Assembly: GCA_003666485.1 (NCBI GenBank)
Contig: CP032931.1
Location: forward strand, 1,798,001-1,862,000
Origin: Levilactobacillus brevis
GTDB lineage: Bacteria > Bacillota > Bacilli > Lactobacillales > Lactobacillaceae
Reading direction: 5' to 3'
Length of the DNA stretch: 64,000 nt
The notes beneath the pieces were generated by a model. That model saw only the letters and a program-made list of their open reading frames with translations, did no database searches and was not told where the DNA came from. Of the stretch, positions 1-64,000 are shown in pieces (within the stretch, counting starts at the first letter, position 1; each line of letters opens with the position of its first letter). Both the position numbers and the translations under genes were made by a program.

Positions 1-14
1 ATTACTAGTGGTGC

Positions 15-54
15 GAAAAAAATGGCCCAACCGAGAATTTTCGGTGGACCATTT
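15..54 (-). terminator. Rho-independent terminator after the amino-acid ABC permease
   Basis: Read on the minus strand, a stem (AAATGG..CACCGA paired with TCGG..CCATTT, with a few mismatches) is followed by a run of seven T. It lies about 35 bases beyond the permease stop and ends the minus-strand transporter unit. Confidence 0.75.
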
Positions 55-90
55 CTAGTAGCTGCTAAAGAATCCACGCGCACGCCAACA

Positions 91-780
91 TTAAATCATT
101 TTCATGTGAATTGCTTTTCGGTCATAGTCTAAATACCGTTCCAGCTGATTCTGTCCTGCCGTCAAGACCACGCAGCACAGCCAGTACAGGATGGCAATCG
201 TGATGTAGATGGTCATGTAATCCTGATTGGCCCCGGCCACGATCTTGGCGTCCATGAACATTTCGGTCACCGTGATCATGGCGGCTAGCGAAGTCCCCTT
301 GAACATGTCGAGCAAGATGTTGCCCAACGCGGGAATGCTGATGCGGAAGGCTTGTGGAATGATGATTAACCGCATGACTTTCCGATAGGGTAAGCCAATC
401 GAGTAGGCCGCCTCGTATTGCCCGTGGTCGATCCCCAGAAACGAGGACCGGAAGACCTCGGACACGAAGGCCGCCGCACCAATGGTAAACGAGATGATAG
501 CCGCCGGAATCGCCGTGAGGCCAAAGCCAAAGTAGACGATGAACAAGACAACTAGCATCGGCACGCCACGCATGAAGGAGATGTACGCCCGCGCGATCCA
601 GTGGAGCACCCGAATGTGGCTGAGCTGAGCCAGCGTGAGGAACATCCCCAAGATGGTGGCCAACACAAAGGCCATGACGGTCAGGTAGATGGTCATCGGT
701 AGGCCCGCTAGAATTTGGGGAATCGACGACCACGCCAGTTTGGCATTAAAGAAGCCCGGAATCGAGAAATACTTGAGCAC
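91..780 (-). CDS. Amino-acid ABC transporter permease (polar amino acid family)
   Basis: Inner-membrane subunit of a polar amino-acid importer. The 229-residue protein is hydrophobic, with about five predicted membrane segments. From residue 123 it carries the EAA loop (EAAYSIGLPYRK, then a PQAFR stretch and ALGN) that docks the ATPase in HisM/GlnP-type permeases. The start is GTG with AGGTGG seven bases upstream. It sits 19 bases downstream of the substrate-binding protein and is co-transcribed with it. A terminator follows, so no ATPase gene is in this unit; the ATPase must be encoded elsewhere or shared. The substrate (for example glutamine, cystine or arginine) cannot be read from the sequence. 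Confidence 0.9.
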   Translation of the reverse strand: MLKYFSIPGFFNAKLAWSSIPQILAGLPMTIYLTVMAFVLATILGMFLTLAQLSHIRVLHWIARAYISFMRGVPMLVVLFIVYFGFGLTAIPAAIISFTIGAAAFVSEVFRSSFLGIDHGQYEAAYSIGLPYRKVMRLIIIPQAFRISIPALGNILLDMFKGTSLAAMITVTEMFMDAKIVAGANQDYMTIYITIAILYWLCCVVLTAGQNQLERYLDYDRKAIHMKMI

Positions 781-799
781 AGTGGCGCCACCTGTCTTT

Positions 800-1678
800 C
801 TATTGGCCCGTGTACTTGGACTTGATCGTGAAGTTCTTGGCGATCTTGACGTTTGGCTTCTTTGTCACGTCGGCGCCGTAGTACTTCTCGGACAACTTCT
901 TGATCGTACCGTCCTTCAAGAGCTTCTTGACTTCTTTGTTGATTTCAGCCTTGAGCTTGGTGTTGCTCTTCTTCATCAAGATACCGACCCCTTGGCCGTC
1001 ATCGGTGGTGGTGAAGTACATGTTCTTGACCAAGTGTAAGCCGTTGTTCGGGATAGCCTTCAACGCCAATTTTTGCAGGTAGTAATCGTTCATGATGAAA
1101 TCGGTTTTACCATTCTTAACATCTTTCAGGTAAACATCGTTGGAGACGTTATCGTAGTTGACCAGTTTGGCCCCTAATTGTTGCGCCAGTCGTTGATAAC
1201 CGGTCCCAGCTTCACCCGCAGACTTCTTGCCTTTGATATCGGACCAGTTGTGGATGCCGGAATCATTGCTGTTGCGGACCATGATACTGTTAAATGAGTG
1301 CTTGTAGACCGTGGACAAGGCGTACTTATCCTTACGGGCTGGGGACAGACCAAAGTCGTTGGCCGCCATGTCAGCCTTACCGGAGCTGACCGCGGTCAAT
1401 TGGCCGTCGACACTGAGTTCCTTGAACTGGACTTTCTTATGTAAGCCCTTGGCAACCGCCCGAACGACTTCCACGTCGAACCCAGTCAGCTTGCTGTTCT
1501 TGGACGTGTGAAACGACGTGGGATACAGCGTTCCGGACGTCGCCACGATCAAGGTCTTCTTGTTAGCGACCTTGGTGTTCGTTGACTCTGATGAGGACTT
1601 CCCGCAACCAACGAGACCGACACCCATCACTAAGCTTAACCCTAAACCTAAAACCAACCATTTTTTCGTCTTATTCAT
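800..1678 (-). CDS. Amino-acid ABC transporter substrate-binding lipoprotein
   Basis: Extracellular solute-binding protein, family 3 (SBP_bac_3). The N-terminus has lysines, a hydrophobic stretch and a lipobox (LVGC), so it should be lipid-anchored outside the membrane. The mature part has the typical beginning after a Ser/Thr-rich linker (TLIVATSGTLYPTSF) and a GFDVEVVRAVAKGL segment. The ATG chosen has AAAGGAA about nine bases upstream; an in-frame TTG lies one codon earlier. It precedes the permease in the same minus-strand unit, behind a TTGTAA/TATACT promoter. No ATPase accompanies them. Substrate unknown. Confidence 0.9.
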   Translation of the reverse strand: MNKTKKWLVLGLGLSLVMGVGLVGCGKSSSESTNTKVANKKTLIVATSGTLYPTSFHTSKNSKLTGFDVEVVRAVAKGLHKKVQFKELSVDGQLTAVSSGKADMAANDFGLSPARKDKYALSTVYKHSFNSIMVRNSNDSGIHNWSDIKGKKSAGEAGTGYQRLAQQLGAKLVNYDNVSNDVYLKDVKNGKTDFIMNDYYLQKLALKAIPNNGLHLVKNMYFTTTDDGQGVGILMKKSNTKLKAEINKEVKKLLKDGTIKKLSEKYYGADVTKKPNVKIAKNFTIKSKYTGQ

Positions 1679-1718
1679 CAATTTTCATTCCTTTCAGTTT
1701 GTGACCTAAGACTTTTTA

Positions 1719-1747
1719 AGTATAACTACTTGGAAACGCTTTTACAA
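1719..1747 (-). promoter_or_regulatory. Promoter of the amino-acid ABC unit with a cre-like element
   Basis: On the minus strand TTGTAA, 17 bases, then TATACT. Within it, on the plus strand, TTGGAAACGCTTTTA (1730..1744) fits the CcpA cre consensus WTGNAANCGNWNNCW except at one position. Carbon-catabolite repression of this transporter is an inference. Confidence 0.5.
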
Positions 1748-1755
1748 CCAGTACG

Positions 1756-1764
1756 TGGTAGAAT
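1756..1764 (+). promoter_or_regulatory. Probable extended -10 promoter of the amidase
   Basis: TG-G-TAGAAT is an extended -10 motif about 155 bases before the amidase start. No convincing -35 is present. It lies back to back with the minus-strand transporter promoter. Confidence 0.4.
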
Positions 1765-1919
1765 GAAGATATTAACTTACCAATAATTAGTGGCTGCTTT
1801 AGGATTACCGGTCATTAATGCGTGTCACAAATTTTTTAATAACTTGGTGAGTGAAGGTAAAGGTTGGCTGCGACTTGGTCGTCGTGGCTGGGTTACATAG
1901 ATTATAGGAGGCGGTTGTA

Positions 1920-3407
1920 TTGGCAATTACGGATTGGATTGGGACCCCGGCGTTGACTTGGGCGAAACGTGTACGGTCAGGTGAGGTCACTAGCCAGGAA
2001 CTGATCGAACGGGCGCTGGCGGAGATCGACCGGCAGAACCCGGCACTCAACGCGGTCATTACCACGCGACGCGATAAGGCGTTACAAGAGGCGGCAGCGC
2101 TGGAAGACCACGGTCAGCCATTCTTGGGCGTGCCTCTGTTACTCAAGGGATTGGGGCAACAGCTCAAGGGTGAATCGAGCACCAGCGGCTCTCGGTTGTT
2201 AAAGGACAACGTGGCGCAGCAGACCAGCTTCTTCGTGGAGGCGCTCCAACGGGCGGGGTTCATCGTGATCGGGCAGACCAATTTTCCGGAATTTGGTTTT
2301 AAGAACATTACCGATGCACAGATCTACGGTGACGCCCACAACCCGTGGAACACCGACTATCAACCCGGCGGATCCTCCGGTGGTGCCGGTGCGGCCGTGG
2401 CGGCTGGAATGGTCCCGCTAGCTGCCGGCAGTGACGGTGGTGGGTCGATTCGGATTCCATCATCATGGTCCGGAACGATTGGGTTGAAGCCGACGCGGGG
2501 CCGGGTCCCCGTTGGTCCTGGTGACTGGCGATCCTGGGAAGGGGCAGCCATCGACTTTGGCTTGACCCGGTCCATGGCCGACACGGCGGCCTTGTTGGAC
2601 AGCCTGCAGACGATTCAGCCGGCCGCGGTCTTCCAGCAACCCTTAGAACGGCCCGGGTTCCTGGCACAACTCGATCAACCGGTCCAACCGGGTGTGATTG
2701 GCTACACGACTGAATCGCCGGTCGGGACACCGGTCAGTCCGGATGCTGTCCAGGCGGTCAGAGACGCCGTGACCTTCCTGAGTGATCAGGGCTTTGACGT
2801 GGAAGAGGTCAAGAACCCCATCGACGGTGTGGCACTGATGGAAAGCTACTACACCATGAATGCTGGTGAGACGGCGGCCTTCATGGGCCAAATGCAAGCC
2901 GGTCTGGGGCGGCCACTGACTGCCGACGACATGGAACTACTGACCTGGGCACTGTACCAGACGGGGCTGAACACCACGGCTGCGGAATACAGTTTGTCGT
3001 TAGGCCAGTGGGACCAAGCCGCTTGGCAAATGGCACAATTGCACGCCAAATACCCAGTGATCTTGACGCCGACCACGGCCTGGGCAGCCCCTAAGGTCGG
3101 GGATACCTTGGTTTCGGCGGAGAACACCGCCAAGATGGCCGACATTGCCAGCCTGAAGCCGGCCGCGCAAAAGCAGTTGATCTATGACCAATGGTTACCC
3201 GCACTGACGCGGTCGCCATTTACCCAACAGGCCAACCTGACCGGTGAACCGGCACTGAGCCTCCCTACGGCTGTGACGGCGGAAGGACTACCATTGGGCA
3301 TCCAATTCAATGCCGGTAAGGGACAAGAAGCCGTTCTCCTGAGGCTTGGGGCTTTATTTGAACGCGCAGGTAAGTTAAAATTGTTACATCAGACTATTTT
3401 AGATTAA
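1920..3407 (+). CDS. Amidase (amidase signature family)
   Basis: Serine hydrolase of the amidase-signature superfamily (GatA-like fold) that hydrolyses a carboxamide; the natural substrate is unknown. The Ser-cisSer-Lys triad is readable: Lys76 in LLLKG, the cis-serine in GGSSGG (about 152-153) and the nucleophile Ser176 in GSDGGGSIRIPS. The 495-residue length is normal. The start is TTG, preceded by AGGAGG. It is followed after 15 bases by an oligopeptide-binding protein on the same strand, so the two are probably co-transcribed. It is not the tRNA amidotransferase GatA by context, since no gatC or gatB is nearby. Confidence 0.88.
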   Translation: MAITDWIGTPALTWAKRVRSGEVTSQELIERALAEIDRQNPALNAVITTRRDKALQEAAALEDHGQPFLGVPLLLKGLGQQLKGESSTSGSRLLKDNVAQQTSFFVEALQRAGFIVIGQTNFPEFGFKNITDAQIYGDAHNPWNTDYQPGGSSGGAGAAVAAGMVPLAAGSDGGGSIRIPSSWSGTIGLKPTRGRVPVGPGDWRSWEGAAIDFGLTRSMADTAALLDSLQTIQPAAVFQQPLERPGFLAQLDQPVQPGVIGYTTESPVGTPVSPDAVQAVRDAVTFLSDQGFDVEEVKNPIDGVALMESYYTMNAGETAAFMGQMQAGLGRPLTADDMELLTWALYQTGLNTTAAEYSLSLGQWDQAAWQMAQLHAKYPVILTPTTAWAAPKVGDTLVSAENTAKMADIASLKPAAQKQLIYDQWLPALTRSPFTQQANLTGEPALSLPTAVTAEGLPLGIQFNAGKGQEAVLLRLGALFERAGKLKLLHQTILD

Positions 3408-3422
3408 TGAGGAGCGAACGTT

Positions 3423-5072
3423 TTGAAGGGAAAACAACTAGGTATTTTAATGGGGGCAGCGTTACTGGTTGCTGGGGGCTTGGCCGCTTGCGGTAAGTCT
3501 TCGACCAGTACGTCCAAGTCGGGGCAATTGGCGGCTGATCAGTCGGTCAAACTCGCAGCCAAGGCAGAGGTCACCACGCTGGATGTGTCAAAGGCATCGG
3601 ATTCCAGCAGTTTGACCATGCTGTACCATACGCAAGAAGGGCTCTACCGGCTCGGTAAGAATGAAAAATTGGTCAACGCACTGGCCACGAAGATGACCAA
3701 GTCCAAGGACGGTAAGCAGTATACGTTTAAACTGCGGTCCGATAACCACTGGAACGACGGCAAGCCGGTCACGGCCCAGGACTTCGTTTACTCCTGGCGG
3801 CGGACGGCCAACCCGAAGACGGCTTCCGAGTATGCGTACTTGCTGGCCGGCATCAAGAACTTTAACCAGGTTCAAAACGGCAAGGTCGCACCGAGTCAAT
3901 TGGGGGTTAAGGCCGTTGATAAGCACACGTTACAGGTCACTTTAAGCAAACCCGTGGCTTATTTCAAGCTGTTACTGGCCTTCCCAACCTTCTTCCCCCA
4001 GGAGCAAAAGGTCGTTGAGAAGTACGGCAGTGACTACGGTCATTCCAGCCAGCAAACGGCGTACGACGGGCCATTTACCATGACCAAGTGGCAAGGGACC
4101 AGTCAGAGCTGGACGTTGAAGAAAAACACCAAGTTCTGGGACAAGAAGGGCATCACGTTAAAGCAGATGCATTTCCAAGTGGTCGCTGACCCGTCGACCG
4201 GGTTGAGCCTCTTCCAGAAGAAGGAATTGGACGCCACGACCTTGGACGGGACGCAGGTGGCTAACCTGAAGAACAACAAGGAAATGAAGACCTTCATTGG
4301 TGGCAGCACCTACTACATGCAGATGAACCAAAAGAAGGTTAAGGCGCTACGGAACTTGAAGGTTCGGCAAGCACTGTCCATGGCGATCGATAAGGAACAA
4401 CTGGCCAAGAGCGTGTTGCGCGACGGGTCCAAGGCACCATTAGGCTTCGTGTCACAAAACCTGTCACGTAACCCGAAGACCAACGCCGACTTTGCCAAGG
4501 ACGCCTACGTTAAGTCTGGGGTGACCTATGATTTGAAACAGGCCAAGACGTTGATGAAGGCGGGGCTCAAGGCCACTGGCACCAAGAAGCTGAACCTGAC
4601 GCTGATGGCTGACGATACCAGCGTGACTAAGACGGTCGCCCAATACGTGCAAGCAGAACTCCAGAAGCTGCCAAACGTGAAGGTCACGATCAACACGTTG
4701 CCTTACAAGACGCGATTGAGCCGGTCTAGCACCGGGAACTTCGAGCTGGTCTTGACGAACTGGGGCGCGGACTTCGCCGACCCAATCAACTTCCTATCCT
4801 TGATGAGCACCGGTAATACCAATAACAACGGTGACTTTTCGGATGCCAAGTACGACAGCTACGTCAAGGCGTCTGAAAATAAGGATGCCAATGATCCAAC
4901 GGCTCGTTACCAAGACCTGGTCAACGCCGAAAAGCGGTTGATGTCGCAACAAGGGGTCATCCCATTGTACCAACCAGCCACGGTCGAAATGTGGAACGAC
5001 AAAGTCTCCGGTTACGTTTGGAATCCAGCGGGGATGAGTCGCGGGTACCAGTGGATGAAGGTTGAAAAGTAA
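3423..5072 (+). CDS. Oligopeptide ABC transporter substrate-binding lipoprotein (OppA-like)
   Basis: Family 5 solute-binding protein that captures peptides at the cell surface for an Opp-type importer. It has a signal peptide with lipobox LAAC and lipidated Cys23. It also carries the family hallmarks YTFKLR, WNDGKPVTAQDFVYSWRR and RQALSMAIDKEQL, and the C-terminal PLYQP region. The 549 residues match full-length OppA. The start is TTG with GAGGAG upstream. Directly behind the amidase, it may be a stand-alone receptor, since no opp permease or ATPase genes are in the window. Confidence 0.9.
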   Translation: MKGKQLGILMGAALLVAGGLAACGKSSTSTSKSGQLAADQSVKLAAKAEVTTLDVSKASDSSSLTMLYHTQEGLYRLGKNEKLVNALATKMTKSKDGKQYTFKLRSDNHWNDGKPVTAQDFVYSWRRTANPKTASEYAYLLAGIKNFNQVQNGKVAPSQLGVKAVDKHTLQVTLSKPVAYFKLLLAFPTFFPQEQKVVEKYGSDYGHSSQQTAYDGPFTMTKWQGTSQSWTLKKNTKFWDKKGITLKQMHFQVVADPSTGLSLFQKKELDATTLDGTQVANLKNNKEMKTFIGGSTYYMQMNQKKVKALRNLKVRQALSMAIDKEQLAKSVLRDGSKAPLGFVSQNLSRNPKTNADFAKDAYVKSGVTYDLKQAKTLMKAGLKATGTKKLNLTLMADDTSVTKTVAQYVQAELQKLPNVKVTINTLPYKTRLSRSSTGNFELVLTNWGADFADPINFLSLMSTGNTNNNGDFSDAKYDSYVKASENKDANDPTARYQDLVNAEKRLMSQQGVIPLYQPATVEMWNDKVSGYVWNPAGMSRGYQWMKVEK

Positions 5073-5130
5073 AGTTTTCAGTTAAGTTTACGTAAATCGA
5101 AAAAAGAACAGACGAGTTTTTCTATGAAAG

Positions 5131-5158
5131 TAGTTGGCGATTGTCAGCTGCTTTTTTA
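5131..5158 (+). terminator. Terminator after the oligopeptide-binding protein
   Basis: GTAGTTG pairs with CAGCTGC (with G-U pairs) around an 8-base loop and is followed by TTTTTTATTTTT. It is a modest stem with a clear T tract. Confidence 0.6.
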
Positions 5159-5204
5159 TTTTTCCGAAAAAGTTTGTGAACTTGCGCAGAAATCAAAATC
5201 GTAA

Positions 5205-5233
5205 TTGAAATTAATTATGAAACATGTTATACC
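5205..5233 (+). promoter_or_regulatory. Promoter of the murQ locus
   Basis: TTGAAA, 17-base spacer, TATACC, about 65 bases before the murQ start. Confidence 0.7.
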
Positions 5234-5246
5234 TAGATTAGTGGGA

Positions 5247-5261
5247 ATGAAAGCGAATACA
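5247..5261 (+). promoter_or_regulatory. CcpA cre site downstream of the murQ promoter
   Basis: ATGAAAGCGAATACA matches the cre consensus WTGNAANCGNWNNCW at every position. It lies about 14 bases beyond the -10 box, a place where CcpA binding represses. Glucose repression of amino-sugar recycling fits this location. Confidence 0.7.
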
Positions 5262-5299
5262 TAACCGCGAGAATTAATCGGAGTTGGAGGCTGACACTT

Positions 5300-6210
5300 A
5301 TGCAATTTGATGATTTACTGACAGAACAACGTAATCACCGGTCTACCCACATTGACCGGGAGTCTACTTTAGAGATGGTTGCGACAATCAACCGGGAGGA
5401 TCACCGAGTCGCACGCGCCGTGCAAAAGCAATTGCCCCAAATTGCCGCGGCCATTGATGCGGCCTATCCGCTGTTTGACCAGGGCGGCCGGCTGATCTAC
5501 GTCGGGGCCGGCACTTCTGGTCGACTGGGCGTCATTGATGCCACGGAGCTACAACCGACCTATGGCTTGAGCGGCGAGCAGACGTTTGGGCTGATTGCCG
5601 GGGGTGAAGCGCACTGACGCACACGGTCAAGGCGGCAGAGGATTCCGTTGAAATGGCCCAGGCCGATATGGCAGGCGTTGACTTGACCGACAAGGATATC
5701 GTTATCGCCAGCGCGGCTTCGGGCCAAACGGCGTATACGCTGGCAGCGCTACGGTTCGCGCAGGATCATGGTGCGGTGGGCATTGGCTTTTCGTGTATCG
5801 AAGGGAGTCCCTTGGCAGAGCTGGCGGATTACCCGATCACGCCGGTCGTGGGCCCCGAGATCATCACGGGAGCCACGCTGTTGAAGGCGGGGACTGCCGA
5901 GAAGATGGTCTTAAACATGCTGTCGACGGGCATCATGATCAAGACGGGCAAGGTCTATCAAAACCTGATGATCAACGTGGTGCCAACCAACGATAAGACG
6001 TTTGAACGGGCCAAGAAGATCATCGCTGAAGCGACCCAAACGTCAACGCTGGCTGCGGAACGGGCCCTGGAACGCTCCGACAACAATGTGCCATTGGCCA
6101 TCGTATTGATTGAGACCAAGGGCACCATCGCCGAGGCCAAGGCGTTGCTCGCGGCCACGGGCGGCCACGTGTCGCAAGCGGTCAAGCTGAGCGATACCAA
6201 GGTGAAATAA
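5300..6210 (+). pseudogene. murQ: N-acetylmuramic acid 6-phosphate etherase, frameshifted
   Basis: MurQ cleaves the lactyl ether of MurNAc-6-phosphate to give GlcNAc-6-phosphate and D-lactate in cell-wall recycling. The reading frame opens normally (ATG with GGAG/GGAGG before it) through the sugar-isomerase motif GAGTSGRLGVIDATELQPT. It then hits TGA at 5615. The family sequence resumes in the -1 frame from about 5611 (ALTHTVKAAEDS, then SAASGQTAYTLAAL) and runs to the stop at 6210. A single missing base between about 5608 and 5614 accounts for this, and restoring it gives about 303 residues, the normal MurQ length. It could also be a sequencing error or programmed slippage, but there is no strong slippery heptamer at the break. 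Confidence 0.85.
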
Positions 6211-6549
6211 GACACTAGCGTTGCCAGAATGCCTCCGTCAGCCAGTGGCTTCACCTGTCGTGGGTGTCCACTGCGGGGTGGGGGTTTCATCCTTTAAAAT
6301 GTTAATATGACCGATGAGGGTGTAGTCAAGACTGTTGTGACAGCAGGGGCTACGCTCTTTTTGTCTAGCTCTGAAGATGCTCGGTGCTGGTGGTATGACG
6401 TATTCAGCCGAGTTTGGACTAACCCGTCAGCAGCTAGTGTGGGAGCGCATGATTTTTTGATATGTAGTTAAGGATGTCATAAGCGCTGATACAGTAGTGT
6501 TGGGTGATGTGCTTCTACGTTGCTGTGAACCATCTCCCGTAGCCGAGAG
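6211..6549. other. Gap after murQ without a recognisable gene
   Basis: No supported gene here. A loose stem near 6314-6357 (GAGGGTGTAG opposite CTACGCTC, then TTTTTG) could end murQ transcription. The segment CTGTTGTGACAGCAG is reminiscent of the GTTGTCACAGCA motif inside the intergenic repeats, suggesting decayed repeat sequence. Confidence 0.35.
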
Positions 6550-6656
6550 TTCGCCAAATATGGGTTCAGCCGAGGTGTCGAGACCGCACTTTGGCTCGAC
6601 CCGTCCGCCCACAGCGACACGACCCATATTTGGCGAACGGTAAGGCGGCCAGCAAG
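6536..6656 (+). repeat. Intergenic repeat copy A (hairpin module only)
   Basis: It starts with CCGTAGCCGAGAGTT and ends with ATTTGGCGAACGG-TAAGGCGGCCAGCAAGGAC, the same right end as the copies near 13.07, 20.70 and 52.06 kb. It forms a hairpin with a perfect 16-base stem: TTCGCCAAATATGGGT at 6550-6565 pairs with its complement at 6622-6637. An inner stem of GTCGAG with CTCGAC lies in the loop. No long middle section is attached. Confidence 0.8.
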
Positions 6657-6726
6657 GACAATGTCACCAGTCACCAAAATAGGTTAGACAAATCCCGAAC
6701 GATTCCGGAGAAAAAGGCAGAAGAAA

Positions 6727-6755
6727 CTTGACTGGTCCACACCAATTCTCTATAC
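6727..6755 (+). promoter_or_regulatory. Promoter of the aldo/keto reductase
   Basis: TTGACT, exactly 17 bases, TATACT: a near-consensus sigma-A promoter ending 36 bases before the start codon. Confidence 0.85.
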
Positions 6756-6791
6756 TTTATTCTAGGTATAAGTGGAAAGGAATGTGGCAGA

Positions 6792-7781
6792 ATGTATCTT
6801 GCAGATGAACACCGTTACGAAAAAATGCCAATCAGACGGGCAGGGAACACCGGGTTCCAATTACCCGCCATCTCATTTGGGATGTGGCATAGTTTTGGGG
6901 AGAACGCCAACTATGGCGATACCCGCGACATTATCCTGAAGGCCTTTGACGCCGGGATTTTTAGTTTTGACCTAGCGGCGAACTATGGTCCTGGTTCTTA
7001 CGCGGCCGAAAGTCTCTTTGGTGAGGTGTTTAAGCGCGAACTGAAGCCTTACCGTGACGAATTGGTCATCAGTAGTAAGGCCGGGTTCCACATGTGGCCA
7101 GGGCCTTATGGGCAAATGAGTTCCCGCAAGGCGCTGACGGCTTCTTTGGACCGCTCGCTGCAAGCGTTAGGCTTGGACTACGTGGACATTTACTATAGCC
7201 ACCGGTTTGACCCAGAAACCTCGCCGGAAGAAACGGCCGTGGCCTTAAATGACCTGGTTCGGCAAGGCAAGACGCTGTACGTGGGGATTTCTAACTACAC
7301 CAAGCCACAAGCAGAAGCGATGATCAAGATCTTTAAGGACCTGCACACGCCGTTTGTGGTCGACCAAGTCTCATACAACATGTTGAATCAGACGGCCAAT
7401 GATGATGGCTTATTCGACATGCTGGCGCAAAACAACGCTGGGGCGATTGCGTACGGTCCACTGTCTGAAGGCCTGTTGACGGATAAATACCTGGACGGGA
7501 TTCCCGCCGATGTTGACATTCACTGGTCCAACGAATTCATCTTGGACGATGGCCGTGACAAGATGACCCAAAAGCTGCAAGCGCTGAACAAGATTGCGCA
7601 CAGTCGCGGGCAAAAGTTGTCCCACATGGCGTTGGCTTGGCTCTTACACAACCCGGTCATCACCAGTGTCATCACTGGGGCATCGAAGGCGAGCCATTTA
7701 CAAGAAAATGTTAAGGCCGTTCAAAACCTGGAATTTGATCCAGAAGAATTGGCCGCAATTGATAAGATTTTAAAGGCTTAA
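6792..7781 (+). CDS. Aldo/keto reductase (YghZ / glyceraldehyde-3-phosphate reductase-like)
   Basis: Cytoplasmic NADPH-dependent oxidoreductase of the aldo/keto reductase barrel family. The catalytic tetrad can be read as Asp60 and Tyr65 (DLAANYG), Lys96 (SSKAGF) and His137 (YYSHRFD). The subgroup signature GPGSYAAESLFG, and the overall resemblance to E. coli YghZ (L-glyceraldehyde 3-phosphate reductase), suggest detoxification of an aldehyde. That role is inference. The 329 residues are full length, with AAAGGAAT before the ATG. It is a single-gene unit with its own strong promoter and terminator. Confidence 0.9.
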   Translation: MYLADEHRYEKMPIRRAGNTGFQLPAISFGMWHSFGENANYGDTRDIILKAFDAGIFSFDLAANYGPGSYAAESLFGEVFKRELKPYRDELVISSKAGFHMWPGPYGQMSSRKALTASLDRSLQALGLDYVDIYYSHRFDPETSPEETAVALNDLVRQGKTLYVGISNYTKPQAEAMIKIFKDLHTPFVVDQVSYNMLNQTANDDGLFDMLAQNNAGAIAYGPLSEGLLTDKYLDGIPADVDIHWSNEFILDDGRDKMTQKLQALNKIAHSRGQKLSHMALAWLLHNPVITSVITGASKASHLQENVKAVQNLEFDPEELAAIDKILKA

Positions 7782-7794
7782 TTGGCCGAAAAAC

Positions 7795-7841
7795 GAGAGG
7801 TACCAGGCGTTCATCTAGGGTGAATGTCTGATGCCTCTTTT
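7795..7841 (+). terminator. Terminator after the aldo/keto reductase
   Basis: A 17-base imperfect stem (AGAGG..GTTC paired with GAATG..CCTCT) is followed by TTTT. Confidence 0.75.
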
Positions 7842-8066
7842 GTCACTAAGGCGCGCCTATCCGTCAATGGCTGTGGGAAGGGCGTGGGGTGACGCAGCAG
7901 TTTGCGCTTGAAAATGACTGGGGTGTCAATTTTCATAAAAATAGTCGCAAAAAACCAGGAGCCATGGGGTATAATAAAACTTAGGCTACGCTATGTGCGT
8001 TTGTCGCGGGGTCGTTGCGGCGAGCGTTTCAGAAACTGAAGTTAAATCTAGACGGTGGGGGTTACT

Positions 8067-9074
8067 ATGACACGGAAAGTAACGATTCGAGACCTGGCCG
8101 AGGCGGCGGGTGTTTCAGTCACAACGGTTTCGCAAATTTTAAATGGCAAGGGTGAACGCTTCAGTCTGGATACGCGGCGGCGCGTGCATCAGTTGCAAGA
8201 AGAAATGGGATACGTCCCCGACTTCAATGCCCGCAACCTGATCATGAAGTCGGCACAAACCATTGGGGTCTTGGTCCCCAACCTGGGGAACCCCTTTTTC
8301 AGTATGTTTATTCGCGGTGTCCAAGAGACCAGTCGGGAACGCCATTTTATTCCGCTGATCTTTGGCGCCAACCACGACGAAAAGCTGGAAAGCTATTACC
8401 TCGAAGAGCTGATCAAGCGGGCGGTCGACGGGTTGATCATTGCCAGTGCCTCCATCACAGGGGAGGCCATCGATAACATTTTGAAGAAAAACGGCATCCC
8501 TTACCTGCTGATCGATCAAAATGGGGGGCCGAGCCTAGACCGCGTGCAAATCAATGACGCGCAGGGCGGTCAGCTGGCGGCTGATCATCTGCTGGCGCTG
8601 GGACATCAGCGAATCGTCGTCTTGATGCCGGACCAGCCCACGCAAAACCTGCAGATTCGGGTGGCTGGGTTCAAACGGCGCCTGGCGGAGCACCACGTCG
8701 AATTGGCTGAGTCGGCCGTGATCCATTCACCGATGACCAAATTAGGCGGCTACCAGGCCACAACGGCCGTGATGGCGCAACACCCGACGGCAGTCTTTGC
8801 CATCAACGACGAAACGGCCCTGGGGTTGATGCGTGGCCTGCATGAACAGGGCGTTCGCGTGCCCCAAGACATTTCGGTGCTGGGCTACGATGATATCGAC
8901 CTGGATGAGTACGTGGTGCCCAAGCTGACGACCATTCACCAACCGGTCGTTACGATGGGTCAGCAAGCGACGGGGTTATTGATCAACCGGATCAAGGACC
9001 AACGGCAAGCGGCCCAGCTGGTCGACCTACCAGTCAATCTGCAAGAGCGCGAGAGTACGGCGCCACTGAAATAA
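8067..9074 (+). CDS. rbsR: LacI-family transcriptional regulator, probable ribose operon repressor
   Basis: DNA-binding repressor of the LacI/GalR family. The N-terminal helix-turn-helix (VTIRDLAEAAGVSVTTVSQILNGK, read in two halves, residues 5-27) is followed by a periplasmic-binding-protein-like sugar domain ending in YDDIDLDEYVVPKLTT. ATG is chosen over an in-frame GTG 12 bases upstream, because the purine-rich ribosome site GGTGGGGG overlaps that GTG. Its position directly upstream of ribokinase, with two LacI-type palindromes in the gap, supports a ribose-responsive role. A TATAAT box lies about 95 bases upstream. No ribose transporter genes are in the window. Confidence 0.85.
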   Translation: MTRKVTIRDLAEAAGVSVTTVSQILNGKGERFSLDTRRRVHQLQEEMGYVPDFNARNLIMKSAQTIGVLVPNLGNPFFSMFIRGVQETSRERHFIPLIFGANHDEKLESYYLEELIKRAVDGLIIASASITGEAIDNILKKNGIPYLLIDQNGGPSLDRVQINDAQGGQLAADHLLALGHQRIVVLMPDQPTQNLQIRVAGFKRRLAEHHVELAESAVIHSPMTKLGGYQATTAVMAQHPTAVFAINDETALGLMRGLHEQGVRVPQDISVLGYDDIDLDEYVVPKLTTIHQPVVTMGQQATGLLINRIKDQRQAAQLVDLPVNLQERESTAPLK

Positions 9075-9088
9075 ATTTCAATTAGTTC

Positions 9089-9117
9089 TTGTAAGCCTTT
9101 TCGAAACATGATACGCT
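9089..9117 (+). promoter_or_regulatory. Possible rbsK promoter
   Basis: TTGTAA, 17 bases, TACGCT, with both palindromic operators starting within about 60 bases downstream. The -10 is weak. Confidence 0.45.
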
Positions 9118-9127
9118 AGGGGTAATC

Positions 9128-9172
9128 TAAACGTTTACCTCCGGTGTGTCAGCATGGAGTAAAACGTTTTAC
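9128..9172 (+). promoter_or_regulatory. Pair of LacI-type operators before rbsK
   Basis: TAAACGTTTA (9128-9137) and the perfect 14-base palindrome GTAAAACGTTTTAC (9159-9172) share the core AAACGTTT, with centres 33 bases apart (about three helical turns). The central CG is typical of LacI/GalR operators. The adjacent RbsR-like repressor is the obvious ligand (inference). Confidence 0.75.
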
Positions 9173-9207
9173 AAAATCGGACACTGTTTAAGGAGTGAAG
9201 GTACATT

Positions 9208-10128
9208 ATGTCAAATAAAGTTACGGTTCTGGGAAGCTTGAACGTCGATACGACCCTGCGTGTGGCTCGGATGCCTCAGCCAGGAGAAACGTTGTCAACT
9301 GAAAACAAGAGTAGTGCCGCTGGTGGGAAGGGTGCGAACCAGGCCGTTGCTGCTGCTCGGGCCGGCGCCGAAACCAGCTTCATTGGGAAGGTCGGCAATG
9401 ACGATGCCGGTCGCTTCATGGTTGAATCCCTGAATAACGACGGTATCGATACCAGCGCCATCATCACTGACAAGACGGTCGGCACGGGTTCCGCTTTTAT
9501 CTTATTGGACGAAGCGGGCCAGAACAGTATCTTGGTGTACGGGGGCTCTAATCAACAGATCAAGGCAGCGGAAGTTGAAGCACGCGAAGACGAAATCGCC
9601 AAGGCGGACTTCTTAGTGACCCAGTTCGAAACGCCACAAGCCGCAACGTTAGCCGCCTTTAAGCTGGCAAAACAACACGGCGTGACGACCATCTTGAACC
9701 CAGCACCCGCCGCAACGATCGACCCAGAGATCCTGAAGGTCACGGACCTGGTCGTACCCAACGAAACGGAAAGTGCTGAACTGACTGGTATCGAAGTCAC
9801 CGACGAAGCCTCCATGGATGCCAATGCCAAGAAATTCCGTGAAATGGGCGTGAAGAACCTGATCATCACGGTCGGCAGTAAGGGTGCTTACTACGCCACC
9901 GAACAAGCTTCTGGCTTCGTGCCAGCCTTCAAGGTCAAGGCCGTGGACACGACGGCGGCCGGGGATACCTTTATCGGGGCCCTCAGCTCACAACTGAAGC
10001 CTGACCTGAGCAACGTAGCCACTGCGCTGGTCTTTGCCCAACGTGCCAGCTCCTTGACTGTGCAAGGCTTAGGGGCTATGCCATCGATTCCAACCGTTGC
10101 GGAGATCGAAGCAGCTAGCAAAAAGTAA
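9208..10128 (+). CDS. rbsK: Ribokinase
   Basis: Phosphorylates D-ribose to ribose 5-phosphate using ATP, feeding the pentose phosphate / phosphoketolase route. It is a PfkB-family kinase of normal length (306). The N-terminal signature GGKGANQAVAAARAGA is at 39-54. The C-terminal DTTAAGDTFIGA supplies the anion hole and catalytic base Asp253. NPAPA (164-168) and the PNETE motif (184-188) are also typical. A GGAGTGAAGG site precedes the ATG. Preceded by its probable repressor and followed by transketolase, it forms a pentose-use neighbourhood. A strong terminator follows. Confidence 0.95.
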   Translation: MSNKVTVLGSLNVDTTLRVARMPQPGETLSTENKSSAAGGKGANQAVAAARAGAETSFIGKVGNDDAGRFMVESLNNDGIDTSAIITDKTVGTGSAFILLDEAGQNSILVYGGSNQQIKAAEVEAREDEIAKADFLVTQFETPQAATLAAFKLAKQHGVTTILNPAPAATIDPEILKVTDLVVPNETESAELTGIEVTDEASMDANAKKFREMGVKNLIITVGSKGAYYATEQASGFVPAFKVKAVDTTAAGDTFIGALSSQLKPDLSNVATALVFAQRASSLTVQGLGAMPSIPTVAEIEAASKK

Positions 10129-10148
10129 GCTTACAGAAAATAATTCGT

Positions 10149-10197
10149 AAAATCACCAACTTAACCGAAATTTTCGGAAAAGTTGGTGATTTTTTTT
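10149..10197 (+). terminator. Terminator after rbsK
   Basis: AAATCACCAACTT pairs perfectly with AAGTTGGTGATTT around a loop that itself folds (CCGAAATTTTCGG), followed by eight T. Confidence 0.9.
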
Positions 10198-10299
10198 GCG
10201 TTTTGGGACAACCGGTTGCAACTAAGACGAATCGGTCTATTTGGTATATTCGACTTTATTCAAAGACAATCCCCGGTACAACAACTTCTATGAGAGGGG

Positions 10300-10328
10300 T
10301 TGCATTAATTAATTTAAATTGGTATAGT
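10300..10328 (+). promoter_or_regulatory. Promoter of transketolase
   Basis: TTGCAT, 17 A/T-rich bases, TATAGT, about 113 bases before the tkt ATG. The rest of the gap (10198-10299) shows nothing I can name. Confidence 0.8.
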
Positions 10329-10354
10329 AATGAAAGTCGATGAACGAAATCGAT

Positions 10355-10368
10355 TTTTACCGGTAAAA
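10355..10368 (+). promoter_or_regulatory. Palindromic operator candidate in the tkt leader
   Basis: TTTTACCGGTAAAA is a perfect 14-base palindrome about 20 bases downstream of the expected transcription start. Its form suggests a LacI-type or other dimeric repressor; the regulator is unknown. It differs from the rbsK operators (AAACGTTT core). Confidence 0.6.
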
Positions 10369-10441
10369 TCAATGGATTTGTGCCATCAACCAAAAACTAG
10401 GCTGTGATTGGTCCGGCCGATTTAAGTGAGGTTATTTAAAA

Positions 10442-12460
10442 ATGTTGAATGAAGAAGTCGTTACTAACCAAGTGAATTTTGACGAAACGGACACCCAAGC
10501 GGTCACGGCCGTGCGGATGCTCAGCATGGACATGATTTCGCGGGCCCACTCCGGTCACCCGGGGTTGCCGTTGGGGGCAGCGCCCATGGCGTACGTGTTA
10601 TTCTCGCGGCATTTGCGGGTCGATCCCTCATTTCCGCAGTGGTTCAATCGTGACCGGTTCGTCCTGTCTGCGGGCCACGGTTCCGCGATGTTGTACAGCC
10701 TGTTACACCTGAGTGGCTTTGCGTTGGGTCGCGACGACCTGATGAATTTCCGGCAACTGGGCAGTAAGACGCCCGGTCACCCGGAATTTGGCGTGACGCC
10801 TGGCGTGGACGCCACGACCGGGCCATTGGGGCAAGGCATTGGGATGGCCGTGGGGATGGCGATGGCCGAGAGCCATTTGCGAGCAACGTATAATCAACCC
10901 GACTTAAATGTGGTTGACCACTACACCTACGCGTTGTGTGGGGACGGCGACCTGATGGAAGGCGTGGCTGCCGAAGCTGCCAGCTTGGCCGGCCAATTAC
11001 AGTTGCACAAGCTGATTGTCTTATATGATTCCAACGATATTTCGCTGGACGGGCCGCTTAGCAACGCCTGCCATGACGATGTAGCCGCACGGTTCGAAAG
11101 CTACGGTTGGAACTACTTACGCGTGGACGACGGCGAAGACCTGACAGCAATCGACCGGGCTATTCGGTTGGCTAAGAACGCCCAAAGCGGGCCAACGCTG
11201 ATCGAAGTGAAGACGCAAATCGGGGCCGGGAGCCCCAACGCCGGAACGAACAAGGTTCACGGTGCCCCGCTCAGTGAAGCGGATTTAGCAACGACGCGGG
11301 CCCATTACAACTGGAACTGTGATCCCTTCACGGTGCCAGCCGCGGTTCACGAACGCTTCATGACCACGATCAAGGCTCGGGGTTGGGCAAGCCATCAGGA
11401 ATGGTCTAACTTGGTCGCGCGTTATTCAGACGTGCAACCAGAATTAGCCGCCCAATTTGCCCAAGGCGTCAGCAAGACCTTACCAGAAGATTTGGCCGAC
11501 CAGTTGCCGACCTATTACAAGAAGGATAAGCTGGCCTCACGTGCTAGTGGCCATGAGGTGCTCCAAAAGCTCAGTGCGGCACTCCCGAATCTGTGGGGGG
11601 GCTCGGCGGACTTGTTTAGCTCCAACAAGACGGCGGTGAGTGACAGTGACCGGTTCAGCGTGGAGAATCCACAAGGCAAGAATCTATGGTTCGGCGTTCG
11701 TGAATTTGCGGAAGCGGCGGCCTTGAACGGTATCGCTTTGCATGGCGGTACGCAAGTGTATGGCTCAACGTTCTTCGTCTTCTCCGACTACATGAAGCCG
11801 GCGATTCGGTTGGCAGCCCTGCAACATCTGCCCGTGACCTACGTCTTCACGCACGATTCTTTGGCCGTGGGGGAAGATGGGCCGACCCACGAACCAGTGG
11901 AACAGTTAGCCGCATTACGCGCAATTCCAGGCTTGACGGTTTACCGCCCGGCCGATGGCAACGAGACCGCAGCGGCTTGGCTGGCGGCGGTTCAAGCGAC
12001 GGACCATCCAACGGCCATCGTCTTGTCCCGGCAAGGCTTAGCCACGCTGCCCAAACCAGCCGCTGTTAAGGCAGGGGTCAAACGTGGTGGCTATGTGGTC
12101 GCCGACGCCCATGACCAAGCCGAAGGGATTTTGATGGCCTCGGGTTCTGAAGTTAATCTGGCGTTAGCAGCCCAGGAAAAATTAAGCGAATTGGGTCACG
12201 ACGTGCGGGTCGTTTCCATTCCAAGTTTTGAACGCTTCAATGCCCAGTCGGTGGACTACCGTGAACGGATCTTACCGTCACACTTGCGCCGCCGGGTCGC
12301 TATCGAAATGGCCAGCGGGTTGGGTTGGTGCCAATACACCGGCTTGGACGGCACCATGTTGACGCAGGAACAATTCGGCGCCAGCGGTCCGGGCGAGGCT
12401 GTCACTGCCATGGCAGGGTTCACACCAGAACGCGTTGTGGAAGCGTATCTCGCGCTGTAA
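10442..12460 (+). CDS. tkt: Transketolase
   Basis: Thiamine-diphosphate enzyme moving two-carbon units between sugar phosphates in the pentose phosphate pathway. Seen in order: [19 protein letters not shown] near the N-terminus, [32 protein letters not shown], the ThDP/metal motif [24 protein letters not shown], and the pyrimidine-domain motif [20 protein letters not shown]. The 672 residues are full length. It has its own promoter, an operator-like palindrome and a terminator, so it is a single-gene unit beside the ribose genes. Phosphoketolase is related, but the motifs are those of transketolase. Confidence 0.96.
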
Positions 12461-12510
12461 ACGCTGTATTCGGGGAATCGATTATCGGAAAAAATAGGGA
12501 TGTTAGTGAA

Positions 12511-12556
12511 GCAGACGGTGGCAGTGGTCACGGTCTGTTTTGCTTTCTTTTCTTAA
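12511..12556 (+). terminator. Terminator after tkt
   Basis: CAGACGGTG pairs with CACGGTCTG (one mismatch) over an 8-base loop, then TTTTGCTTTCTTTT. Confidence 0.7.
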
Positions 12557-12577
12557 CTAAAGGTTGCAGGAAAACTA

Positions 12578-13104
12578 GTCTTTGAACGTCAGGTGGTCTG
12601 TGCTGGCCGCCTACCGTCCGCCAAATGTGTGATTGCTAATCGACAACTGGTTTGACCCTTTGTGTCTCTGATCTTACGGTTGGTTTTGGATTAATCCATG
12701 GTTTAGTACTGGTAAGCACTCATCCACTGGAGTCAACCAGCATTCAGCTGTAAATTGGGGTAAAACGCTCAGCAAACATTGTTGTCACAGCAGTCTTCAT
12801 CTCGGATGGCCTTCGATTATGTCTGTGATCGACTAATAGCGTTAGTAGGAACATCGCTGGAATAGCAACGCTTATCTACATTAGTGGGTCATCTGCCACG
12901 TAGCCGAGAGTGAGCTAAATTTGGACTCAGCCGTGGGAGTTTGCAAGTGGTCTGCTTGGAAACTGGCGTCTTCGAGACGTGACTTTCGGCTCGAAGCGAG
13001 GTTGAAGACCGCCCTTTGGCTTCGACCGGTCCTTCCCACAGCGTCACGGTCCAAATTTGGCGAACGGCAAGGCGGCCAGCATGGACTACCTGGCGTTCAA
13101 GGAC
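12578..13104 (+). repeat. Intergenic composite repeat copy B (full length)
   Basis: A 527-base noncoding element with imperfect terminal inverted repeats of about 50 bases. The left end reads GTCTTTGAACGTCAGG..CTGGCCGCCTACCG..GCCAAAT. The right end, complemented, reads GTCCTTGAACGCCAGG..CTGGCCGCCTTGCCG..GCCAAAT. The middle (about 12627-12890) is shared with copy E and partly with copy D. The last 200 bases are the hairpin module (AAATTTGGAC near 12917 opposite its complement near 13050, with an inner CGTCT-TCG-AGACG stem). Open frames inside are not conserved between copies. Confidence 0.8.
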
Positions 13105-13265
13105 TTGCCGTTTATCACTGGAACCAAGAGTAACGCGTCAGAACCCACAATGATTTCCCCAAATACGAAAAATCAGCAAAAAAATCGGGAAAGGTGTCGG
13201 GATAATCTAGTAAGTTGGTTAAATTATTGGTATATTGGGGGTAAAGATACTGGAGGCGGTTTTTA

Positions 13266-14159
13266 ATGGAGATTCGACGGATCAAGGTACCGACGGCGCT
13301 AGTCTGGTCAGCACCAACGGCCGTAACAAAAACAGATCGACCTTACTTGAAAAATGGGGACCTGACGGCGTGGTTAGCAAGCCTGAAGCCCGCAGAAAAA
13401 GAACAGTTAGCCGACCGCAATCGAACGGTGACGGAGGCCTTGTTCAACGACCGGGTCATTTTGGACCGGGTTGAAGGCGAATGGGCGCACGTCTTCGTTA
13501 CGCGGCAAAATGGTCGCCAAGAACGGCGGGGCTACCCCGGCTGGCTGCCATTGACCCAACTGACCGCCAGTGACGAAGAACTCGAGTACCCAACCACGAC
13601 GGTTCGGTTGGTCCATCCAGTTACGGCATTACTAGATGCCGACCGCAACCCCTTATTGGATCTGCCACTGGGGACGATTCTAACGACCACTGGCCAGGAC
13701 GATGACTGGATTCAAGTCGTGACACCACTGGGCAAGGGCTGGATTGCGGCCGACGTAGCCAAATTGGGCATCAGTGGGGCAGACGATGGTCGCCGGCTCT
13801 TGATGTTGGGCCAGCAGTTCATTGACACGCCGTACCTCTGGGGTGGCATTACGCCACAAGGATTTGACTGTTCCGGCTTGATCTACGCGCTGCACCGGGC
13901 ATTGGGGTACACGATTCCCCGGGACACGCAGGATCAATTTGCCAATGGCTATCCCGTGGCGCCTGAGGAACTGGTGATTGGCGACCTGGTCTTCTTTGCC
14001 CATGATCACGGGACGGGACAAGCCCATCACGTGGGGATGTACGCGGGCAACGGCCAAATGCTCCACGCGCCCAAGCCAGGCAAGACGGTGGAAATGGCCC
14101 CACTCACTACGACGGAATTGGCGCCTGAGTATGCGGGTGCCCGGCGTTTTTGGCAATAA
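13266..14159 (+). CDS. NlpC/P60 peptidase with SH3 domains, YkfC-like, probably cytoplasmic
   Basis: Cysteine peptidase that probably splits the gamma-D-glutamyl-diamino-acid bond of murein peptides. Two bacterial SH3-like segments (about 10-100 and 110-168) precede the NlpC/P60 domain (about 175-297). The catalytic Cys202 is in GFDCSGLIYALH and His255 in HHVGMYAG, with His267 as the third polar residue. There is no signal peptide or membrane segment. With the SH3-NlpC layout this resembles B. subtilis YkfC, which trims recycled muropeptides inside the cell. The ATG follows GGAGGCGG. It shares a direction and a short gap with the secreted DUF1002 gene. Confidence 0.85.
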   Translation: MEIRRIKVPTALVWSAPTAVTKTDRPYLKNGDLTAWLASLKPAEKEQLADRNRTVTEALFNDRVILDRVEGEWAHVFVTRQNGRQERRGYPGWLPLTQLTASDEELEYPTTTVRLVHPVTALLDADRNPLLDLPLGTILTTTGQDDDWIQVVTPLGKGWIAADVAKLGISGADDGRRLLMLGQQFIDTPYLWGGITPQGFDCSGLIYALHRALGYTIPRDTQDQFANGYPVAPEELVIGDLVFFAHDHGTGQAHHVGMYAGNGQMLHAPKPGKTVEMAPLTTTELAPEYAGARRFWQ

Positions 14160-14271
14160 ACTGAAGTTGAAGAATTTTCTAAATTCATGGCAGGAACTCA
14201 CGCAGGTGGTGGGGACCTGCTATACTTGTTTCAAGGGGAAGTGACTCCCAATGAAAAGAGAGGGATTACTC

Positions 14272-15291
14272 ATGAAGATAAAACGCGTTATTTTAGGCCT
14301 AGCGGTGGCTGCTTTAGCCGTGGGCATTGGCGGGCAAACGTTGGCGGTTCACGCCGATACGACGGATGCCACCACTAGTACCAGTAGTTCCGCCACGAGC
14401 GGTAGTACGGTCCAGACCAAGGCACTGTCGAAAGCCTACGTGGTTTACGGTGCGGGGCTGGCTAGTGAAGACAAGGATGCCGTCGCGACGGCGCTCGGTG
14501 TCAAATCCAACTACACGGCGTTGACTGCGACTGGTAGCGACTACGCGCAGTATTTGAACTCAGCTGGGACCACGGACGCTAGCATGATCAGTTCCGTAGC
14601 GCTGGCACCCGCTGATCCCGGAACCGGGGTCAAGGTCAATATCGCCGAATATAATGGTAGCAATAACATTACGGAAGTGACCTCGCAACAATACGCCATG
14701 GTCGCCACGATGGCGGGGGTCAAGGATGTCATCATCACCGTCACGGCCGACAAGTCGGTTTCCGGTGAATCCGCGCTAACCGGGGTCTACAAGGCCTTAG
14801 CGTCTGACGGATTGACGTTGAACTCCGAAAACACGCAGGCGGCCAACGGTGTCTTAGATGCCACGCAACCGGCAATCGATTCCAACAGTAGCAATAAGAA
14901 GTACCCTGGGAAATTGATGTCCGCGGTAGGGTCGGTATCGTCAGATCTGGCCAAGCAACGGCAAGACGGTAATGACCTCGCCACTAAGGCAGACATTGAA
15001 GCGATGCTGCAAAAGGCACTGGCCAAGCAAGGGATTGACGGTCAGACCAGTTCCACGCAGATCACCAACATTGCCATTGCCTTGAGCAAGGTGCAACAAG
15101 CGCCGGTCTCCACCAGTAAGAACTACATCTCCAACGTCACGAACGTTGCCAATAACCTGGCAAATAGTATCGGTGATAAAATGGCTGGTGTGAAGGATTT
15201 TGCCAATAGTGCAGATGCGCAAAAAGCCGAGAATTTTGTGGTCCAAATTTGGCAAAAGATTGTCAACTGGTTCAAGGGATTATTCGGTTAA
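14272..15291 (+). CDS. Secreted DUF1002-family protein
   Basis: An exported protein of unknown function of the DUF1002 (YpuA-like) family. The N-terminus is a clear signal peptide (charged MKIKR, hydrophobic core, cleavage near VHA-DTT), followed by a Thr/Ser-rich linker and a globular domain. That domain starts at KAYVVYGAGLASEDKDAVATAL (read in parts) and includes DVIITVTADKSVSGESALTGV. ATG at this site is preferred over one 21 bases upstream, because AGAGAGGG lies seven bases before it. The C-terminus is amphipathic and Trp-rich (IWQKIVNWFKGLFG), perhaps for membrane association. No enzyme motif seen. Confidence 0.85.
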   Translation: MKIKRVILGLAVAALAVGIGGQTLAVHADTTDATTSTSSSATSGSTVQTKALSKAYVVYGAGLASEDKDAVATALGVKSNYTALTATGSDYAQYLNSAGTTDASMISSVALAPADPGTGVKVNIAEYNGSNNITEVTSQQYAMVATMAGVKDVIITVTADKSVSGESALTGVYKALASDGLTLNSENTQAANGVLDATQPAIDSNSSNKKYPGKLMSAVGSVSSDLAKQRQDGNDLATKADIEAMLQKALAKQGIDGQTSSTQITNIAIALSKVQQAPVSTSKNYISNVTNVANNLANSIGDKMAGVKDFANSADAQKAENFVVQIWQKIVNWFKGLFG

Positions 15292-15321
15292 TTTCAGTAA
15301 GAATAGCGACTTAACAAATAA

Positions 15322-15347
15322 ACGGGCGGGTGACGCCCGCTTTTTTT
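15322..15347 (+). terminator. Terminator after the DUF1002 gene
   Basis: CGGGCG-GGTGA-CGCCCG followed by CTTTTTTT. Confidence 0.9.
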
Positions 15348-15779
15348 GTGCAGATTTTTAAATTTCACAAGCTAGGCGATCGTCCCGATAGTTGTACGAT
15401 ACAGAAAGCGACATCAATATTCACTTGTATCTTGCAAGTGACAGTGAAATATCACAATTTTGCAAATTCGTGGCAGTGACACGTAATCGGTTGAAGGATG
15501 AAAAAGAACAGACGTTTCAGCAATGATCAGCCGAAAATCACTGATTTAAAGCGTTTTCAAGATAACAATTTCTTTCAGAAAGGACTGAAGGGAACATCAG
15601 TTTATCAGTAAAAATCCGTTAATAATTCCTTAATATTTCACAATAAACTGGAAAAACGTGTGGTAATATTAGTTTGTGATTCGTATTGACTATGAACGAC
15701 TGGGGTGCGAACTGAATTTTCGTTTGACAACCCGTGTTCAAATTTGTTTGAAAATCTAAAGTCATAAAAGGACGTGTTG
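15348..15779. promoter_or_regulatory. Long leader of the LysM gene
   Basis: About 430 bases without a gene. It contains a small hairpin (CACTTG-TATCTTG-CAAGTG near 15422-15441). A plausible extended -10 box, TG-G-TAATAT near 15660-15668, would give an untranslated leader of about 110 bases. The regulator is not identifiable. Confidence 0.4.
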
Positions 15780-17036
15780 GTGAAGATGAGTACAGGACAA
15801 CGAAAGACAAAAGCAGTTGTTGGCGTCGTCGGTGCCATTGGGGCATTCGCGGCGGGCGCAACGATTACCGCAAATGCGGATAGCATCCAGGTGAAGCAAG
15901 GGGATACCGTGTGGGATCTTTCACAAAAACTCGGGGTCTCCGTTCAGGACTTAGAACAACAGAATTCAATCGATGCCAAGACAGATCTGATCTTCGTGGG
16001 CCAACGGCTTCAAGTGAAGTCCGCCAAGACCACGAAGACGTACACCGTCAAGTCTGGGGATACCCTGTGGGACCTCGCCCAGACGTATCACATTTCCGTG
16101 GCACAACTGCAGAAGGCCAATAAGCTTACTGGCGATATGCTGAGTGTCGGTCAGAAATTAACGATTCCACAAACGTCAGCGAATAAGACCAGTCAGACAC
16201 AAACAACTAGCGCAACGCCAAAGACTAGTGCAACGCGGCAAACGACGCAGAAGGCCAACGCCGTGCAGGCACAAATCGTGGCCGCACAACAGGCAGCCGC
16301 TAGCAAGCAAAAGCAACAGACTGCCGCAACCAGTAGTCAATCGAGTCAATCGGTAACGTCACAGGCCACTAGTCAAGCCGCAACCTCGTCAACGCACAGC
16401 ACTAGTCAACAAACGGCGACGAGCAAGGCCCAAACCGCTGCCTCAACGTCATCAAGTGCAACGCGTCAGTCAGCGGCAACCAAGACAACTAAGACCATGA
16501 AACACACGCAGGTCGCACAAGTCGTTCAACAGCCGTCTCAAGCTAAGGTCACTCAATCAGCATCAACGAGCAGTGCAGCCGCACAAACGTCTTCTACGGC
16601 CGCTCAGACGCCTTCAACGACGTCTTCCACGACGAGTACTAGTGCCAGCGTGACTAGCAGTAGTAGTCAGGCAACCGCAAGCAGCGTGAAGCCAGCTCGG
16701 CAGAGTCGGATGGCAGCGCCAAAGACGACGAGTCAAAGCCAATCAGTTCAAAGTCAAGCAACGCAAAGCCAGGCAACCGCAAGTCAAACCAGTCAGAGTC
16801 AACCAGCCGCAACCAGTCAATCCGTGACAACGGGTAGTCAAAATGCAACGGCCACGACGACGACCAAGAAGACGAAGCGCTTGAAGACGACCACGCGTTC
16901 TGCGGTGGCTCGTCAATCCACGACGGCTTCTAGTGCCCAAGGGTCAACCAGCACCAGTAGTAGTGCAGCGGCTAGTTCAAGTACCGTTGCGACGAGCACC
17001 AGCACCAAGAAGAAGACCAGTACGGCCGGCTTAACC
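15780..17036 (+). pseudogene. LysM / NlpC-P60 cell-wall hydrolase, 5' part (split by an IS)
   Basis: N-terminal 419 codons of a secreted peptidoglycan hydrolase. There is a signal peptide (cleavage near ITANA-DS). Two LysM peptidoglycan-binding repeats follow at about 34-78 (VKQGDTVWDL) and 84-128 (VKSGDTLWDL), then a roughly 280-residue Ser/Thr/Gln/Ala linker typical of wall-spanning proteins. GTG is the likely start, seven bases after AAAAGGA. The coding frame runs into the insertion sequence and stops at 17066 after ten foreign residues, so a secreted LysM protein without its enzyme domain could still be made. The missing end is found at 18590-18957. Confidence 0.85.
17029..17036 (+). repeat. 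Target-site duplication, left copy
   Basis: GCTTAACC, repeated exactly at 18590-18597 on the other side of the insertion sequence. Confidence 0.85.
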
Positions 17037-17080
17037 GGAAGTTTGTCAAATGGTGTTGAAGGATAGTTTCTATCCTTTGG

Positions 17081-17108
17081 AGATCTCCTCGTGTGGGAGA
17101 TCTTTTTT
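17081..17108 (+). terminator. Terminator-like hairpin at the left IS end
   Basis: AGATCTCC pairs perfectly with GGAGATCT over a 7-base loop and is followed by six T on the plus strand. It would stop host transcription entering the element. Confidence 0.6.
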
Positions 17109-17212
17109 GTTGTTTTATTAGTTGCGGCGTTTAATCTGGTGTGTTGTCTGAATATCGTACTTGAAGGCATAACAAATAAGCCTACCATCGTGACGTTATT
17201 GTGGTAGATAAT

Positions 17213-18451
17213 CTAGGCAATCAGCTGGTAGACGCGTGTGAACATATTGGCCTGATTGGATAAGCCATAACAAGCACGTTTGAGCTCCTTGATCTTACGG
17301 TTGATGCCCTCTATCGGTCCGTTAGAGTAGGACGATTTGGCGGCGTTAATTACTCCATTAAGATTCTTTCGTAGGGTATGCATGGCCGTATCTAGGTGCG
17401 TGCCGTTAGGCTGATAGTTAGTGATGATATTCTTGAGTTCATCAGCGTGACGCCCCATCAAAGCATCGTGGAGATCGATGTAGGTTTCATAAGCTGTTTT
17501 GAAGGCCGGAAACGCATCGGTTCCAATATCAATAGCGTTCTGTTCGGTCAAGTACTCATTCAGGCCGAAGAGGTAGCGGCTCTTTTGTGCGTCAGGGTTG
17601 GCCTTGTGGAATAGGCGCCATAGTGATTTCAGTACTTTATATTCCCGCGAATGCTTGTCGAGTTGCTTTAAACATTGAGTGCGAATGGTATCCATCGTCC
17701 GGCCCATTAATTGAATAATGTGGAACCGATCAATAATGAGTTCGGCGTTAGGGAATAGTTCGTGCACGAATGCCTGATAGGAGGCGTTCATGTCCATGAT
17801 GACGCGTTGAACCGCGGTCCGTTCTGCGGTGCTGTACTGACTAAGAAAGAACTGTTTGATGGTTCTATTAAGGCGGTCGCTAAGTACTTTAACTGATTTG
17901 TGAGTGTCGGCGTCAATGCAAATAAACGACATGGAGCCGTGCGTGGAACGGAATTCATCAAAGCATAGATTAATCGGTAACCGGCGGCTCGCGTGTGGAT
18001 GAATATTAGCCGTCAAAATACGCTGAACTGAGTTTGTCGAAATACCGGTGAGACTGGCGATAGTCTTAGCCGGGAGTGATTTACTGGCTAGCTTCAGCAC
18101 ATGAGTCGCTAGTCCGTGACCGATGGCGTGGTTGGTTGATACCACTGGAGTGGTGGCCGTACAAGTGCTATGGCAGTTACTACAACGCCAGCGTTGCTTG
18201 TTTAGCTCTAGAATTACGGGCCGGTCCATGGGTCCTGCAATGTGGACATGAGTGAGCTTGTGTCCGTTAGGGTGCAACGTATTGTATCCACAGCTGGGAC
18301 AGCGCCTGAGTGTGTAGGTAAGCTCTGCCTGGATGACCAAATACTTTTTGCGACCCGAGCCCCGACCATGAAATTCCTCACGAGTACCGAACACCTGAAT
18401 GTTTGTGTCTGTAATTCCCAGTAATTTAAGTGTATTATCCAGTTGAGACAT
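17213..18451 (-). CDS. ISL3-family transposase
   Basis: DDE-type transposase of 412 residues, complete. The N-terminal zinc-binding motif is [13 protein letters not shown] with [11 protein letters not shown] (about residues 35-95). A helix-turn-helix region ([21 protein letters not shown]) leads to the DDE domain. The domain shows [32 protein letters not shown] and the C-terminal glutamate motif [17 protein letters not shown], as in the ISL3/transposase_12 family. An AGGAATAG ribosome site precedes the ATG. No frameshift or stop, so the element may be active. Confidence 0.93.
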
Positions 18452-18589
18452 CTATTCCTACCCCGCTTATCTTGAGTTTCGTCGCTTAAAGCATAGCACT
18501 AGGGAGGCTTAGATGCCTTTTTTTGTTATCAAAAAGGGCCTAGTACTTTTGGAATGGAAATACTTTCCAACACCAAAAATTCTAGACCC

Positions 18590-18597
18590 GCTTAACC
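18590..18597 (+). repeat. Target-site duplication, right copy
   Basis: GCTTAACC, identical to the copy at 17029-17036. Confidence 0.85.
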
Positions 18598-18957
18598 TCT
18601 GGCTCAGTTACGGGTTTGGCGTTGAAATTAGCCTCTGCCAACATCCCTTACGTTTGGGGTGGCTCTTCGTTGAGTGGGATGGACTGCTCCGGGTTAGTGG
18701 CGTATGTTTACCAACATGCTTTGGGTGTCAGTCTGCCACATAACACGGTTTCCCAAGAAGCATACGTGTCAACGCATTCCGTGGGTTCAGCTAAGCCAGG
18801 GGACATCCTGTTCTGGGGGTCCAAGGGCGCCACGTACCACGATGCCATTTACTTAGGGAATAACCAGTTTGTTGCGGCACCAGAACCTGGGCAAAACGTT
18901 AAGGTTCAGTCGATCAGCAAGTACTTCATGCCATCATTCGCTGGAACCCTGAAGTAG
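18590..18957 (+). pseudogene. LysM / NlpC-P60 cell-wall hydrolase, 3' part (split by an IS)
   Basis: C-terminal 122 codons of the hydrolase whose start lies at 15780. Joined at the duplication, the frame reads AGLTSGSVTGLALKL and continues into a full NlpC/P60 domain: IPYVWGG, catalytic Cys in GMDCSGLVAYVY, KPGDILFWG, and His in YHDAIYLG. The restored protein would have about 538 residues. An in-frame TTG exists at 18616 but no ribosome site precedes it, so this fragment is probably silent. Residues are well preserved, indicating a recent insertion. Confidence 0.85.
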
Positions 18958-19117
18958 AGCGCTTTCAAGCCGACCGTCTGTTTTAGCCACTTTTGGAATT
19001 TCGCTGAGAAAAATTAAGATTATCGTTAACAAATCCGAGCCTAAGTGTTATGATTCTTTTTGTCATTTAGAGACACGAGCTAATCATAAATAAAACTAGG
19101 TTAAGGACGTGAGAAAG

Positions 19118-19324
19118 ATGAGTAATCGAATTGAAATTCTGGAAGAATATCGTCGCGCTAATTCGCAATTAGCCACGTTAAAACGACAGGAGTCGGAGAG
19201 TGTTCATTCAAGTTCGGAGACGGTCCGGATTGAGCCGCGCTACGGGGATGAAATGAACGATTTGACCAATAAGTGCGCTCAGCTGGACATGATCTTGGAA
19301 GCCATGGCGGCCTCCGAGGATTAA
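19118..19324 (+). CDS. Small hypothetical protein (68 residues)
   Basis: Not recognised. A short, charged, probably helical protein (NRIEILEEYRRANSQLATL) that could form a coiled coil, with an acidic C-terminus. ATG is preferred over an in-frame GTG nine bases upstream, because AAGGA would be too close to the GTG. It has its own gap upstream and a strong terminator downstream, which supports a real gene. No domain or membrane segment seen. Confidence 0.65.
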   Translation: MSNRIEILEEYRRANSQLATLKRQESESVHSSSETVRIEPRYGDEMNDLTNKCAQLDMILEAMAASED

Positions 19325-19337
19325 TCTAAACGAAATC

Positions 19338-19384
19338 AAAAAGAGGGTTCACCCGGAAAAGTTAGGGGTGAATCCTCTTTTTTT
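19338..19384 (+). terminator. Terminator after the small hypothetical gene
   Basis: AAAGAGGGTTCACCC pairs with GGGGTGAATCCTCTTT, then a T run. The symmetric A/T flanks may let it serve the minus-strand lipid kinase as well. Confidence 0.8.
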
Positions 19385-19456
19385 ACGGCTTAATTAGTGA
19401 AATCAGCGTCGTCGATCAACAATGCTGCTTGTCACCGGTCATGCAATGACACAGAT

Positions 19457-20416
19457 CTAAATTGTCAGGTCAAACCAAAACGGGTACTGGGTAACACCGA
19501 CGTAAACGTCAAAGAACCGGCCACCCATTTCCTCGCCGTCGAGCTGGCCATATTCGATGGCCGGAACGGTGAGATGAACTTTGTCGGTCTCATAGTAGTG
19601 CACGGCCTTGGACGACAAATGGCGTTTGAAGACCAGTCGTAGGGCGAGCCACAACAGCTTGAAGAAGTTGGGCTTTTCAATAACGACCAGGTGGAGCTGA
19701 TGGTCGGTAATCGTGGCTCCGGGAGCGATACCCACACCACCACCGAAGTAGGGATGATTAGTTGTAGTTACCAAGAAGGCGTGCGGATAGATATCCCGTT
19801 GATTGCCAACGTGAACCGTTAGGGTGAAGCCCGTTTGGTTGTAATATACATCTAATGCCGAAGCCAGGTAAGACAGTGACCCCAAATGGTGTTTGTTGAG
19901 CCAAATCTTAGCTTTCGACTGGTTGGCCTGAGAAATGATGGCGGCGTCAAAGCCGATGCCCAGGTTGTTCGTGAAGACGCCACGTTCCTGCTTGATGGTC
20001 TCGTTGTAAGTCCCCACGTCGTAGTTGGTCGCGTGGGTGCAGTGGATGACCTGGTCAAAGGCGTCTTCCCATTTCAGAGATAACCCAGCGCCTCTGGCAA
20101 AGTCGTTGCCGGAACCAATCGGGAGGTAGCTGACGGGAATCGGATAATTCCGCTGGTGTTTCGTTAGGCCATTGATGGCCTCGTGGAGGGTACCGTCGCC
20201 CCCGATAGCTAAAACGACCCAATCTTGGTGGGGTTCATCGGGGAGCTGTTTTGCGAATTGCTCGCTTAGGAGAACTGTGTGGTGGGGGTAGGCCGAAACT
20301 GCTAGTTGGTAGGAGACCTGAGCAGTGTCTAGTCGCTCTTTGATCTGAGGCCAAAGCGTACCGGCGCGACCGCTTCCCGCATGTTCATTTAGGATGATAT
20401 AGAACTGGACACTCAC
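19457..20416 (-). CDS. Diacylglycerol kinase family lipid kinase (DgkB/YegS-like)
   Basis: Soluble or membrane-peripheral kinase of the DAGK catalytic family, which in Gram-positives returns diacylglycerol from lipoteichoic acid synthesis to phosphatidic acid. Seen: an N-terminal FYIILNEHAGSGRAG nucleotide loop, the GGDGTLHEAINGL signature and PIGSGNDFARG (about residues 85-125), then the C-terminal beta domain. The 319 residues fit the family (about 300). The start is GTG. A YegS- or BmrU-type lipid kinase of other specificity is possible. It stands alone on the minus strand. Confidence 0.88.
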   Translation of the reverse strand: MSVQFYIILNEHAGSGRAGTLWPQIKERLDTAQVSYQLAVSAYPHHTVLLSEQFAKQLPDEPHQDWVVLAIGGDGTLHEAINGLTKHQRNYPIPVSYLPIGSGNDFARGAGLSLKWEDAFDQVIHCTHATNYDVGTYNETIKQERGVFTNNLGIGFDAAIISQANQSKAKIWLNKHHLGSLSYLASALDVYYNQTGFTLTVHVGNQRDIYPHAFLVTTTNHPYFGGGVGIAPGATITDHQLHLVVIEKPNFFKLLWLALRLVFKRHLSSKAVHYYETDKVHLTVPAIEYGQLDGEEMGGRFFDVYVGVTQYPFWFDLTI

Positions 20417-20592
20417 CGTACTGCTCCTCTCAATTTTTAGTCCATTTCATTATAAACGAAAACGTGCGGGGTGCCTAGTAATTATCGCAGTCTTTCCATA
20501 GTTGTAACATATTGGTCGGTCAACGGCTTTGCCCGGAAACTTTGCGGTTAGTGGTGACCGGCTGCCTGTAATCGTTTCCAAACGTTATCAAC

Positions 20593-20704
20593 ATAATACC
20601 CAGCTGATGGGGAGTCAGGCCGTTAAATTAGTTCACGCCCATCACCTGCGGCCAGTCCTTCCCACAGCGTCACGGTCCAAATTTGGCGAACGGCAAGGCG
20701 GCCA
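20593..20704 (+). repeat. Intergenic repeat copy C (deletion derivative)
   Basis: Its left half (AATACCCAGCTGATGG..CACCTGCGGC, to about 20652) matches the sequence at 51572-51634. Its right half (CCTTCCCACAGCGTCACGG..GGCAAGGCGGCCAG) is the right end of copies B and D. The hairpin arm and middle section are missing, so only the right-hand arm remains. The rest of this 370-base gap shows no gene. Confidence 0.7.
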
Positions 20705-20744
20705 GGACGAATCACCTTGCGTAGGGATAGCGATAGCCGCGCAA

Positions 20745-20776
20745 CAAAAAAGGCGCGAGGCTATCGTCTCGCACCT
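20745..20776 (-). terminator. Terminator of rnjA
   Basis: On the minus strand AGGTGCGAG pairs with CTCGCGCCT, followed by TTTTTT. Confidence 0.85.
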
Positions 20777-20786
20777 TACATAGCAG

Positions 20787-22466
20787 TTACTTTGTCATGA
20801 TGAACATTGGGAGAATCATTGGGTGACGCTCTGTCTTCTCGAATAAGAAGTTTTGCAAGTCATCAATGACGGCGTTGCGGATGGAGGCTTCAGTTGCCTT
20901 CGGGTTCCGCATCGCCCGGCGAATCGTCTGGAAGACGCGCCGACGACCCTCGTTGAGCAGCTCACCGGATTCACGCATGTAGACGAATCCACGGGAGAGC
21001 AGGTCAGGGCCGGCCTTGATTTCTTGGTTCTTCAGGTCGATGGTCGCCACAACGACGACTAAACCTTCTTCGGAAAGTAATTGACGATCACGTAGCACAA
21101 CGTTGCCAATATCACCGATACCAGAGCCGTCGATGTAGACGTCTCCCGCCGTGAAGTGACCAGCGACGCGGGCTGAATCCTGGGTCAACGCTAACACGTC
21201 ACCATTTTGGAGGATAAAGCTGTGGTCGAGTGGCACGCCGCATTGTTCAGCCAGCTCGGTGTGAATCTTTAACATCCGGTACTCCCCGTGAATCGGCATG
21301 AAGAATTTCGGTTGCATCAACCGGAGCATCAGCTTCTGTTCTTCTTGGCCACCGTGACCGGAAGTGTGAATGTTATTGACCTTACCGTGAATGACATTGG
21401 CGCCAGCTTCTTCCAGCTCGTTAATGACCCGGTTCACGGAAATCGTGTTCCCAGGAATTGGGTTACTGGAGAAGACGACGGTGTCACCAGGCTGAATCGA
21501 GATCTGCCGGTGGGTCCCGTTGGCAATCCGTGAAAGGGCCGCCATGGGTTCACCTTGTGAGCCGGTACAGAGGATCATGACCTTATTGGCCGGCATCGAC
21601 CGAATGGTGTTGGCATCAACGAGCGCTTCATCAGGGATGTTTAAGTACCCGAGTTCACGACCGTTAACGATGGCCGCTTCCATGGACCGTCCGAAGACAG
21701 CAATCTTGCGACCGTGAGCCAGCGCTGTTTCACAGGCCGTCTCGATCCGAGAAATGTTGGAAGCAAACGTGGCAAAGATGACCCGGCCCTCGACTTGGTC
21801 AAAAATCTTGCGGATGGACTTACCCACCCATTTTTCTGACTTCGTCCAGATCGGGCGTTCGGCGTTCGTGCTATCAGACATCAAGCACAAGACACCTTCG
21901 TCGCCCAGCTTGGCCATCTTTTGTAGATCAGGCGGCTGGTTGGTGACGGGTGTTAAGTCGAACTTATAGTCACCCGTTTCCACAATGGTACCGACTGGTG
22001 TGTGAACAGCGATTCCCAACGTATCGGGAATGGAGTGGGTCGTCCGGAAGAAGGTCACACTCATCTTCCGAAATTTGAGCACAGTGTCATCGTCAATTGT
22101 GTGTAGTTCAGTCGATTTAAGTAATCCGTGTTCTTCAAGCTTGTTTTTGATCAATGCTAAGGCTAACGGCCCCGCGTAAACGGGAACGTTGAGCGCTTTG
22201 AGTAAATAAGGAATACCGCCAATATGGTCTTCATGGCCGTGGGTAATCACTAGCGCCTTGATTTTGGCTTGGTTTTCGACGAGGTACTGGTAGTCAGGGA
22301 TGACATAGTCAATCCCTAACAGTTCGTCCTCTGGAAATTTAATCCCGGCATCAATTAGGATAATCTCATCCTGAAATTGAATACCGTAAGTGTTTTTCCC
22401 GATTTCGCCAAGTCCACCCACGCCAAAGATAGCGGTCTCGTTATTTTTGACGTTTAACTTGTTCAT
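20787..22466 (-). CDS. rnjA: Ribonuclease J1
   Basis: 5'-to-3' exoribonuclease and endonuclease central to mRNA decay and 5'-end maturation; a metallo-beta-lactamase/beta-CASP enzyme. The zinc-binding motif HGHEDH is intact at residues 76-81 (with THSIPDTLG and GDYKFD further on). [11 protein letters not shown] and GEYRML mark the beta-CASP and re-entry region. The 559 residues are full length. It overlaps the upstream rpoY by four bases (ATGA), the usual Firmicutes pairing. It likely forms a heteromer with the RNase J2 encoded at 43161. Confidence 0.96.
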
Positions 22467-22681
22467 TCAGTGAACTCCGTTAATTTGTAATTCGGATTCT
22501 GTTGTTCGTAAGCTAAGGTGTTGCCCTCGATAGCTTCAATGAATTCGATATTGTGGTCCGTGTGGGCTTCCACTTGTGCCCGGGCTTCAACCTCGGTTGG
22601 GGCCTCCAGGTACAGAGAGTGCGTATCCTCGCGCTTAGGATTCCGCTTCTTATCTTCTTGGTAATATACTTTGTAAATCAC
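22463..22681 (-). CDS. rpoY: RNA polymerase epsilon subunit
   Basis: Small accessory subunit of Firmicutes RNA polymerase (former DUF1447). The 72-residue protein starts [19 protein letters not shown] and keeps the family core [24 protein letters not shown] is chosen because AAAGGAG lies eight bases before it; an in-frame TTG two codons upstream is too close to that site. Translationally coupled to rnjA. Confidence 0.92.
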
Positions 22682-22881
22682 AGACAAAACTCCTTTAATT
22701 AAACGATTTAATTTATCGATTCGTGAGAGAACGATAGATTATTTATGTTCTGCCGAACTGCGGGTTGCTTACACAACAATTAGCACAATTTTAGCATAGT
22801 TTTCGCCGATTGTATAGAATTACCACTGGACTGGAAAACATGCTATGATTAGACTAGCGTGAAGTGAACGGAGGAGACGTC

Positions 22882-23385
22882 ATGGCTCTAATAGTAGAAA
22901 TCGTGATTGGCATCATCATTGCCCTAGTCATTTATGTAATGATTCACCGGATGATCGTCCAACGGGCAACCCGAATGGTCCGGCGAAATGCCCAGGATGA
23001 AACGGATGTGGCGGTCAAGGCGGCCTTGCAGCGGCTGGTCAACGATGACGTGCTGACAGAAGAAGAATGCCACATTAAGTCAGCGGTCACGGTGGCCGAC
23101 GTCTGGGGACGGGGCGTCATGGCCTTTGAATACGCGATGCCGATTGGTATGGACGCGGAACGCCGCTTGCCCCAACTCGAAGCCGCCTTTAATGAAGCGT
23201 TGGCAAGTTTTAGTGCGGATCACGACATCAAGGCTGTCGTCGCGGGACCGGCCTTTGTGGTCAGTGACATTTGGCTGTATGAGGGCCAACTCCACGTTGA
23301 CGTGGCTTACCTGATGAATGAATCCACCGTGGAATATTTGAAAGATTTAAAGAAACTTAATGACCCGGCGGTACGGGATCTTTAG
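22882..23385 (+). CDS. Hypothetical membrane-anchored protein (167 residues)
   Basis: Not recognised by function. One N-terminal transmembrane helix (LIVEIVIGIIIALVIYVMI, residues about 3-21) is followed by a basic stop-transfer stretch and a roughly 140-residue soluble domain. That domain includes RRLPQLEAAFNEALASF and VVAGPAFVVSDIWLYEGQ. ATG is chosen after GGAGGAG, not the GTG 18 bases upstream. It is divergent from rpoY-rnjA and has its own terminator, so it looks like a genuine single-gene unit. Confidence 0.75.
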   Translation: MALIVEIVIGIIIALVIYVMIHRMIVQRATRMVRRNAQDETDVAVKAALQRLVNDDVLTEEECHIKSAVTVADVWGRGVMAFEYAMPIGMDAERRLPQLEAAFNEALASFSADHDIKAVVAGPAFVVSDIWLYEGQLHVDVAYLMNESTVEYLKDLKKLNDPAVRDL

Positions 23386-23476
23386 GGAACAATAAGAGAT
23401 TGTTAAAATAATCACAATATAATAGAAGAAACGCGTTCGTTAACTGGCCCCAATCGGCTAAGAAACGGCGCAGTAG

Positions 23477-23515
23477 GGCGCATTCAGCTGGTTGTGGTAG
23501 CTGAATACGCCTTTT
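23477..23515 (+). terminator. Terminator of the membrane-anchored hypothetical gene
   Basis: GGCGCATTCAGCT pairs with AGCTGAATACGCC (one mismatch) over a short loop, then TTTT. Confidence 0.8.
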
Positions 23516-23521
23516 CACATC

Positions 23522-23554
23522 AAAAAGAGCTTGACCGCAAACGGTTCAAGCTCT
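23522..23554 (-). terminator. Terminator of def
   Basis: On the minus strand GAGCTTGAACCG pairs with CGGTCAAGCTC, then TTTTTG. Confidence 0.8.
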
Positions 23555-23590
23555 CAGTCGGTTCATATTTTAGTGACCACTAATGGGAAA

Positions 23591-24151
23591 CTACTCAATC
23601 ATGACCATATCATCGTTGCGGGCAAATGGTTCGTCCTTATTGATGTGGTCGTAGAACAGTGTCCGGTGCATGTGGTCGATTTCGTGTTGGCAGACGATAG
23701 CGGGGTAATTCTTCAGGCGAACCTGATGCTTTTCTCCATTAACGTCAAAGTAACGCAAGGTGATGCGATCATGGCGGGGGACGAAGCCCGGCACGTCACG
23801 GTCGACCGACAAGCAGCCTTCGCCCTCGGTCAAAGCCCCCATCTGAACAGATTCGGAGACAATCACGGGGTTAATGATGACATCGGTGAAAGGCGACTTG
23901 CCACCGTCTTCAGGAGCGGGCACCAAGACGGATGCCATTTTCTTGGAGACCCCAACTTGGGGGGCAGCGAGGCCGACGCCGGCACGCAAACCATATTTCT
24001 TACATTGTTCTGGATCTTGCGAAACAACTAAGTATTCCATTAAGTCCTTGGCGAGTTGTTGATCCTCCGCCGAGAGGGGGAACGTGACGTCCGCAGCCTC
24101 TTGGCGTAAGACGGGGTCACCGTCACGGACAATATCTTTCATGAGAAACAC
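23591..24151 (-). CDS. def: Peptide deformylase
   Basis: Removes the formyl group from the N-terminal methionine of new proteins; a metalloenzyme acting at the ribosome. All three motifs are present: GVGLAAPQVG, EGCLSV (metal-binding Cys) and HEIDHMHRTLF (HExxH-type, here HEIDH). Together with the insert-containing length of 186 residues, this marks the type 2 enzyme of Gram-positives. GTG is the likely start, nine bases after GGAGG, giving MFLMKDIVRDG; ATG three codons on is the alternative. Single gene, divergent from pdhA. Confidence 0.95.
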   Translation of the reverse strand: MFLMKDIVRDGDPVLRQEAADVTFPLSAEDQQLAKDLMEYLVVSQDPEQCKKYGLRAGVGLAAPQVGVSKKMASVLVPAPEDGGKSPFTDVIINPVIVSESVQMGALTEGEGCLSVDRDVPGFVPRHDRITLRYFDVNGEKHQVRLKNYPAIVCQHEIDHMHRTLFYDHINKDEPFARNDDMVMIE

Positions 24152-24325
24152 GAGCAATTACCTCCGCTTAAATTTAAATCTAGTTACATTCCATTGTAAC
24201 ATACCCACGAAAAGAAATGAAATGAAAAGAAAACGGTTACTATTTTCAAAAAAAGACGAAAACGGATAATCACAACTGGGAGTAGGGGTTTGGCCGAATC
24301 CCTTTATTTGTCCCAATGAAAGGGC

Positions 24326-24354
24326 TTGCATGACTTCTGAAAAAATGGTACATT
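24326..24354 (+). promoter_or_regulatory. Promoter of the pdh operon
   Basis: TTGCAT, 17 bases, TACATT, about 78 bases before the pdhA start. Confidence 0.75.
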
Positions 24355-24378
24355 TTAAACGTAGTCAGGAAACGCAAC

Positions 24379-24399
24379 GTTAACTCACTTTTAGTTAAC
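24379..24399 (+). promoter_or_regulatory. Inverted repeat in the pdh leader
   Basis: GTTAACT and AGTTAAC form a 7-base inverted repeat with a 7-base spacer about 18 bases beyond the expected start of transcription. Operator or mRNA hairpin; regulator unknown. Confidence 0.5.
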
Positions 24400-24432
24400 A
24401 ATTTCATATCAAGTGAAAGGAAAGTGTTACTT

Positions 24433-25548
24433 ATGGCTAATGGAAGCAAACAGATTGTAGACTTTGCCAAAATCAAAGCTACGATGGCTGATCCGTATAA
24501 GCACCCGGTTCAAGTCATCAATGGAGATGGCAAGGTTGTTGATCCAGACACGTTGGCAAAATATTCAGATGACCAACTTGTTGACTTCATGAAGAAAATG
24601 GTTTGGGAGCGTACTTTACACGAACAAACAATGAACTTCTCCCGTCAGGGTCGCCTCGGTTTCTATGCTCCAACTGCCGGTGAGGAAGCCAGTGAAATGG
24701 GAAGTGTTACCGCATTTAAGGAACAAGACTTCCTGTTACCTGCATACCGTGATTTACCACAAATGATTCAACACGGTACTACCGTTGCAAAAGGTTTCTT
24801 ATGGTCAAAGGGTCATGTGTCAGGGAACCAATACGAAAACCCTAACATGTTATTCCCACAAATTATCATTGGTGCCCAATACGCCGAAACTGCTGGTGTT
24901 GCTCTGGGTATCCAAAAGAACGGCGACAAAGACCGTGTAGCCTTTGTTTACACCGGTGATGGTGGTACTTCACAAGGGGACTGGTACGAAGGAATTAACT
25001 TCACCAGTGCTTATCAAGCACCTGCCGTATTCTTCGTTCAAAACAACGGTTGGGCAATTTCCGTTCCACGGAAGAAGCAAACCGGTGCCGAAACGTTAGC
25101 ACAAAAGGCCGTTGCCATGGGTGTTCCTTCCGTCCAAGTTGATGGGATGGATATCGTGGCCGTTCACGAAGTTGCTAAGGCAGCCCGTGACTTTGCTGTT
25201 GCCGGCAATGGTCCTGTTGTAATTGAAACCTTAACTTACCGTTATGGTGCTCACTCCTCTGCTGGTGATGATCCTTCTCGTTACCGGACTAAGGAAGAAG
25301 AAAAGCCTTGGTTCGATGCCGATCCATTGATTCGTATGCGGAAGGTCTTAACTGACAAGGGCGTTTGGTCACAAGATCAAGAAGACAAGTTAGTTGAAGA
25401 ATACAAAGACGAATTCAAGGAAGCAATGAAGGAAGCTGAAGCAGCACCTGCACAAAAGGTTTCTGACTTCTTGAAGTGGACTTACAATGTTCCTACTCCA
25501 GCCGTTAAGAAACAAATTGCAGAATTCGAAGCAAAGGAGTCGAAGTAA
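24433..25548 (+). CDS. pdhA: Pyruvate dehydrogenase E1 component, alpha subunit
   Basis: With PdhB it decarboxylates pyruvate on thiamine diphosphate and acetylates the E2 lipoyl group. The ThDP motif GDGGTSQGDWYEGINFTSAY is at about 175-195. The phosphorylation-loop-like YGAHSSAGDDPSRYR is also present. The 371 residues are full length. ATG is chosen with AAGGAAAG eight bases before it. First gene of pdhABCD, two bases from pdhB. Codon use is strongly biased to the T-ending choices of highly expressed genes, unlike the GC-ending neighbours. Confidence 0.96.
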   Translation: MANGSKQIVDFAKIKATMADPYKHPVQVINGDGKVVDPDTLAKYSDDQLVDFMKKMVWERTLHEQTMNFSRQGRLGFYAPTAGEEASEMGSVTAFKEQDFLLPAYRDLPQMIQHGTTVAKGFLWSKGHVSGNQYENPNMLFPQIIIGAQYAETAGVALGIQKNGDKDRVAFVYTGDGGTSQGDWYEGINFTSAYQAPAVFFVQNNGWAISVPRKKQTGAETLAQKAVAMGVPSVQVDGMDIVAVHEVAKAARDFAVAGNGPVVIETLTYRYGAHSSAGDDPSRYRTKEEEKPWFDADPLIRMRKVLTDKGVWSQDQEDKLVEEYKDEFKEAMKEAEAAPAQKVSDFLKWTYNVPTPAVKKQIAEFEAKESK

Positions 25549-25550
25549 TC

Positions 25551-26528
25551 ATGGCTAAAATGACTTATATCAAAGCGATCACTTCTGGTCTGGATCAAGT
25601 CTTAGCGGATGATCCTAAGACATTGATCTTCGGTGAAGATGTTGGTAAAAACGGTGGTGTGTTCCGGACTACTGTTGACTTACAAGACAAGTACGGTGAA
25701 GACCGGGTCTTCGATACCCCACTTGCTGAATCTGGTATTTTAGGATTAGCTATCGGGTTATCTCTGACTGGTTGGCGGCCAATTCCTGAAATCCAATTCA
25801 TGGGCTTTACTTTCGAAGCTATGGATGGGATCGTTGGGCAATTAGCTCGTGACCACTACCGCTTCGGTGGCCAAAAGAACTTCCCTGTTACTATCCGGAC
25901 ACCATTTGGTGGTGGGACTCATACCGCTGAAATGCACGCCGATAACTTGGAAAACTACTTTGTTAGCACCCCAGGTCTGCGGGTAGTTACCGCATCTAAC
26001 CCATACGATGCTAAGGGCTTGGTTATTTCCGCTATTGAAAGCGACGACCCAGTTCTGTTCATGGAAAACTTGAAACTTTACCGTTCAATGAAGGATGAAG
26101 TTCCAGATGACAAGTACACTGTTCCGTTGGACTCCGCTAAGGTTGTTCGCGAAGGTACTGATATTACCCTCGTGGCCTACAGTGCTGAAGTCAACGAAGC
26201 TTTGACCGCTGCCGATGCTTTAGCTAAGGACAACATCTCTGCTGAAGTTATTGACCTGCGTTCCTTGTCACCAATTGACACTGATACGATCTACGCTTCT
26301 ATTGACAAGACCCACAAGGTTGTTGTCATTCAAGAAGCACAACGGATGGCCGGTGTCGGCGCCGTGGTTGCATCAGACATTGCTGAAGACAAGATTATGT
26401 CATTGGATGCCCCAATCGGCCGGGTTGCTGCGCCAGATAGCGTTTACCCATTTGCCCAAGCTGAAAATGACTGGATTCCTAACTCCGATGATATCGAAGC
26501 TAAGGCTCGCGAAATCTTCAACTACTAA
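25551..26528 (+). CDS. pdhB: Pyruvate dehydrogenase E1 component, beta subunit
   Basis: Partner of PdhA in the alpha2beta2 E1 enzyme. The transketolase-like pyrimidine domain begins TYIKAITSGLDQVL and contains FGEDVGKNGGVFRTT and DTPLAESGILGLAIG. The C-terminal domain has the typical EVIDLRSLSPIDTDTI. The 325 residues match the family. It starts two bases after pdhA stops, with GGAG in the end of pdhA as ribosome site; about 73 bases separate it from pdhC. Confidence 0.96.
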   Translation: MAKMTYIKAITSGLDQVLADDPKTLIFGEDVGKNGGVFRTTVDLQDKYGEDRVFDTPLAESGILGLAIGLSLTGWRPIPEIQFMGFTFEAMDGIVGQLARDHYRFGGQKNFPVTIRTPFGGGTHTAEMHADNLENYFVSTPGLRVVTASNPYDAKGLVISAIESDDPVLFMENLKLYRSMKDEVPDDKYTVPLDSAKVVREGTDITLVAYSAEVNEALTAADALAKDNISAEVIDLRSLSPIDTDTIYASIDKTHKVVVIQEAQRMAGVGAVVASDIAEDKIMSLDAPIGRVAAPDSVYPFAQAENDWIPNSDDIEAKAREIFNY

Positions 26529-26601
26529 AATTAACATCTAAACATTAAACGATAAAATTAACGATGTGGAAGACATCAGATGAAAGAAAGGAAGTTTTCC
26601 C

Positions 26602-27918
26602 ATGGCTTATACGTTCAAACTCCCAGAGCTTGGTGAAGGAATGGCCGAAGGCGAAATTTCTTCATGGCTTGTTAAAGAAGGAGACGCAGTTAAGGAAGAC
26701 GACACGTTAGTCGAAATCCAAAACGATAAGTCTGTTTCGGAATTACCATCACCCGTTGCTGGTACTGTATCACAAATTGTTGCACAAGAAGGGGACACTG
26801 TTGAAATTGGCGATCCACTGATCGTTATTGACGATGGTTCTGATACCCCTGCTGACTTGAGCAAAGCTAGCGACTCTGCAGACGACGCTCCAGCTGAAGA
26901 AGCTGCCCCAGAACCTGAACCAGCACCAGCCGCTGCTGCACCTGCTCCAGCTGCTGCGCCTACTGGTGTGCCAGCTGCTTCAGACCCTAACAAGTTGGTT
27001 ATGGCAATGCCATCTGTCCGTCAATATGCACGTGACAAGGGCGTTGACATTACCCAGGTTGCCCCAACCGGGAACCACGGGCAAGTTTTGAAGGCTGATA
27101 TCGACAACTTTAATGGCGCCGCTGCACCTGCAGCCGCTGCTGCTCCAGCTGCCGAAGTTGGTGGCAAGGCCGTTGCTGGTCAAGCTATCAAGCCTTGGAA
27201 CGCTGACAACCCAGATCTTGAAACTCGTGAACCAATGTCACCAATGCGGAAGATCATTGCGAAGAGCATGCGGACTTCCAAGGACATTGCGCCTCACGTA
27301 ACGTCATTTGACGAAGTTGAAGTATCTGCTTTGATGGCCAACCGGAAGAAGTACAAGCAAGCTGCCGCTGACAAGGACATCCACTTGACCTTCTTACCTT
27401 ACATTGTTAAGGCATTGGTTGCTGTTATGAAGAAGTACCCTGAATTGAACGCATCTATTGATGACACGACTCAGGAAATCGTTTACAAGCACTACTACAA
27501 CATTGGTATCGCAACCAACACTGATGATGGTCTTTACGTACCAAACATCAAGGCTGCTGATTCCAAGGGTATGTTTGAAATTGCTAAGGAAATCACTGAA
27601 AACACGCAAGCCGCTTACGACAACAAGTTAAGCCCAGCTTCCATGGCCGGTGGTTCTGTCACGATTTCTAACGTCGGTTCAATCGGTGGTGGCTGGTTCA
27701 CACCAGTTATCAACCAACCTGAAGTTGCTATTTTAGGTGTTGGCCGGATTGAAAAGGCTCCTGTTGTTAACGAAGATGGCGACATCGTTGTTGGCCGCAT
27801 GTTGAAGCTTTCTCTGAGTTACGATCACCGTCTGATTGATGGTGCCTTAGCTCAAAATATTTTGAACGACATGAAGGCATTGTTACATGATCCTGAAATG
27901 TTGTTAATGGAAGGGTAG
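26602..27918 (+). CDS. pdhC: Dihydrolipoamide acetyltransferase (E2) of pyruvate dehydrogenase
   Basis: Core of the complex; transfers the acetyl group to CoA. One lipoyl domain (1-80, lipoylated Lys43 in [10 protein letters not shown]) is followed by a flexible Ala/Pro/Glu linker (about 92-128). Next come the E1/E3-binding domain ([14 protein letters not shown], about 134-170) and a second Ala-rich linker. The catalytic domain has the active-site [12 protein letters not shown] near the C-terminus. The 438 residues with one lipoyl domain are normal. A GAAAGGAAG ribosome site precedes the ATG. Also called aceF/pdhC. Confidence 0.95.
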
Positions 27919-27925
27919 GAATAAT

Positions 27926-29353
27926 ATGGCAGATGTTGAAAAAAAGGACACCGTCATCATTGGTGCCGGACCCGGCGGTTACGTTGCCGCTATTCGGGCT
28001 TCTGAATTAGGCCAAAAGGTCACTTTAGTTGAAAAGTCCGATACCCTTGGTGGTGTCTGCTTAAACGTTGGTTGTGTACCTTCTAAGGCCTTGATTCAAG
28101 CGGGTCACCGTTTGGAACAAGCTAAAGACGGTTCCACCTACGGGATTTCTACGAAGTCAGCTACGATTGATTTCGCTAAGACTCAGGACTGGAAGCAAAA
28201 GAAGGTCGTTGATCGGATGACCAGCGGCGTTAAGATGCTGATGAAGAAGCACCACGTTGACGTTGTTAACGGGGAAGCTGTCTTCCTGAGTGATACCCAA
28301 TTACGGGTTATGCCTACAGGTGAAAAGCAATTCATGTCCACTGATACGGGCCAGACCTTCGAATTCAATAATATTATTATTGCATCCGGTTCTCACCCAA
28401 TCGAAATCCCTGGCTTCAAGTTTGAAGGTCGGGTCGTCGATTCTACTGGTGGCCTGAACTTGCCTGAAATCCCTAAGGAATTCGTTGTTATCGGTGGTGG
28501 GTACGTTGGTACCGAATTAGCTGGTGCTTACGCTAGCTTAGGTGCTCACGTAACGATCCTCGAAGGCACGAACTCAATTCTGCCTAACTTCACGAAGGAC
28601 ATGGTTTCCGTTGTTCTTAAGAAGTTGAAGAAGAAGGGCGTTGACGTTATCACCAACGCGATGGCTAAGAGTTCCAAGCAAGACGACAACAGTGTCAGTG
28701 TGACCTACGCTGTCGACGGCAAGGAATCTACGATTAAGGCTGACTACTGCATGGTCACCGTTGGTCGTAAGCCAAACACGGATGACTTAGGCTTGGAATA
28801 CACCAAGGTTAAGTTGACTGACCATGGTCAAATCAAGGTTGATAACCAAGGCCGGACTGACTCAGAACACATCTGGGCTGTCGGTGACGCTGTTCCTGGT
28901 GCTGCATTGGCTCACAAGGCCTTTGCTGAAGCCAAGACTGCGGCTGGTGCCATCTCCGGTAAGAAGACGGCTAACGACTGGCTGAGTGTGCCTGCTGTCT
29001 GCTTCTCCGATCCTGAAATTGCAACTGTTGGTTACAACGAAGCTGCAGCTAAGGACAAGGGGATCAAGGTCAAGACCGCTAAGTTCCCATTTGCTGGGAA
29101 TGCTCGGGCCGTTTCATTGGACGCTCCTGATGGCTTTGTTCGGTTCATCTACACGGATGACGACAACAAGAACATCGTGGGTGCCGAAGCGGTTGGCCCT
29201 GAAGCCAGCACCATGGCTGGTGAATTGTCAATCATCGTTAACGACGGCTTGAACGTTGAAGACGTTGCTTTGACCATCCACCCACACCCAACATTGAACG
29301 AACCAATCCAAGAAACTGCCGATATCGCGCTGGGCTTCCCAACCCATATCTAA
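27926..29353 (+). CDS. pdhD: Dihydrolipoamide dehydrogenase (E3)
   Basis: FAD enzyme that reoxidises the E2 lipoyl group and reduces NAD. FAD-binding GAGPGGYVAAIRASELG is near residue 13. The redox disulfide is Cys45/Cys50 in GGVCLNVGCVPSK. The NAD motif GGGYVGTELA and second FAD motif WAVGDAVPG follow, and the catalytic His-Glu pair is in HPHPTLNE. The 475 residues are full length. Last gene of pdhABCD, seven bases after pdhC, with a terminator behind it. Confidence 0.96.
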   Translation: MADVEKKDTVIIGAGPGGYVAAIRASELGQKVTLVEKSDTLGGVCLNVGCVPSKALIQAGHRLEQAKDGSTYGISTKSATIDFAKTQDWKQKKVVDRMTSGVKMLMKKHHVDVVNGEAVFLSDTQLRVMPTGEKQFMSTDTGQTFEFNNIIIASGSHPIEIPGFKFEGRVVDSTGGLNLPEIPKEFVVIGGGYVGTELAGAYASLGAHVTILEGTNSILPNFTKDMVSVVLKKLKKKGVDVITNAMAKSSKQDDNSVSVTYAVDGKESTIKADYCMVTVGRKPNTDDLGLEYTKVKLTDHGQIKVDNQGRTDSEHIWAVGDAVPGAALAHKAFAEAKTAAGAISGKKTANDWLSVPAVCFSDPEIATVGYNEAAAKDKGIKVKTAKFPFAGNARAVSLDAPDGFVRFIYTDDDNKNIVGAEAVGPEASTMAGELSIIVNDGLNVEDVALTIHPHPTLNEPIQETADIALGFPTHI

Positions 29354-29377
29354 AGTCACTTGTGATTGTTAAATCTG

Positions 29378-29409
29378 AAAAGGACTGCCAGCGATGGCGG
29401 TCCTTTTTG
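29378..29409 (+). terminator. Terminator of the pdh operon
   Basis: AAAGGACTGCC pairs with GGCGGTCCTTT (one mismatch), then TTTTT. Confidence 0.88.
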
Positions 29410-29559
29410 TATGGGTCAAGAAATGCGGTGAGAGGCAGTCGGCTAAGTCGGGGATTTTGAAGAATCCAGCTTGCTATCCGGGGGCGTTCACTTATAATGG
29501 AACTATGACTTGCGTTACACTGAATTCACAAGCACTGTTCGTAGAGGAGGCGGTCACTC

Positions 29560-30468
29560 GTGAAACCAACGTTAATTGTCCAGGGAAACTTTGATCAAGC
29601 CAGTCGGTTGATTCGTCAGCTGATGGTTGCTGATTTGCCGGTCGACTGTGTCGTGATGCCCAACGTGACGGACGATACACCCCGGTACCAGGCACTCGTG
29701 GTGGCCAGTGCGCTGTGTCCGCAACTGACATTACGGGTCGGCACGGCCGCAGACTATGGCCAAGCCACTTGGTTAGTCATTTTGGATCGGGCTGCCGTCA
29801 CCACTGATCCTGCCATGAAAGTTGCGGAATTGCGGTTGTTTATGAACCGCATCGTTGAAAATGGTTTCAAGGGCCAGTTGGTCTTTTGTGGCGAGCATGA
29901 CGAGTTACTGACCTACTTCGCTTGGAAATTCTCCGGCCTCAACCAGAGCCAAATCTGGGGGCTGGGCACGTTCCCGTTGACGCGTTTGTTAACGTACCGG
30001 TTGGCGGAACGCCTGGGCGTCGGAGCCGCGGCGGTGCAGGCTGCAGTGGTCGGCACGGCGGCGGATCCCATCGTGGCCTGGAGTCGGACCTATGTTGGGC
30101 CAGCCCCCATTTTGATGTACTTGGCCAACGAAGACGCCAAGTTTAGTGCGGATGATTTGGGCAAGATGGGCAGCTGGTTACAGCGTGAGGCCCACGAGGA
30201 CCAGTGGATGTTACGCTCAATGGCGCTGATTCAGCTGTTACGGGCGGTCTTGGCCAATCAACCCCTGATTGCTTCGGTCACCAACATTCACGCTGAGACG
30301 CCCGTTTTCGCGGCTGCTTCGCCGGTGCTGGTCAATGCCAGTGGGGTTAAGCACCTGACCAACCTGGTCTTGTCCGAAGACGAGCAGCAGGAATACGTCA
30401 CGACGATCACCGCGTTACGTGAAAATATTGCAACCATTGAAGGTCAACAAACGGAGGGACACGCCTAA
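29560..30468 (+). CDS. LDH-fold protein that lacks the catalytic residues
   Basis: A 302-residue protein alignable to L-lactate/malate dehydrogenases. The best match is the stretch LLTYFAWKFSGLNQSQI-WGLGT, corresponding to the LDH ILTY.WKFSGFP..RVIGSGT region. The key residues are absent. The nucleotide loop GxGxxG is reduced to QGNFDQ. The NPVD asparagine segment reads GEHDE, the LDTARFR segment reads PLTRLLTYR (no Asp168/Arg171), and the catalytic-His motif GEHGD reads GTAAD. It is therefore probably not a dehydrogenase; a structural or regulatory role is inference. GTG start after GAGGAGG. It overlaps the UPF0223 gene by one base and is in an operon with an IMPase-like gene. Confidence 0.8.
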   Translation: MKPTLIVQGNFDQASRLIRQLMVADLPVDCVVMPNVTDDTPRYQALVVASALCPQLTLRVGTAADYGQATWLVILDRAAVTTDPAMKVAELRLFMNRIVENGFKGQLVFCGEHDELLTYFAWKFSGLNQSQIWGLGTFPLTRLLTYRLAERLGVGAAAVQAAVVGTAADPIVAWSRTYVGPAPILMYLANEDAKFSADDLGKMGSWLQREAHEDQWMLRSMALIQLLRAVLANQPLIASVTNIHAETPVFAAASPVLVNASGVKHLTNLVLSEDEQQEYVTTITALRENIATIEGQQTEGHA

Positions 30469-30758
30469 TGCAACCGAAAAATTACGCATACCCATTACAA
30501 CCAGACTGGTCGACGGCCGATATCGTGGCGGTCACGACACTCTACCAACGCGTTGAGGATGCCTACGAATTACCCCAGGGGGTAGCCAGTGCGACATTAC
30601 TGGCAGCTTATCGTGATTTTCAGACCGTGGTACCGCAAAAATTCGAAGAAAAGCAATTAGACAAGGAATTTGAAACCGCGGCGGGTTACAGCATTTACCG
30701 CACCATGAAGCGGGCTCGCACGGAACAAGGACAAATCAAAATGAAAGGACAGGCGTAG
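30468..30758 (+). CDS. UPF0223 family protein
   Basis: A 96-residue cytoplasmic protein of unknown function, conserved in Bacilli (B. subtilis YktA type). Recognised by the N-terminal YPLQPDWSTADIVAV and the C-terminal AGYSIYRTMKRA. It starts on the last base of the preceding stop codon and ends two bases before the IMPase-like gene, so all three are co-translated. The same UPF0223-IMPase-TypA order is seen in other lactobacilli (recall, not checked). Confidence 0.88.
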   Translation: MQPKNYAYPLQPDWSTADIVAVTTLYQRVEDAYELPQGVASATLLAAYRDFQTVVPQKFEEKQLDKEFETAAGYSIYRTMKRARTEQGQIKMKGQA

Positions 30759-30760
30759 TC

Positions 30761-31552
30761 ATGAGCCAAGACTGGCAGCAATTAAACACCGACGTCATCG
30801 CGTTACTCAAGGAGGCCCGGCAAAATGTCTTGCAAAAGATGCGGGCACCACTAACGGTGGCAGAGAAGACAAGTCGCAAGGATCTGGTGACCAATGTCGA
30901 CAAGGCTAACGAAAAATTTTTAATCGAAGGCATTCGTCGTTTGGACCCCGATGCACAAGTCTTGGGTGAAGAGGGCTTTGGCGATCAGTTGACTAGCTTG
31001 GCTGGCCGGGTCTGGATCGTGGACCCCATTGATGGCACCATGAACTTTGTGAAACAACAAGATAACTTTGCCATCATGATTGGCATTTATCAGGACGGCG
31101 TGGGCCAGTTGGGCTATATCTTTGACGTCATGGCCAACGTCTTGTACTTCGGCGGACCGCAACTGGGCGGCGTTTGGGCCAATGACCGCGAAATTCAGGC
31201 ACCGGCAGATATCGCCTTGGCGGACGGCTTGATTGGGGCCAGTGGTCCACTAGTTATTCATGACGTTGCGCACATGCAAAAGATCGTTCACGACAGTGCA
31301 GGCATGCGAATCTCTGGAAGTGCCGGTATTGAAATCATTAATATCATGAAGGGGGAGACCCTGGGTTACATTTCGCACCTGAAGCCGTGGGACATTGCGG
31401 CGGGGCAAGTCTTGATGAATACACTGGGTGTCCGAGTTTCAACTATTGACGGAAAACCACTGAATATGTTATCATCTAACCTTGTACTAGTAGCGACGAA
31501 AAAAGCGCAACGTGATATTCTCCAAATCGAAGAAGATGACGTCTCACTGTGA
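30761..31552 (+). CDS. Inositol-monophosphatase family phosphatase
   Basis: Mg-dependent, Li-sensitive-type sugar phosphatase of the IMPase/SuhB/YktC family. The metal-binding signature is complete: Glu in GEEGFG, WIVDPIDGTMNFV (about 86-98), and the C-terminal WDIAAGQVL. DLVTNVDKANE is near the N-terminus. 263 residues. In Bacilli related enzymes act on inositol-1-phosphate or nucleotide bisphosphates; the substrate here is unknown. It closes the three-gene unit, and its stop codon lies inside the terminator stem. Confidence 0.9.
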   Translation: MSQDWQQLNTDVIALLKEARQNVLQKMRAPLTVAEKTSRKDLVTNVDKANEKFLIEGIRRLDPDAQVLGEEGFGDQLTSLAGRVWIVDPIDGTMNFVKQQDNFAIMIGIYQDGVGQLGYIFDVMANVLYFGGPQLGGVWANDREIQAPADIALADGLIGASGPLVIHDVAHMQKIVHDSAGMRISGSAGIEIINIMKGETLGYISHLKPWDIAAGQVLMNTLGVRVSTIDGKPLNMLSSNLVLVATKKAQRDILQIEEDDVSL

Positions 31553-31570
31553 CCCTGTCACAGTTTTTTT
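31546..31570 (+). terminator. Terminator overlapping the IMPase stop codon
   Basis: ACTGTGAC-CCT-GTCACAGT, a perfect 8-base stem with a 3-base loop and seven T. The left arm contains the TGA stop (31550-31552), so a ribosome reaching the end covers the stem. Confidence 0.9.
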
Positions 31571-31590
31571 ATGCGGCTGGCCGATACGGA

Positions 31591-31619
31591 TGGACTTTAC
31601 CAGCTATTGACGCTACAAT
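31591..31619 (+). promoter_or_regulatory. Promoter of typA
   Basis: TGGACT, 17 bases, TACAAT, about 70 bases before the TTG start. Confidence 0.6.
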
Positions 31620-31688
31620 AAGCGTACTTACAGACGTAAGCATGCCGTGATCCATCTAATTCACCAAGCACGAAAGGAAGAAATACAC

Positions 31689-33533
31689 TTGAAAATCAGA
31701 GATGATATCCGCAACATTGCCATCATTGCCCACGTTGACCACGGGAAGACGACCCTGGTTAATGAAATGATGAAACAATCCGACACGTTAGACGAACACG
31801 CTTCTATTGAAGATCGTGCTATGGATACGAATGCTATTGAAAAGGAACGGGGCATTACGATCCTGTCCAAGAACACCGCTGTTCGTTACGGCGACAAGCA
31901 AATCAATATCTTGGATACCCCAGGACATGCCGACTTTGGTGGTGAAGTGGAACGGATCATGCGCATGGTTGACGGCGTTTTGCTGGTTGTTGATGCCTAC
32001 GAAGGGACGATGCCACAAACCCGTTTCGTTTTGAAGAAGGCCCTCGATCAACACTTGACCCCAATCGTGGTCATCAACAAGGTTGACCGTGAAGGCGCCC
32101 GTCCTTCCGAAGTCGTTGATGAAGTCTTAGACCTCTTCATCGAATTAGGTGCCGACGAAGACCAATTGGACTTCCCAGTGGTTTACGCCTCAGCTATGAA
32201 CGGGACTTCTAGCTACGAGCCAGAAATCTCCTCTCAAGAACACACCATGAAGCCTGTGTTTGATACCATTATCAAGCACATCCCAGCCCCAATTGACAAC
32301 AGTGACGAACCTTTACAGTTCCAAGTTGCCATGCTCGATTACAACGATTTCGTTGGTCGGATCGGGATCGGCCGGATCTTCCGTGGGAAGGTTAAGGTTG
32401 GTGACAGTGTTACTGTTATGAAGCTTGACGGTTCTAAGCAAAACTTCCGGGTAACCAAGTTGTTTGGTTACTTTGGGTTGAAGCGTTTGGAAATCAACGA
32501 AGCCAAAGCTGGTGACTTGATCGCCGTTTCCGGGATGGATGAAATCAACGTTGGGGAAACTGTTGTGGCCCCTGACACGTTGGAACCACTTCCTGTCTTA
32601 CGGATCGACGAACCAACGCTGCAAATGACTTTCCGGACCAACGACTCACCATTTGCTGGTCGTGAAGGGAAATTTGTGACGTCTCGTCAAATCGAAGAAC
32701 GCTTGAAGCGTGAACTGCACACCGACGTTTCCTTACGGGTTGACGACACTGACAACCCTGGTGCTTGGATCGTTTCCGGTCGTGGTGAACTACACCTGTC
32801 CATCTTGATTGAAACGATGCGTCGTGAAGGTTACGAACTACAAGCTTCTCGTCCAGAAGTTATCTACAGAACTATTGATAACCAACGTTGCGAACCATTT
32901 GAATCCGTTCAAATCGATACGCCAGACGAATACACCGGTTCGATCATTGATACGCTTTCCCAACGGAAGGGTGAAATGAAGAACATGGAGGCCGTTGGTA
33001 ACGGTCAAACCCGTCTGACTTTCTTGGCCCCATCTCGTGGGTTGATCGGTTACTCGACTGAATTCTTGTCCTTGACTCGTGGGTATGGGATCATGAACCA
33101 TACGTTCTCCAAGTACCTGCCAGTGATCAAGAACTGGAACCCAGGTCGTCACAACGGGACTCTGGTTTCCATCAACTCTGGTAAGGTCACGACTTACGCC
33201 ATCATGGCCGTTCAAGACCGTGGGACGATCTTTACCGAAGCTGGGACTGAAGTTTACGAAGGGATGATCATCGGCCAAAACAGCCGTGACAACGATATCT
33301 CCGTAAACATCACCCGTGGCCGGAACCAAACCAACGTCCGGGCCGCCGGTTCAGAAGATATTGCCAAGGTTAAGACGCCACTTAAGATGTCTCTGGAAGA
33401 ATCACTGGAATTCATCAATGATGACGAATACTGTGAAATCACCCCAGAACACGTGCGTCTGCGGAAGCAAATCCTGAACACGAGTGAACGGGAAAAGGCT
33501 GCCAAGAAGCGGAAGACTGCTTCACGGAAGTAA
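31689..33533 (+). CDS. typA: GTP-binding protein TypA/BipA
   Basis: Ribosome-associated translational GTPase of the EF-G class, involved in stress and low-temperature ribosome function. G1 [10 protein letters not shown], switch/G2 RGITI, G3 [14 protein letters not shown] and G4 NKVDR lie in the first 150 residues. Domain II, EF-G-like domains and the BipA-specific C-terminus ([30 protein letters not shown]) follow. TTG is the start because GAAAGGAAG precedes it at proper spacing and it gives the usual length of about 614; an upstream in-frame start would add 14 unconserved residues. Single-gene unit with its own terminator. Confidence 0.95.
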
Positions 33534-33553
33534 TTTAAACTTAATTAAAACTT

Positions 33554-33600
33554 TAGCGGCAAGACTAGTGGGGTGACTCACGGGGCTTGCCGCTTTTTTT
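33554..33600 (+). terminator. Terminator of typA
   Basis: AGCGGCAAG pairs perfectly with CTTGCCGCT, then TTTTTTT. Confidence 0.9.
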
Positions 33601-33752
33601 AGCTGGGGAACTGACTTTAGCGACTGTATTTTTTAAAATTCCCATAATAACGCGGTAAGTGGATTAACGGTTCCCAATGGAATCCCTGGTGTAGTATAAT
33701 AAGACCATTCGATTATCGTCAACTGACGGTAGACTTGGAGCGATTTCATCGT

Positions 33753-34907
33753 ATGCGAAAGTTAAAATATTTAGATTATTGGTTATTGGTTCCGTATCTC
33801 ATTTTGAGCGTCTTCGGTATCGTGATGGTCTATTCGGCCAGCGCGGATATCGGCTCCCAAAATGGTGGGAGTCCCGGTAGCTATTTGATCAAACAGACGA
33901 TCTTTGTTGTCATGGGACTGGTGATTCTGGGATTCATGGTAGCGGTGAACATTGAGAAACTGCGCAACCGGAATTTGCTCCGGTTAGCAGGGTACTTGGC
34001 CTATGCGGCGTTGGGGTTTCTACTGGTGATTGGCCAGACCGTCAACGGGGCCGCTGGTTGGATCCATTTAGGACCAGTCAATTTACAGCCAGCTGAATTC
34101 ATCAAGTTCTATGTCATTATCTGGCTAGCTAACGCCATTGCGGAGCGTCAAGACGACCTGCAGGCCTACACCTGGTGGTCGACTATGCGTCAGCCACTGC
34201 TGGTTTGTCTGCTCATCATCGGGTTGATCTTTGTACAACCCGATTTAGGGGGCGCGGCCATCAACGGGGCTATCATGTTCGTGCTGTTCTTGAGCAGTGG
34301 GTTCAGTTCGCGGTTGGCTAAGTGGCTTTTTTCGGGCGTCATCATCGGCGGCTTTGGCGTGGTGATTCCGTTGTTAGCTTGGATAGCTGGCTTATCGGTC
34401 GGCCAACATTCCTATCAGCTACAACGGATTGTGGCCTTTTTGAATCCTTTTAAACATGCCCAAGGTGTCGGCCAACAGTTGGTGAACTCCTACTATGCCA
34501 TCAGTAACGGTGGTGTCTTTGGTGTCGGCTGGGGAAACAGTATTCAAAAAACCGGGTACCTGCCCGAACCCAACACCGACTTTATCATGGCCATTTTGAC
34601 CGAGGAGTTGGGACTCATCACGGCGCTGGGGGTTATTGCACTACTGTTTTTAATTATTTTGCGGACCGTGTTGGTCGGTGTGCGCACCAACTCGACTTAC
34701 CAGGCATTGGTCTGTTACGGTGCGGCGACCTATTTGGCCGTGCAAACGGCATTTAACTTAGGTGGGGTGTTGGGATTTCTACCCATCACCGGGGTCACGT
34801 TCCCTTTTATCAGTTACGGGGGGTCCAGTACCTGGACCTTGGCGTTGGTCATGGGCGTGGTTATGAATATCAGCGCCCGGCAGAAACGTTACCGGATGAC
34901 GCATTAA
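33753..34907 (+). CDS. ftsW: Cell-division peptidoglycan polymerase FtsW (SEDS family)
   Basis: Integral membrane glycosyltransferase of the FtsW/RodA/SpoVE family that polymerises lipid II at the division septum. About ten membrane helices. The family signatures are VNGAAGWIHLGPVNLQPAEFIK (read in halves), VQPDLGGA and NTDFIMAILTEELGLI. GITFPFISYGGSS appears here as GVTFPFISYGGSS. The ATG chosen begins MRKLKYLDYW; an in-frame TTG 18 bases upstream overlaps the only GGAG. RodA is the alternative, but the ylbG-rsmD-coaD neighbourhood downstream is that of ftsW in Bacilli. Confidence 0.9.
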   Translation: MRKLKYLDYWLLVPYLILSVFGIVMVYSASADIGSQNGGSPGSYLIKQTIFVVMGLVILGFMVAVNIEKLRNRNLLRLAGYLAYAALGFLLVIGQTVNGAAGWIHLGPVNLQPAEFIKFYVIIWLANAIAERQDDLQAYTWWSTMRQPLLVCLLIIGLIFVQPDLGGAAINGAIMFVLFLSSGFSSRLAKWLFSGVIIGGFGVVIPLLAWIAGLSVGQHSYQLQRIVAFLNPFKHAQGVGQQLVNSYYAISNGGVFGVGWGNSIQKTGYLPEPNTDFIMAILTEELGLITALGVIALLFLIILRTVLVGVRTNSTYQALVCYGAATYLAVQTAFNLGGVLGFLPITGVTFPFISYGGSSTWTLALVMGVVMNISARQKRYRMTH

Positions 34908-34928
34908 GTATTTTAAGGAGGTCAGACC

Positions 34929-35222
34929 TTGGCATTTGAAATGCAAGCACGACAGAGTTTAATCGTGTACACTTACAGTTTGAAACAAACCCGGCAGCTT
35001 AAACGCTATGGGACCGTCATGTACGTGTCCAAGAAGATGCGCTACGTGGTGTTGTACGTCAATCAAGCAGACGTCGCGAGCTTGTCGGAACAGTTAGGCA
35101 AGTTGCGGTTCGTGAAGCGCGTGGTTGCCTCGAAACGACCAGAAATCAGTGAAACATTCAACGGGGTGGCTGAAGAAATGGCCACCGGTAAGAATTCAGA
35201 CGCAGAGGATGATGACGAATGA
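34929..35222 (+). CDS. ylbG: YlbG family protein (DUF2129)
   Basis: A 97-residue cytoplasmic protein of unknown function found next to rsmD across Bacilli. Recognised by the core RQSLIVYTYSLKQTRQLKRYG and YVSKKMRYVVLYVN. The C-terminus is acidic. TTG start with a strong AAGGAGG. It overlaps rsmD by four bases (ATGA), so the two are translationally coupled. Confidence 0.9.
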   Translation: MAFEMQARQSLIVYTYSLKQTRQLKRYGTVMYVSKKMRYVVLYVNQADVASLSEQLGKLRFVKRVVASKRPEISETFNGVAEEMATGKNSDAEDDDE

Positions 35223-35782
35223 GAATTGTAGCAGGTGACTTTGGTGGGCGACGGTTAAAGGCCGTGCCCGGCATGGCGACCCGGCCCACTACGGATAAGG
35301 TCAAGGAGGCCCTGTTCAACATTATTGGCCCGTACTTTGATGGCGGGCGGAGTCTGGACCTGTTCGCCGGATCGGGCGGCCTCAGTATTGAAGCCGTTTC
35401 GCGGGGCATCGACCAGGCCGTCTTGATTGATCGGCAGTACGCGGCCATCAAGACCATTCAGGATAACGTGGCCGTGACCAAGGCCCCAGACCGGTTTGAA
35501 ATTTTGAAACGCGATGCCAACCGGGCACTCCAAGAATTGGCGGACCGTGGCGATCAATTTGACTTGGTCTTCTTTGACCCGCCGTACGCCCAGCAGAAAA
35601 TCGTGGCGCAAATGACGCGCTTACGGGAATTAAACCTGTTGACACCGACAGCCCGCATCGTGTGTGAGACGGACCAAAAGGCCCAGTTGCCCGATGATGT
35701 GGACGGGTTTTATTTTATCGAGCGCCGGGATTATGGGATTACAGAATTGACGATTTATGGGTTAGGAAGTGAAGCCGAGTGA
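35219..35782 (+). CDS. rsmD: 16S rRNA (guanine966-N2)-methyltransferase
   Basis: SAM-dependent methyltransferase that modifies G966 of 16S rRNA. It has the conserved start MRIVAGDFGGRRLKAVPG and the SAM loop LDLFAGSGGLSIEAVSRG (about 42-60). The N6/N2-type catalytic motif FDPPY follows at about residue 120. 187 residues, full length. Overlaps both ylbG and coaD by four bases. Confidence 0.93.
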   Translation: MRIVAGDFGGRRLKAVPGMATRPTTDKVKEALFNIIGPYFDGGRSLDLFAGSGGLSIEAVSRGIDQAVLIDRQYAAIKTIQDNVAVTKAPDRFEILKRDANRALQELADRGDQFDLVFFDPPYAQQKIVAQMTRLRELNLLTPTARIVCETDQKAQLPDDVDGFYFIERRDYGITELTIYGLGSEAE

Positions 35783-36264
35783 CGATTGCAGTCTTTCCAG
35801 GAAGTTTTGACCCCTTGACCAATGGCCATTTAGACCTGATCACCCGGGCCAGTAAAATCTTTGACCAGCTGATCGTGGCGGTTGGCCAGAACACCTCGAA
35901 GCGCGGCGTCTTCACGACCGCCGAACGGGTGGCCTTTATTGAAGAGACGACTCGCGACATGCCCAACGTGTTGGTGCGCGTCGAAAGCGGCCTCACGGTG
36001 GACTTCATGCGTGACAGTCACGCGACCGTCTTGGTACGGGGCATTCGCAACAGCGTGGACTTCGAGTACGAACAGGGAATTGCGGGGATGAACCGCACCC
36101 TGGATGCCAACGTGGACACGGTTTGTCTCATGGCCGCCCCACAGTATCAATTTGTCTCCTCCAGCCTGTTACGTGAGGTCGCGCGCTTCGGTGGCGACCT
36201 GACGAATCTGGTACCGCCCGTGGTGGCCCACGCCATGGTTGACCGACTGGCAGGTGACCAGTAA
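35779..36264 (+). CDS. coaD: Phosphopantetheine adenylyltransferase
   Basis: Adds AMP to 4'-phosphopantetheine, the penultimate step of coenzyme A synthesis. The nucleotidyltransferase signature FPGSFDPLTNGHLDLI (with the TxGH-type motif NGH) opens the protein. RGIRNSVDFEYE and VSSSLLREVARFGGD complete the family pattern. 161 residues. GTG start overlapping the rsmD stop by four bases; the next gene starts immediately after the stop codon. Confidence 0.95.
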   Translation: MTIAVFPGSFDPLTNGHLDLITRASKIFDQLIVAVGQNTSKRGVFTTAERVAFIEETTRDMPNVLVRVESGLTVDFMRDSHATVLVRGIRNSVDFEYEQGIAGMNRTLDANVDTVCLMAAPQYQFVSSSLLREVARFGGDLTNLVPPVVAHAMVDRLAGDQ

Positions 36265-37314
36265 ATGGGCAAATTTACGCGGCGTGAATGGCGCCAGATC
36301 ATCATCACGGTGGGGCTCACGCTACTGATATTGGCCTTCTTCTTCCTACCGCTCCCCAAGTACATCGAGGGGCCGGGTGAGGCGGATAACCTCAAGACCT
36401 TTGTCAGCATGCCAGGCCATCCTGATAAGCATGCCGGCAAGTACATGATCACGTCGGTTGCGCTGTCACAGGCGCGGCCCGTCAGCTATCTTTACGCAAA
36501 GCTGAACCCCATCTACAGTATTGAAAGTGTGGATGACGTGACCGGCGGCGAAAGTAATGCCACCTACGACAAGGTCCAGGACTTCTACATGCAGAGTGCT
36601 ATCAATGAATCGATCTACACGGCCTACAAGGCAGCCCACAAGTCGGTGACGCGCCACTATCTTGGCATTTATGTGCTGAGCGTAGATGCCAAATCACCGT
36701 TTGCTGGGAGCCTGCAGGTCGGCGATACCGTGACCAAGGTCAACGGCCGGCATTTCAATTCGATGGTCGGCTACCAGCATTACATCCAGCAACAAAAGGT
36801 TGGCCAATCTGCGACCATCACGTATCAACACAATGGCAAAACACGACACGTGACCCGCAAGCTGATGCGGCTGCCAACTAAGAAGGCGGGCATTGGCATC
36901 ACGCTGACTGACAACGTCAAGGTCACGGCCAAGCCGAAAGTCACGGTTGATCCTGGCCAAATCGGTGGGCCCTCTGGTGGCCTGATGTTTAGCCTGCAGA
37001 TCTACACGCAGGTCACTGGGCAAAATCTCCGTCACGGCCAAAAGATTGCCGGGACGGGGACGGTCGACGGTGACGGCAACGTCGGTGAGATCGGTGGTAT
37101 CGACAAGAAGATCGTAGCGGCGAAAAAGGCCGGCGCAACCGTCTTCTTTGCGCCATACGTCAAGCCTAGCAAGCTGTTATTGAAGTACGAAGAACATCAT
37201 CAGACCAATTACCAACTGGCCAAAGCGACCGCGAAGAAGTACGCGCCTAACATGAAGGTGGTTCCGGTCAAGACCTTCAATGACGCTGTGAAGTATTTGC
37301 AAGCCCATCATTAA
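36265..37314 (+). CDS. PDZ/Lon-like membrane serine protease (SepM/YlbL family)
   Basis: Membrane-anchored protease of the YlbL type; the streptococcal relative SepM trims a peptide pheromone. One N-terminal transmembrane helix (about 12-30), a PDZ domain (about 125-205, VDAKSPFAGSLQVGDTVTKV), then a Lon-type catalytic domain. The nucleophile Ser is in IGGPSGGLMFSL and the general-base Lys in GGIDKKIVAAKKAG. 349 residues. It directly abuts coaD and ends the ylbG-rsmD-coaD unit. The substrate is unknown, and no pheromone gene is visible nearby. Confidence 0.9.
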   Translation: MGKFTRREWRQIIITVGLTLLILAFFFLPLPKYIEGPGEADNLKTFVSMPGHPDKHAGKYMITSVALSQARPVSYLYAKLNPIYSIESVDDVTGGESNATYDKVQDFYMQSAINESIYTAYKAAHKSVTRHYLGIYVLSVDAKSPFAGSLQVGDTVTKVNGRHFNSMVGYQHYIQQQKVGQSATITYQHNGKTRHVTRKLMRLPTKKAGIGITLTDNVKVTAKPKVTVDPGQIGGPSGGLMFSLQIYTQVTGQNLRHGQKIAGTGTVDGDGNVGEIGGIDKKIVAAKKAGATVFFAPYVKPSKLLLKYEEHHQTNYQLAKATAKKYAPNMKVVPVKTFNDAVKYLQAHH

Positions 37315-37321
37315 TTTTTTG

Positions 37322-37355
37322 AAACGTCCAGGTCGAACATGGCCGGACGTTTTTT
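37322..37355 (+). terminator. Terminator after the SepM-like protease gene
   Basis: AACGTCC pairs with GGACGTT, with inner bases also partly paired, then TTTTTT. Confidence 0.85.
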
Positions 37356-37439
37356 GTTGGCAGTATTTTTGAAAAATTTTAGAAAATAAAAAAATATTGT
37401 CCGCGTTTTACGGAGTTGATTCGTAAAGGGGGCAATGTG

Positions 37440-38135
37440 ATGGGACAGAGGATTCAAGAATGGTGGTTTGGCCTGCCACGTCAACGGCAGTTGTTGGCAG
37501 TATTGGGTGGCATCGGTGTGTTAGTGATTGGCGGGTGGCTGATGCTCCACCAGCCGGCGTCAGCGGCCTTGCCCGCGGCAATTCCGCCAGCAACGACCAG
37601 CAGCGGTCGGGTCCAGTCTACGACGAGTGGACACCCACAGGCGGCGAGTCAGGCCAGCAGTCACGATACCCGGGTCTTCGTGGACGTTCAAGGTGCGGTC
37701 AATCATCCGGGGCTTTACCAATTTTCACCAGAAATGCGGGTAGCCGACGCCATCAAGGCTGCGGGTGGACTGGTCGCGCGTGCGGATCGCCAGCAGATCA
37801 ATTTAGCGACGCGATTGACGGATCAGCAGCAGTTGTATTTGCCACTGAAGGGTGAAAAACGTCCGGCAACCGCTACGAGTAGCAGTACGCCGGCCAGCAG
37901 TGGGAGTGGCACGTCGGCTAACAGTAGCAGCGGCAGTGCAACTGTGGTGAATCTCAATACGGCGACGGTAACCGACCTCCAGCAGCTGACCGGGGTGGGC
38001 GCAAAGAAGGCGCAGAAAATCGTGGACTACCGCACGGAACACGGGAGTTTTCAAAGCGTCGCCGACCTGGCCCAGGTGCCGGGATTCGGTGAAAAAACGG
38101 TTGCGAATCTACAGGATCAGCTCACCACCTCATAA
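37440..38135 (+). CDS. comEA: Competence protein ComEA (DNA receptor)
   Basis: Membrane-anchored double-strand DNA receptor for transformation. One N-terminal transmembrane helix (about 17-37), a Ser/Thr-rich linker, and an SLBB-like domain (VFVDVQGAVNHPGLYQF). A second Ser-rich linker leads to a C-terminal helix-hairpin-helix pair: NLNTATVTDLQQLTGVGAKK and LAQVPGFGEKTVANL. 231 residues. The ATG chosen has a G-rich ribosome site (AAAGGGGG). First of comEA-comEB-comEC-holA. No clear competence sigma box was found upstream. Confidence 0.93.
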   Translation: MGQRIQEWWFGLPRQRQLLAVLGGIGVLVIGGWLMLHQPASAALPAAIPPATTSSGRVQSTTSGHPQAASQASSHDTRVFVDVQGAVNHPGLYQFSPEMRVADAIKAAGGLVARADRQQINLATRLTDQQQLYLPLKGEKRPATATSSSTPASSGSGTSANSSSGSATVVNLNTATVTDLQQLTGVGAKKAQKIVDYRTEHGSFQSVADLAQVPGFGEKTVANLQDQLTTS

Positions 38136-38179
38136 CTGGTGGTATACTTAAAACTAAAATTTGCAAAGGGGTAATCAAC

Positions 38180-38659
38180 GTGAAACGCGAACAAATTCCT
38201 TGGGATCAATACTTTATGCTCCAGGCACTGGTGATCTCTACCAGAAGCACCTGTAACCGGCTATCGGTCGGGGCCACGGTGGTCCGGGATAAACGCATCA
38301 TTGCAGCGGGCTACAACGGTTCGGTATCGGGTGACGACCACTGCTTAGACGAAGGCTGCTACATCGTGGACGGCCACTGCGTGCGGACCATCCATGCAGA
38401 GATGAACGCCATTTTACAGTGTGCCAAGTTCGGTGAGGCTACGGACGGTGCTGAAATTTACGTCACGGATTTCCCGTGTCTTCAGTGTACAAAGATGTTG
38501 CTGCAGGCGGGGATTCGCAAGATTACTTACATGCGGAACTACCACAACGACCCGTACGCGCAGAAATTGATTGCGTTGAAACATGTCGAATTGAACCAGG
38601 TCACGGTCGACCCCGCCTTATTGGCAACGTTGCCGCTTGACCAGCCAAAGCAGGATTAG
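38180..38659 (+). CDS. comEB: ComEB, deoxycytidylate deaminase family
   Basis: Zinc-dependent deaminase, dCMP to dUMP by family, carried in the late competence operon; its role in DNA uptake is unproven. The zinc and catalytic motifs are HAEMNAILQCA and FPCLQCTKML, and the protein starts with WDQYFMLQALVISTRSTCNR. 159 residues. It shares one base with comEC (the stop TAG and the start GTG overlap by the G). Confidence 0.93.
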   Translation: MKREQIPWDQYFMLQALVISTRSTCNRLSVGATVVRDKRIIAAGYNGSVSGDDHCLDEGCYIVDGHCVRTIHAEMNAILQCAKFGEATDGAEIYVTDFPCLQCTKMLLQAGIRKITYMRNYHNDPYAQKLIALKHVELNQVTVDPALLATLPLDQPKQD

Positions 38660-40920
38660 TGGCGGCCAACCACGGCTTCTTAGTGGTACTGCCGGTGGCG
38701 GCGCTCAGTGTGGCGTTGGGTGGTCATCCTTGGGCCGGGAGCGGGTTGTTATTGCTCGCGCTTGCCCGGGTATGGACGCTGCGTGCACGGCAGACCTGGG
38801 TGATCACACTCTTACTCGTGGGCGTATTCGGCGGGTATAGTCTCTGGCGGGACCGGCAGCTGACACAACATCAATTGCCGTTTGATTCAGCCCGGACCGT
38901 GTCTGCGAGCTTGCGAGTCCAGCCGGATGCGGTGGTGGTCCGGGGTGCCATGTATTATTTTGTCGGCGAGAACAGTCAGACTGGCGAGCACCTAACCGTG
39001 CGGGGAGTGGCTAAATCGGCCGCTGAGCTACACGCGTTGCAGCGATTGACCCGACCAACCCTGTGGCAAGTCAGTGGCCAGCAGCAGGGTATCCTGCCCG
39101 CAACCAATTTCAACCAATTCGACGGCGCGGCTTACTGGCGGCACCGGGGCATCGTGAATACACTCAAGCTGGCCACCATACACCAACGCGTGACCGTGCC
39201 CACGTCGGGCTGGCGCTGGTTTAGCGACTGGTGGCACGGTTGGCGGGCCAAGCTGATCCATTACTGTGAGCGGCTACCGGGGGCGTTACGGGTGTATGCC
39301 TTGGGACTGTTACCGGGGGCCAAGGCTGCGGAGACCATGGGTGAACTGCAGGGGATGCAGCGGCTGGGGTTATTGCATTTATTTGCCATTTCTGGGATGC
39401 ACGTGGCGTTACTGTTGACGGCGGTCGAATGGGTGTGCGTTCATCTACGGCTCCAGCGAGAACACTGGGAATGGGGGATGTTGCTGGGATTACCGGCGTA
39501 TTTCATCTTGGCCGGTAGCGGGAGTGGCGTGTTGCGCGCTTGCCTGATGCGCGGGGTGCAATTAACCGGCAAACGCTGGCGGCACCCGATTGGCACGCTG
39601 GATGCTTGGTCACTGGCCTTTTTGATTGGCCTGTTCGTGAATCCCGGCCTGTTGTATGAACTGGGCAGTCAGTTGAGCTACGGCTTGTCCTTAGGTTTGA
39701 TCTTACTGCAGAGTGAATCCCGTGCTTGGCGACAGGGGGGACTGACCTTACTGGGATTGCCCAGTCTGTTAACGGGCGTATTTCAGTGGCACAGCCTGAC
39801 CTTGCTGGCCAATTGGGCGGTGGTCCCGTTATTTCCCGTGATCATTTTGCCGTTGACCCTGGTGGGGACGTTCTTGCATCCTTGGGTGCCCGCAGTGAGC
39901 CAAGGCTGTGCGTGGGTTCTGCGGCAATTCGATGCTGGCTTGGCCTGGTTCGCACAGTTACCTGGTAACGTGCCCTTCGGTAAACCGGCGTGGTGGGTGG
40001 CCTGGTTGTGGCTAGCGGGGACCTGGTGGCTCTTTACCCGTCCACCGCAACAGCGTCGTCGCTGGCTACTGGGCTTACTGGCCAGTTATGGCTTGGTCTA
40101 CGGGGCGATTCATCTGCCGGTGACGGGGGAAGTGACCTACTTTGACGTGGGCCAGGGCGATAGTATCCTGATTCGCGAGCCCTTCAATCGACGGGTCACG
40201 CTGATCGATACCGGTGGCCGGCTAGGCTTTCGGCAACCGGATTGGGTTCCGGCCACGCCACCTAGTTACGCGGCGCTACGAACCAACATCAACTACCTCA
40301 AGAGTCGTGGTATCGATCATGTTGATGACTTGTACTTATCACACCATGATGCGGATCATATCGGCGACCTGCCGGCATTTCTCGCGGAGTTGCGCGTCAA
40401 ACGATTGCTGGTACCGGCGGGGATGGAGGCTGAACCGGCTTGGCAACAGAAGTTGCGGGGCAAACTGCCACCAGTGGTGCCACTGCAGGTGGGTCAGGCC
40501 ATGCCACTGGTGGTGCGCCACCCGTACCAGGCCGCACCTGCGGAAAATGAAAATTCGTTGGCGCTTCAAGGGACGTTTGGTGGCCTGAGTTTCTTATTCA
40601 TGGGCGATTTGGACCAAGCAGGTGAACGAAAAATGTTGGCGGCGGATGCGCAGCTGCACGCCGACGTGTTAAAATTAGGACATCACGGCAGTAAAACGGC
40701 CAGCGCGCCTGAATTTATTGCGCAGTTGCGGCCACGGTGGGCGATCATTTCTGCCGGCCGACAAAACCGCTACGGCCATCCCAATGCGGAAACGTTGGCG
40801 ACGTTACGAGCGGCCAACGTACAGGCGGTCAGTACTCAGACCAGTGGGATGATCCGCTACACGTATCGGGGGACGCACGGTTATTGGCAAACTAAACTTA
40901 AAGGGGCACACGAATCGTGA
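38659..40920 (+). CDS. comEC: ComEC, DNA channel protein
   Basis: Polytopic membrane protein that passes single-stranded DNA into the cell in transformation. N-terminal membrane helices and a DUF4131-like soluble part come first, then the Competence domain (LHLFAISGMHVALLLT). A C-terminal metallo-beta-lactamase domain has LSHHDADHIGDLP and LGHHGSKTASAPEF and may act as nuclease. 753 residues, intact, so the uptake apparatus seems functional here at least in part. GTG start fused to the comEB stop; its stop overlaps the holA start. Confidence 0.93.
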   Translation: MAANHGFLVVLPVAALSVALGGHPWAGSGLLLLALARVWTLRARQTWVITLLLVGVFGGYSLWRDRQLTQHQLPFDSARTVSASLRVQPDAVVVRGAMYYFVGENSQTGEHLTVRGVAKSAAELHALQRLTRPTLWQVSGQQQGILPATNFNQFDGAAYWRHRGIVNTLKLATIHQRVTVPTSGWRWFSDWWHGWRAKLIHYCERLPGALRVYALGLLPGAKAAETMGELQGMQRLGLLHLFAISGMHVALLLTAVEWVCVHLRLQREHWEWGMLLGLPAYFILAGSGSGVLRACLMRGVQLTGKRWRHPIGTLDAWSLAFLIGLFVNPGLLYELGSQLSYGLSLGLILLQSESRAWRQGGLTLLGLPSLLTGVFQWHSLTLLANWAVVPLFPVIILPLTLVGTFLHPWVPAVSQGCAWVLRQFDAGLAWFAQLPGNVPFGKPAWWVAWLWLAGTWWLFTRPPQQRRRWLLGLLASYGLVYGAIHLPVTGEVTYFDVGQGDSILIREPFNRRVTLIDTGGRLGFRQPDWVPATPPSYAALRTNINYLKSRGIDHVDDLYLSHHDADHIGDLPAFLAELRVKRLLVPAGMEAEPAWQQKLRGKLPPVVPLQVGQAMPLVVRHPYQAAPAENENSLALQGTFGGLSFLFMGDLDQAGERKMLAADAQLHADVLKLGHHGSKTASAPEFIAQLRPRWAIISAGRQNRYGHPNAETLATLRAANVQAVSTQTSGMIRYTYRGTHGYWQTKLKGAHES

Positions 40921-41945
40921 CAATTAATGAACTCTTAAAAACTTTGAAGACTGGCGGGCAATTGGCCAACGTGTACCTGATCTTGGGGCAGGCGGATTAT
41001 TTACAACGCCGACTCAAGACGGGGTTCAAACAAGCGGTCCCCGCCGAGGAGCAGACCATGAACTTTGCCAGCTATGACATGGACACGGTTCCGTTGGCAG
41101 TGGCGTTAGATGACGCCATGGCCGCCCCGTTCTTTGGCGAACGCCGCGTCGTGTGTATCGACAATCCCCAATTCTTAACCGGGGAGACCAAGAAACAAAA
41201 GGTCGACCACGACATCGACAGTCTACAGACCTACTTAGGGTCACCGATGCCTAGCACGGTGCTGGTCTTCTTTGCGCCCTATGAGAAGTTAGATGGCCGC
41301 AAGAAGGTCAGCAAGCAGCTGAAAAAGGTGGCCACGACGATTGAAATCGGTAATTTCTCTGAACGCGATGTCCGGCAATTTATCGCAGACCAGCTAAAAC
41401 AAGATGGCTACACTATGGCGCCAGCAGCGTTGAACGAATTGATTCAACGCACAGATGCCGACCTCACGCTAATGATGAGTGAGCTCCCCAAGCTGGAGTT
41501 ATTTGCCTTGCCACAAAAGACGATTGAATTAGACGCGGTCACCGGCTTGGTTAGACAGACGCTGACGCAAAACGTCTTTGACCTGGTCAACCGGGTCTTG
41601 GCCAAGAATACGGCCGGGGCGGTGACGCTCTACCGGGAGCTGTTGCAGGCCAAAGAGGAGCCGTTACGGATCAATGCTATCTTACAAGGCCAATTCCGCC
41701 TGTTGATCCAAACTAAGGTCTTGGCCAAGCAGGGATACAGTCAAGGCAAGCTCGCCAGTATTCTGAAGGTCCATCCGTACCGCATCAAGTTGGCCTTACA
41801 GAGTCAGCGGCGGTTTCAGTTGACCGACTTGAACAGGGCCTACCTGGGGCTGTTTCGGGTCGAACAACAGATGAAGTCGTCGACCATGGATCCAGAAATG
41901 CTGTTCTCGCTATTTATGACGCAGTTTGCGGGACAGGCGGCCTAG
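40917..41945 (+). CDS. holA: DNA polymerase III delta subunit
   Basis: Clamp-loader subunit that opens the beta clamp. 342 residues, weakly conserved overall as usual. Seen: the N-terminal YLILGQADYLQRRLKTGF, the central VVCIDNPQFL and TVLVFFAPYEKLDGRKK, and the C-terminal helical part. GTG start overlapping comEC by four bases. Its place behind comEC is standard in Bacilli, and an rpsT gene in opposite orientation follows. Confidence 0.92.
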   Translation: MTINELLKTLKTGGQLANVYLILGQADYLQRRLKTGFKQAVPAEEQTMNFASYDMDTVPLAVALDDAMAAPFFGERRVVCIDNPQFLTGETKKQKVDHDIDSLQTYLGSPMPSTVLVFFAPYEKLDGRKKVSKQLKKVATTIEIGNFSERDVRQFIADQLKQDGYTMAPAALNELIQRTDADLTLMMSELPKLELFALPQKTIELDAVTGLVRQTLTQNVFDLVNRVLAKNTAGAVTLYRELLQAKEEPLRINAILQGQFRLLIQTKVLAKQGYSQGKLASILKVHPYRIKLALQSQRRFQLTDLNRAYLGLFRVEQQMKSSTMDPEMLFSLFMTQFAGQAA

Positions 41946-41992
41946 AGCGGCTACCGAGTTGAAAGTAACGAATAATTAGTAGAAATGCCAGT

Positions 41993-42054
41993 AGACTAAG
42001 CTAAGTACTGTCGGGGCCCTTAGGGGTGACGGTGCTTGGCTTGGTCTATTTTGG
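41993..42054 (+). terminator. Terminator of the comE-holA unit
   Basis: A 16-base imperfect stem (AGACTAAGCTAAGTAC with GTGCTTGGCTTGGTCT, several G-U pairs) enclosing GGGGCCC-type pairing, then ATTTT. Confidence 0.65.
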
Positions 42055-42083
42055 TGTGGACGTCGGAATAAATCCATTGTTGC

Positions 42084-42120
42084 AAAAAAGGAGGCCAGCC
42101 ATTTTCATGGTCGTCCTCCT
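42084..42120 (-). terminator. Terminator of rpsT
   Basis: On the minus strand AGGAGG..ACCATG pairs with TGG..CCTCCT, followed by TTTTTT. Confidence 0.85.
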
Positions 42121-42152
42121 GATTGCATCATCTAATCGTTTTGATTAATTGA

Positions 42153-42407
42153 TTACTTAGCTAAACGTGCAGCCATCCGTGACTTGTCACGGGAAGCCTT
42201 GTTCCGCTTGATCAAGCCCTTTGAAGCAGCCTTGTCAACTGCGGCGCTAGCTTGGCGGTATAATTCTTCCGCGTTGTCGGCACCAGCGGTCTTAGCTTGT
42301 TCAAAGCGCTTAACGGCAGTCCGCATCGTGCTCAGTTGTGCTGAGTTACGTTCGTTGGCCTTAACGTTAGTCTTGGCACGTTCGATTGCTGATTTGATAA
42401 TTGGCAT
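42153..42407 (-). CDS. rpsT: 30S ribosomal protein S20
   Basis: Small-subunit protein binding 16S rRNA early in assembly. 84 residues, Lys/Ala-rich. It starts [20 protein letters not shown] and ends with the conserved [20 protein letters not shown] pattern. ATG chosen with GGAGGTGA in front; the frame remains open upstream but without conservation. Divergent from rpsO. Confidence 0.96.
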
Positions 42408-42468
42408 GAAAATTTCACCTCCGAATGAGAAATCCTTAGTACCGGAAATCTTAATTTCAACGTATGTT

Positions 42469-42497
42469 ATTATACAGAAGGCTAGGACCGAATGCAA
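42469..42497 (-). promoter_or_regulatory. Promoter of rpsT
   Basis: On the minus strand TTGCAT, 17 bases, TATAAT; about 60 bases before the ATG. Confidence 0.88.
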
Positions 42498-42555
42498 TAG
42501 CTAGTCGAGATAAATGTAAAGTAATTTTACTTGATAGGCGTTAATGGGAAAAGAC

Positions 42556-42584
42556 TTGCACTTTTCAGGAAAGTCCCGTATAGT
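42556..42584 (+). promoter_or_regulatory. Promoter of rpsO
   Basis: TTGCAC, 17 bases, TATAGT, divergent from the rpsT promoter. Confidence 0.85.
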
Positions 42585-42590
42585 AGATAA

Positions 42591-42685
42591 CTGTGCTCAG
42601 GCACAAACCCCTAACTTAGTTCGCCTGGCGGCCACCGCCGACTTACTCAGTTTCGGGCACTTATTTGAAAGGTGGTATATTTACC
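42591..42685 (+). promoter_or_regulatory. Structured rpsO leader, probable S15 autoregulatory site
   Basis: About 95 bases of leader. It contains the small stem GGCGG-CCA-CCGCC (42627-42639), an outer pairing of GTGCTC-type sequence near 42593 with GGGCAC near 42655, and the ribosome site AAAGGTGG. S15 represses its own mRNA through such leaders in many bacteria; the exact class here is inferred. Confidence 0.55.
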
Positions 42686-42955
42686 ATGGCTATTAGTCAA
42701 GCAAAGAAAAACGAAATCATCAAGCAATACGCTCGTCACGAAGGTGACACGGGTTCTACTGAAGTCCAAGTCGCTGTTTTGACCGCTGATATCAACGAAA
42801 TCAACGTTCATATGCAACAACACCGGAAAGACTTCCACTCACAACGTGGTTTGATGAAGAAGATCGGTCACCGTCGTAACTTATTAGCTTACTTACGGAA
42901 GACTGACGTTCAACGTTACCGTGAATTAATCAAGAGCTTAGGTCTGCGTCGTTAA
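42686..42955 (+). CDS. rpsO: 30S ribosomal protein S15
   Basis: Primary 16S rRNA-binding protein of the platform. 89 residues: [40 protein letters not shown] and the C-terminal [26 protein letters not shown], all typical. ATG with AAAGGTGG upstream. Single-gene unit with promoter, structured leader and terminator. Confidence 0.97.
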
Positions 42956-42968
42956 TTCGCCGCACCGG

Positions 42969-43005
42969 AGTCCCTCGCCAGCAATGGCTTGGGGCTTTTT
43001 CTTTT
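42969..43005 (+). terminator. Terminator of rpsO
   Basis: AGTCCCTCGCCA pairs with TGGCTTGGGGCT over a GCAA loop, then TTTTTCTTTT. Confidence 0.85.
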
Positions 43006-43160
43006 GCCCACATGTTATCTTAGTACTGCTCACCGGTAAAGTATGGTAGAATGGAGAAAGATTTAATTATGGACGAATCTGGGCTTTATGACCCAGCAGA
43101 AAATACTGACGTTATTTGTCAGAATCGTTAAAACTATACGAAGATTCTTGAGGTGAACTT

Positions 43161-45026
43161 ATGAGTGCAAAGATTAAGATTATCCCGTTTGGCGGTGTTC
43201 GCGAAAACGGGAAGAACATGTATGCCGTCGATGTTAATGGCGGAATTTACATTTTAGATTGTGGGTTAAAGTATCCGGAAAATGAACTTTTGGGGATTGA
43301 CGTGGTCATTCCTGACTGGGCTTACCTGCGGGAAAATAAGGACCGCATCGTCGCCGTCTTCTTGACGCACGGCCATGCCGACGCCATTGGTGCGCTACCT
43401 TACTTTTTAAGCGAGTTCAACGTTCCCGTCTTTGGGTCCGAAATGACGATTGCCTTAGCGAAGATTGGCGTCGCCGCTGAACCCAACGTGAAGGACTACG
43501 ATGATTTTCACGTGATTGATGAAAAGACGGAAATCGACTTCGGTGACGTGGTCGTTTCCTTCTTCTCCACGACCCACTCGATTCCAGAATCACTGGGGAT
43601 CGACCTGAAGACCGACGAAGGCCAGATTATCTACACCGGGGACTTTAAGTTCGACCAAACGGCCAAGCCCGGTTACCAGACGGATTACGCCCGGTTAGGG
43701 GCCATCGGTCAAGCCGGGGTCTTAGCCGTTCTGAGTGACTCCGCCAATGCTGAAAATCCGGCCATGAACGCGTCGGAACAGACGATTGCCGAGGACATTG
43801 AAGAGACGTTCCACTATCAAAACGGCCGGGTTATCGTGGCCTGTGTGGCGTCCAACATTTTACGGATCCAACAGGTCTTTGACGCCGCGCAACAAACGGG
43901 GCGGAAGGTGTGCTTGACGGGCCAAGATCTGGAAAAAATCGTCAACACGGCCATGAAGTTGGGCAAATTGTCCTTCGCTGATGATCTATTAGTGACACCA
44001 GCCCAATTGGATAGCTTAACGCCGGGCGAAACGGTCATCTTACAGACCGGGAAGATGGGCGAACCCATCAAGGCCTTACAACGCATGGCCAACAAACAAG
44101 AAAAAGACTTAAACATTCAGAAAGGCGACTTGGTCTACATCACGACCACGCCATCCCATGCTATGGACACGACCGTTGCCCAGACCCGGGATATGATCTA
44201 CCGGGCGGGTGGTGAAGTCAAGGCCATTTCTGATGAATTGAACTCATCAGGTCACGCCTACAAGCGGGACCTGCAATTAATGCTGAACCTGTTGAAACCA
44301 AAATATTTGGTGCCTATTCAAGGGGAATACCGGTTGTTAAATGCCCACGCCAACGCTGCGTTGGAATTGGGGATGCCGGCTGATCACATTTTCATCCTGG
44401 CAAAAGGGGACGTGTTGACTTATGCTGACGGCCAAATGAGCCTAGGCGAAGGCATCGACGTCACGGATACCATGATCGATGGGATCGGTGTCGGCGATAT
44501 TGGGAACATTGTGTTGCGTGATCGGAAAGTCTTAGCCGACGACGGCATCTTCATTGCGGTCGTGACCATCGACCGGAAGAAAAAACAAATCGTGGCGGAC
44601 CCCAAGATCACGTCCCGTGGCTTCGTTTACGTGAAGGCCAACAAGGACTTGATGCAAGAAAGTGCCCAGATCATTCGCAAGGCGGTTCAGAATAACTTGG
44701 ATAACAAGGAATTCGATTGGGGCCATTTGAAACAAGACGTGCGTGAACACCTGAGCCATTACTTATTCGAGCAAACGCACCGTCGGCCAGTCATCTTGCC
44801 AGTCATCATGGAAGTCAACCAGCACCATCGCCGAAGCACCAGCAAGGCCAAGGAGGGCGGTAAGGCCGCTACTCCGGCACCTGAAGCTAAGGCCAAGAAA
44901 GCTAAGGCGAAGGCTAAAAAGCCGGCCAAGGCGGCTAAGCCCGGTCAACCGGCTAATAAGCCACATCGCAATCGGAAACGTCGGCACAGCAACAAGCCAG
45001 CCGCGACGGTTGAGAAACAAGATTAA
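43161..45026 (+). CDS. rnjB: Ribonuclease J2 with altered metal motif and basic tail
   Basis: Metallo-beta-lactamase/beta-CASP RNase J paralogue, usually a partner of RNase J1. The motif that is HGHEDH in J1 reads HGHADA (residues 70-75), losing the last metal-binding His while keeping Asp. Loss here is known for J2-type proteins and predicts little or no own activity. FFSTTHSIPESLG, GDFKFD, SSGHAYKRDLQLML and GEYRLL are present. A Lys/Ala/Pro-rich tail of about 55 residues (from about 565) is added and could bind RNA. An extended -10 (TG-G-TAGAAT near 43045) lies upstream. Confidence 0.93.
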   Translation: MSAKIKIIPFGGVRENGKNMYAVDVNGGIYILDCGLKYPENELLGIDVVIPDWAYLRENKDRIVAVFLTHGHADAIGALPYFLSEFNVPVFGSEMTIALAKIGVAAEPNVKDYDDFHVIDEKTEIDFGDVVVSFFSTTHSIPESLGIDLKTDEGQIIYTGDFKFDQTAKPGYQTDYARLGAIGQAGVLAVLSDSANAENPAMNASEQTIAEDIEETFHYQNGRVIVACVASNILRIQQVFDAAQQTGRKVCLTGQDLEKIVNTAMKLGKLSFADDLLVTPAQLDSLTPGETVILQTGKMGEPIKALQRMANKQEKDLNIQKGDLVYITTTPSHAMDTTVAQTRDMIYRAGGEVKAISDELNSSGHAYKRDLQLMLNLLKPKYLVPIQGEYRLLNAHANAALELGMPADHIFILAKGDVLTYADGQMSLGEGIDVTDTMIDGIGVGDIGNIVLRDRKVLADDGIFIAVVTIDRKKKQIVADPKITSRGFVYVKANKDLMQESAQIIRKAVQNNLDNKEFDWGHLKQDVREHLSHYLFEQTHRRPVILPVIMEVNQHHRRSTSKAKEGGKAATPAPEAKAKKAKAKAKKPAKAAKPGQPANKPHRNRKRRHSNKPAATVEKQD

Positions 45027-45029
45027 TCA

Positions 45030-45068
45030 AAAACGGGCCAACCGCCAACAGTGGGTGTGGTCCGTTTT
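45030..45068 (+). terminator. Terminator of rnjB
   Basis: AAAACGGGCCA pairs with TGGTCCGTTTT (one mismatch). The T run is only four bases, and it sits just before the ribosome site of the next gene, so read-through is likely. Confidence 0.6.
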
Positions 45069-45096
45069 GAATTCTGCTTTTTAAGGGGGAACGACC

Positions 45097-46035
45097 ATGT
45101 CAGATTTTTCCAGTCCTGCTGCCCGAGATAACGCCTTTAAACGGGCCGTAGCGGCTTTTGACGACCGTCACTGGTCAACAGCCAGCGATTTGTTTGAAAC
45201 GCTGTATCACGACCAGCAAACACCAGAATTGAACCGGTATCTGGTCGCCAGTCTCTATCAAGATCAAAAGTACCTATTGGCCGAACAATATGCCGCCGAA
45301 CAGGATCCCATTTATTTGGATTCGGCGCAGCATTTTCAACTGCGTTTAGACGTGGCCCTTAAGAATCAACAGTTTATTTTTGCACGCGAATTTTGTCAGG
45401 TGGCCCAAGCGGACAGCTGGCGGGCAGGGGGATTGGCGCAGGTTGAAGCCGCTGAAGCCGCCGCAACGACCGAACTGGCCGCCACCCAGCGGGTTATTGC
45501 CAAGCAATTCTATCATCTAGGTGATGTGCCCTTCAACGAGCAACGCCAACGTCTAGAGCGGGCCCGGCAGCTGCCACTCAAGCTCTATTTGCAGGGCGTG
45601 CAATACCTGTTGGTCGATCCGTTCTTGCATCCTTTATTACGAGCAGATCTGTTAGAGGGGTTAATGCGCCTGCACGTTGAGCAGTCCGTCAAACTGCACT
45701 GGCTCGATGACCAGATCTACCCGGTTGCCACGGGCGACCTGCGACCGGTCAATGAGAGTCAGGCGGCACAAGCCATCCAGGATTATTTACAAAATGACCT
45801 GGGACAAACGGACCCGATGCTAGCGGCCAACTTACAGCAGACGGTGACGCTTCAATTGATGATGCTCTATCCGTTCATTGATCGGACCATCACGACACCG
45901 GTGGCTTGGGTCCAAACCATCGCCGGGTTGCCGCTGACGACGCTCCTCAGTGACCAAGATGCAAAAACCATGCAAAGCTGGCAAACGACGCTGAACCGCT
46001 ATATGGCTGAACTTTTCGGGGCAATTGACCATTAA
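45097..46035 (+). CDS. TPR-like protein of unknown function
   Basis: A 312-residue, soluble, all-helical protein with tetratricopeptide-type repeats in its first 120 residues (NAFKRAVAAFDDRHWSTASD, then LNRYLVASLYQDQKYLLAEQ). The C-terminal half is not recognised (LRADLLEGLMRLHVEQSV). No signal peptide. AAGGGGG before the ATG. It lies between rnjB and tuf, a position I recall for similar lactobacillar proteins. A chaperone or assembly role would be a guess. Confidence 0.75.
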   Translation: MSDFSSPAARDNAFKRAVAAFDDRHWSTASDLFETLYHDQQTPELNRYLVASLYQDQKYLLAEQYAAEQDPIYLDSAQHFQLRLDVALKNQQFIFAREFCQVAQADSWRAGGLAQVEAAEAAATTELAATQRVIAKQFYHLGDVPFNEQRQRLERARQLPLKLYLQGVQYLLVDPFLHPLLRADLLEGLMRLHVEQSVKLHWLDDQIYPVATGDLRPVNESQAAQAIQDYLQNDLGQTDPMLAANLQQTVTLQLMMLYPFIDRTITTPVAWVQTIAGLPLTTLLSDQDAKTMQSWQTTLNRYMAELFGAIDH

Positions 46036-46070
46036 AATCCGGAAAAACTCGAAAATGAGTGAAATTTTAG

Positions 46071-46099
46071 TTTACAAATAATTCTTCAGCATATATACT
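46071..46099 (+). promoter_or_regulatory. Upstream promoter of tuf
   Basis: TTTACA, 17 bases, TATACT, about 135 bases before the tuf start. A second -10 (TATAAT, 46155-46160) closer to the gene, with a poor -35, suggests two start sites for this highly expressed gene. Confidence 0.7.
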
Positions 46100-46233
46100 G
46101 GTCAAGGATTCTTTTTTGGGAGGGTTCCAGCTTTCCCTTTCTGAAAAGAAGTAGTATAATTTTACGCAAAGGGTGATTTGTTTTCTTCGGAAGACGGATT
46201 GCACTTGCGATAAAATACAGGAGGGTTTCATTA

Positions 46234-47424
46234 ATGGCTGAAAAAGAACATTATGAAAGAACTAAACCCCATGTAAATATTGGTACTATTGGCCATATTG
46301 ACCATGGGAAAACGACGTTAACTGCTGCAATCACTAAGGTACTTGCTAGCAAAGGTTTAGCAAAGGCCGAAGATTACGCTGATATCGATGCTGCTCCAGA
46401 AGAACGTGAACGTGGTATCACGATCAACACTGCCCACGTTGAATACGAAACGGAAAAGCGTCACTACGCGCATATCGATGCCCCAGGACATGCTGACTAC
46501 ATCAAGAACATGATCACTGGTGCTGCCCAAATGGACGGTGCTATCTTGGTTGTTGCCGCTACTGATGGCCCTATGCCACAAACCCGTGAACACATTTTGC
46601 TTGCTCGCCAAGTTGGTGTTGAATACATCGTTGTCTTCTTAAACAAGACTGACCTTGTTGACGATGACGAATTGGTTGACTTAGTTGAAATGGAAGTTCG
46701 TGAGCTGTTGTCTGAATACGATTACCCTGGTGATGATATTCCAGTTGTTCGTGGTTCAGCTTTGAAGGCTCTTGAAGGCGACGAAGAACAAGAAAAGGTT
46801 ATCCTTCACTTAATGGATATCGTTGACGATTACATCCCAACGCCAGAACGTGAAAACGACAAGCCATTCTTGATGCCAGTTGAAGATGTCTTCACGATCA
46901 CTGGTCGTGGGACTGTTGCTTCTGGCCGTATCGACCGTGGGACTGTTAAGATTGGTGACGAAGTTGAAATCGTTGGTTTACATGACGACGTATTGAAGAC
47001 GACTGTTACTGGTCTTGAAATGTTCCGGAAGACGTTGGACCTTGGTGAAGCCGGGGATAACGTTGGTGCTTTGCTTCGTGGGATCAACCGTGAACAAGTC
47101 GTTCGTGGACAAGTTTTGGCTAAGCCAGGCTCGATCCAAACGCACGAAAAGTTCAAGGGTGAAGTCTACATCTTGAGCAAAGAAGAAGGTGGCCGTCATA
47201 CGCCATTCTTCTCAAACTACCGTCCACAATTCTACTTCCACACCACTGATATCACTGGTGTTATCGAATTGCCTGATGGCGTAGAAATGGTTATGCCTGG
47301 TGATAACGTGACGTTCACTGTTGAACTGATCCAACCAGCTGCCATTGAAAAGGGTACGAAGTTCACTGTTCGTGAAGGTGGCCACACCGTTGGTGCCGGT
47401 ACCGTTACGGAAATTGACGACTAA
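46234..47424 (+). CDS. tuf: Elongation factor Tu
   Basis: GTPase that delivers aminoacyl-tRNA to the ribosome. [13 protein letters not shown] (P-loop), [17 protein letters not shown] and NKTD are in the G domain. Domain II/III signatures include [13 protein letters not shown] and [16 protein letters not shown]. 396 residues, full length. Ribosome site AGGAGGG. Codon use is the strongly biased pattern of very highly expressed genes. Stands apart from any str operon, as is usual in lactobacilli. Confidence 0.98.
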
Positions 47425-47448
47425 TTTTAATTAATTAGCGTATCTGCA

Positions 47449-47488
47449 AGAGGGGTCGAAAAGGTAACTTTTCGGGCCCTTTTGTTTT
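47449..47488 (+). terminator. Terminator of tuf
   Basis: AGGGGTCGAAAAG-GTAA-CTTTTCGGGCCCT, a long stem with one mismatch, followed by TTTTGTTTT. Confidence 0.88.
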
Positions 47489-47599
47489 GGCCAAAATTGG
47501 TACGGGGGTCGGCGACACGAGACGGCTTTCAATTTGTGATTTTTCTAGGAAAATATTGCAAAGAATCCGCGCCATTCACGGCGTTTCAGCAAAAATCAT

Positions 47600-47628
47600 T
47601 TTACAATTTGGGTAGCATAAGGTACACT
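47600..47628 (+). promoter_or_regulatory. Promoter of tig
   Basis: TTTACA, 17 bases, TACACT, about 65 bases before the start codon. Confidence 0.7.
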
Positions 47629-47691
47629 AATACAGTATGCAATTGCTAGAATTGTAAATAGTAATATCTTTTCATTTCGGAGGGAAAATTA

Positions 47692-48996
47692 ATGGCTGCA
47701 AAGTGGGAAAAAAAGGAAGCTAATCAAGGCGAATTAACCTTTGAAATTGCTCCTGATAAGATCAAGGAAGGCTTAGATAAAGCATTCCAACGTACCAAGA
47801 AGAATTTAGCGGTTCCAGGTTTCCGTAAGGGCCGGGTACCACGTCAAATCTTTAACCAAATGTATGGTGAAGAAGCTTTGTACCAAGACGCTTTAAACAT
47901 CGTCTTGCCAGAAGCTTACGATGCTGCCATTAAAGAAGCTGGCATCGAACCCGTTGACCAACCTCAAGTGGATGTTGAATCCATGGATAAAGGTAAGGCT
48001 TGGGTTTTAAAGGCCGTTGTAACGGTTAAGCCAGACGTTAAGTTGGGCGAATACAAGAATCTTAGTGTTACGAAGCAAAACACGCGGGTTTACCAAAAGG
48101 ACATTGACGCTGAATTAGAAAAGCAACGTCAACAACAAGCTGAATTAGTCTTGAAGGAAGACGAAGCCGCTGCTAAGGGCGATACTGTTGTGATCGACTT
48201 TGACGGTTACGTTGACGGCAAGCAATTCGACGGTGGTAAGGCTGACAACTACTCCTTGGAATTGGGCTCTAACTCCTTCATTCCTGGCTTCGAAGACCAA
48301 TTAGTTGGTCACAAGGCTGGCGAAAACGTGGACGTTAAGGTGACGTTCCCTAAGGACTACCAAGCCGAAGACTTACGTGACAAGGAAGCCACTTTCAAGG
48401 TTACCATTCACGAAGTTAAGGAAAAGCAATTACCTGAATTGGACGATGAATTCGCTAAGGACGTTGACGAAGACGTTGACAGCTTAGAAGAATTAGAAGC
48501 CAAGACGAAGGATAATCTGAAGGAACAAAAGACGACCGCTGCACACGACGCTATCGAAGACGAAGCTATCAGCGAAGCCGTTGACAACGCCGAAATCGGT
48601 GACATCCCAGAAGCTATGCTGAAGGATGATATCGATCGTCAAATGGATCAGTACCTGGCTAACATGCAACAACAAGGTATCGAACCTAAGATGTACTTCC
48701 AATTGACTGGTACGACTCAAGACGACTTGCGTAAGCAATTCACTGACGGTGCTGACAAGCGGGTCAAGACCAACCTGGTTCTTGAAGCGGTTGTTGAAGC
48801 CGAAAAGATCGAACCTTCCGAAGACGAAGTTGCTAAAGAAGTCAAGGACTTGGCTGCACAATATGGGATGGAAGAAAGTGCTGTTCGCAGTGCCCTTTCT
48901 GATGACATGCTGAAGCATGATATCGCCATCAAGAGTGCCGTTGACTTGATTGCCGACTCCGCTAAGCAAGACAAGAAGAAGGACGCCGAAGACTAA
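47692..48996 (+). CDS. tig: Trigger factor
   Basis: Ribosome-bound chaperone and peptidyl-prolyl isomerase. The N-terminal ribosome-docking motif is [17 protein letters not shown] (about 43-60). The FKBP-type PPIase domain (about 160-245) contains [20 protein letters not shown] and [16 protein letters not shown]. The C-terminal helical arms follow, with an acidic/lysine end. 434 residues, full length. GGAGGG ribosome site. Followed by clpX, the conserved order in Bacilli. Confidence 0.96.
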
Positions 48997-49019
48997 TTTT
49001 AACGGTTAGTTAACGACTT

Positions 49020-49053
49020 GACCGGGATGACAGTCGCTGTTGTCCCGGTTTTC
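49020..49053 (+). terminator. Terminator of tig
   Basis: GACCGGGATGACAG pairs with CTGTTGTCCCGGT, then TTTTC. Confidence 0.85.
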
Positions 49054-49198
49054 TGTTATTTCCAGGCTGACGAGGCGAATTGATTTTCAGACGCCGTTAA
49101 CTGTGGTATAGTACACGATTGACGGGGAATCCAGTTAGTTCGATGGGTTTACTGAACCAAAGAATCATTTAGTTAAGGCTTAAGCCTGGAGAGAAAGG

Positions 49199-50464
49199 GT
49201 GAGTTTATTGTTTGAAAACACCGACGAAACGAATGGCCCAGTAGTTTGCTCGTTCTGTGGCAAGTCGCAAGACCAAGTGCAGAAGATCGTTGCTGGCCCA
49301 GGTGTTTACATCTGTAACGAATGTATCGACCTTTGCAAGGAAATTATCGACGAAGAATTCAGCCAAGATGCTGCCCAAGAAACCTTAGCAGTCCCAACGC
49401 CAGCTGATATCGTCAAGACGCTTGACCAATACGTGATTGGCCAAACGGAAGCAAAGCGCACACTGTCTGTAGCGGTTTACAATCACTACAAGCGGGTCAA
49501 TGAAATGGCCCAGGCGTATGATGAAGGCCCTGAATTGCAAAAGAGTAACATTGCGGTGATTGGACCCACTGGTTCCGGGAAGACTTACCTGGCACAAAGC
49601 CTGGCTAAGATCTTAAACGTGCCATTTGCCATTGCCGATGCCACGACGCTGACGGAAGCCGGCTATGTGGGTGAAGATGTGGAAAACATCCTCCTGAAGC
49701 TGTTACAAAACGCCGATTACGACGTGGACCGCGCAGAAAAAGGCATCATCTACATTGATGAAATTGATAAGATCGCGAAGAAATCTGAGAACGTCTCCAT
49801 CACGCGGGATGTTTCTGGTGAAGGGGTCCAACAGGCCTTACTGAAGATCTTGGAAGGGACCATTGCCAACGTGCCGCCTCAGGGTGGTCGGAAGCATCCC
49901 CAACAAGAATTCATTCAGATCGACACCACCAACATCCTCTTCATCGTGGGTGGGGCCTTTGACGGCATTGACGGTATCGTCAAGCGGCGTCTGGGGGACC
50001 AAACGATTGGGTTCGGTGCCGACACCAAGGAACAAGACGTCTTGGCTTCGGGTGATAGCCTGATGCAACACGTCATTCCAGAAGACCTGCTCCAATTCGG
50101 GTTGATTCCTGAATTTATCGGGCGGTTGCCAATTCTGACGGCGCTGGAAAAGCTGGACGAAAATGATTTAGTCCGGATCTTGACCGAACCGAAGAATGCG
50201 TTGGTTAAGCAATACGAAAAGCTCTTGTCGTTGGACAATGTCGACCTGCAGTTCCAGCCAGCAGCGTTACGTGAAATGGCCAAGTTAGCCATTGCCCGCA
50301 ACACTGGGGCCCGGGGCTTGCGGTCTATCATTGAAGACGTCATGCGTGACATTATGTTTGACCTGCCAAGTCGTAACGATGTGGCCAAGGTCATCATCAC
50401 GGCCGATACGGTCACGAATCACGCGGAACCTGAATTAGTTTTGAAGGATCAAAAGGCTTCTTAA
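49199..50464 (+). CDS. clpX: ATP-dependent Clp protease ATP-binding subunit ClpX
   Basis: AAA+ unfoldase that feeds ClpP. The N-terminal zinc finger ([16 protein letters not shown]) is at about 16-43. Walker [13 protein letters not shown], Walker [15 protein letters not shown], sensor and pore region [15 protein letters not shown], the ClpP-contact tripeptide region with [12 protein letters not shown], and sensor [12 protein letters not shown] are all present. 421 residues from GTG with GGAG seven bases upstream. A TTG three codons later (giving MFENTDE) is equally well placed after AAAGGGTGA and matches the usual family start. Confidence 0.95.
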
Positions 50465-50478
50465 GTTGAAGTCGCTGG

Positions 50479-50511
50479 GTGACCGAGGAGAAATCTTCGG
50501 TCACTTTTTTT
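50479..50511 (+). terminator. Terminator of clpX
   Basis: GTGACCGAGGA-GAAA-TCTTCGGTCAC (one mismatch) followed by seven T. Confidence 0.9.
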
Positions 50512-50640
50512 ACGGAAGCAAACGTTGGCGGGGCCGGGCTTTTGCCAAACGTCACCGAAAATCCCCACAGGTTTCCGCCATTTCCGGGGGCGTTGTGTGT
50601 TAGAATGGTGAAAGATATTTTGGAGAGGATGGACTAACTA

Positions 50641-51234
50641 ATGGAAGTCAATCATGTAGAACTCGTCATGAGCGCGGTCGACCCCGTGCAGTACCCGACA
50701 ACGGGATACCCAGAAATTGCCTTGGTGGGTCGTTCTAACGTGGGTAAATCCTCGCTAACGAACGTCCTGATCAACCGGAATTCCTATGCCCGGACATCGA
50801 GTCAACCCGGTAAGACGCAGACCCTGAACTTTTACAACGTGGAGGACCAACTCTACTTCGTGGATGTGCCGGGGTACGGCTACGCCAAAGTCTCAAAGAC
50901 TGAGCGGGAAAAGTGGGGGACGATGATCGAAACCTACTTGACCCAACGCGACCAATTAAAGGGCGTTGTATCGCTGGTAGACGCCCGTCACGCCCCAACC
51001 GAAGATGATGTCCAGATGTACCGTTGGTTGGCCTATTACGGCCTGCCAACGCTGATTGTGGCCACCAAGAGCGATAAGATCGCCCATGGCAAATGGAACC
51101 AGGCCGTCAGTCGCATTAAAAAGACGATGGACCTGCCAAATACGGACAACATCATCATGTTCTCGGCCCCTAAGAAGATCGGCAAGGATGCCGTTTGGAA
51201 TTGGATCGAGCAACAAGCCTTTGGGGAGGAATAG
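50641..51234 (+). CDS. ysxC: Ribosome-assembly GTPase YsxC/EngB
   Basis: Essential GTPase for 50S subunit maturation (YihA/EngB family). G1 [14 protein letters not shown], the G2 region [14 protein letters not shown]3 [12 protein letters not shown] and G4 TKSDK are all present. 197 residues. An extended -10 (TG-T-TAGAAT near 50601) sits upstream. It ends two bases before the MazG-like gene, whose ribosome site (GGGGAGGA) lies inside the last codons of ysxC. Confidence 0.95.
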
Positions 51235-51236
51235 AA

Positions 51237-51536
51237 GTGGAATTTAACGAATATCAAAAAGCTGCCAACCGGACGTTGTACGGCAACGAACAGGTGCTAA
51301 CGAATTGTGCTCTGGGCTTAGCCGGTGAAACGGGCCAGGTCGTGGATCTGGTCAAGAACTACACCTTTCACGGCAAGGACATGGACCACGACGCCATCGT
51401 TAAAGAAATGGGCGACGTGCTGTGGTACCTCAGCCAAATTTCTCAGTGGGCCGATATCGACTTCGAGGAGGTTGCCCAAGACAACATCAAACGGCTGAAC
51501 GCCCGGTATCCGCATGGGTACCAACCGAATCACTAG
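51237..51536 (+). CDS. MazG-like nucleotide pyrophosphohydrolase
   Basis: A 99-residue all-helical NTP pyrophosphohydrolase domain protein that probably hydrolyses non-canonical (d)NTPs to the monophosphate. The metal-binding helices are GLAGETGQVVDLVKNYTFHG and KEMGDVLWYLSQI. The first motif reads ExxQ (ETGQ), where MazG relatives usually have ExxE; the second (EMGD) is intact. GTG is chosen because GGGGAGGA lies six bases before it. Coupled to ysxC. Confidence 0.85.
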   Translation: MEFNEYQKAANRTLYGNEQVLTNCALGLAGETGQVVDLVKNYTFHGKDMDHDAIVKEMGDVLWYLSQISQWADIDFEEVAQDNIKRLNARYPHGYQPNH

Positions 51537-51571
51537 CCAACCGCCTTCGATTGTAAGTGCAAAAACACTTA

Positions 51572-52081
51572 GTAATACCCAGCTGACAGGGACTCTGGAT
51601 ATTGAATCAGTCCACGCTACCACCTGCGGCTGTCAAAGATTTCGGTAGCTGTGGGGAACGTCAGCGGCCTGAGAATCGGTCCGCCGGCTCGGTTTGAAGC
51701 CTGACCAATCCCGTCAGTCTCCAAACGCGTCCCACGCTGTAAGCTGAGAAAACCGCTCAGCTAACACCGTTGTCACAGCAACCTACACCTTTGACTGCCT
51801 CCGGTTACGTCAGTGATTATCCACGAAGTTAGCAGGAGCATCGCTGGAATGGTAACATTCATCTACATTAGTGGATAGTCCGCCAGGTAGCCGTGAGTGA
51901 GCTAAATTTGGACTCAGCCGTGGGCGTTTTCAAGTGACCTGCTTGGAAACTGGCGTCTTCGAGACGTGATTTTCGGCTCGAAGCGAGGGTGAAGACCGCT
52001 CTTTGGCTTCGACCGGTCCTTCCCACAGCGTCACGGTCCAAATTTGGCGAACGGTAAGGCGGCCAGTACGGACTATCTGGT
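51572..52081 (+). repeat. Intergenic composite repeat copy D
   Basis: Two parts. 51572-51634 matches the left half of copy C. From 51737 (CTGTAAGCTGAG) to the right end at about 52081 it follows the middle section and hairpin module of copies B and E. Shared blocks include GTTGTCACAGCA, ATCGCTGGAAT and CATCTACATTAGTGG, then the module with GGAAACTGGCGTCTTCGAGA and the ATTTGGCGAACGG..GGCGGCCAG end. The inverted left terminus of B and E is missing. Nothing else is visible in this 735-base gap except the terminator at its end. Confidence 0.75.
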
Positions 52082-52227
52082 GTGCAGCTGTGCGGTCGAC
52101 GGAGACTAAGACGATATCAGTAGTCATTACCTGTGATTCACGGCATCAGCCAGAAACGGTACCAGCTGTGCTGAAACGACTGGCTTTCCGTGAACTGACG
52201 GTGGCATCTGATTTTATCATAAGACAC

Positions 52228-52266
52228 AAAAGGACCCACGCGGTAAATTACCGTGTGAGTCCTTTT
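52228..52266 (-). terminator. Terminator of the small basic protein gene
   Basis: On the minus strand AAAAGGACTCACACGGTAA pairs with TTACCGCGTGGGTCCTTTT with few mismatches, ending in a T run. Confidence 0.8.
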
Positions 52267-52272
52267 CGCAAC

Positions 52273-52461
52273 CTAGTCGTGTTCGTGTTTTTGCTCGTGC
52301 TTGATCTGGTCATCCTTGATCAAGCCCTTACCCTTCTTGTCGTTCTTGTGTTCATCGTTGCGCTTCAAGAACTTGTCACGCTTCACATCCGTTGGGTCCA
52401 TTTGGGCAAATTTACCGAACATGGAATCCAGGTCGTCTTGACGTTTAACCTTTAATGCCAA
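52273..52461 (-). CDS. Small charged protein (62 residues), SPJ_0845-like
   Basis: A very hydrophilic protein: KVKRQDDLDSMFGKFAQMD at the start and a Lys/Asp/His-rich tail (HEQKHEHD). TTG is the likely start, with AAGGAGG eight bases upstream; longer open frame in front is not supported. The opening resembles the small SPJ_0845-type proteins of streptococci and lactobacilli (tentative). Function unknown. Own terminator, divergent from uvrC. Confidence 0.7.
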   Translation of the reverse strand: MALKVKRQDDLDSMFGKFAQMDPTDVKRDKFLKRNDEHKNDKKGKGLIKDDQIKHEQKHEHD

Positions 52462-52543
52462 AGCGAACCACCTCCTTGCTTTTTCAGTAATCATAGCAGA
52501 ATTAGACCGATTTGTCATTTTTAAAGCGGCCAGGGGGTTTCGC

Positions 52544-52572
52544 TTGCACCAAACAGACATTCGGCCTATACT
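52544..52572 (+). promoter_or_regulatory. Promoter of uvrC
   Basis: TTGCAC, 17 bases, TATACT, 42 bases before the TTG start. Confidence 0.8.
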
Positions 52573-52614
52573 TTAAAGGCTTATCATAACGATTAAAAAC
52601 GGGAGGGATCTTCC

Positions 52615-54432
52615 TTGGCGTCGGAATATTTGGAGCATAAACTAGCGTTACTGCCGGGCCTTCCCGGCTGTTACCTGATGAAGAATATTAACAGTCAAAT
52701 TATTTACGTGGGTAAGGCCAAGAACCTGAAGAACCGGGTGCGGTCTTACTTCAAGAGTAGTCATACTGGCAAGACGGCCCAGTTGGTCAGTGAGATCGTC
52801 GACTTTGAAACGATCATCACTTCGACCGATAAAGAGGCCTTTTTGCTCGAAATCACGCTGATTCAAAAGCACCAGCCGTACTTTAACATCAAGCTGAAGC
52901 GGGGGACGGGGTATCCTTATATTAAGATCACCCATGAACGCGACCCTCAACTCCTGCTGGTCAGTGATATTCGCAAGGATGGCGCCTACTACTTTGGCCC
53001 GTATCCCAACGTTTATGCGGCCGAAGAGACCATGCATTTCTTACAGAAGGTTTACCCGTTGCGCCGGTGTACCGGTTACCAGGGGCGGCCGTGCCTGTAT
53101 TACCATATGGGCCAGTGCTTGGGTGCTTGCTTCAAAGAGGTGCCCGAGGCCGATTATGATCACCAGATTCGTCAGATCAAGTCCTTTTTAAATGGCAACG
53201 TGGCACACGCCAAGAAAGAACTCAGCGAGCGGATGGCCAAGGCGGCTAGCGACATGGAATACGAGCGGGCGGCCGAGTTACGTGACCAGATCCGTTATAT
53301 TGAAGCGACCGTGGAAAAGCAAAAGATTATTTCCAATGACAACACGCCCCGGGACATTTTTAACTTTTACCTGGACAAGGGCTGGCTGTCGATTCAGGTC
53401 TTCTTCATTCGCCAGGCGCGACTGATGAAACGCGAGAAGCGCCTGTTCCCAGTCATCAACTCGGCCGAAGAAGAATTGGCCAGCTTCATCGTTCAGTTCT
53501 ATCAACGGAAAAACACGGTCCTGCCACGGGAGATCTTGGTGCCGGCCAGCATCGACCATGAGGTGATCGAAGAACTGCTGAAAGTGCCCGTTAGAACGCC
53601 GCAGCGGGGGACCAAACGGGATTTGCTGGAGATGGCCGGTAAGAACGCCAAACTGGTCTTAGACGAGAAATTTCGGCTCTTGGAGCTGGATGAAAGCAAG
53701 ACCACGGGGGCAATGAAAGAAATCACTGATGCCCTGGGCATTGCGCCCGGTCACAAGATCGAAGCTTTTGACCACTCACACATTCAAGGGGCCGACCTAG
53801 TTTCCGCAATGGTCGTCTTCGTTGATGGTCAACCCAATAAGAAGTTGTACCGGAAGTATAAATTACGAACGGTCGATCACGCGGACGAAACGGCCAGCAC
53901 GCTGGAAGTCATTCGGCGTCGCTATGGTCGGCTCTTAAAGGAACATGCGGCGATGCCCGACCTGATTTTGATGGATGGGGGCGACATTCAAATGAATGCC
54001 GTCAAGGAGGTCCTAGCCGACGAATTTGACCTGCACATTCCGGTGGCGGGGATGGTCAAAAATGACCACCATAAGACGGCCGACCTGTTATTTGGTCCCG
54101 ACGACCACCACGTGCATTTGGACCCCAAGAGTCAGGGCTTTTACCTGGTTCAGCGGATTCAAGATGAGGTCCACCGTTTTGCCATTACCTTCCACCGGCA
54201 GGTCCACACCAAGCACTCCTTGAGTTCGCGGTTGGACCGGATTCCCGGTGTTGGGCCCAAGACCCGCAACAAGCTCTTACGTAAGTTCGGGTCGACCAAG
54301 AAGATCGGTGAAGCGGACGTCGATGACCTGCGGAAGTTAGGCATCAGTCAGACCGTGGCCCAAACCATCCATGTCACGTTAGCAGCGGAGACGGCTGAAA
54401 TAAAAAGTCCGCGAACGCCAACCAATCTTTGA
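52615..54432 (+). CDS. uvrC: UvrABC excinuclease subunit C
   Basis: Makes both incisions in nucleotide excision repair. GIY-YIG domain at the N-terminus (LPGCYLMKNINSQIIYVGKA, read in halves), Cys-rich region GRPCLYYHMGQCLGAC, and UvrB-contact UVR motif (MEYERAAELRDQIRYIE, about 205-222). The RNase-H-like endonuclease (AFDHSHIQGADLVSAMVVF) follows, then C-terminal helix-hairpin-helices (IPGVGPKTRNKLLRKFG). 605 residues. TTG start after GGGAGGG. Confidence 0.96.
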   Translation: MASEYLEHKLALLPGLPGCYLMKNINSQIIYVGKAKNLKNRVRSYFKSSHTGKTAQLVSEIVDFETIITSTDKEAFLLEITLIQKHQPYFNIKLKRGTGYPYIKITHERDPQLLLVSDIRKDGAYYFGPYPNVYAAEETMHFLQKVYPLRRCTGYQGRPCLYYHMGQCLGACFKEVPEADYDHQIRQIKSFLNGNVAHAKKELSERMAKAASDMEYERAAELRDQIRYIEATVEKQKIISNDNTPRDIFNFYLDKGWLSIQVFFIRQARLMKREKRLFPVINSAEEELASFIVQFYQRKNTVLPREILVPASIDHEVIEELLKVPVRTPQRGTKRDLLEMAGKNAKLVLDEKFRLLELDESKTTGAMKEITDALGIAPGHKIEAFDHSHIQGADLVSAMVVFVDGQPNKKLYRKYKLRTVDHADETASTLEVIRRRYGRLLKEHAAMPDLILMDGGDIQMNAVKEVLADEFDLHIPVAGMVKNDHHKTADLLFGPDDHHVHLDPKSQGFYLVQRIQDEVHRFAITFHRQVHTKHSLSSRLDRIPGVGPKTRNKLLRKFGSTKKIGEADVDDLRKLGISQTVAQTIHVTLAAETAEIKSPRTPTNL

Positions 54433-54457
54433 CGTGGCGGCCGTTTGCCGGTATACT
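54429..54457 (+). promoter_or_regulatory. Promoter of obgE overlapping the uvrC stop
   Basis: TTGACG, 17 bases, TATACT. The -35 contains the uvrC TGA stop codon. It is 63 bases before the obgE ATG. Confidence 0.8.
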
Positions 54458-54519
54458 GGCTAGCAGGAGTCACACTGAGAAAGCAGCACGCGCTGGTTTA
54501 GAAAACGAGGAATAAAATT

Positions 54520-55815
54520 ATGTTTGTAGATCAAGTTAAAATTAACGTGAAGGCCGGAAACGGCGGGAATGGCATGGTGGCCTTCCGTCGGGAAAAATTC
54601 GTGCCCAACGGTGGCCCAGCCGGCGGTGACGGTGGTCGTGGTGGGAACATCATTTTCCAAGTCGACGAAGGCTTACGGACGCTGATGGATTTCCGGTATT
54701 CCCGGAAGTTCAAGGCTAAAAACGGGGGCAACGGGGCCATCAAGTCCATGACTGGTCGCGGTGCCGAGGATACCATCATCAAGGTACCTCAAGGCACGTC
54801 AGTCATTAACCTGGAAACGGGCGCTGTCATGGCCGACCTGGTGGCGAGCGACGATTCTGCCGTGATCGCCAAGGGTGGTCGTGGTGGTCGGGGCAATATC
54901 CACTTTGCCTCCCCTAAGAACCCTGCCCCAGAAATTGCCGAAAACGGTGAACCAGGACAGGAATTTGAAGTGCAATTGGAATTAAAGGTGTTGGCCGACG
55001 TCGGCTTAGTTGGGTTCCCGTCAGTCGGAAAATCCACGTTACTGTCAACGGTCACCAGTGCCAAGCCTAAGATTGCGGAATACCACTTTACCACGTTGGT
55101 CCCGAACTTGGGGATGGTCCGGTTACCAGACGGTCGTGACTTTGTGATGGCCGACTTACCAGGGCTGATTGAAGGTGCCGCTAACGGTGTCGGCTTAGGA
55201 TTCCAATTCTTGCGGCACGTGGAACGGACGCGGGTCATCTTGCATCTGATCGACATGAGTGGCTTAGAAGGGCGTAACCCTTACGAGGACTTCGAGAAGA
55301 TCAACGAGGAACTCAAGACCTATGATCCGGACATTTTGAAACGGCCACAGATCGTGGTTGCCAACAAGATGGACATGCCCGATTCTGCCGACAATTTGGC
55401 CCAATTCAAGGAAGACTTGAAGCAAGACCAACTGTTGGCCGAAACGCCGGAAATCTTCGCGGTATCTGCCTTGACGCATGATGGCTTGACCCCACTGTTG
55501 GGGCGGACCGCCGATATTTTGGCCGAAACGCCACAATTCCCAGTCAAGCAGCCGGAAGTGGCCACGTCTGCGGAATACACGTTCAAGCCAGAGGCGGCGT
55601 TCACCATCGATCAAGACGAAGATGGCACTTGGCTCTTAGGCGGCGACAAGCTGGAGAAACTGTTCCAGATGACCGATATCAACCACGACGAAAGCCTGTT
55701 GCGCTTTGCTCGGCAAATGCGGGGCATGGGCATCGACGATTCGTTGCGTGAACACGGCGCGAAGAACGGCGATCTGGTTAAGATCGACGACTTCACCTTC
55801 GAGTACATGGCCTAA
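54520..55815 (+). CDS. obgE: GTPase Obg
   Basis: Ribosome-associated GTPase for 50S assembly and stress control. The glycine-rich Obg fold (1-158: [32 protein letters not shown]) is followed by the G domain ([36 protein letters not shown]) and the C-terminal OCT domain (about 350-431). 431 residues, full length. Own promoter and terminator. Confidence 0.97.
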
Positions 55816-55866
55816 GACAACGGCGCGTTTGCCGTGTGTCAGGGACCCATTAAAATTGACACAATC

Positions 55867-55928
55867 AAAAAGGAATCGTCAGCAAGATGCGGGGATGTTA
55901 CCCAGTCTTGAGGACGGTTCCTTTTGTG
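55867..55928. terminator. Terminator between obgE and the convergent lipoprotein gene
   Basis: AAAAGGAATCGTC pairs with GACGGTTCCTTTT (one mismatch) across a 30-base loop. A and T runs on both sides allow use from either strand. Confidence 0.7.
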
Positions 55929-55967
55929 TTTCGTATTCGGTTTGTGTGCAGTGGACCCGCAATCAGC

Positions 55968-56717
55968 CTACAGTGACAGCTTCAACCAGCCTGTAGGTGA
56001 GACGACCTGCTTATTGTCAGCGTAAGCCCCAGCAAAGGCAATCTTCACGGTCTTGAAGGTCGGCTGTTTCTTTTCACTCGCTAAGCCGGTCGCAAAGGTT
56101 GTCAGGTGACCGCGGGCGGGGATGGTCTTACCAGCGCTGGCATCGCTGAGTTGTCCCGCCGCGTTTAGTTGGCGATTCTGACTGAGACGTAGCGTCTTGA
56201 TGCCATCGGTGGTGAGGTCTTGCTTGCTGCGGTTGGTAATGGTGAACTTCACTTGAATCGTGTAGTAAGGGCTCTTGATGCTGGCCAGGTTCAGGGCTTG
56301 GGCGGCCATGCGTTTTGCGGCGGCCGTCTTAGCCGTATTCTTGAGGATGCGGACCGTTGTGACTTTGTAGGTCAGGGGGCCACGCTTGATGGTGGTCCGG
56401 GGATGCTTGACCTGGTCGAGCTGAAGTTTCGTGCCGACCTTGTCGTACGTGTACTGACCCGCCGTCTTTAATTTACCAGACTTGACGTAGTGCGGACTCT
56501 TGGTCTGCGCCGTCTTGGGGCGATAAGTCTGGGCCTCTTTTTTGGTCGATGACGATCCGGAGACCGCCGCGTCGGGTTTGGGCGCGTGGTAACTGCTGGA
56601 TTTTGCTGAACTGTTTTTAAAGCTGGCGGTACTCTTGTCGGCGCTGGATTGACACCCGGCCAGGCCGAGAACCAAGAGACTCAGCCCCACGAGGGCCAGT
56701 GATGAGTGAAAACGCAT
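55968..56717 (-). CDS. Putative lipoprotein of unknown function
   Basis: A 249-residue secreted lipoprotein: signal peptide MRFHSSLALVGLSLLVLGLA with lipobox LAGC and lipidated Cys22. A Ser/Lys-rich linker (about 25-80) leads to a beta-rich domain with YTIQVKFTITNRSKQDLT and FKTVKIAFAGAYADN. This domain resembles the immunoglobulin-like extracellular domains of DUF4352/DUF5068 type (tentative). AAAGGAG precedes the ATG; the open frame upstream has no support. Follows a small TTG-started gene by 13 bases on the minus strand. Confidence 0.75.
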   Translation of the reverse strand: MRFHSSLALVGLSLLVLGLAGCQSSADKSTASFKNSSAKSSSYHAPKPDAAVSGSSSTKKEAQTYRPKTAQTKSPHYVKSGKLKTAGQYTYDKVGTKLQLDQVKHPRTTIKRGPLTYKVTTVRILKNTAKTAAAKRMAAQALNLASIKSPYYTIQVKFTITNRSKQDLTTDGIKTLRLSQNRQLNAAGQLSDASAGKTIPARGHLTTFATGLASEKKQPTFKTVKIAFAGAYADNKQVVSPTGWLKLSL

Positions 56718-56730
56718 GATAAAACTCCTT

Positions 56731-57009
56731 TCAACCGAGTAAAATTTGGTGGGGAACGAGGCGATAACCGTAGAGGCGAATCGGTGTGTCCGCCGCCATG
56801 AAGAAGGTGGCGTGCGCATCGGCCTGCTGGCAACGGGTCCGGAGCTGGTCTAAGGTCAACGGATGCCCGTCACCACTGACCAAGACGATGCGTTGTTGGT
56901 TGGCCGGCAAGATGTCGACAACGGGCGTGGTGACGTGGTCGTGTTCCCAATACAACTTGAGAGCCGGATGAAGATCAATGGTAGAACGGTTAAAATCGAT
57001 GAGGCGCAA
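56731..57009 (-). CDS. Hypothetical protein (92 residues)
   Basis: Not recognised. A soluble protein with no signal peptide or membrane helix; visible stretches are LHPALKLYWEHDHVTTPVVDI and ATFFMAADTPIRLYGYRLVPH. TTG start, five bases after GGGAGGGAG, a strong ribosome site that supports a real gene. It is 13 bases from the lipoprotein gene and probably shares its transcript. Confidence 0.65.
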   Translation of the reverse strand: MRLIDFNRSTIDLHPALKLYWEHDHVTTPVVDILPANQQRIVLVSGDGHPLTLDQLRTRCQQADAHATFFMAADTPIRLYGYRLVPHQILLG

Positions 57010-57219
57010 TTAAACTCCCTCCCCAGTACGTGACTTTACCTCAGTATACCGAATTTTTCCGGCGAACCCTAGGGCGGACCCCAGAATTTTTAAAATTCGT
57101 TGGTAATCCCACCAGCCGTGACAGGTTTTGCGAGAATCGGGGAAGGAAAAGTTGCGGTTTGGGTGAAAATCCCCTAAAATAGTGCTTGGACTTAAAAACA
57201 GGATAGGAACGAAAAAAAT

Positions 57220-58170
57220 ATGGAAATTGAATTCTTAGGGACCGGCGCCGGTTCGCCAGGAAAGTTCCGCAACGTGACCAGTACGGCCTTGCGCCTGCTG
57301 GATGAGCGGAATTCCGTCTGGTTGTTTGACGTGGGTGAAGCGACCCAGCACCAAATTTTACGGACGACGTTGAAGCCTCGTAAAATTGATAAAATTTTTA
57401 TTACACACTTACATGGTGACCATATTTTTGGCCTACCAGGGTTATTAAGTAGTCGGTCATTTCAGGGCGGCAATGAGCCCCTCACGATTTATGGCCCCAA
57501 GGGGATTCGTAATTTTGTCGAGGTCAGCTTGCGCGTGTCTGAGACCAAATTATCTTACAAGATCCACTATCAAGAATTGACCGCGGATGGGTTGATCTTC
57601 GAAGATCCTAAGTTCCGCGTGTACGCACAACATCTGGATCACCGGATCGAATGCTTCGGTTACCGGATCGAAGAAAAGGACCATCCGGGCGAACTCCAAG
57701 TTGAGAAGCTCAAGGCGGCGAAGATTCCATCAGGGCCGGTCTATGGCCAACTCAAGGCCGGGCAGACCGTAACCTTACCGGATGGCCGGACACTTAATGG
57801 GCAAGACTTTTTAGGCCCAGCGCAACCAGGTCGCATCGTGGCGATCTTAGGGGATACCCGACAGACGCCCGGCGAGGAAAAGCTGGCGCGTGACGCAGAC
57901 GTCTTGGTTCACGAAAGTACATTTGCCAAGGGCGAAAGCAAGTTAGCGCGGTCGTATTATCACTCGACCAACATTCAGGCGGCCGAGTTAGCCAAACGGA
58001 TGCACGTTAAGTTATTACTCTTGAACCATATTTCCGCGCGTTACACGGGGAAGATGGCGTTAGATCTTCAGCATCAAGCACGGGAAGTCTTTAAGAACAC
58101 CAAAGTGGTCAAGGACTTTGACGCGGTCGATGTGCCATTTCAAAAATTAATCAAGGCGGGTGCTAAGTGA
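57220..58170 (+). CDS. rnz: Ribonuclease Z
   Basis: Endonuclease that removes 3' trailers from tRNA precursors. Metallo-beta-lactamase fold with the ElaC-type start [21 protein letters not shown], the metal motif [13 protein letters not shown] (about 62-74), ILGDTRQT, and late His in [12 protein letters not shown]. 316 residues, full length. Its stop overlaps the start of the LapA-like gene. Confidence 0.95.
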
Positions 58171-58559
58171 TGAAAAATCAGTGGCGAATTGTGGTCAGCA
58201 TTTTATTGGTTATCGTGGTTGCGGTCTTTGCAATCTTAAACGTGGCAAGTGTGCCCGTCTCCTTTGGGTTCACCACGGTTCATTGGCCACTGATTTTGAT
58301 TCTTCTGGTCTCCATCTTGATTGGAGCCGTGTTGATGATTCTATTTTCGACCATCAATACGGTTCAACACAACCGGGCTTACAAGGCATTGGAGAAGACC
58401 AGCAGTGAACATCTAGCTGAACTTCAAGCAGAAAATGACCGGTTGTCCAAGCGGCTGCAAAACTCTAACAGTAAGCAAGCGGCCGGGTTACAGGAAAAGC
58501 AAATCAAAGAGCTGCGTGCCCAGGTGGCCGACCTGCAGGCGAAGTTAGCAGCGAAATAG
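58170..58559 (+). CDS. LapA family (DUF1049) membrane protein
   Basis: A 129-residue membrane protein with two helices (about 7-27 and 38-60) and a C-terminal cytoplasmic coiled coil (LEKTSSEHLAELQAENDRLS and LQEKQIKELRAQVADLQAKL). Resembles LapA/YrvD, the lipopolysaccharide-assembly-protein-A-domain family; in Gram-positives the role is unknown. ATG overlaps the rnz stop (GTGATGA), and a GTG one codon earlier is possible. Lies between rnz and recJ, its usual place in lactobacilli. Confidence 0.85.
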   Translation: MKNQWRIVVSILLVIVVAVFAILNVASVPVSFGFTTVHWPLILILLVSILIGAVLMILFSTINTVQHNRAYKALEKTSSEHLAELQAENDRLSKRLQNSNSKQAAGLQEKQIKELRAQVADLQAKLAAK

Positions 58560-58696
58560 GATATTTCAGTGACAGGTCAACGTTGAAACGGGTGGGCGTT
58601 GCGGAAGTTAGCGAGTTATCAGCACTAATTTCTGTGGCGTCCGTTTCTGTTTTCCTAACTGTCGCACGTAGATAAAAATAGAAAGGATGGTTGTTG

Positions 58697-61012
58697 GTGA
58701 TTGCCGCACAGTATCGCTGGAACATTAAAGACGTGAACCAGCCGTCAGAAGAAGCGCTCAAGCTGGCTGAAGAGACGGGAACGCCGCCGATTATTACCCA
58801 GATTCTGGTGAACCGGGGGTATCAGACAGGCGACGCGATTCAGGCATTCTTGAATCCTGGTCCGGAGCAGCTACACGACCCGAATCTCTTGCACGACATG
58901 GCCAAGGGGGTCGAACGCATTGAGGACGCCATTGGTCAAGACCAGCAGATCACCATTTACGGCGATTACGATGCCGATGGGGTCACGAGCACGTCCATTC
59001 TCTACGAGACACTCAACGAGATGGGGGCTAAGGTCAATTACTACATCCCTAATCGTTTCACGGACGGGTACGGGCCAAACGTCGCGGCCTTTCAAAAGTT
59101 GATTGCGGCGGGCACCCAACTCTTCGTGACCGTGGATAACGGGGTGGCGGGCAACGATGCCATCGCAGCGGCCAATGAAGCGGGCGTCGACGTGGTCGTG
59201 ACCGATCACCATGAGTTGCCCCAAGAATTACCGGACGCCTATGCCATTATCCATCCCCGTTACCCGGGGGCTGAATATCCCTTTGGTGGCTTGTCCGGCG
59301 CGGGTGTGGCCTTTAAGGTCGCCCAAGCCTTGCGCGAAGAGATTCCCCAGGACCTGCTGGACTTAGCCGCCATCGGGACGGTCGCCGATCTGGTGCCATT
59401 GATCGACGAAAACAGGGTGCTGGTCCATTACGGCCTGCAACTGTTGGCCCAAGACGAGCGGCCGGGTTTACAGGCATTAATGCAAGGTGCTGGCTTGAAG
59501 CCCGCCGAATTGACGGAACAATCCATTGGCTTCGGCATCGCACCGCGGCTGAATGCGCTGGGCCGTCTGGACGATGCCAGCCCAGCGGTGGAGCTCTTGA
59601 CCACGCTGGATGAAGGACAAGCGACGGCGCTGGCCAAGGACACAGAAGCCAAGAATCGTCATCGCCAGGACCTGGTCAAAGACATCAGTGCGGCGGCCTT
59701 GGCCCAAGCGGCTGATGCGGACCACGCCCACCGGCCGACGCTGATCATCAGTGGTCACGACTGGCACGAAGGCGTGTTGGGCATCGTGGCTAGCAAGGTC
59801 GTGGAAACGACGGGGAAACCCACGCTGGTGGTCAACGTAAAGGATGGCCGGGCCAAGGGATCAGGTCGGAGTGTCGAGGCATTCAATCTCTTTACGGCGT
59901 TAGATGGCCACAGAGACCTGATGACAGCGTTTGGGGGTCATCACATGGCTGTGGGGTTAACCTTCCCTGAGGACCAATTAGGGGCCTTGGCGGATGCCTT
60001 GGATGCTGAAGCGGCCGAGCAGAAATTAACGGAGAGTGGGCCCAGTGAATTGCTGGTCGCCGCAGCGTTGCCGGTCAAGGACGTGACGATGGATCTCTAC
60101 CAACAGTTGGCGAAGCTGGCGCCGTTTGGTCCGGACAATCCCCAGCCGTTATTTGCCTTCAAGGCAGCCAGTGTGACCCAGGTCAAGGCAATCGGTCAGG
60201 ACCACAGCCATTTGAAATTTCAATTGACAGAAGACAATCATCAACTCAACGCCATTCAGTTTGGTGCGGGGCAAAATGTCCCGGCGTTAACAGCTGATCC
60301 GGACGCAGTCGAGGTCTTAGGGACCATTGAAGATAACGTCTGGCAGGGACGGCATTCCTTACAGGTGATGGTCAAGGACTTGAAGCAGGTGGCCCGGCCA
60401 ATCGTAGATGCACGGACCACGCAACTCCACCAGGCCATGTTTCAGGCGTTTGGTGTCTACGTGTTCTTCCACCGCAATGTGTACCAACAATTAGCGGGTC
60501 AGCTGCCAACCGGGGCGACGGCGTTATTGTTTGACGGTGCCGTGCAACAGCCAGTGGCGGCGGACACGCCCGTCTTCATCGTCGATTGTCCGGACGCCAC
60601 GGCCGATTTGACCAGCGTTTTACACCAGCTCAAACCCACGCAGGTGACAGCTTATTTGTACAAGAGAGAAAGTCTTTCGCAATTAGGGATGCCAACTCGC
60701 GCGCAATATGCTAAACTGTTTAAGTTCATTGCAACACATCAACAAGTCGATATAGGTCATCAGCTGGACCAATTGGGCAAATTTTTACAGATTCCGCGGA
60801 CCCAGCTGGTCTTCATGATTCAGGTATTCTTCGAGTGTGGCTTCATCACGATCGATCACGGAATCATGAACGGCGTCGCGCACCCGGAGCACAAGGATTT
60901 GGCTACCGCTCCGAGTTACCAACTCAGACAACAGCAAATGCAGACGGAAAACGAGTTGTTAGCTTGTTCAACCGCAACACTCGTGCAGCATCTGCAGGCC
61001 TCATTGGACTAA
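58697..61012 (+). CDS. recJ: Single-stranded-DNA-specific exonuclease RecJ
   Basis: 5'-to-3' single-strand DNA exonuclease for recombination and repair. DHH-family motifs in order: [13 protein letters not shown] (about 92-104), [18 protein letters not shown], and [10 protein letters not shown]. The DHHA1 part [24 protein letters not shown] follows, then an OB-type domain and a Firmicutes-specific C-terminal region (from about 560). 771 residues from GTG, nine bases after AAAGGA. Two TTG codons just upstream are less well spaced. Confidence 0.94.
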
Positions 61013-61034
61013 AATAAAGGAGCAACTTTATCTT

Positions 61035-61553
61035 ATGGCAACTGATTTTACGAAATACATTGCAAGCGTTCCGGACTACCCTGAAAAGGGCATCATGTTC
61101 CGGGACATCTCCCCATTAATGGCAGACGGCGAAGCCTTCCATGCCGCCACTGACGAGATCGTCAAGTACGCCAAGAACAAGGGCGTTGAAATGGTCGTGG
61201 GCCCAGAAGCCCGGGGTTTTATCGTCGGCTGTCCAGTCGCTTACGAAATGGGCATTGGGTTTGCCCCAGCCCGGAAGCAAGGAAAATTGCCACGTAAGAC
61301 GGTCAAGGCTAGCTATGACTTGGAATACGGCCAATCCGCGCTGTACATGCACGAAGACGCCATCAAACCGGGCCAAAAGGTCTTGGTCACTGATGATTTA
61401 TTGGCAACCGGTGGGACCATTGGCGCAACGATTCAGTTGGTGGAAGACCTCGGCGGTATCGTCGTGGGAACGGCCTTTCTGATCGAGCTCAAGGACCTGC
61501 ACGGCCGCGACAAGCTCAAGGGCTACGATATCTTTAGCCTGATGGAATACTAA
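61035..61553 (+). CDS. apt: Adenine phosphoribosyltransferase
   Basis: Salvages adenine to AMP using PRPP. The PRPP loop [18 protein letters not shown] (about 118-135) and the substrate segment [20 protein letters not shown] are present, and the 172-residue length is normal. AAGGAGCAAC precedes the ATG. 22 bases after recJ, with which it is co-transcribed; the recJ-apt order is widespread in Bacilli and also used for (p)ppGpp-linked loci, although no rel gene follows here. Confidence 0.96.
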
Positions 61554-61565
61554 TTTAATTGCATG

Positions 61566-61613
61566 ATAAAAAGGTGCCAACCACGGAAATTCGCTCGTGG
61601 TTGACACCTTTTT
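61566..61613 (+). terminator. Terminator of recJ-apt
   Basis: AAAAAGGTGCCAACCACG pairs with CGTGGTTGACACCTTTTT with one mismatch; long, strong stem. Confidence 0.92.
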
Positions 61614-61688
61614 GAGTGGTTGCTAGAAGTCGCAAGTTTGAAAGTAGCCAAATTCAGTGTGATAGCAGGGGTTGTAGCGATAAAGTTA

Positions 61689-62250
61689 GTCCTTGAATGT
61701 AAGGTGGTCCGTCCTGGCCGCCTACCGTCCGCCAAATATGGGTCGGAACGCAGTGGGCGGACGGGGCGAGCCGAAGGGCGGTCTCGACACCTCGTCTTTG
61801 AGCCGAAGGTCACGTCTCAAAGTCGCCAGTTTCCTAAGCGGCATGAATCGCGCCGCTAAAGAAACTCCCACGGCTGAACCCACATTTGGCGAACTCTCGG
61901 CTACGTGTGTGATTGCTAATCGACAACTAGTTTGACTCTTTGTGTCTCTAATCTTACGATTGGTTTTGGACTAACTCATGACTTAGTGTTGGCAAGCATT
62001 AATCCGCTGGAGTCAGCCAGCATTCAGCTGTAAGCTGAGGAAAAACGCTCAGCCAATAGTGTTGTCACAGCAGTCTTCGTCTCTGACGGCCTTCGGTTAT
62101 GTCTGTGGTCGACTTAGCGTTAATAGGGGCAACATTAGTGGCTGATCTGCCACGTAGCCGTGAGTGAGCTAAATTTGGCTTCGACCGGTCCTGCCCACAG
62201 CGTCACGGTTCAAATTTGGCAAAAGTAAGGCGACTAGCACGGACTACCTT
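61689..62250. repeat. Intergenic composite repeat copy E with two hairpin modules
   Basis: The left end (GTCCTTGAATGTAAGG..CTGGCCGCCTACCG) and right end (complement GTAGTCCGTGCTAGTCGCC) are inverted, as in copy B. Unlike B it contains a complete second hairpin module in reverse orientation (61714-61904), including GCCAAATATGGGT opposite ACCCACATTTGGC. A middle section like B's (from about 61906) comes next. A shortened forward module (about 62150-62230) lacks most of the inner hairpin. Nothing coding is conserved; the rest of this 715-base gap is terminator. Confidence 0.75.
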
Positions 62251-62269
62251 CGTCAGTTAGTAAAGAAAC

Positions 62270-62716
62270 TTAATCTTCTGGAATATCGTTGACGACAAAG
62301 ACATTTGGCTGGGCGTGCTGGACAATGTAGGTCGTCGTTGACCCGACCACGAGCCGGGAGAAAGCGTTGGTTCCGGATTTACCGATCACGATTAAATCAA
62401 TGCCGTTTTCGGTGTCGTTGGCAACATCGGTAATCTGTTGCTTGGGGGAGCCTTCAAGGTTCGCCGTGGTAACGGCCACGCCGGCTGCGGTGGCTTGTGC
62501 CTTGGCCTGAGTCATCAATTCCGTAGCGTTTTCACGCATGGTGGCAACGATTTCCGTGTAGGCCAGTCCGCGACCGTAGCCACCGAACTGATTGATGTCG
62601 GTCACGTGTAGGAGTAGGAGCTTGGCGTGCCAGTCCTTAGCGAGAGAAATGGCTTCCTTGAGCGCTTCATTGGCGTTACTAGATCCGTCGAGCGGTACTA
62701 AAATATGCTGGTACAT
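62270..62716 (-). CDS. Universal stress protein (UspA family)
   Basis: A 148-residue single-domain Usp. It has the start YQHILVPLDGSSNANEALKEA, and the ATP-binding-type motif is GKSGTNAFSRLVVGSTTTYIV, i.e. G-x2-G-x9-GS(T) as in nucleotide-binding Usps. Cytoplasmic; binds ATP and is linked to stress survival, mechanism unknown. Ribosome site GAGGAGG. Preceded by a promoter whose -10 lies in a 21-base palindrome, so repressor control is likely. Confidence 0.92.
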   Translation of the reverse strand: MYQHILVPLDGSSNANEALKEAISLAKDWHAKLLLLHVTDINQFGGYGRGLAYTEIVATMRENATELMTQAKAQATAAGVAVTTANLEGSPKQQITDVANDTENGIDLIVIGKSGTNAFSRLVVGSTTTYIVQHAQPNVFVVNDIPED

Positions 62717-62756
62717 CTGATGACCTCCTCATCGTTGGTTGGCAAAGAAATTTAGT

Positions 62757-62795
62757 TTATGGTTATATTATCCATAACCGCATACATATAGTCAA
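62757..62795 (-). promoter_or_regulatory. Promoter and palindromic operator candidate of the usp gene
   Basis: On the minus strand TTGACT, 17 bases, GATAAT. The -10 is embedded in the imperfect palindrome TTATGG-(9)-CCATAA (62757-62777). Binding there would block RNA polymerase. Regulator unknown. Confidence 0.65.
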
Positions 62796-62811
62796 TCGTT
62801 ATGCTCACGGG

Positions 62812-63993
62812 TTAATCTGCGATAATGGCGTGACGGTCAACGACGATACCGGTCACAGTCAAGGCAAGAGAAAAGGCGACCAGGAGCAGTAGAACTGGGT
62901 TCCAGGCGTGAAGACTGGTGGCCAGCGTGCCGAATAAGATGGGGCCAACTGCCGCCAATAAATACCCCGCCGATTGGGCCATGCCGGAAATCGCTGCCGT
63001 TTGGTAAGGGTTATGAGTCTTTTCGGTAAAGAACATGATGGCCAGGTTAAAGGCGACCCCGGAGCCCAGCCCACTGATTAGGGCCATGACCGTGAGAAAG
63101 GGAAGCGAACGGGTCGGCAAGATAAAAGTGAGCGGCGCCACCACGTAGCCTAGCGCCATGATGGTCAAGAGCACGGGCACCCCGTGGCGTTTATTGAACA
63201 GGTAAGGCACCAGAAATGCTAGGGGCAGGCCACTGAGCTGAAAGAGCGTCAAGAGATTGCTGGCGACGATGGTGGACACGCCGTGGGTGGTGAGAATCGT
63301 GGGCAGCCAGGTCAACAAGACGTAATAAACTAGCGATTGCAGGCCGAAGAACAGGGTGATCAGCCACCCGGATGGTTGCCGCCAGACACTGTGAAATTGC
63401 GGGACCCGTGCGCGTTGTTGCGGCGTGAGAGCCACCGATTGGTCACTGCGCAGGTTGGGCAGCCAACAGATCACGGCAACGATGCTGATGATGCCCAAGA
63501 TTGCCTGAGTCGCGCCAAAACTCAGCGTCGAGATGAGATACCCGGCCGCTGCGGTGCCCAGCGCACCGACCAGTAACATGGAGAGCGTATACAGGCTGGT
63601 CCCCAGTTGAATCTGGTTGGGGACGCGCTCCTTGATCAAAGCAGGAATTAAGACGTTACCACTGTCGACGCCGATGCCGACCAAGAAGGTGCCGAAAAAC
63701 AGGGTGGGGACACTGGGGATGATGCGCCCGTAACTGCCGAGAATCAGCAGTAAAAATAATAACAGGACGGTGCGGGCATTGCCCCAACGCTGCGCCAATT
63801 TCACAATGATGGGTGAGAAGATGGCAAAGGTCACCAGTGGAATCGATGTCAGTAGGCCGGCCAGTGAGCTTGGCAGGTGTAGCGTTTGCTCCAGGTTGGG
63901 GAGCAGGGGTGGAATCAACGTAATGGGGAGCCGCAGGTTGGCGGCGATGAGCATCATACTAAAGAGAAACCAGGAACGTTTGGGTTGAGACAC
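62812..63993 (-). CDS. MFS transporter, CynX/NimT-like
   Basis: Membrane transporter with twelve predicted helices in 393 residues. It begins WFLFSMMLIAANLRLPITLI and continues LLPNLEQTLHL, as in the cyanate/nitroimidazole (CynX/NimT) subfamily of the major facilitator superfamily. A GxGxDSGN segment and a central loop rich in basic residues (QQRARVPQFHSVWRQ) are seen. The substrate is not predictable. GTG is the only start visible; the frame is open to the window edge, so the true start and promoter may lie outside. Confidence 0.82.
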   Translation of the reverse strand: MSQPKRSWFLFSMMLIAANLRLPITLIPPLLPNLEQTLHLPSSLAGLLTSIPLVTFAIFSPIIVKLAQRWGNARTVLLLFLLLILGSYGRIIPSVPTLFFGTFLVGIGVDSGNVLIPALIKERVPNQIQLGTSLYTLSMLLVGALGTAAAGYLISTLSFGATQAILGIISIVAVICWLPNLRSDQSVALTPQQRARVPQFHSVWRQPSGWLITLFFGLQSLVYYVLLTWLPTILTTHGVSTIVASNLLTLFQLSGLPLAFLVPYLFNKRHGVPVLLTIMALGYVVAPLTFILPTRSLPFLTVMALISGLGSGVAFNLAIMFFTEKTHNPYQTAAISGMAQSAGYLLAAVGPILFGTLATSLHAWNPVLLLLVAFSLALTVTGIVVDRHAIIAD

Positions 63994-64000
63994 AACGAAT

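What the first reader, a model, noticed from the sequence alone, without database searches (positions are those of the whole stretch)
12578..13104. A long composite intergenic repeat family with ~50-base terminal inverted repeats
The sequence shows five gaps (about 6.54-6.66, 12.58-13.10, 20.59-20.70, 51.57-52.08 and 61.69-62.25 kb) ending in the same core, ATTTGGCGAACGG plus GGCGGCCAG. Copies B and E also share an inverted left end and, together with D, several hundred bases of middle sequence. The full form is about 530 bases and noncoding. Five copies in 64 kb imply many per genome. It could be a non-autonomous transposable element (MITE-like) mobilised by an unseen transposase, or a structured RNA family. 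Both are inference; I do not know a described family that matches.
Basis: partly seen in the sequence, partly recalled or inferred. Interest (0 to 1): 0.7.

Follow-up and report, generated by a model that had tools for sequence, protein, structure and literature searches.

The report
Mobile doublets of folded intergenic repeats
The odd gaps belong to a very abundant family of small mobile DNA elements in Levilactobacillus, most of them built as a back-to-back pair of about 190-base modules whose branched fold has been kept while the letters changed, which resembles known bacterial repeat elements in layout but not in size or shape.

Summary
The unit is a 183-192 nt branched module, M. I analysed 189 distinct flanked copies in this 3.1 Mb genome. 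Its covariance model hits 33 of 35 genomes of the genus, 4 of 24 others in the family, 0 of 39 others in the order. There is no Rfam match. Covariation is strong: 25 of 55 pairs change on both sides within the genome, 52 of 55 across relatives. Wobble pairs and energies favour one strand. M sits in inverted doublets, 5' ends facing: 135 of 189 copies have an inverted partner on the 5' side; 2 inverted hits lie on the 3' side. A recent subfamily has 14-bp terminal inverted repeats, CTAAAGGTTGCAAG, with 8-bp target duplications in 6 distinct copies (4 exact, 2 with one mismatch; 0-1 at shifted offsets). Two sites beside uvrC differ in occupancy between species. Best reading: a non-autonomous, MITE-like element with a REPIN-like doublet layout and unusually large folded modules. 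No mobilising enzyme was found.

The parts
12557..12563 (+). Left end of copy B's element: CTAAAGG, start of the 14-bp end sequence CTAAAGGTTGCAAG (B reads CTAAAGGTTGCAGG)
   Evidence: letters. The matching right end of copy B is missing.
12602..12666 (-).
   Evidence: 16.5 bits, E 0.04; profile positions 154-183, E 0.0014; 36-nt inverted repeat
12900..13080 (+). Module M (subfamily M1) of copy B: branched structure with three hairpins on a long basal stem
   Evidence: (163 bits), fold (z -2.76), covariation
13081..13105 (+). Start of the right arm of copy B, truncated
6539..6653 (+). Copy A: module with an internal deletion
   Evidence: 90 bits
20574..20706 (+). Copy C: 3' fragment of a module joined to left-arm sequence
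   Evidence: 18 bits
51616..51808 (-). Copy D: left, inverted partner module (diverged type MB)
   Evidence: 44.4 bits; MB alignment and model
51887..52067 (+). Copy D: right module M1; with 51616-51808 it forms an inverted doublet
   Evidence: 157 bits; site lacks the module in 9 of 10 other Levilactobacillus records
61713..61904 (-). Copy E: left, inverted module of subfamily M2, full length
   Evidence: 221 bits
62154..62238 (+). Copy E: remnant of the right module
   Evidence: 37.5 bits

Best explanation
The gaps are copies, mostly decayed, of a non-autonomous transposable element. The intact unit reads: end - arm - module (inverted) - spacer - module - arm - end, with the 5' ends of the two branched modules facing each other and their 3' ends outward. 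SHOWN: high copy number, doublet geometry, conserved fold acting on one strand, noncoding content, and, in one subfamily, 14-bp terminal inverted repeats and 8-bp target duplications; different occupancy of two sites between species. INFERRED: a transposase of the cut-and-splice (DDE) kind, supplied in trans by an element not found here, acts at the CTAAAGG ends and makes the 8-bp duplications. INFERRED, less certain: the modules are kept folded because their single-stranded form, most likely RNA, is needed for the element's own spread or for making insertions tolerable; selection then acts on the copies that spread, not on a host function of each copy.
For: Copy number: 95 matching pieces for copy B (40 of 259 candidates scored), 150 of 150 scored candidates with the model at E 1.5e-35 or better (1278 candidates, cap 150), 189 distinct flanked copies in fetched sequence. 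Covariation: within the genome 25 of 55 pairs with two-sided changes, shuffles 11.3; across relatives 52 of 55, shuffles 38, unchanged at 52 of 55 after dropping 5 antisense rows. Slid controls score 0.02-0.09 against 0.22 and 0.53. Strand: G-T 54 against A-C 10 cells, consensus energy -70 against -48, sense strand more stable in 40 of 43. Doublets: 135 of 189, 17 of 19 neighbouring pairs within 900 bp are minus-plus, 23 of 31 copies in relatives. Ends and duplications: TAAAATAA (L212), TGAGTTGA (L009), TTAAATAA (L030), TTAAACAA (L011) exact; L018 and L021 with one mismatch; 6 at the true offset against 0-1 at 12 other offsets, 113 candidate pairs. Gene context: 58 same-strand and 55 opposite-strand tandem placements, 56 convergent, 14 divergent, 1 inside a long ORF, of 183. 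Occupancy.
Against: No enzyme was found. The ISL3 and IS256 elements of this genome have different ends, IS1595 is absent, and exact CTAAAGGTTGCAAG ends form no inverted pair longer than about 615 bp in the genome. Only 7 copies show a duplication with at most 2 mismatches, from a search that allowed 4 mismatches in each end. A scan around 194 copies without a preset end sequence found only two, L212 and L011, against 0-3 at shifted offsets, so it does not stand above noise on its own. The element at 2666931-2667304 has exact ends but no duplication within 2 mismatches. Nothing here shows transcription; no promoter-like site was found in copy B and shuffles gave 0.6. The strand preference shrinks across relatives (G-T 90 against A-C 40).
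Confidence: 0.64

Rival explanations
1. A REPIN-like element moved as single-stranded DNA by a HUH (Y1) transposase. The folded strand would be the DNA strand that the enzyme binds, and the GTAG at the module's 5' foot would be the guide tag.
For: Inverted doublets with GTAG at the inner ends (GTAG starts 35 of 43 modules; geometry) match the layout reported for GTAG REPs, where HH dimers prevail (PMC3733652, passages seen), and for REPINs (PMC3116915, passages seen). One-strand structure fits single-stranded DNA. Five Y1_Tnp genes are present. A weak leading-strand excess exists for the M2 type, 88 to 62.
Against: 8-bp target duplications and terminal inverted repeats are not expected of that chemistry (my knowledge). 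The three of five Y1_Tnp loci that I fetched carry no module within 1.5 kb. The recent subfamily M1 shows no strand bias with respect to replication (20 to 19). Modules are about 183-192 nt and branched, not 20-40 nt hairpins.
Confidence: 0.14
2. An ordinary MITE that derives from a decayed insertion sequence; the fold is a by-product of inverted repeats and has no role.
For: MITEs commonly lie in intergenic space, carry terminal repeats and have transcripts that fold stably (PMC10969869, passages seen; it cites QMITE2 with 7-9 bp repeats). Terminal repeats and duplications are present here.
Against: Two-sided compensatory changes in 25 and 52 of 55 pairs, far above shuffled and slid controls, need selection on the fold; hairpins alone would not keep unpaired letters such as TTCAGCCG and GAGACG nearly invariant.
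Confidence: 0.12
3. A host-serving structured RNA family (for example a regulator or 3' end element) that happens to be multi-copy.
For: Strong one-strand covariation; wide presence in the genus.
Against: No orientation preference relative to neighbouring genes in tandem spacers (58 to 55), depletion between divergent genes (14 of 183), species differences in occupancy, hundreds of decayed fragments. No promoter-like or tailed terminator-like site in copy B's module.
Confidence: 0.07

Closest known systems
REPINs and GTAG-tagged REP dimers (Bertels and Rainey 2011, PMC3116915; PMC3733652; passages seen)
   Same: Inverted doublets of a foldable unit, one prevailing geometry, intergenic, high copy number, GTAG tag at the unit's 5' foot, variable spacer
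   Different: Unit is 183-192 nt with three hairpins instead of 20-40 nt; 14-bp terminal repeats and 8-bp target duplications in one subfamily; no linked RAYT gene seen at the three Y1 loci examined; the GTAG paper's passages list Proteobacteria, Cyanobacteria, Chloroflexi and the PVC group, and the word firmicutes does not occur in it
MITEs such as QMITE2 of Coxiella (7-9 bp direct repeats, 23-29 bp terminal repeats; PMC10969869, passages seen)
   Same: Non-coding, terminal inverted repeats, target duplications, intergenic, stable fold
   Different: Two large covarying branched modules; autonomous partner unknown; 390-749 bp
bcr1 repeats of Bacillus cereus (PMC6542083, passages seen)
   Same: Genus-limited, chromosomal, up to 130 copies, mobile-like
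   Different: bcr repeats are 100-400 bp and linked to a TTTAT motif; no sequence comparison with bcr1 was made here
BOX elements of Streptococcus pneumoniae (review passages in PMC10969869)
   Same: Modular, intergenic, structured, multi-copy
   Different: Not compared by sequence; the doublet geometry and 8-bp duplications are features of this family, recalled as absent from BOX

Membership tests
MITE (non-autonomous DNA transposon) | Terminal inverted repeats | tested here: met
   CTAAAGGTTGCAAG at both ends, exact in L212 and L011; 0-2 mismatches per end in the 7 listed copies. Met for this subfamily only.
MITE (non-autonomous DNA transposon) | Target site duplications | tested here: met
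   6 distinct copies with at most one mismatch in 8 bp, 0-1 at other offsets. A scan without a preset end gave only 2, not above its shifted controls.
MITE (non-autonomous DNA transposon) | No transposase gene inside | tested here: met
   Only ORFs of 86 aa or less overlap copy B and 88 aa or less overlap L011
MITE (non-autonomous DNA transposon) | An autonomous element with the same ends | tested here: inconclusive
   ISL3 and IS256 ends differ, IS1595 absent, no long pair of exact ends in the genome. Other IS families not tested.
REPIN / GTAG REP | Inverted doublet of the repeat unit | tested here: met
   135 of 189 copies; 17 of 19 neighbouring pairs
REPIN / GTAG REP | GTAG at one end of the unit | tested here: met
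   35 of 43 modules start with GTAG
REPIN / GTAG REP | Short (20-40 bp) single hairpin unit | tested here: not met
   183-192 nt, three hairpins on a basal stem
REPIN / GTAG REP | Linked RAYT (Y1) transposase gene flanked by the repeat | tested here: inconclusive
   5 Y1_Tnp genes in the genome; 3 were fetched with 1.5 kb flanks and none carries a module
Known Rfam RNA family | Match at the gathering score | tested here: not met
   0 matches in the 64-kb window; best relaxed hit in copy B is 16.8 bits against a cut-off of 36

The most novel reading that the evidence does not exclude
A bacterial mobile element whose spread depends on a large branched RNA (or single-stranded DNA) domain at each end: two outward-reading modules, each on the strand that carries the 3' end of the element, recognised as folded single strands by the mobilising machinery. 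This would be a transposition system with structured-nucleic-acid end modules that is neither IS200/IS605-like nor an ordinary DDE MITE.
Probability: 0.25. Interest if true: 0.85.

Novelty: new variant of a known kind. Interest (0 to 1): 0.62.

Why it matters
One genus of food bacteria carries well over a hundred copies per genome (in the genome studied) of a folded element with textbook covariation that Rfam does not list. It joins two kinds of evidence rarely seen together: selection on a single-stranded fold, and terminal repeats with target duplications. That makes a clear question testable: why would a DNA transposon need a branched single-stranded structure at each end? It also supplies species and strain markers and explains many unusually long intergenic gaps in these genomes.

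Tried and rejected
Rfam at gathering and relaxed thresholds: nothing. Plasmid and phage collections: no match for copy B, nor in plasmids for the 615-bp element L011 or for the M2 locus L058. Exact 23-mer of the M1 core in genome contigs: 0, which says only that this exact string is absent there; the tool may leave out very near records. Replication-strand bias as a sign of single-stranded DNA transposition: weak for M2 (88 to 62, p about 0.03-0.04) and none for M1. Target duplications around the older M2 copies: none found beyond noise. Promoter or terminator role inside copy B: no promoter-like site, one terminator-like site outside the module, at the shuffled level. Whole doublet as one long hairpin: rejected, since partners are diverged and each folds on its own. 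Literature: nine searches returned no paper that I recognised, from listings, as describing this family; six papers were opened in part. The library is open-access only, so a prior description elsewhere is possible.

Rows dropped: modules shorter than 120 profile positions or under 60 bits before the context and doublet counts, copies within 500 bp of a fetched end, identical cores counted once. One search includes 5 antisense rows; one search repeats it without them. The A2 alignment was fitted to the model and so leans towards it; A1 was made with MAFFT, but the structure counted on it was predicted from it.

Full report
What was claimed.

Check. The repeats are there. In the window's genome (G000, 3,096,874 bases; the window is C1:1798001-1862000) copy B finds 95 matching pieces at E 0.001 or better, with 40 of 259 candidates scored. 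The related left module of copy E finds 40, all that were scored of 293 candidates. A covariance model of the module scores 150 of 150 examined candidates at E 1.5e-35 or better (1278 candidates, capped at 150, so this is a floor). A short hairpin pattern gives 170 places and 0 in its control. In the sequence I fetched there are 183-194 distinct long modules, depending on the flank required.

The unit. The module M is 183-192 nt. Forty-three copies from this genome align over 206 columns. The consensus fold has a long basal stem, an internal loop with the conserved letters TTCAGCCG, and three hairpins. Pair by pair, 25 of 55 pairs have two-sided changes against 11.3 in shuffles, and 98.4% of cells pair; slid partners give 32-45%. 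In 65 hits from relatives, 52 of 55 pairs have two-sided changes against 38.1 in shuffles, covariation score 0.525 against 0.155. Five of those rows are antisense shadows of other rows; without them it is 52 of 55 with 707 two-sided cells against 197 in shuffles. In one subfamily the basal stem is almost wholly different in letters and still pairs (L072 and L028). Among columns whose commonest pair is Watson-Crick, G-T cells outnumber A-C cells 54 to 10 on the sense strand; the consensus energy is -70 on the sense and -48 on the antisense strand; 40 of 43 copies fold better in the sense. Across relatives the ratio is 90 to 40. So the selected molecule is single-stranded and of one polarity: RNA, or single-stranded DNA.

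Subfamilies. M1 (window B and D; AAATTTGGAC in the stem) is 92-98% identical in most of its full copies, so it amplified recently; M2 (window E; AAATATGGG) is older and more numerous; a third type occurs at L028 and L072. A further module, MB, has the same overall shape with a different basal stem; 22 examples from this genome and relatives align and give a consensus structure with 59 pairs.

The doublet. M rarely stands alone. Of 189 distinct copies with 500-bp flanks, 135 have an inverted M or MB on the 5' side within 450 bp (median gap 121). Hits by position and orientation are 174 on the 5' side and inverted, 14 on the 5' side and direct, 14 on the 3' side and direct, 2 on the 3' side and inverted. 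In the best model hits, 17 of 19 neighbouring pairs within 900 bp are minus-plus. In one locus per relative, 23 of 31 copies have the same partner. The 5' ends, which begin with GTAG in 35 of 43, face each other; the 3' ends GGCGGCCAG face out.

Ends. Outside the modules lie arms that end in CTAAAGGTTGCAAG and its complement. Searching for such pairs 150-1800 bp apart and comparing the 8 bases outside gave four exact duplications (TAAAATAA, TGAGTTGA, TTAAATAA, TTAAACAA), two with one mismatch and one with two; at offset 0 there are 6 of 113 candidate pairs with at most one mismatch and at 12 other offsets 0 or 1. The seven elements measure 390-749 bp. Against this, a scan around 194 copies without a preset end sequence found only two of them, and its shifted controls gave 0-3, and one element with exact ends (2666931-2667304) has no duplication. 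So the duplication is well supported for the recent subfamily and undetected for old copies. The exact 14-mer occurs 21 times in this genome and 7 times in the other 34 of the genus together.

Place in the genome. With a simple ORF caller, 183 modules lie between genes as follows: tandem with M in the same sense 58, tandem in the opposite sense 55, convergent 56, divergent 14; one lies inside a long ORF. There is no preferred sense relative to genes and an avoidance of promoter regions. With the skew switch near 2.0 Mb, M2 copies are 88 leading to 62 lagging and M1 copies 20 to 19 at a boundary of 2.05 Mb.

Distribution. DNA search with the B core: 24 of 35 genomes of the genus (own included), 0 of 23 from other families of the order. 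With the model: 33 of 35 of the genus, 4 of 24 others of the family, 0 of 39 others of the order (stricter filters, 26 candidates scored per genome). The genus is Levilactobacillus: the window's UvrC is 99% identical to that of L. suantsaiihabitans.

Occupied and empty sites. Between ysxC and uvrC (copy D) the window has 689 bases where L. suantsaiihabitans has 68. Of 10 other Levilactobacillus records, 9 have no module hit there and L. andaensis has a weak one. Just after uvrC the window has about 155 bases and no module, L. suantsaiihabitans has a 189-base module (192 bits) in a 653-base gap, and L. andaensis and L. mulengensis have weak hits. The suantsaiihabitans insertion has ends CTGAAGG...CCTTCAG; its flanks agree over only 6-7 bases, so its duplication is unclear. 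These are species differences and do not by themselves show precise excision or insertion.

Mechanism. The ends and duplications point to a transposase acting in trans on the CTAAAGG ends; this is inferred. The doublet with each sense strand running outward, on the strand whose 3' end is at the element's end, is symmetrical about the element, as expected if both ends must present the same folded module. Whether the fold serves transposition, protects the host from the insertion, or acts as an RNA is open. I favour a role for the single strand in the element's own spread, because placement relative to genes is random in sense and yet the fold is kept.

Comparison. It works like a REPIN in layout and like a MITE at its ends. 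It is not filed as a REPIN: the short single-hairpin unit was tested and not met. It meets the tested MITE features in the recent subfamily; the autonomous partner is missing. Papers were seen as listings or passages only: PMC3733652, PMC3116915, PMC10969869, PMC2267715, PMC6542083 (passages), PMC2229807 (outline and abstract). Nine library searches listed no description of this family that I recognised.

Noticed in passing
window 17213-18451: Transposase ORF of an ISL3-family element; the genome search lists 11 ISL3-type places, and 7 other-or-same copies compared are 99.9-100% identical over 1553 bp. Its ends begin GGGTCT, unrelated to the repeat family.
   Followed up: partly
G000, 20 places listed: Two IS256-type elements in high copy number (about 1343 and 1352 bp by the shared stretch of six copies each), with ends unlike CTAAAGG.
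   Followed up: partly
window 5300-6210: The ORF at 5653-6207 matches only the C-terminal part of MurQ (profile positions 127-304 of 307), with a separate ORF just before it at 5300-5617: the gene looks split or frameshifted. The upstream ORF was not searched.
   Followed up: no
L011 1730-1790 region, spacer between the two modules: The spacer of the recent elements holds its own palindrome, CAGTGATTTTCCTGCAAATTTTGCAGGTAATCACTG, seen by eye.
   Followed up: no
L213 (G000:C1:1356000-1375500): Cluster of modules: nine hits above 140 bits within 19.5 kb.
   Followed up: no
L225 about 6200-6500 (L. cerevisiae, after uvrC): A different insertion of some 200-300 bases with its own long inverted repeat (GTGTGCCAGTAGGCG...CGCCTACTGGCGCACA), not an M hit.
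   Followed up: no
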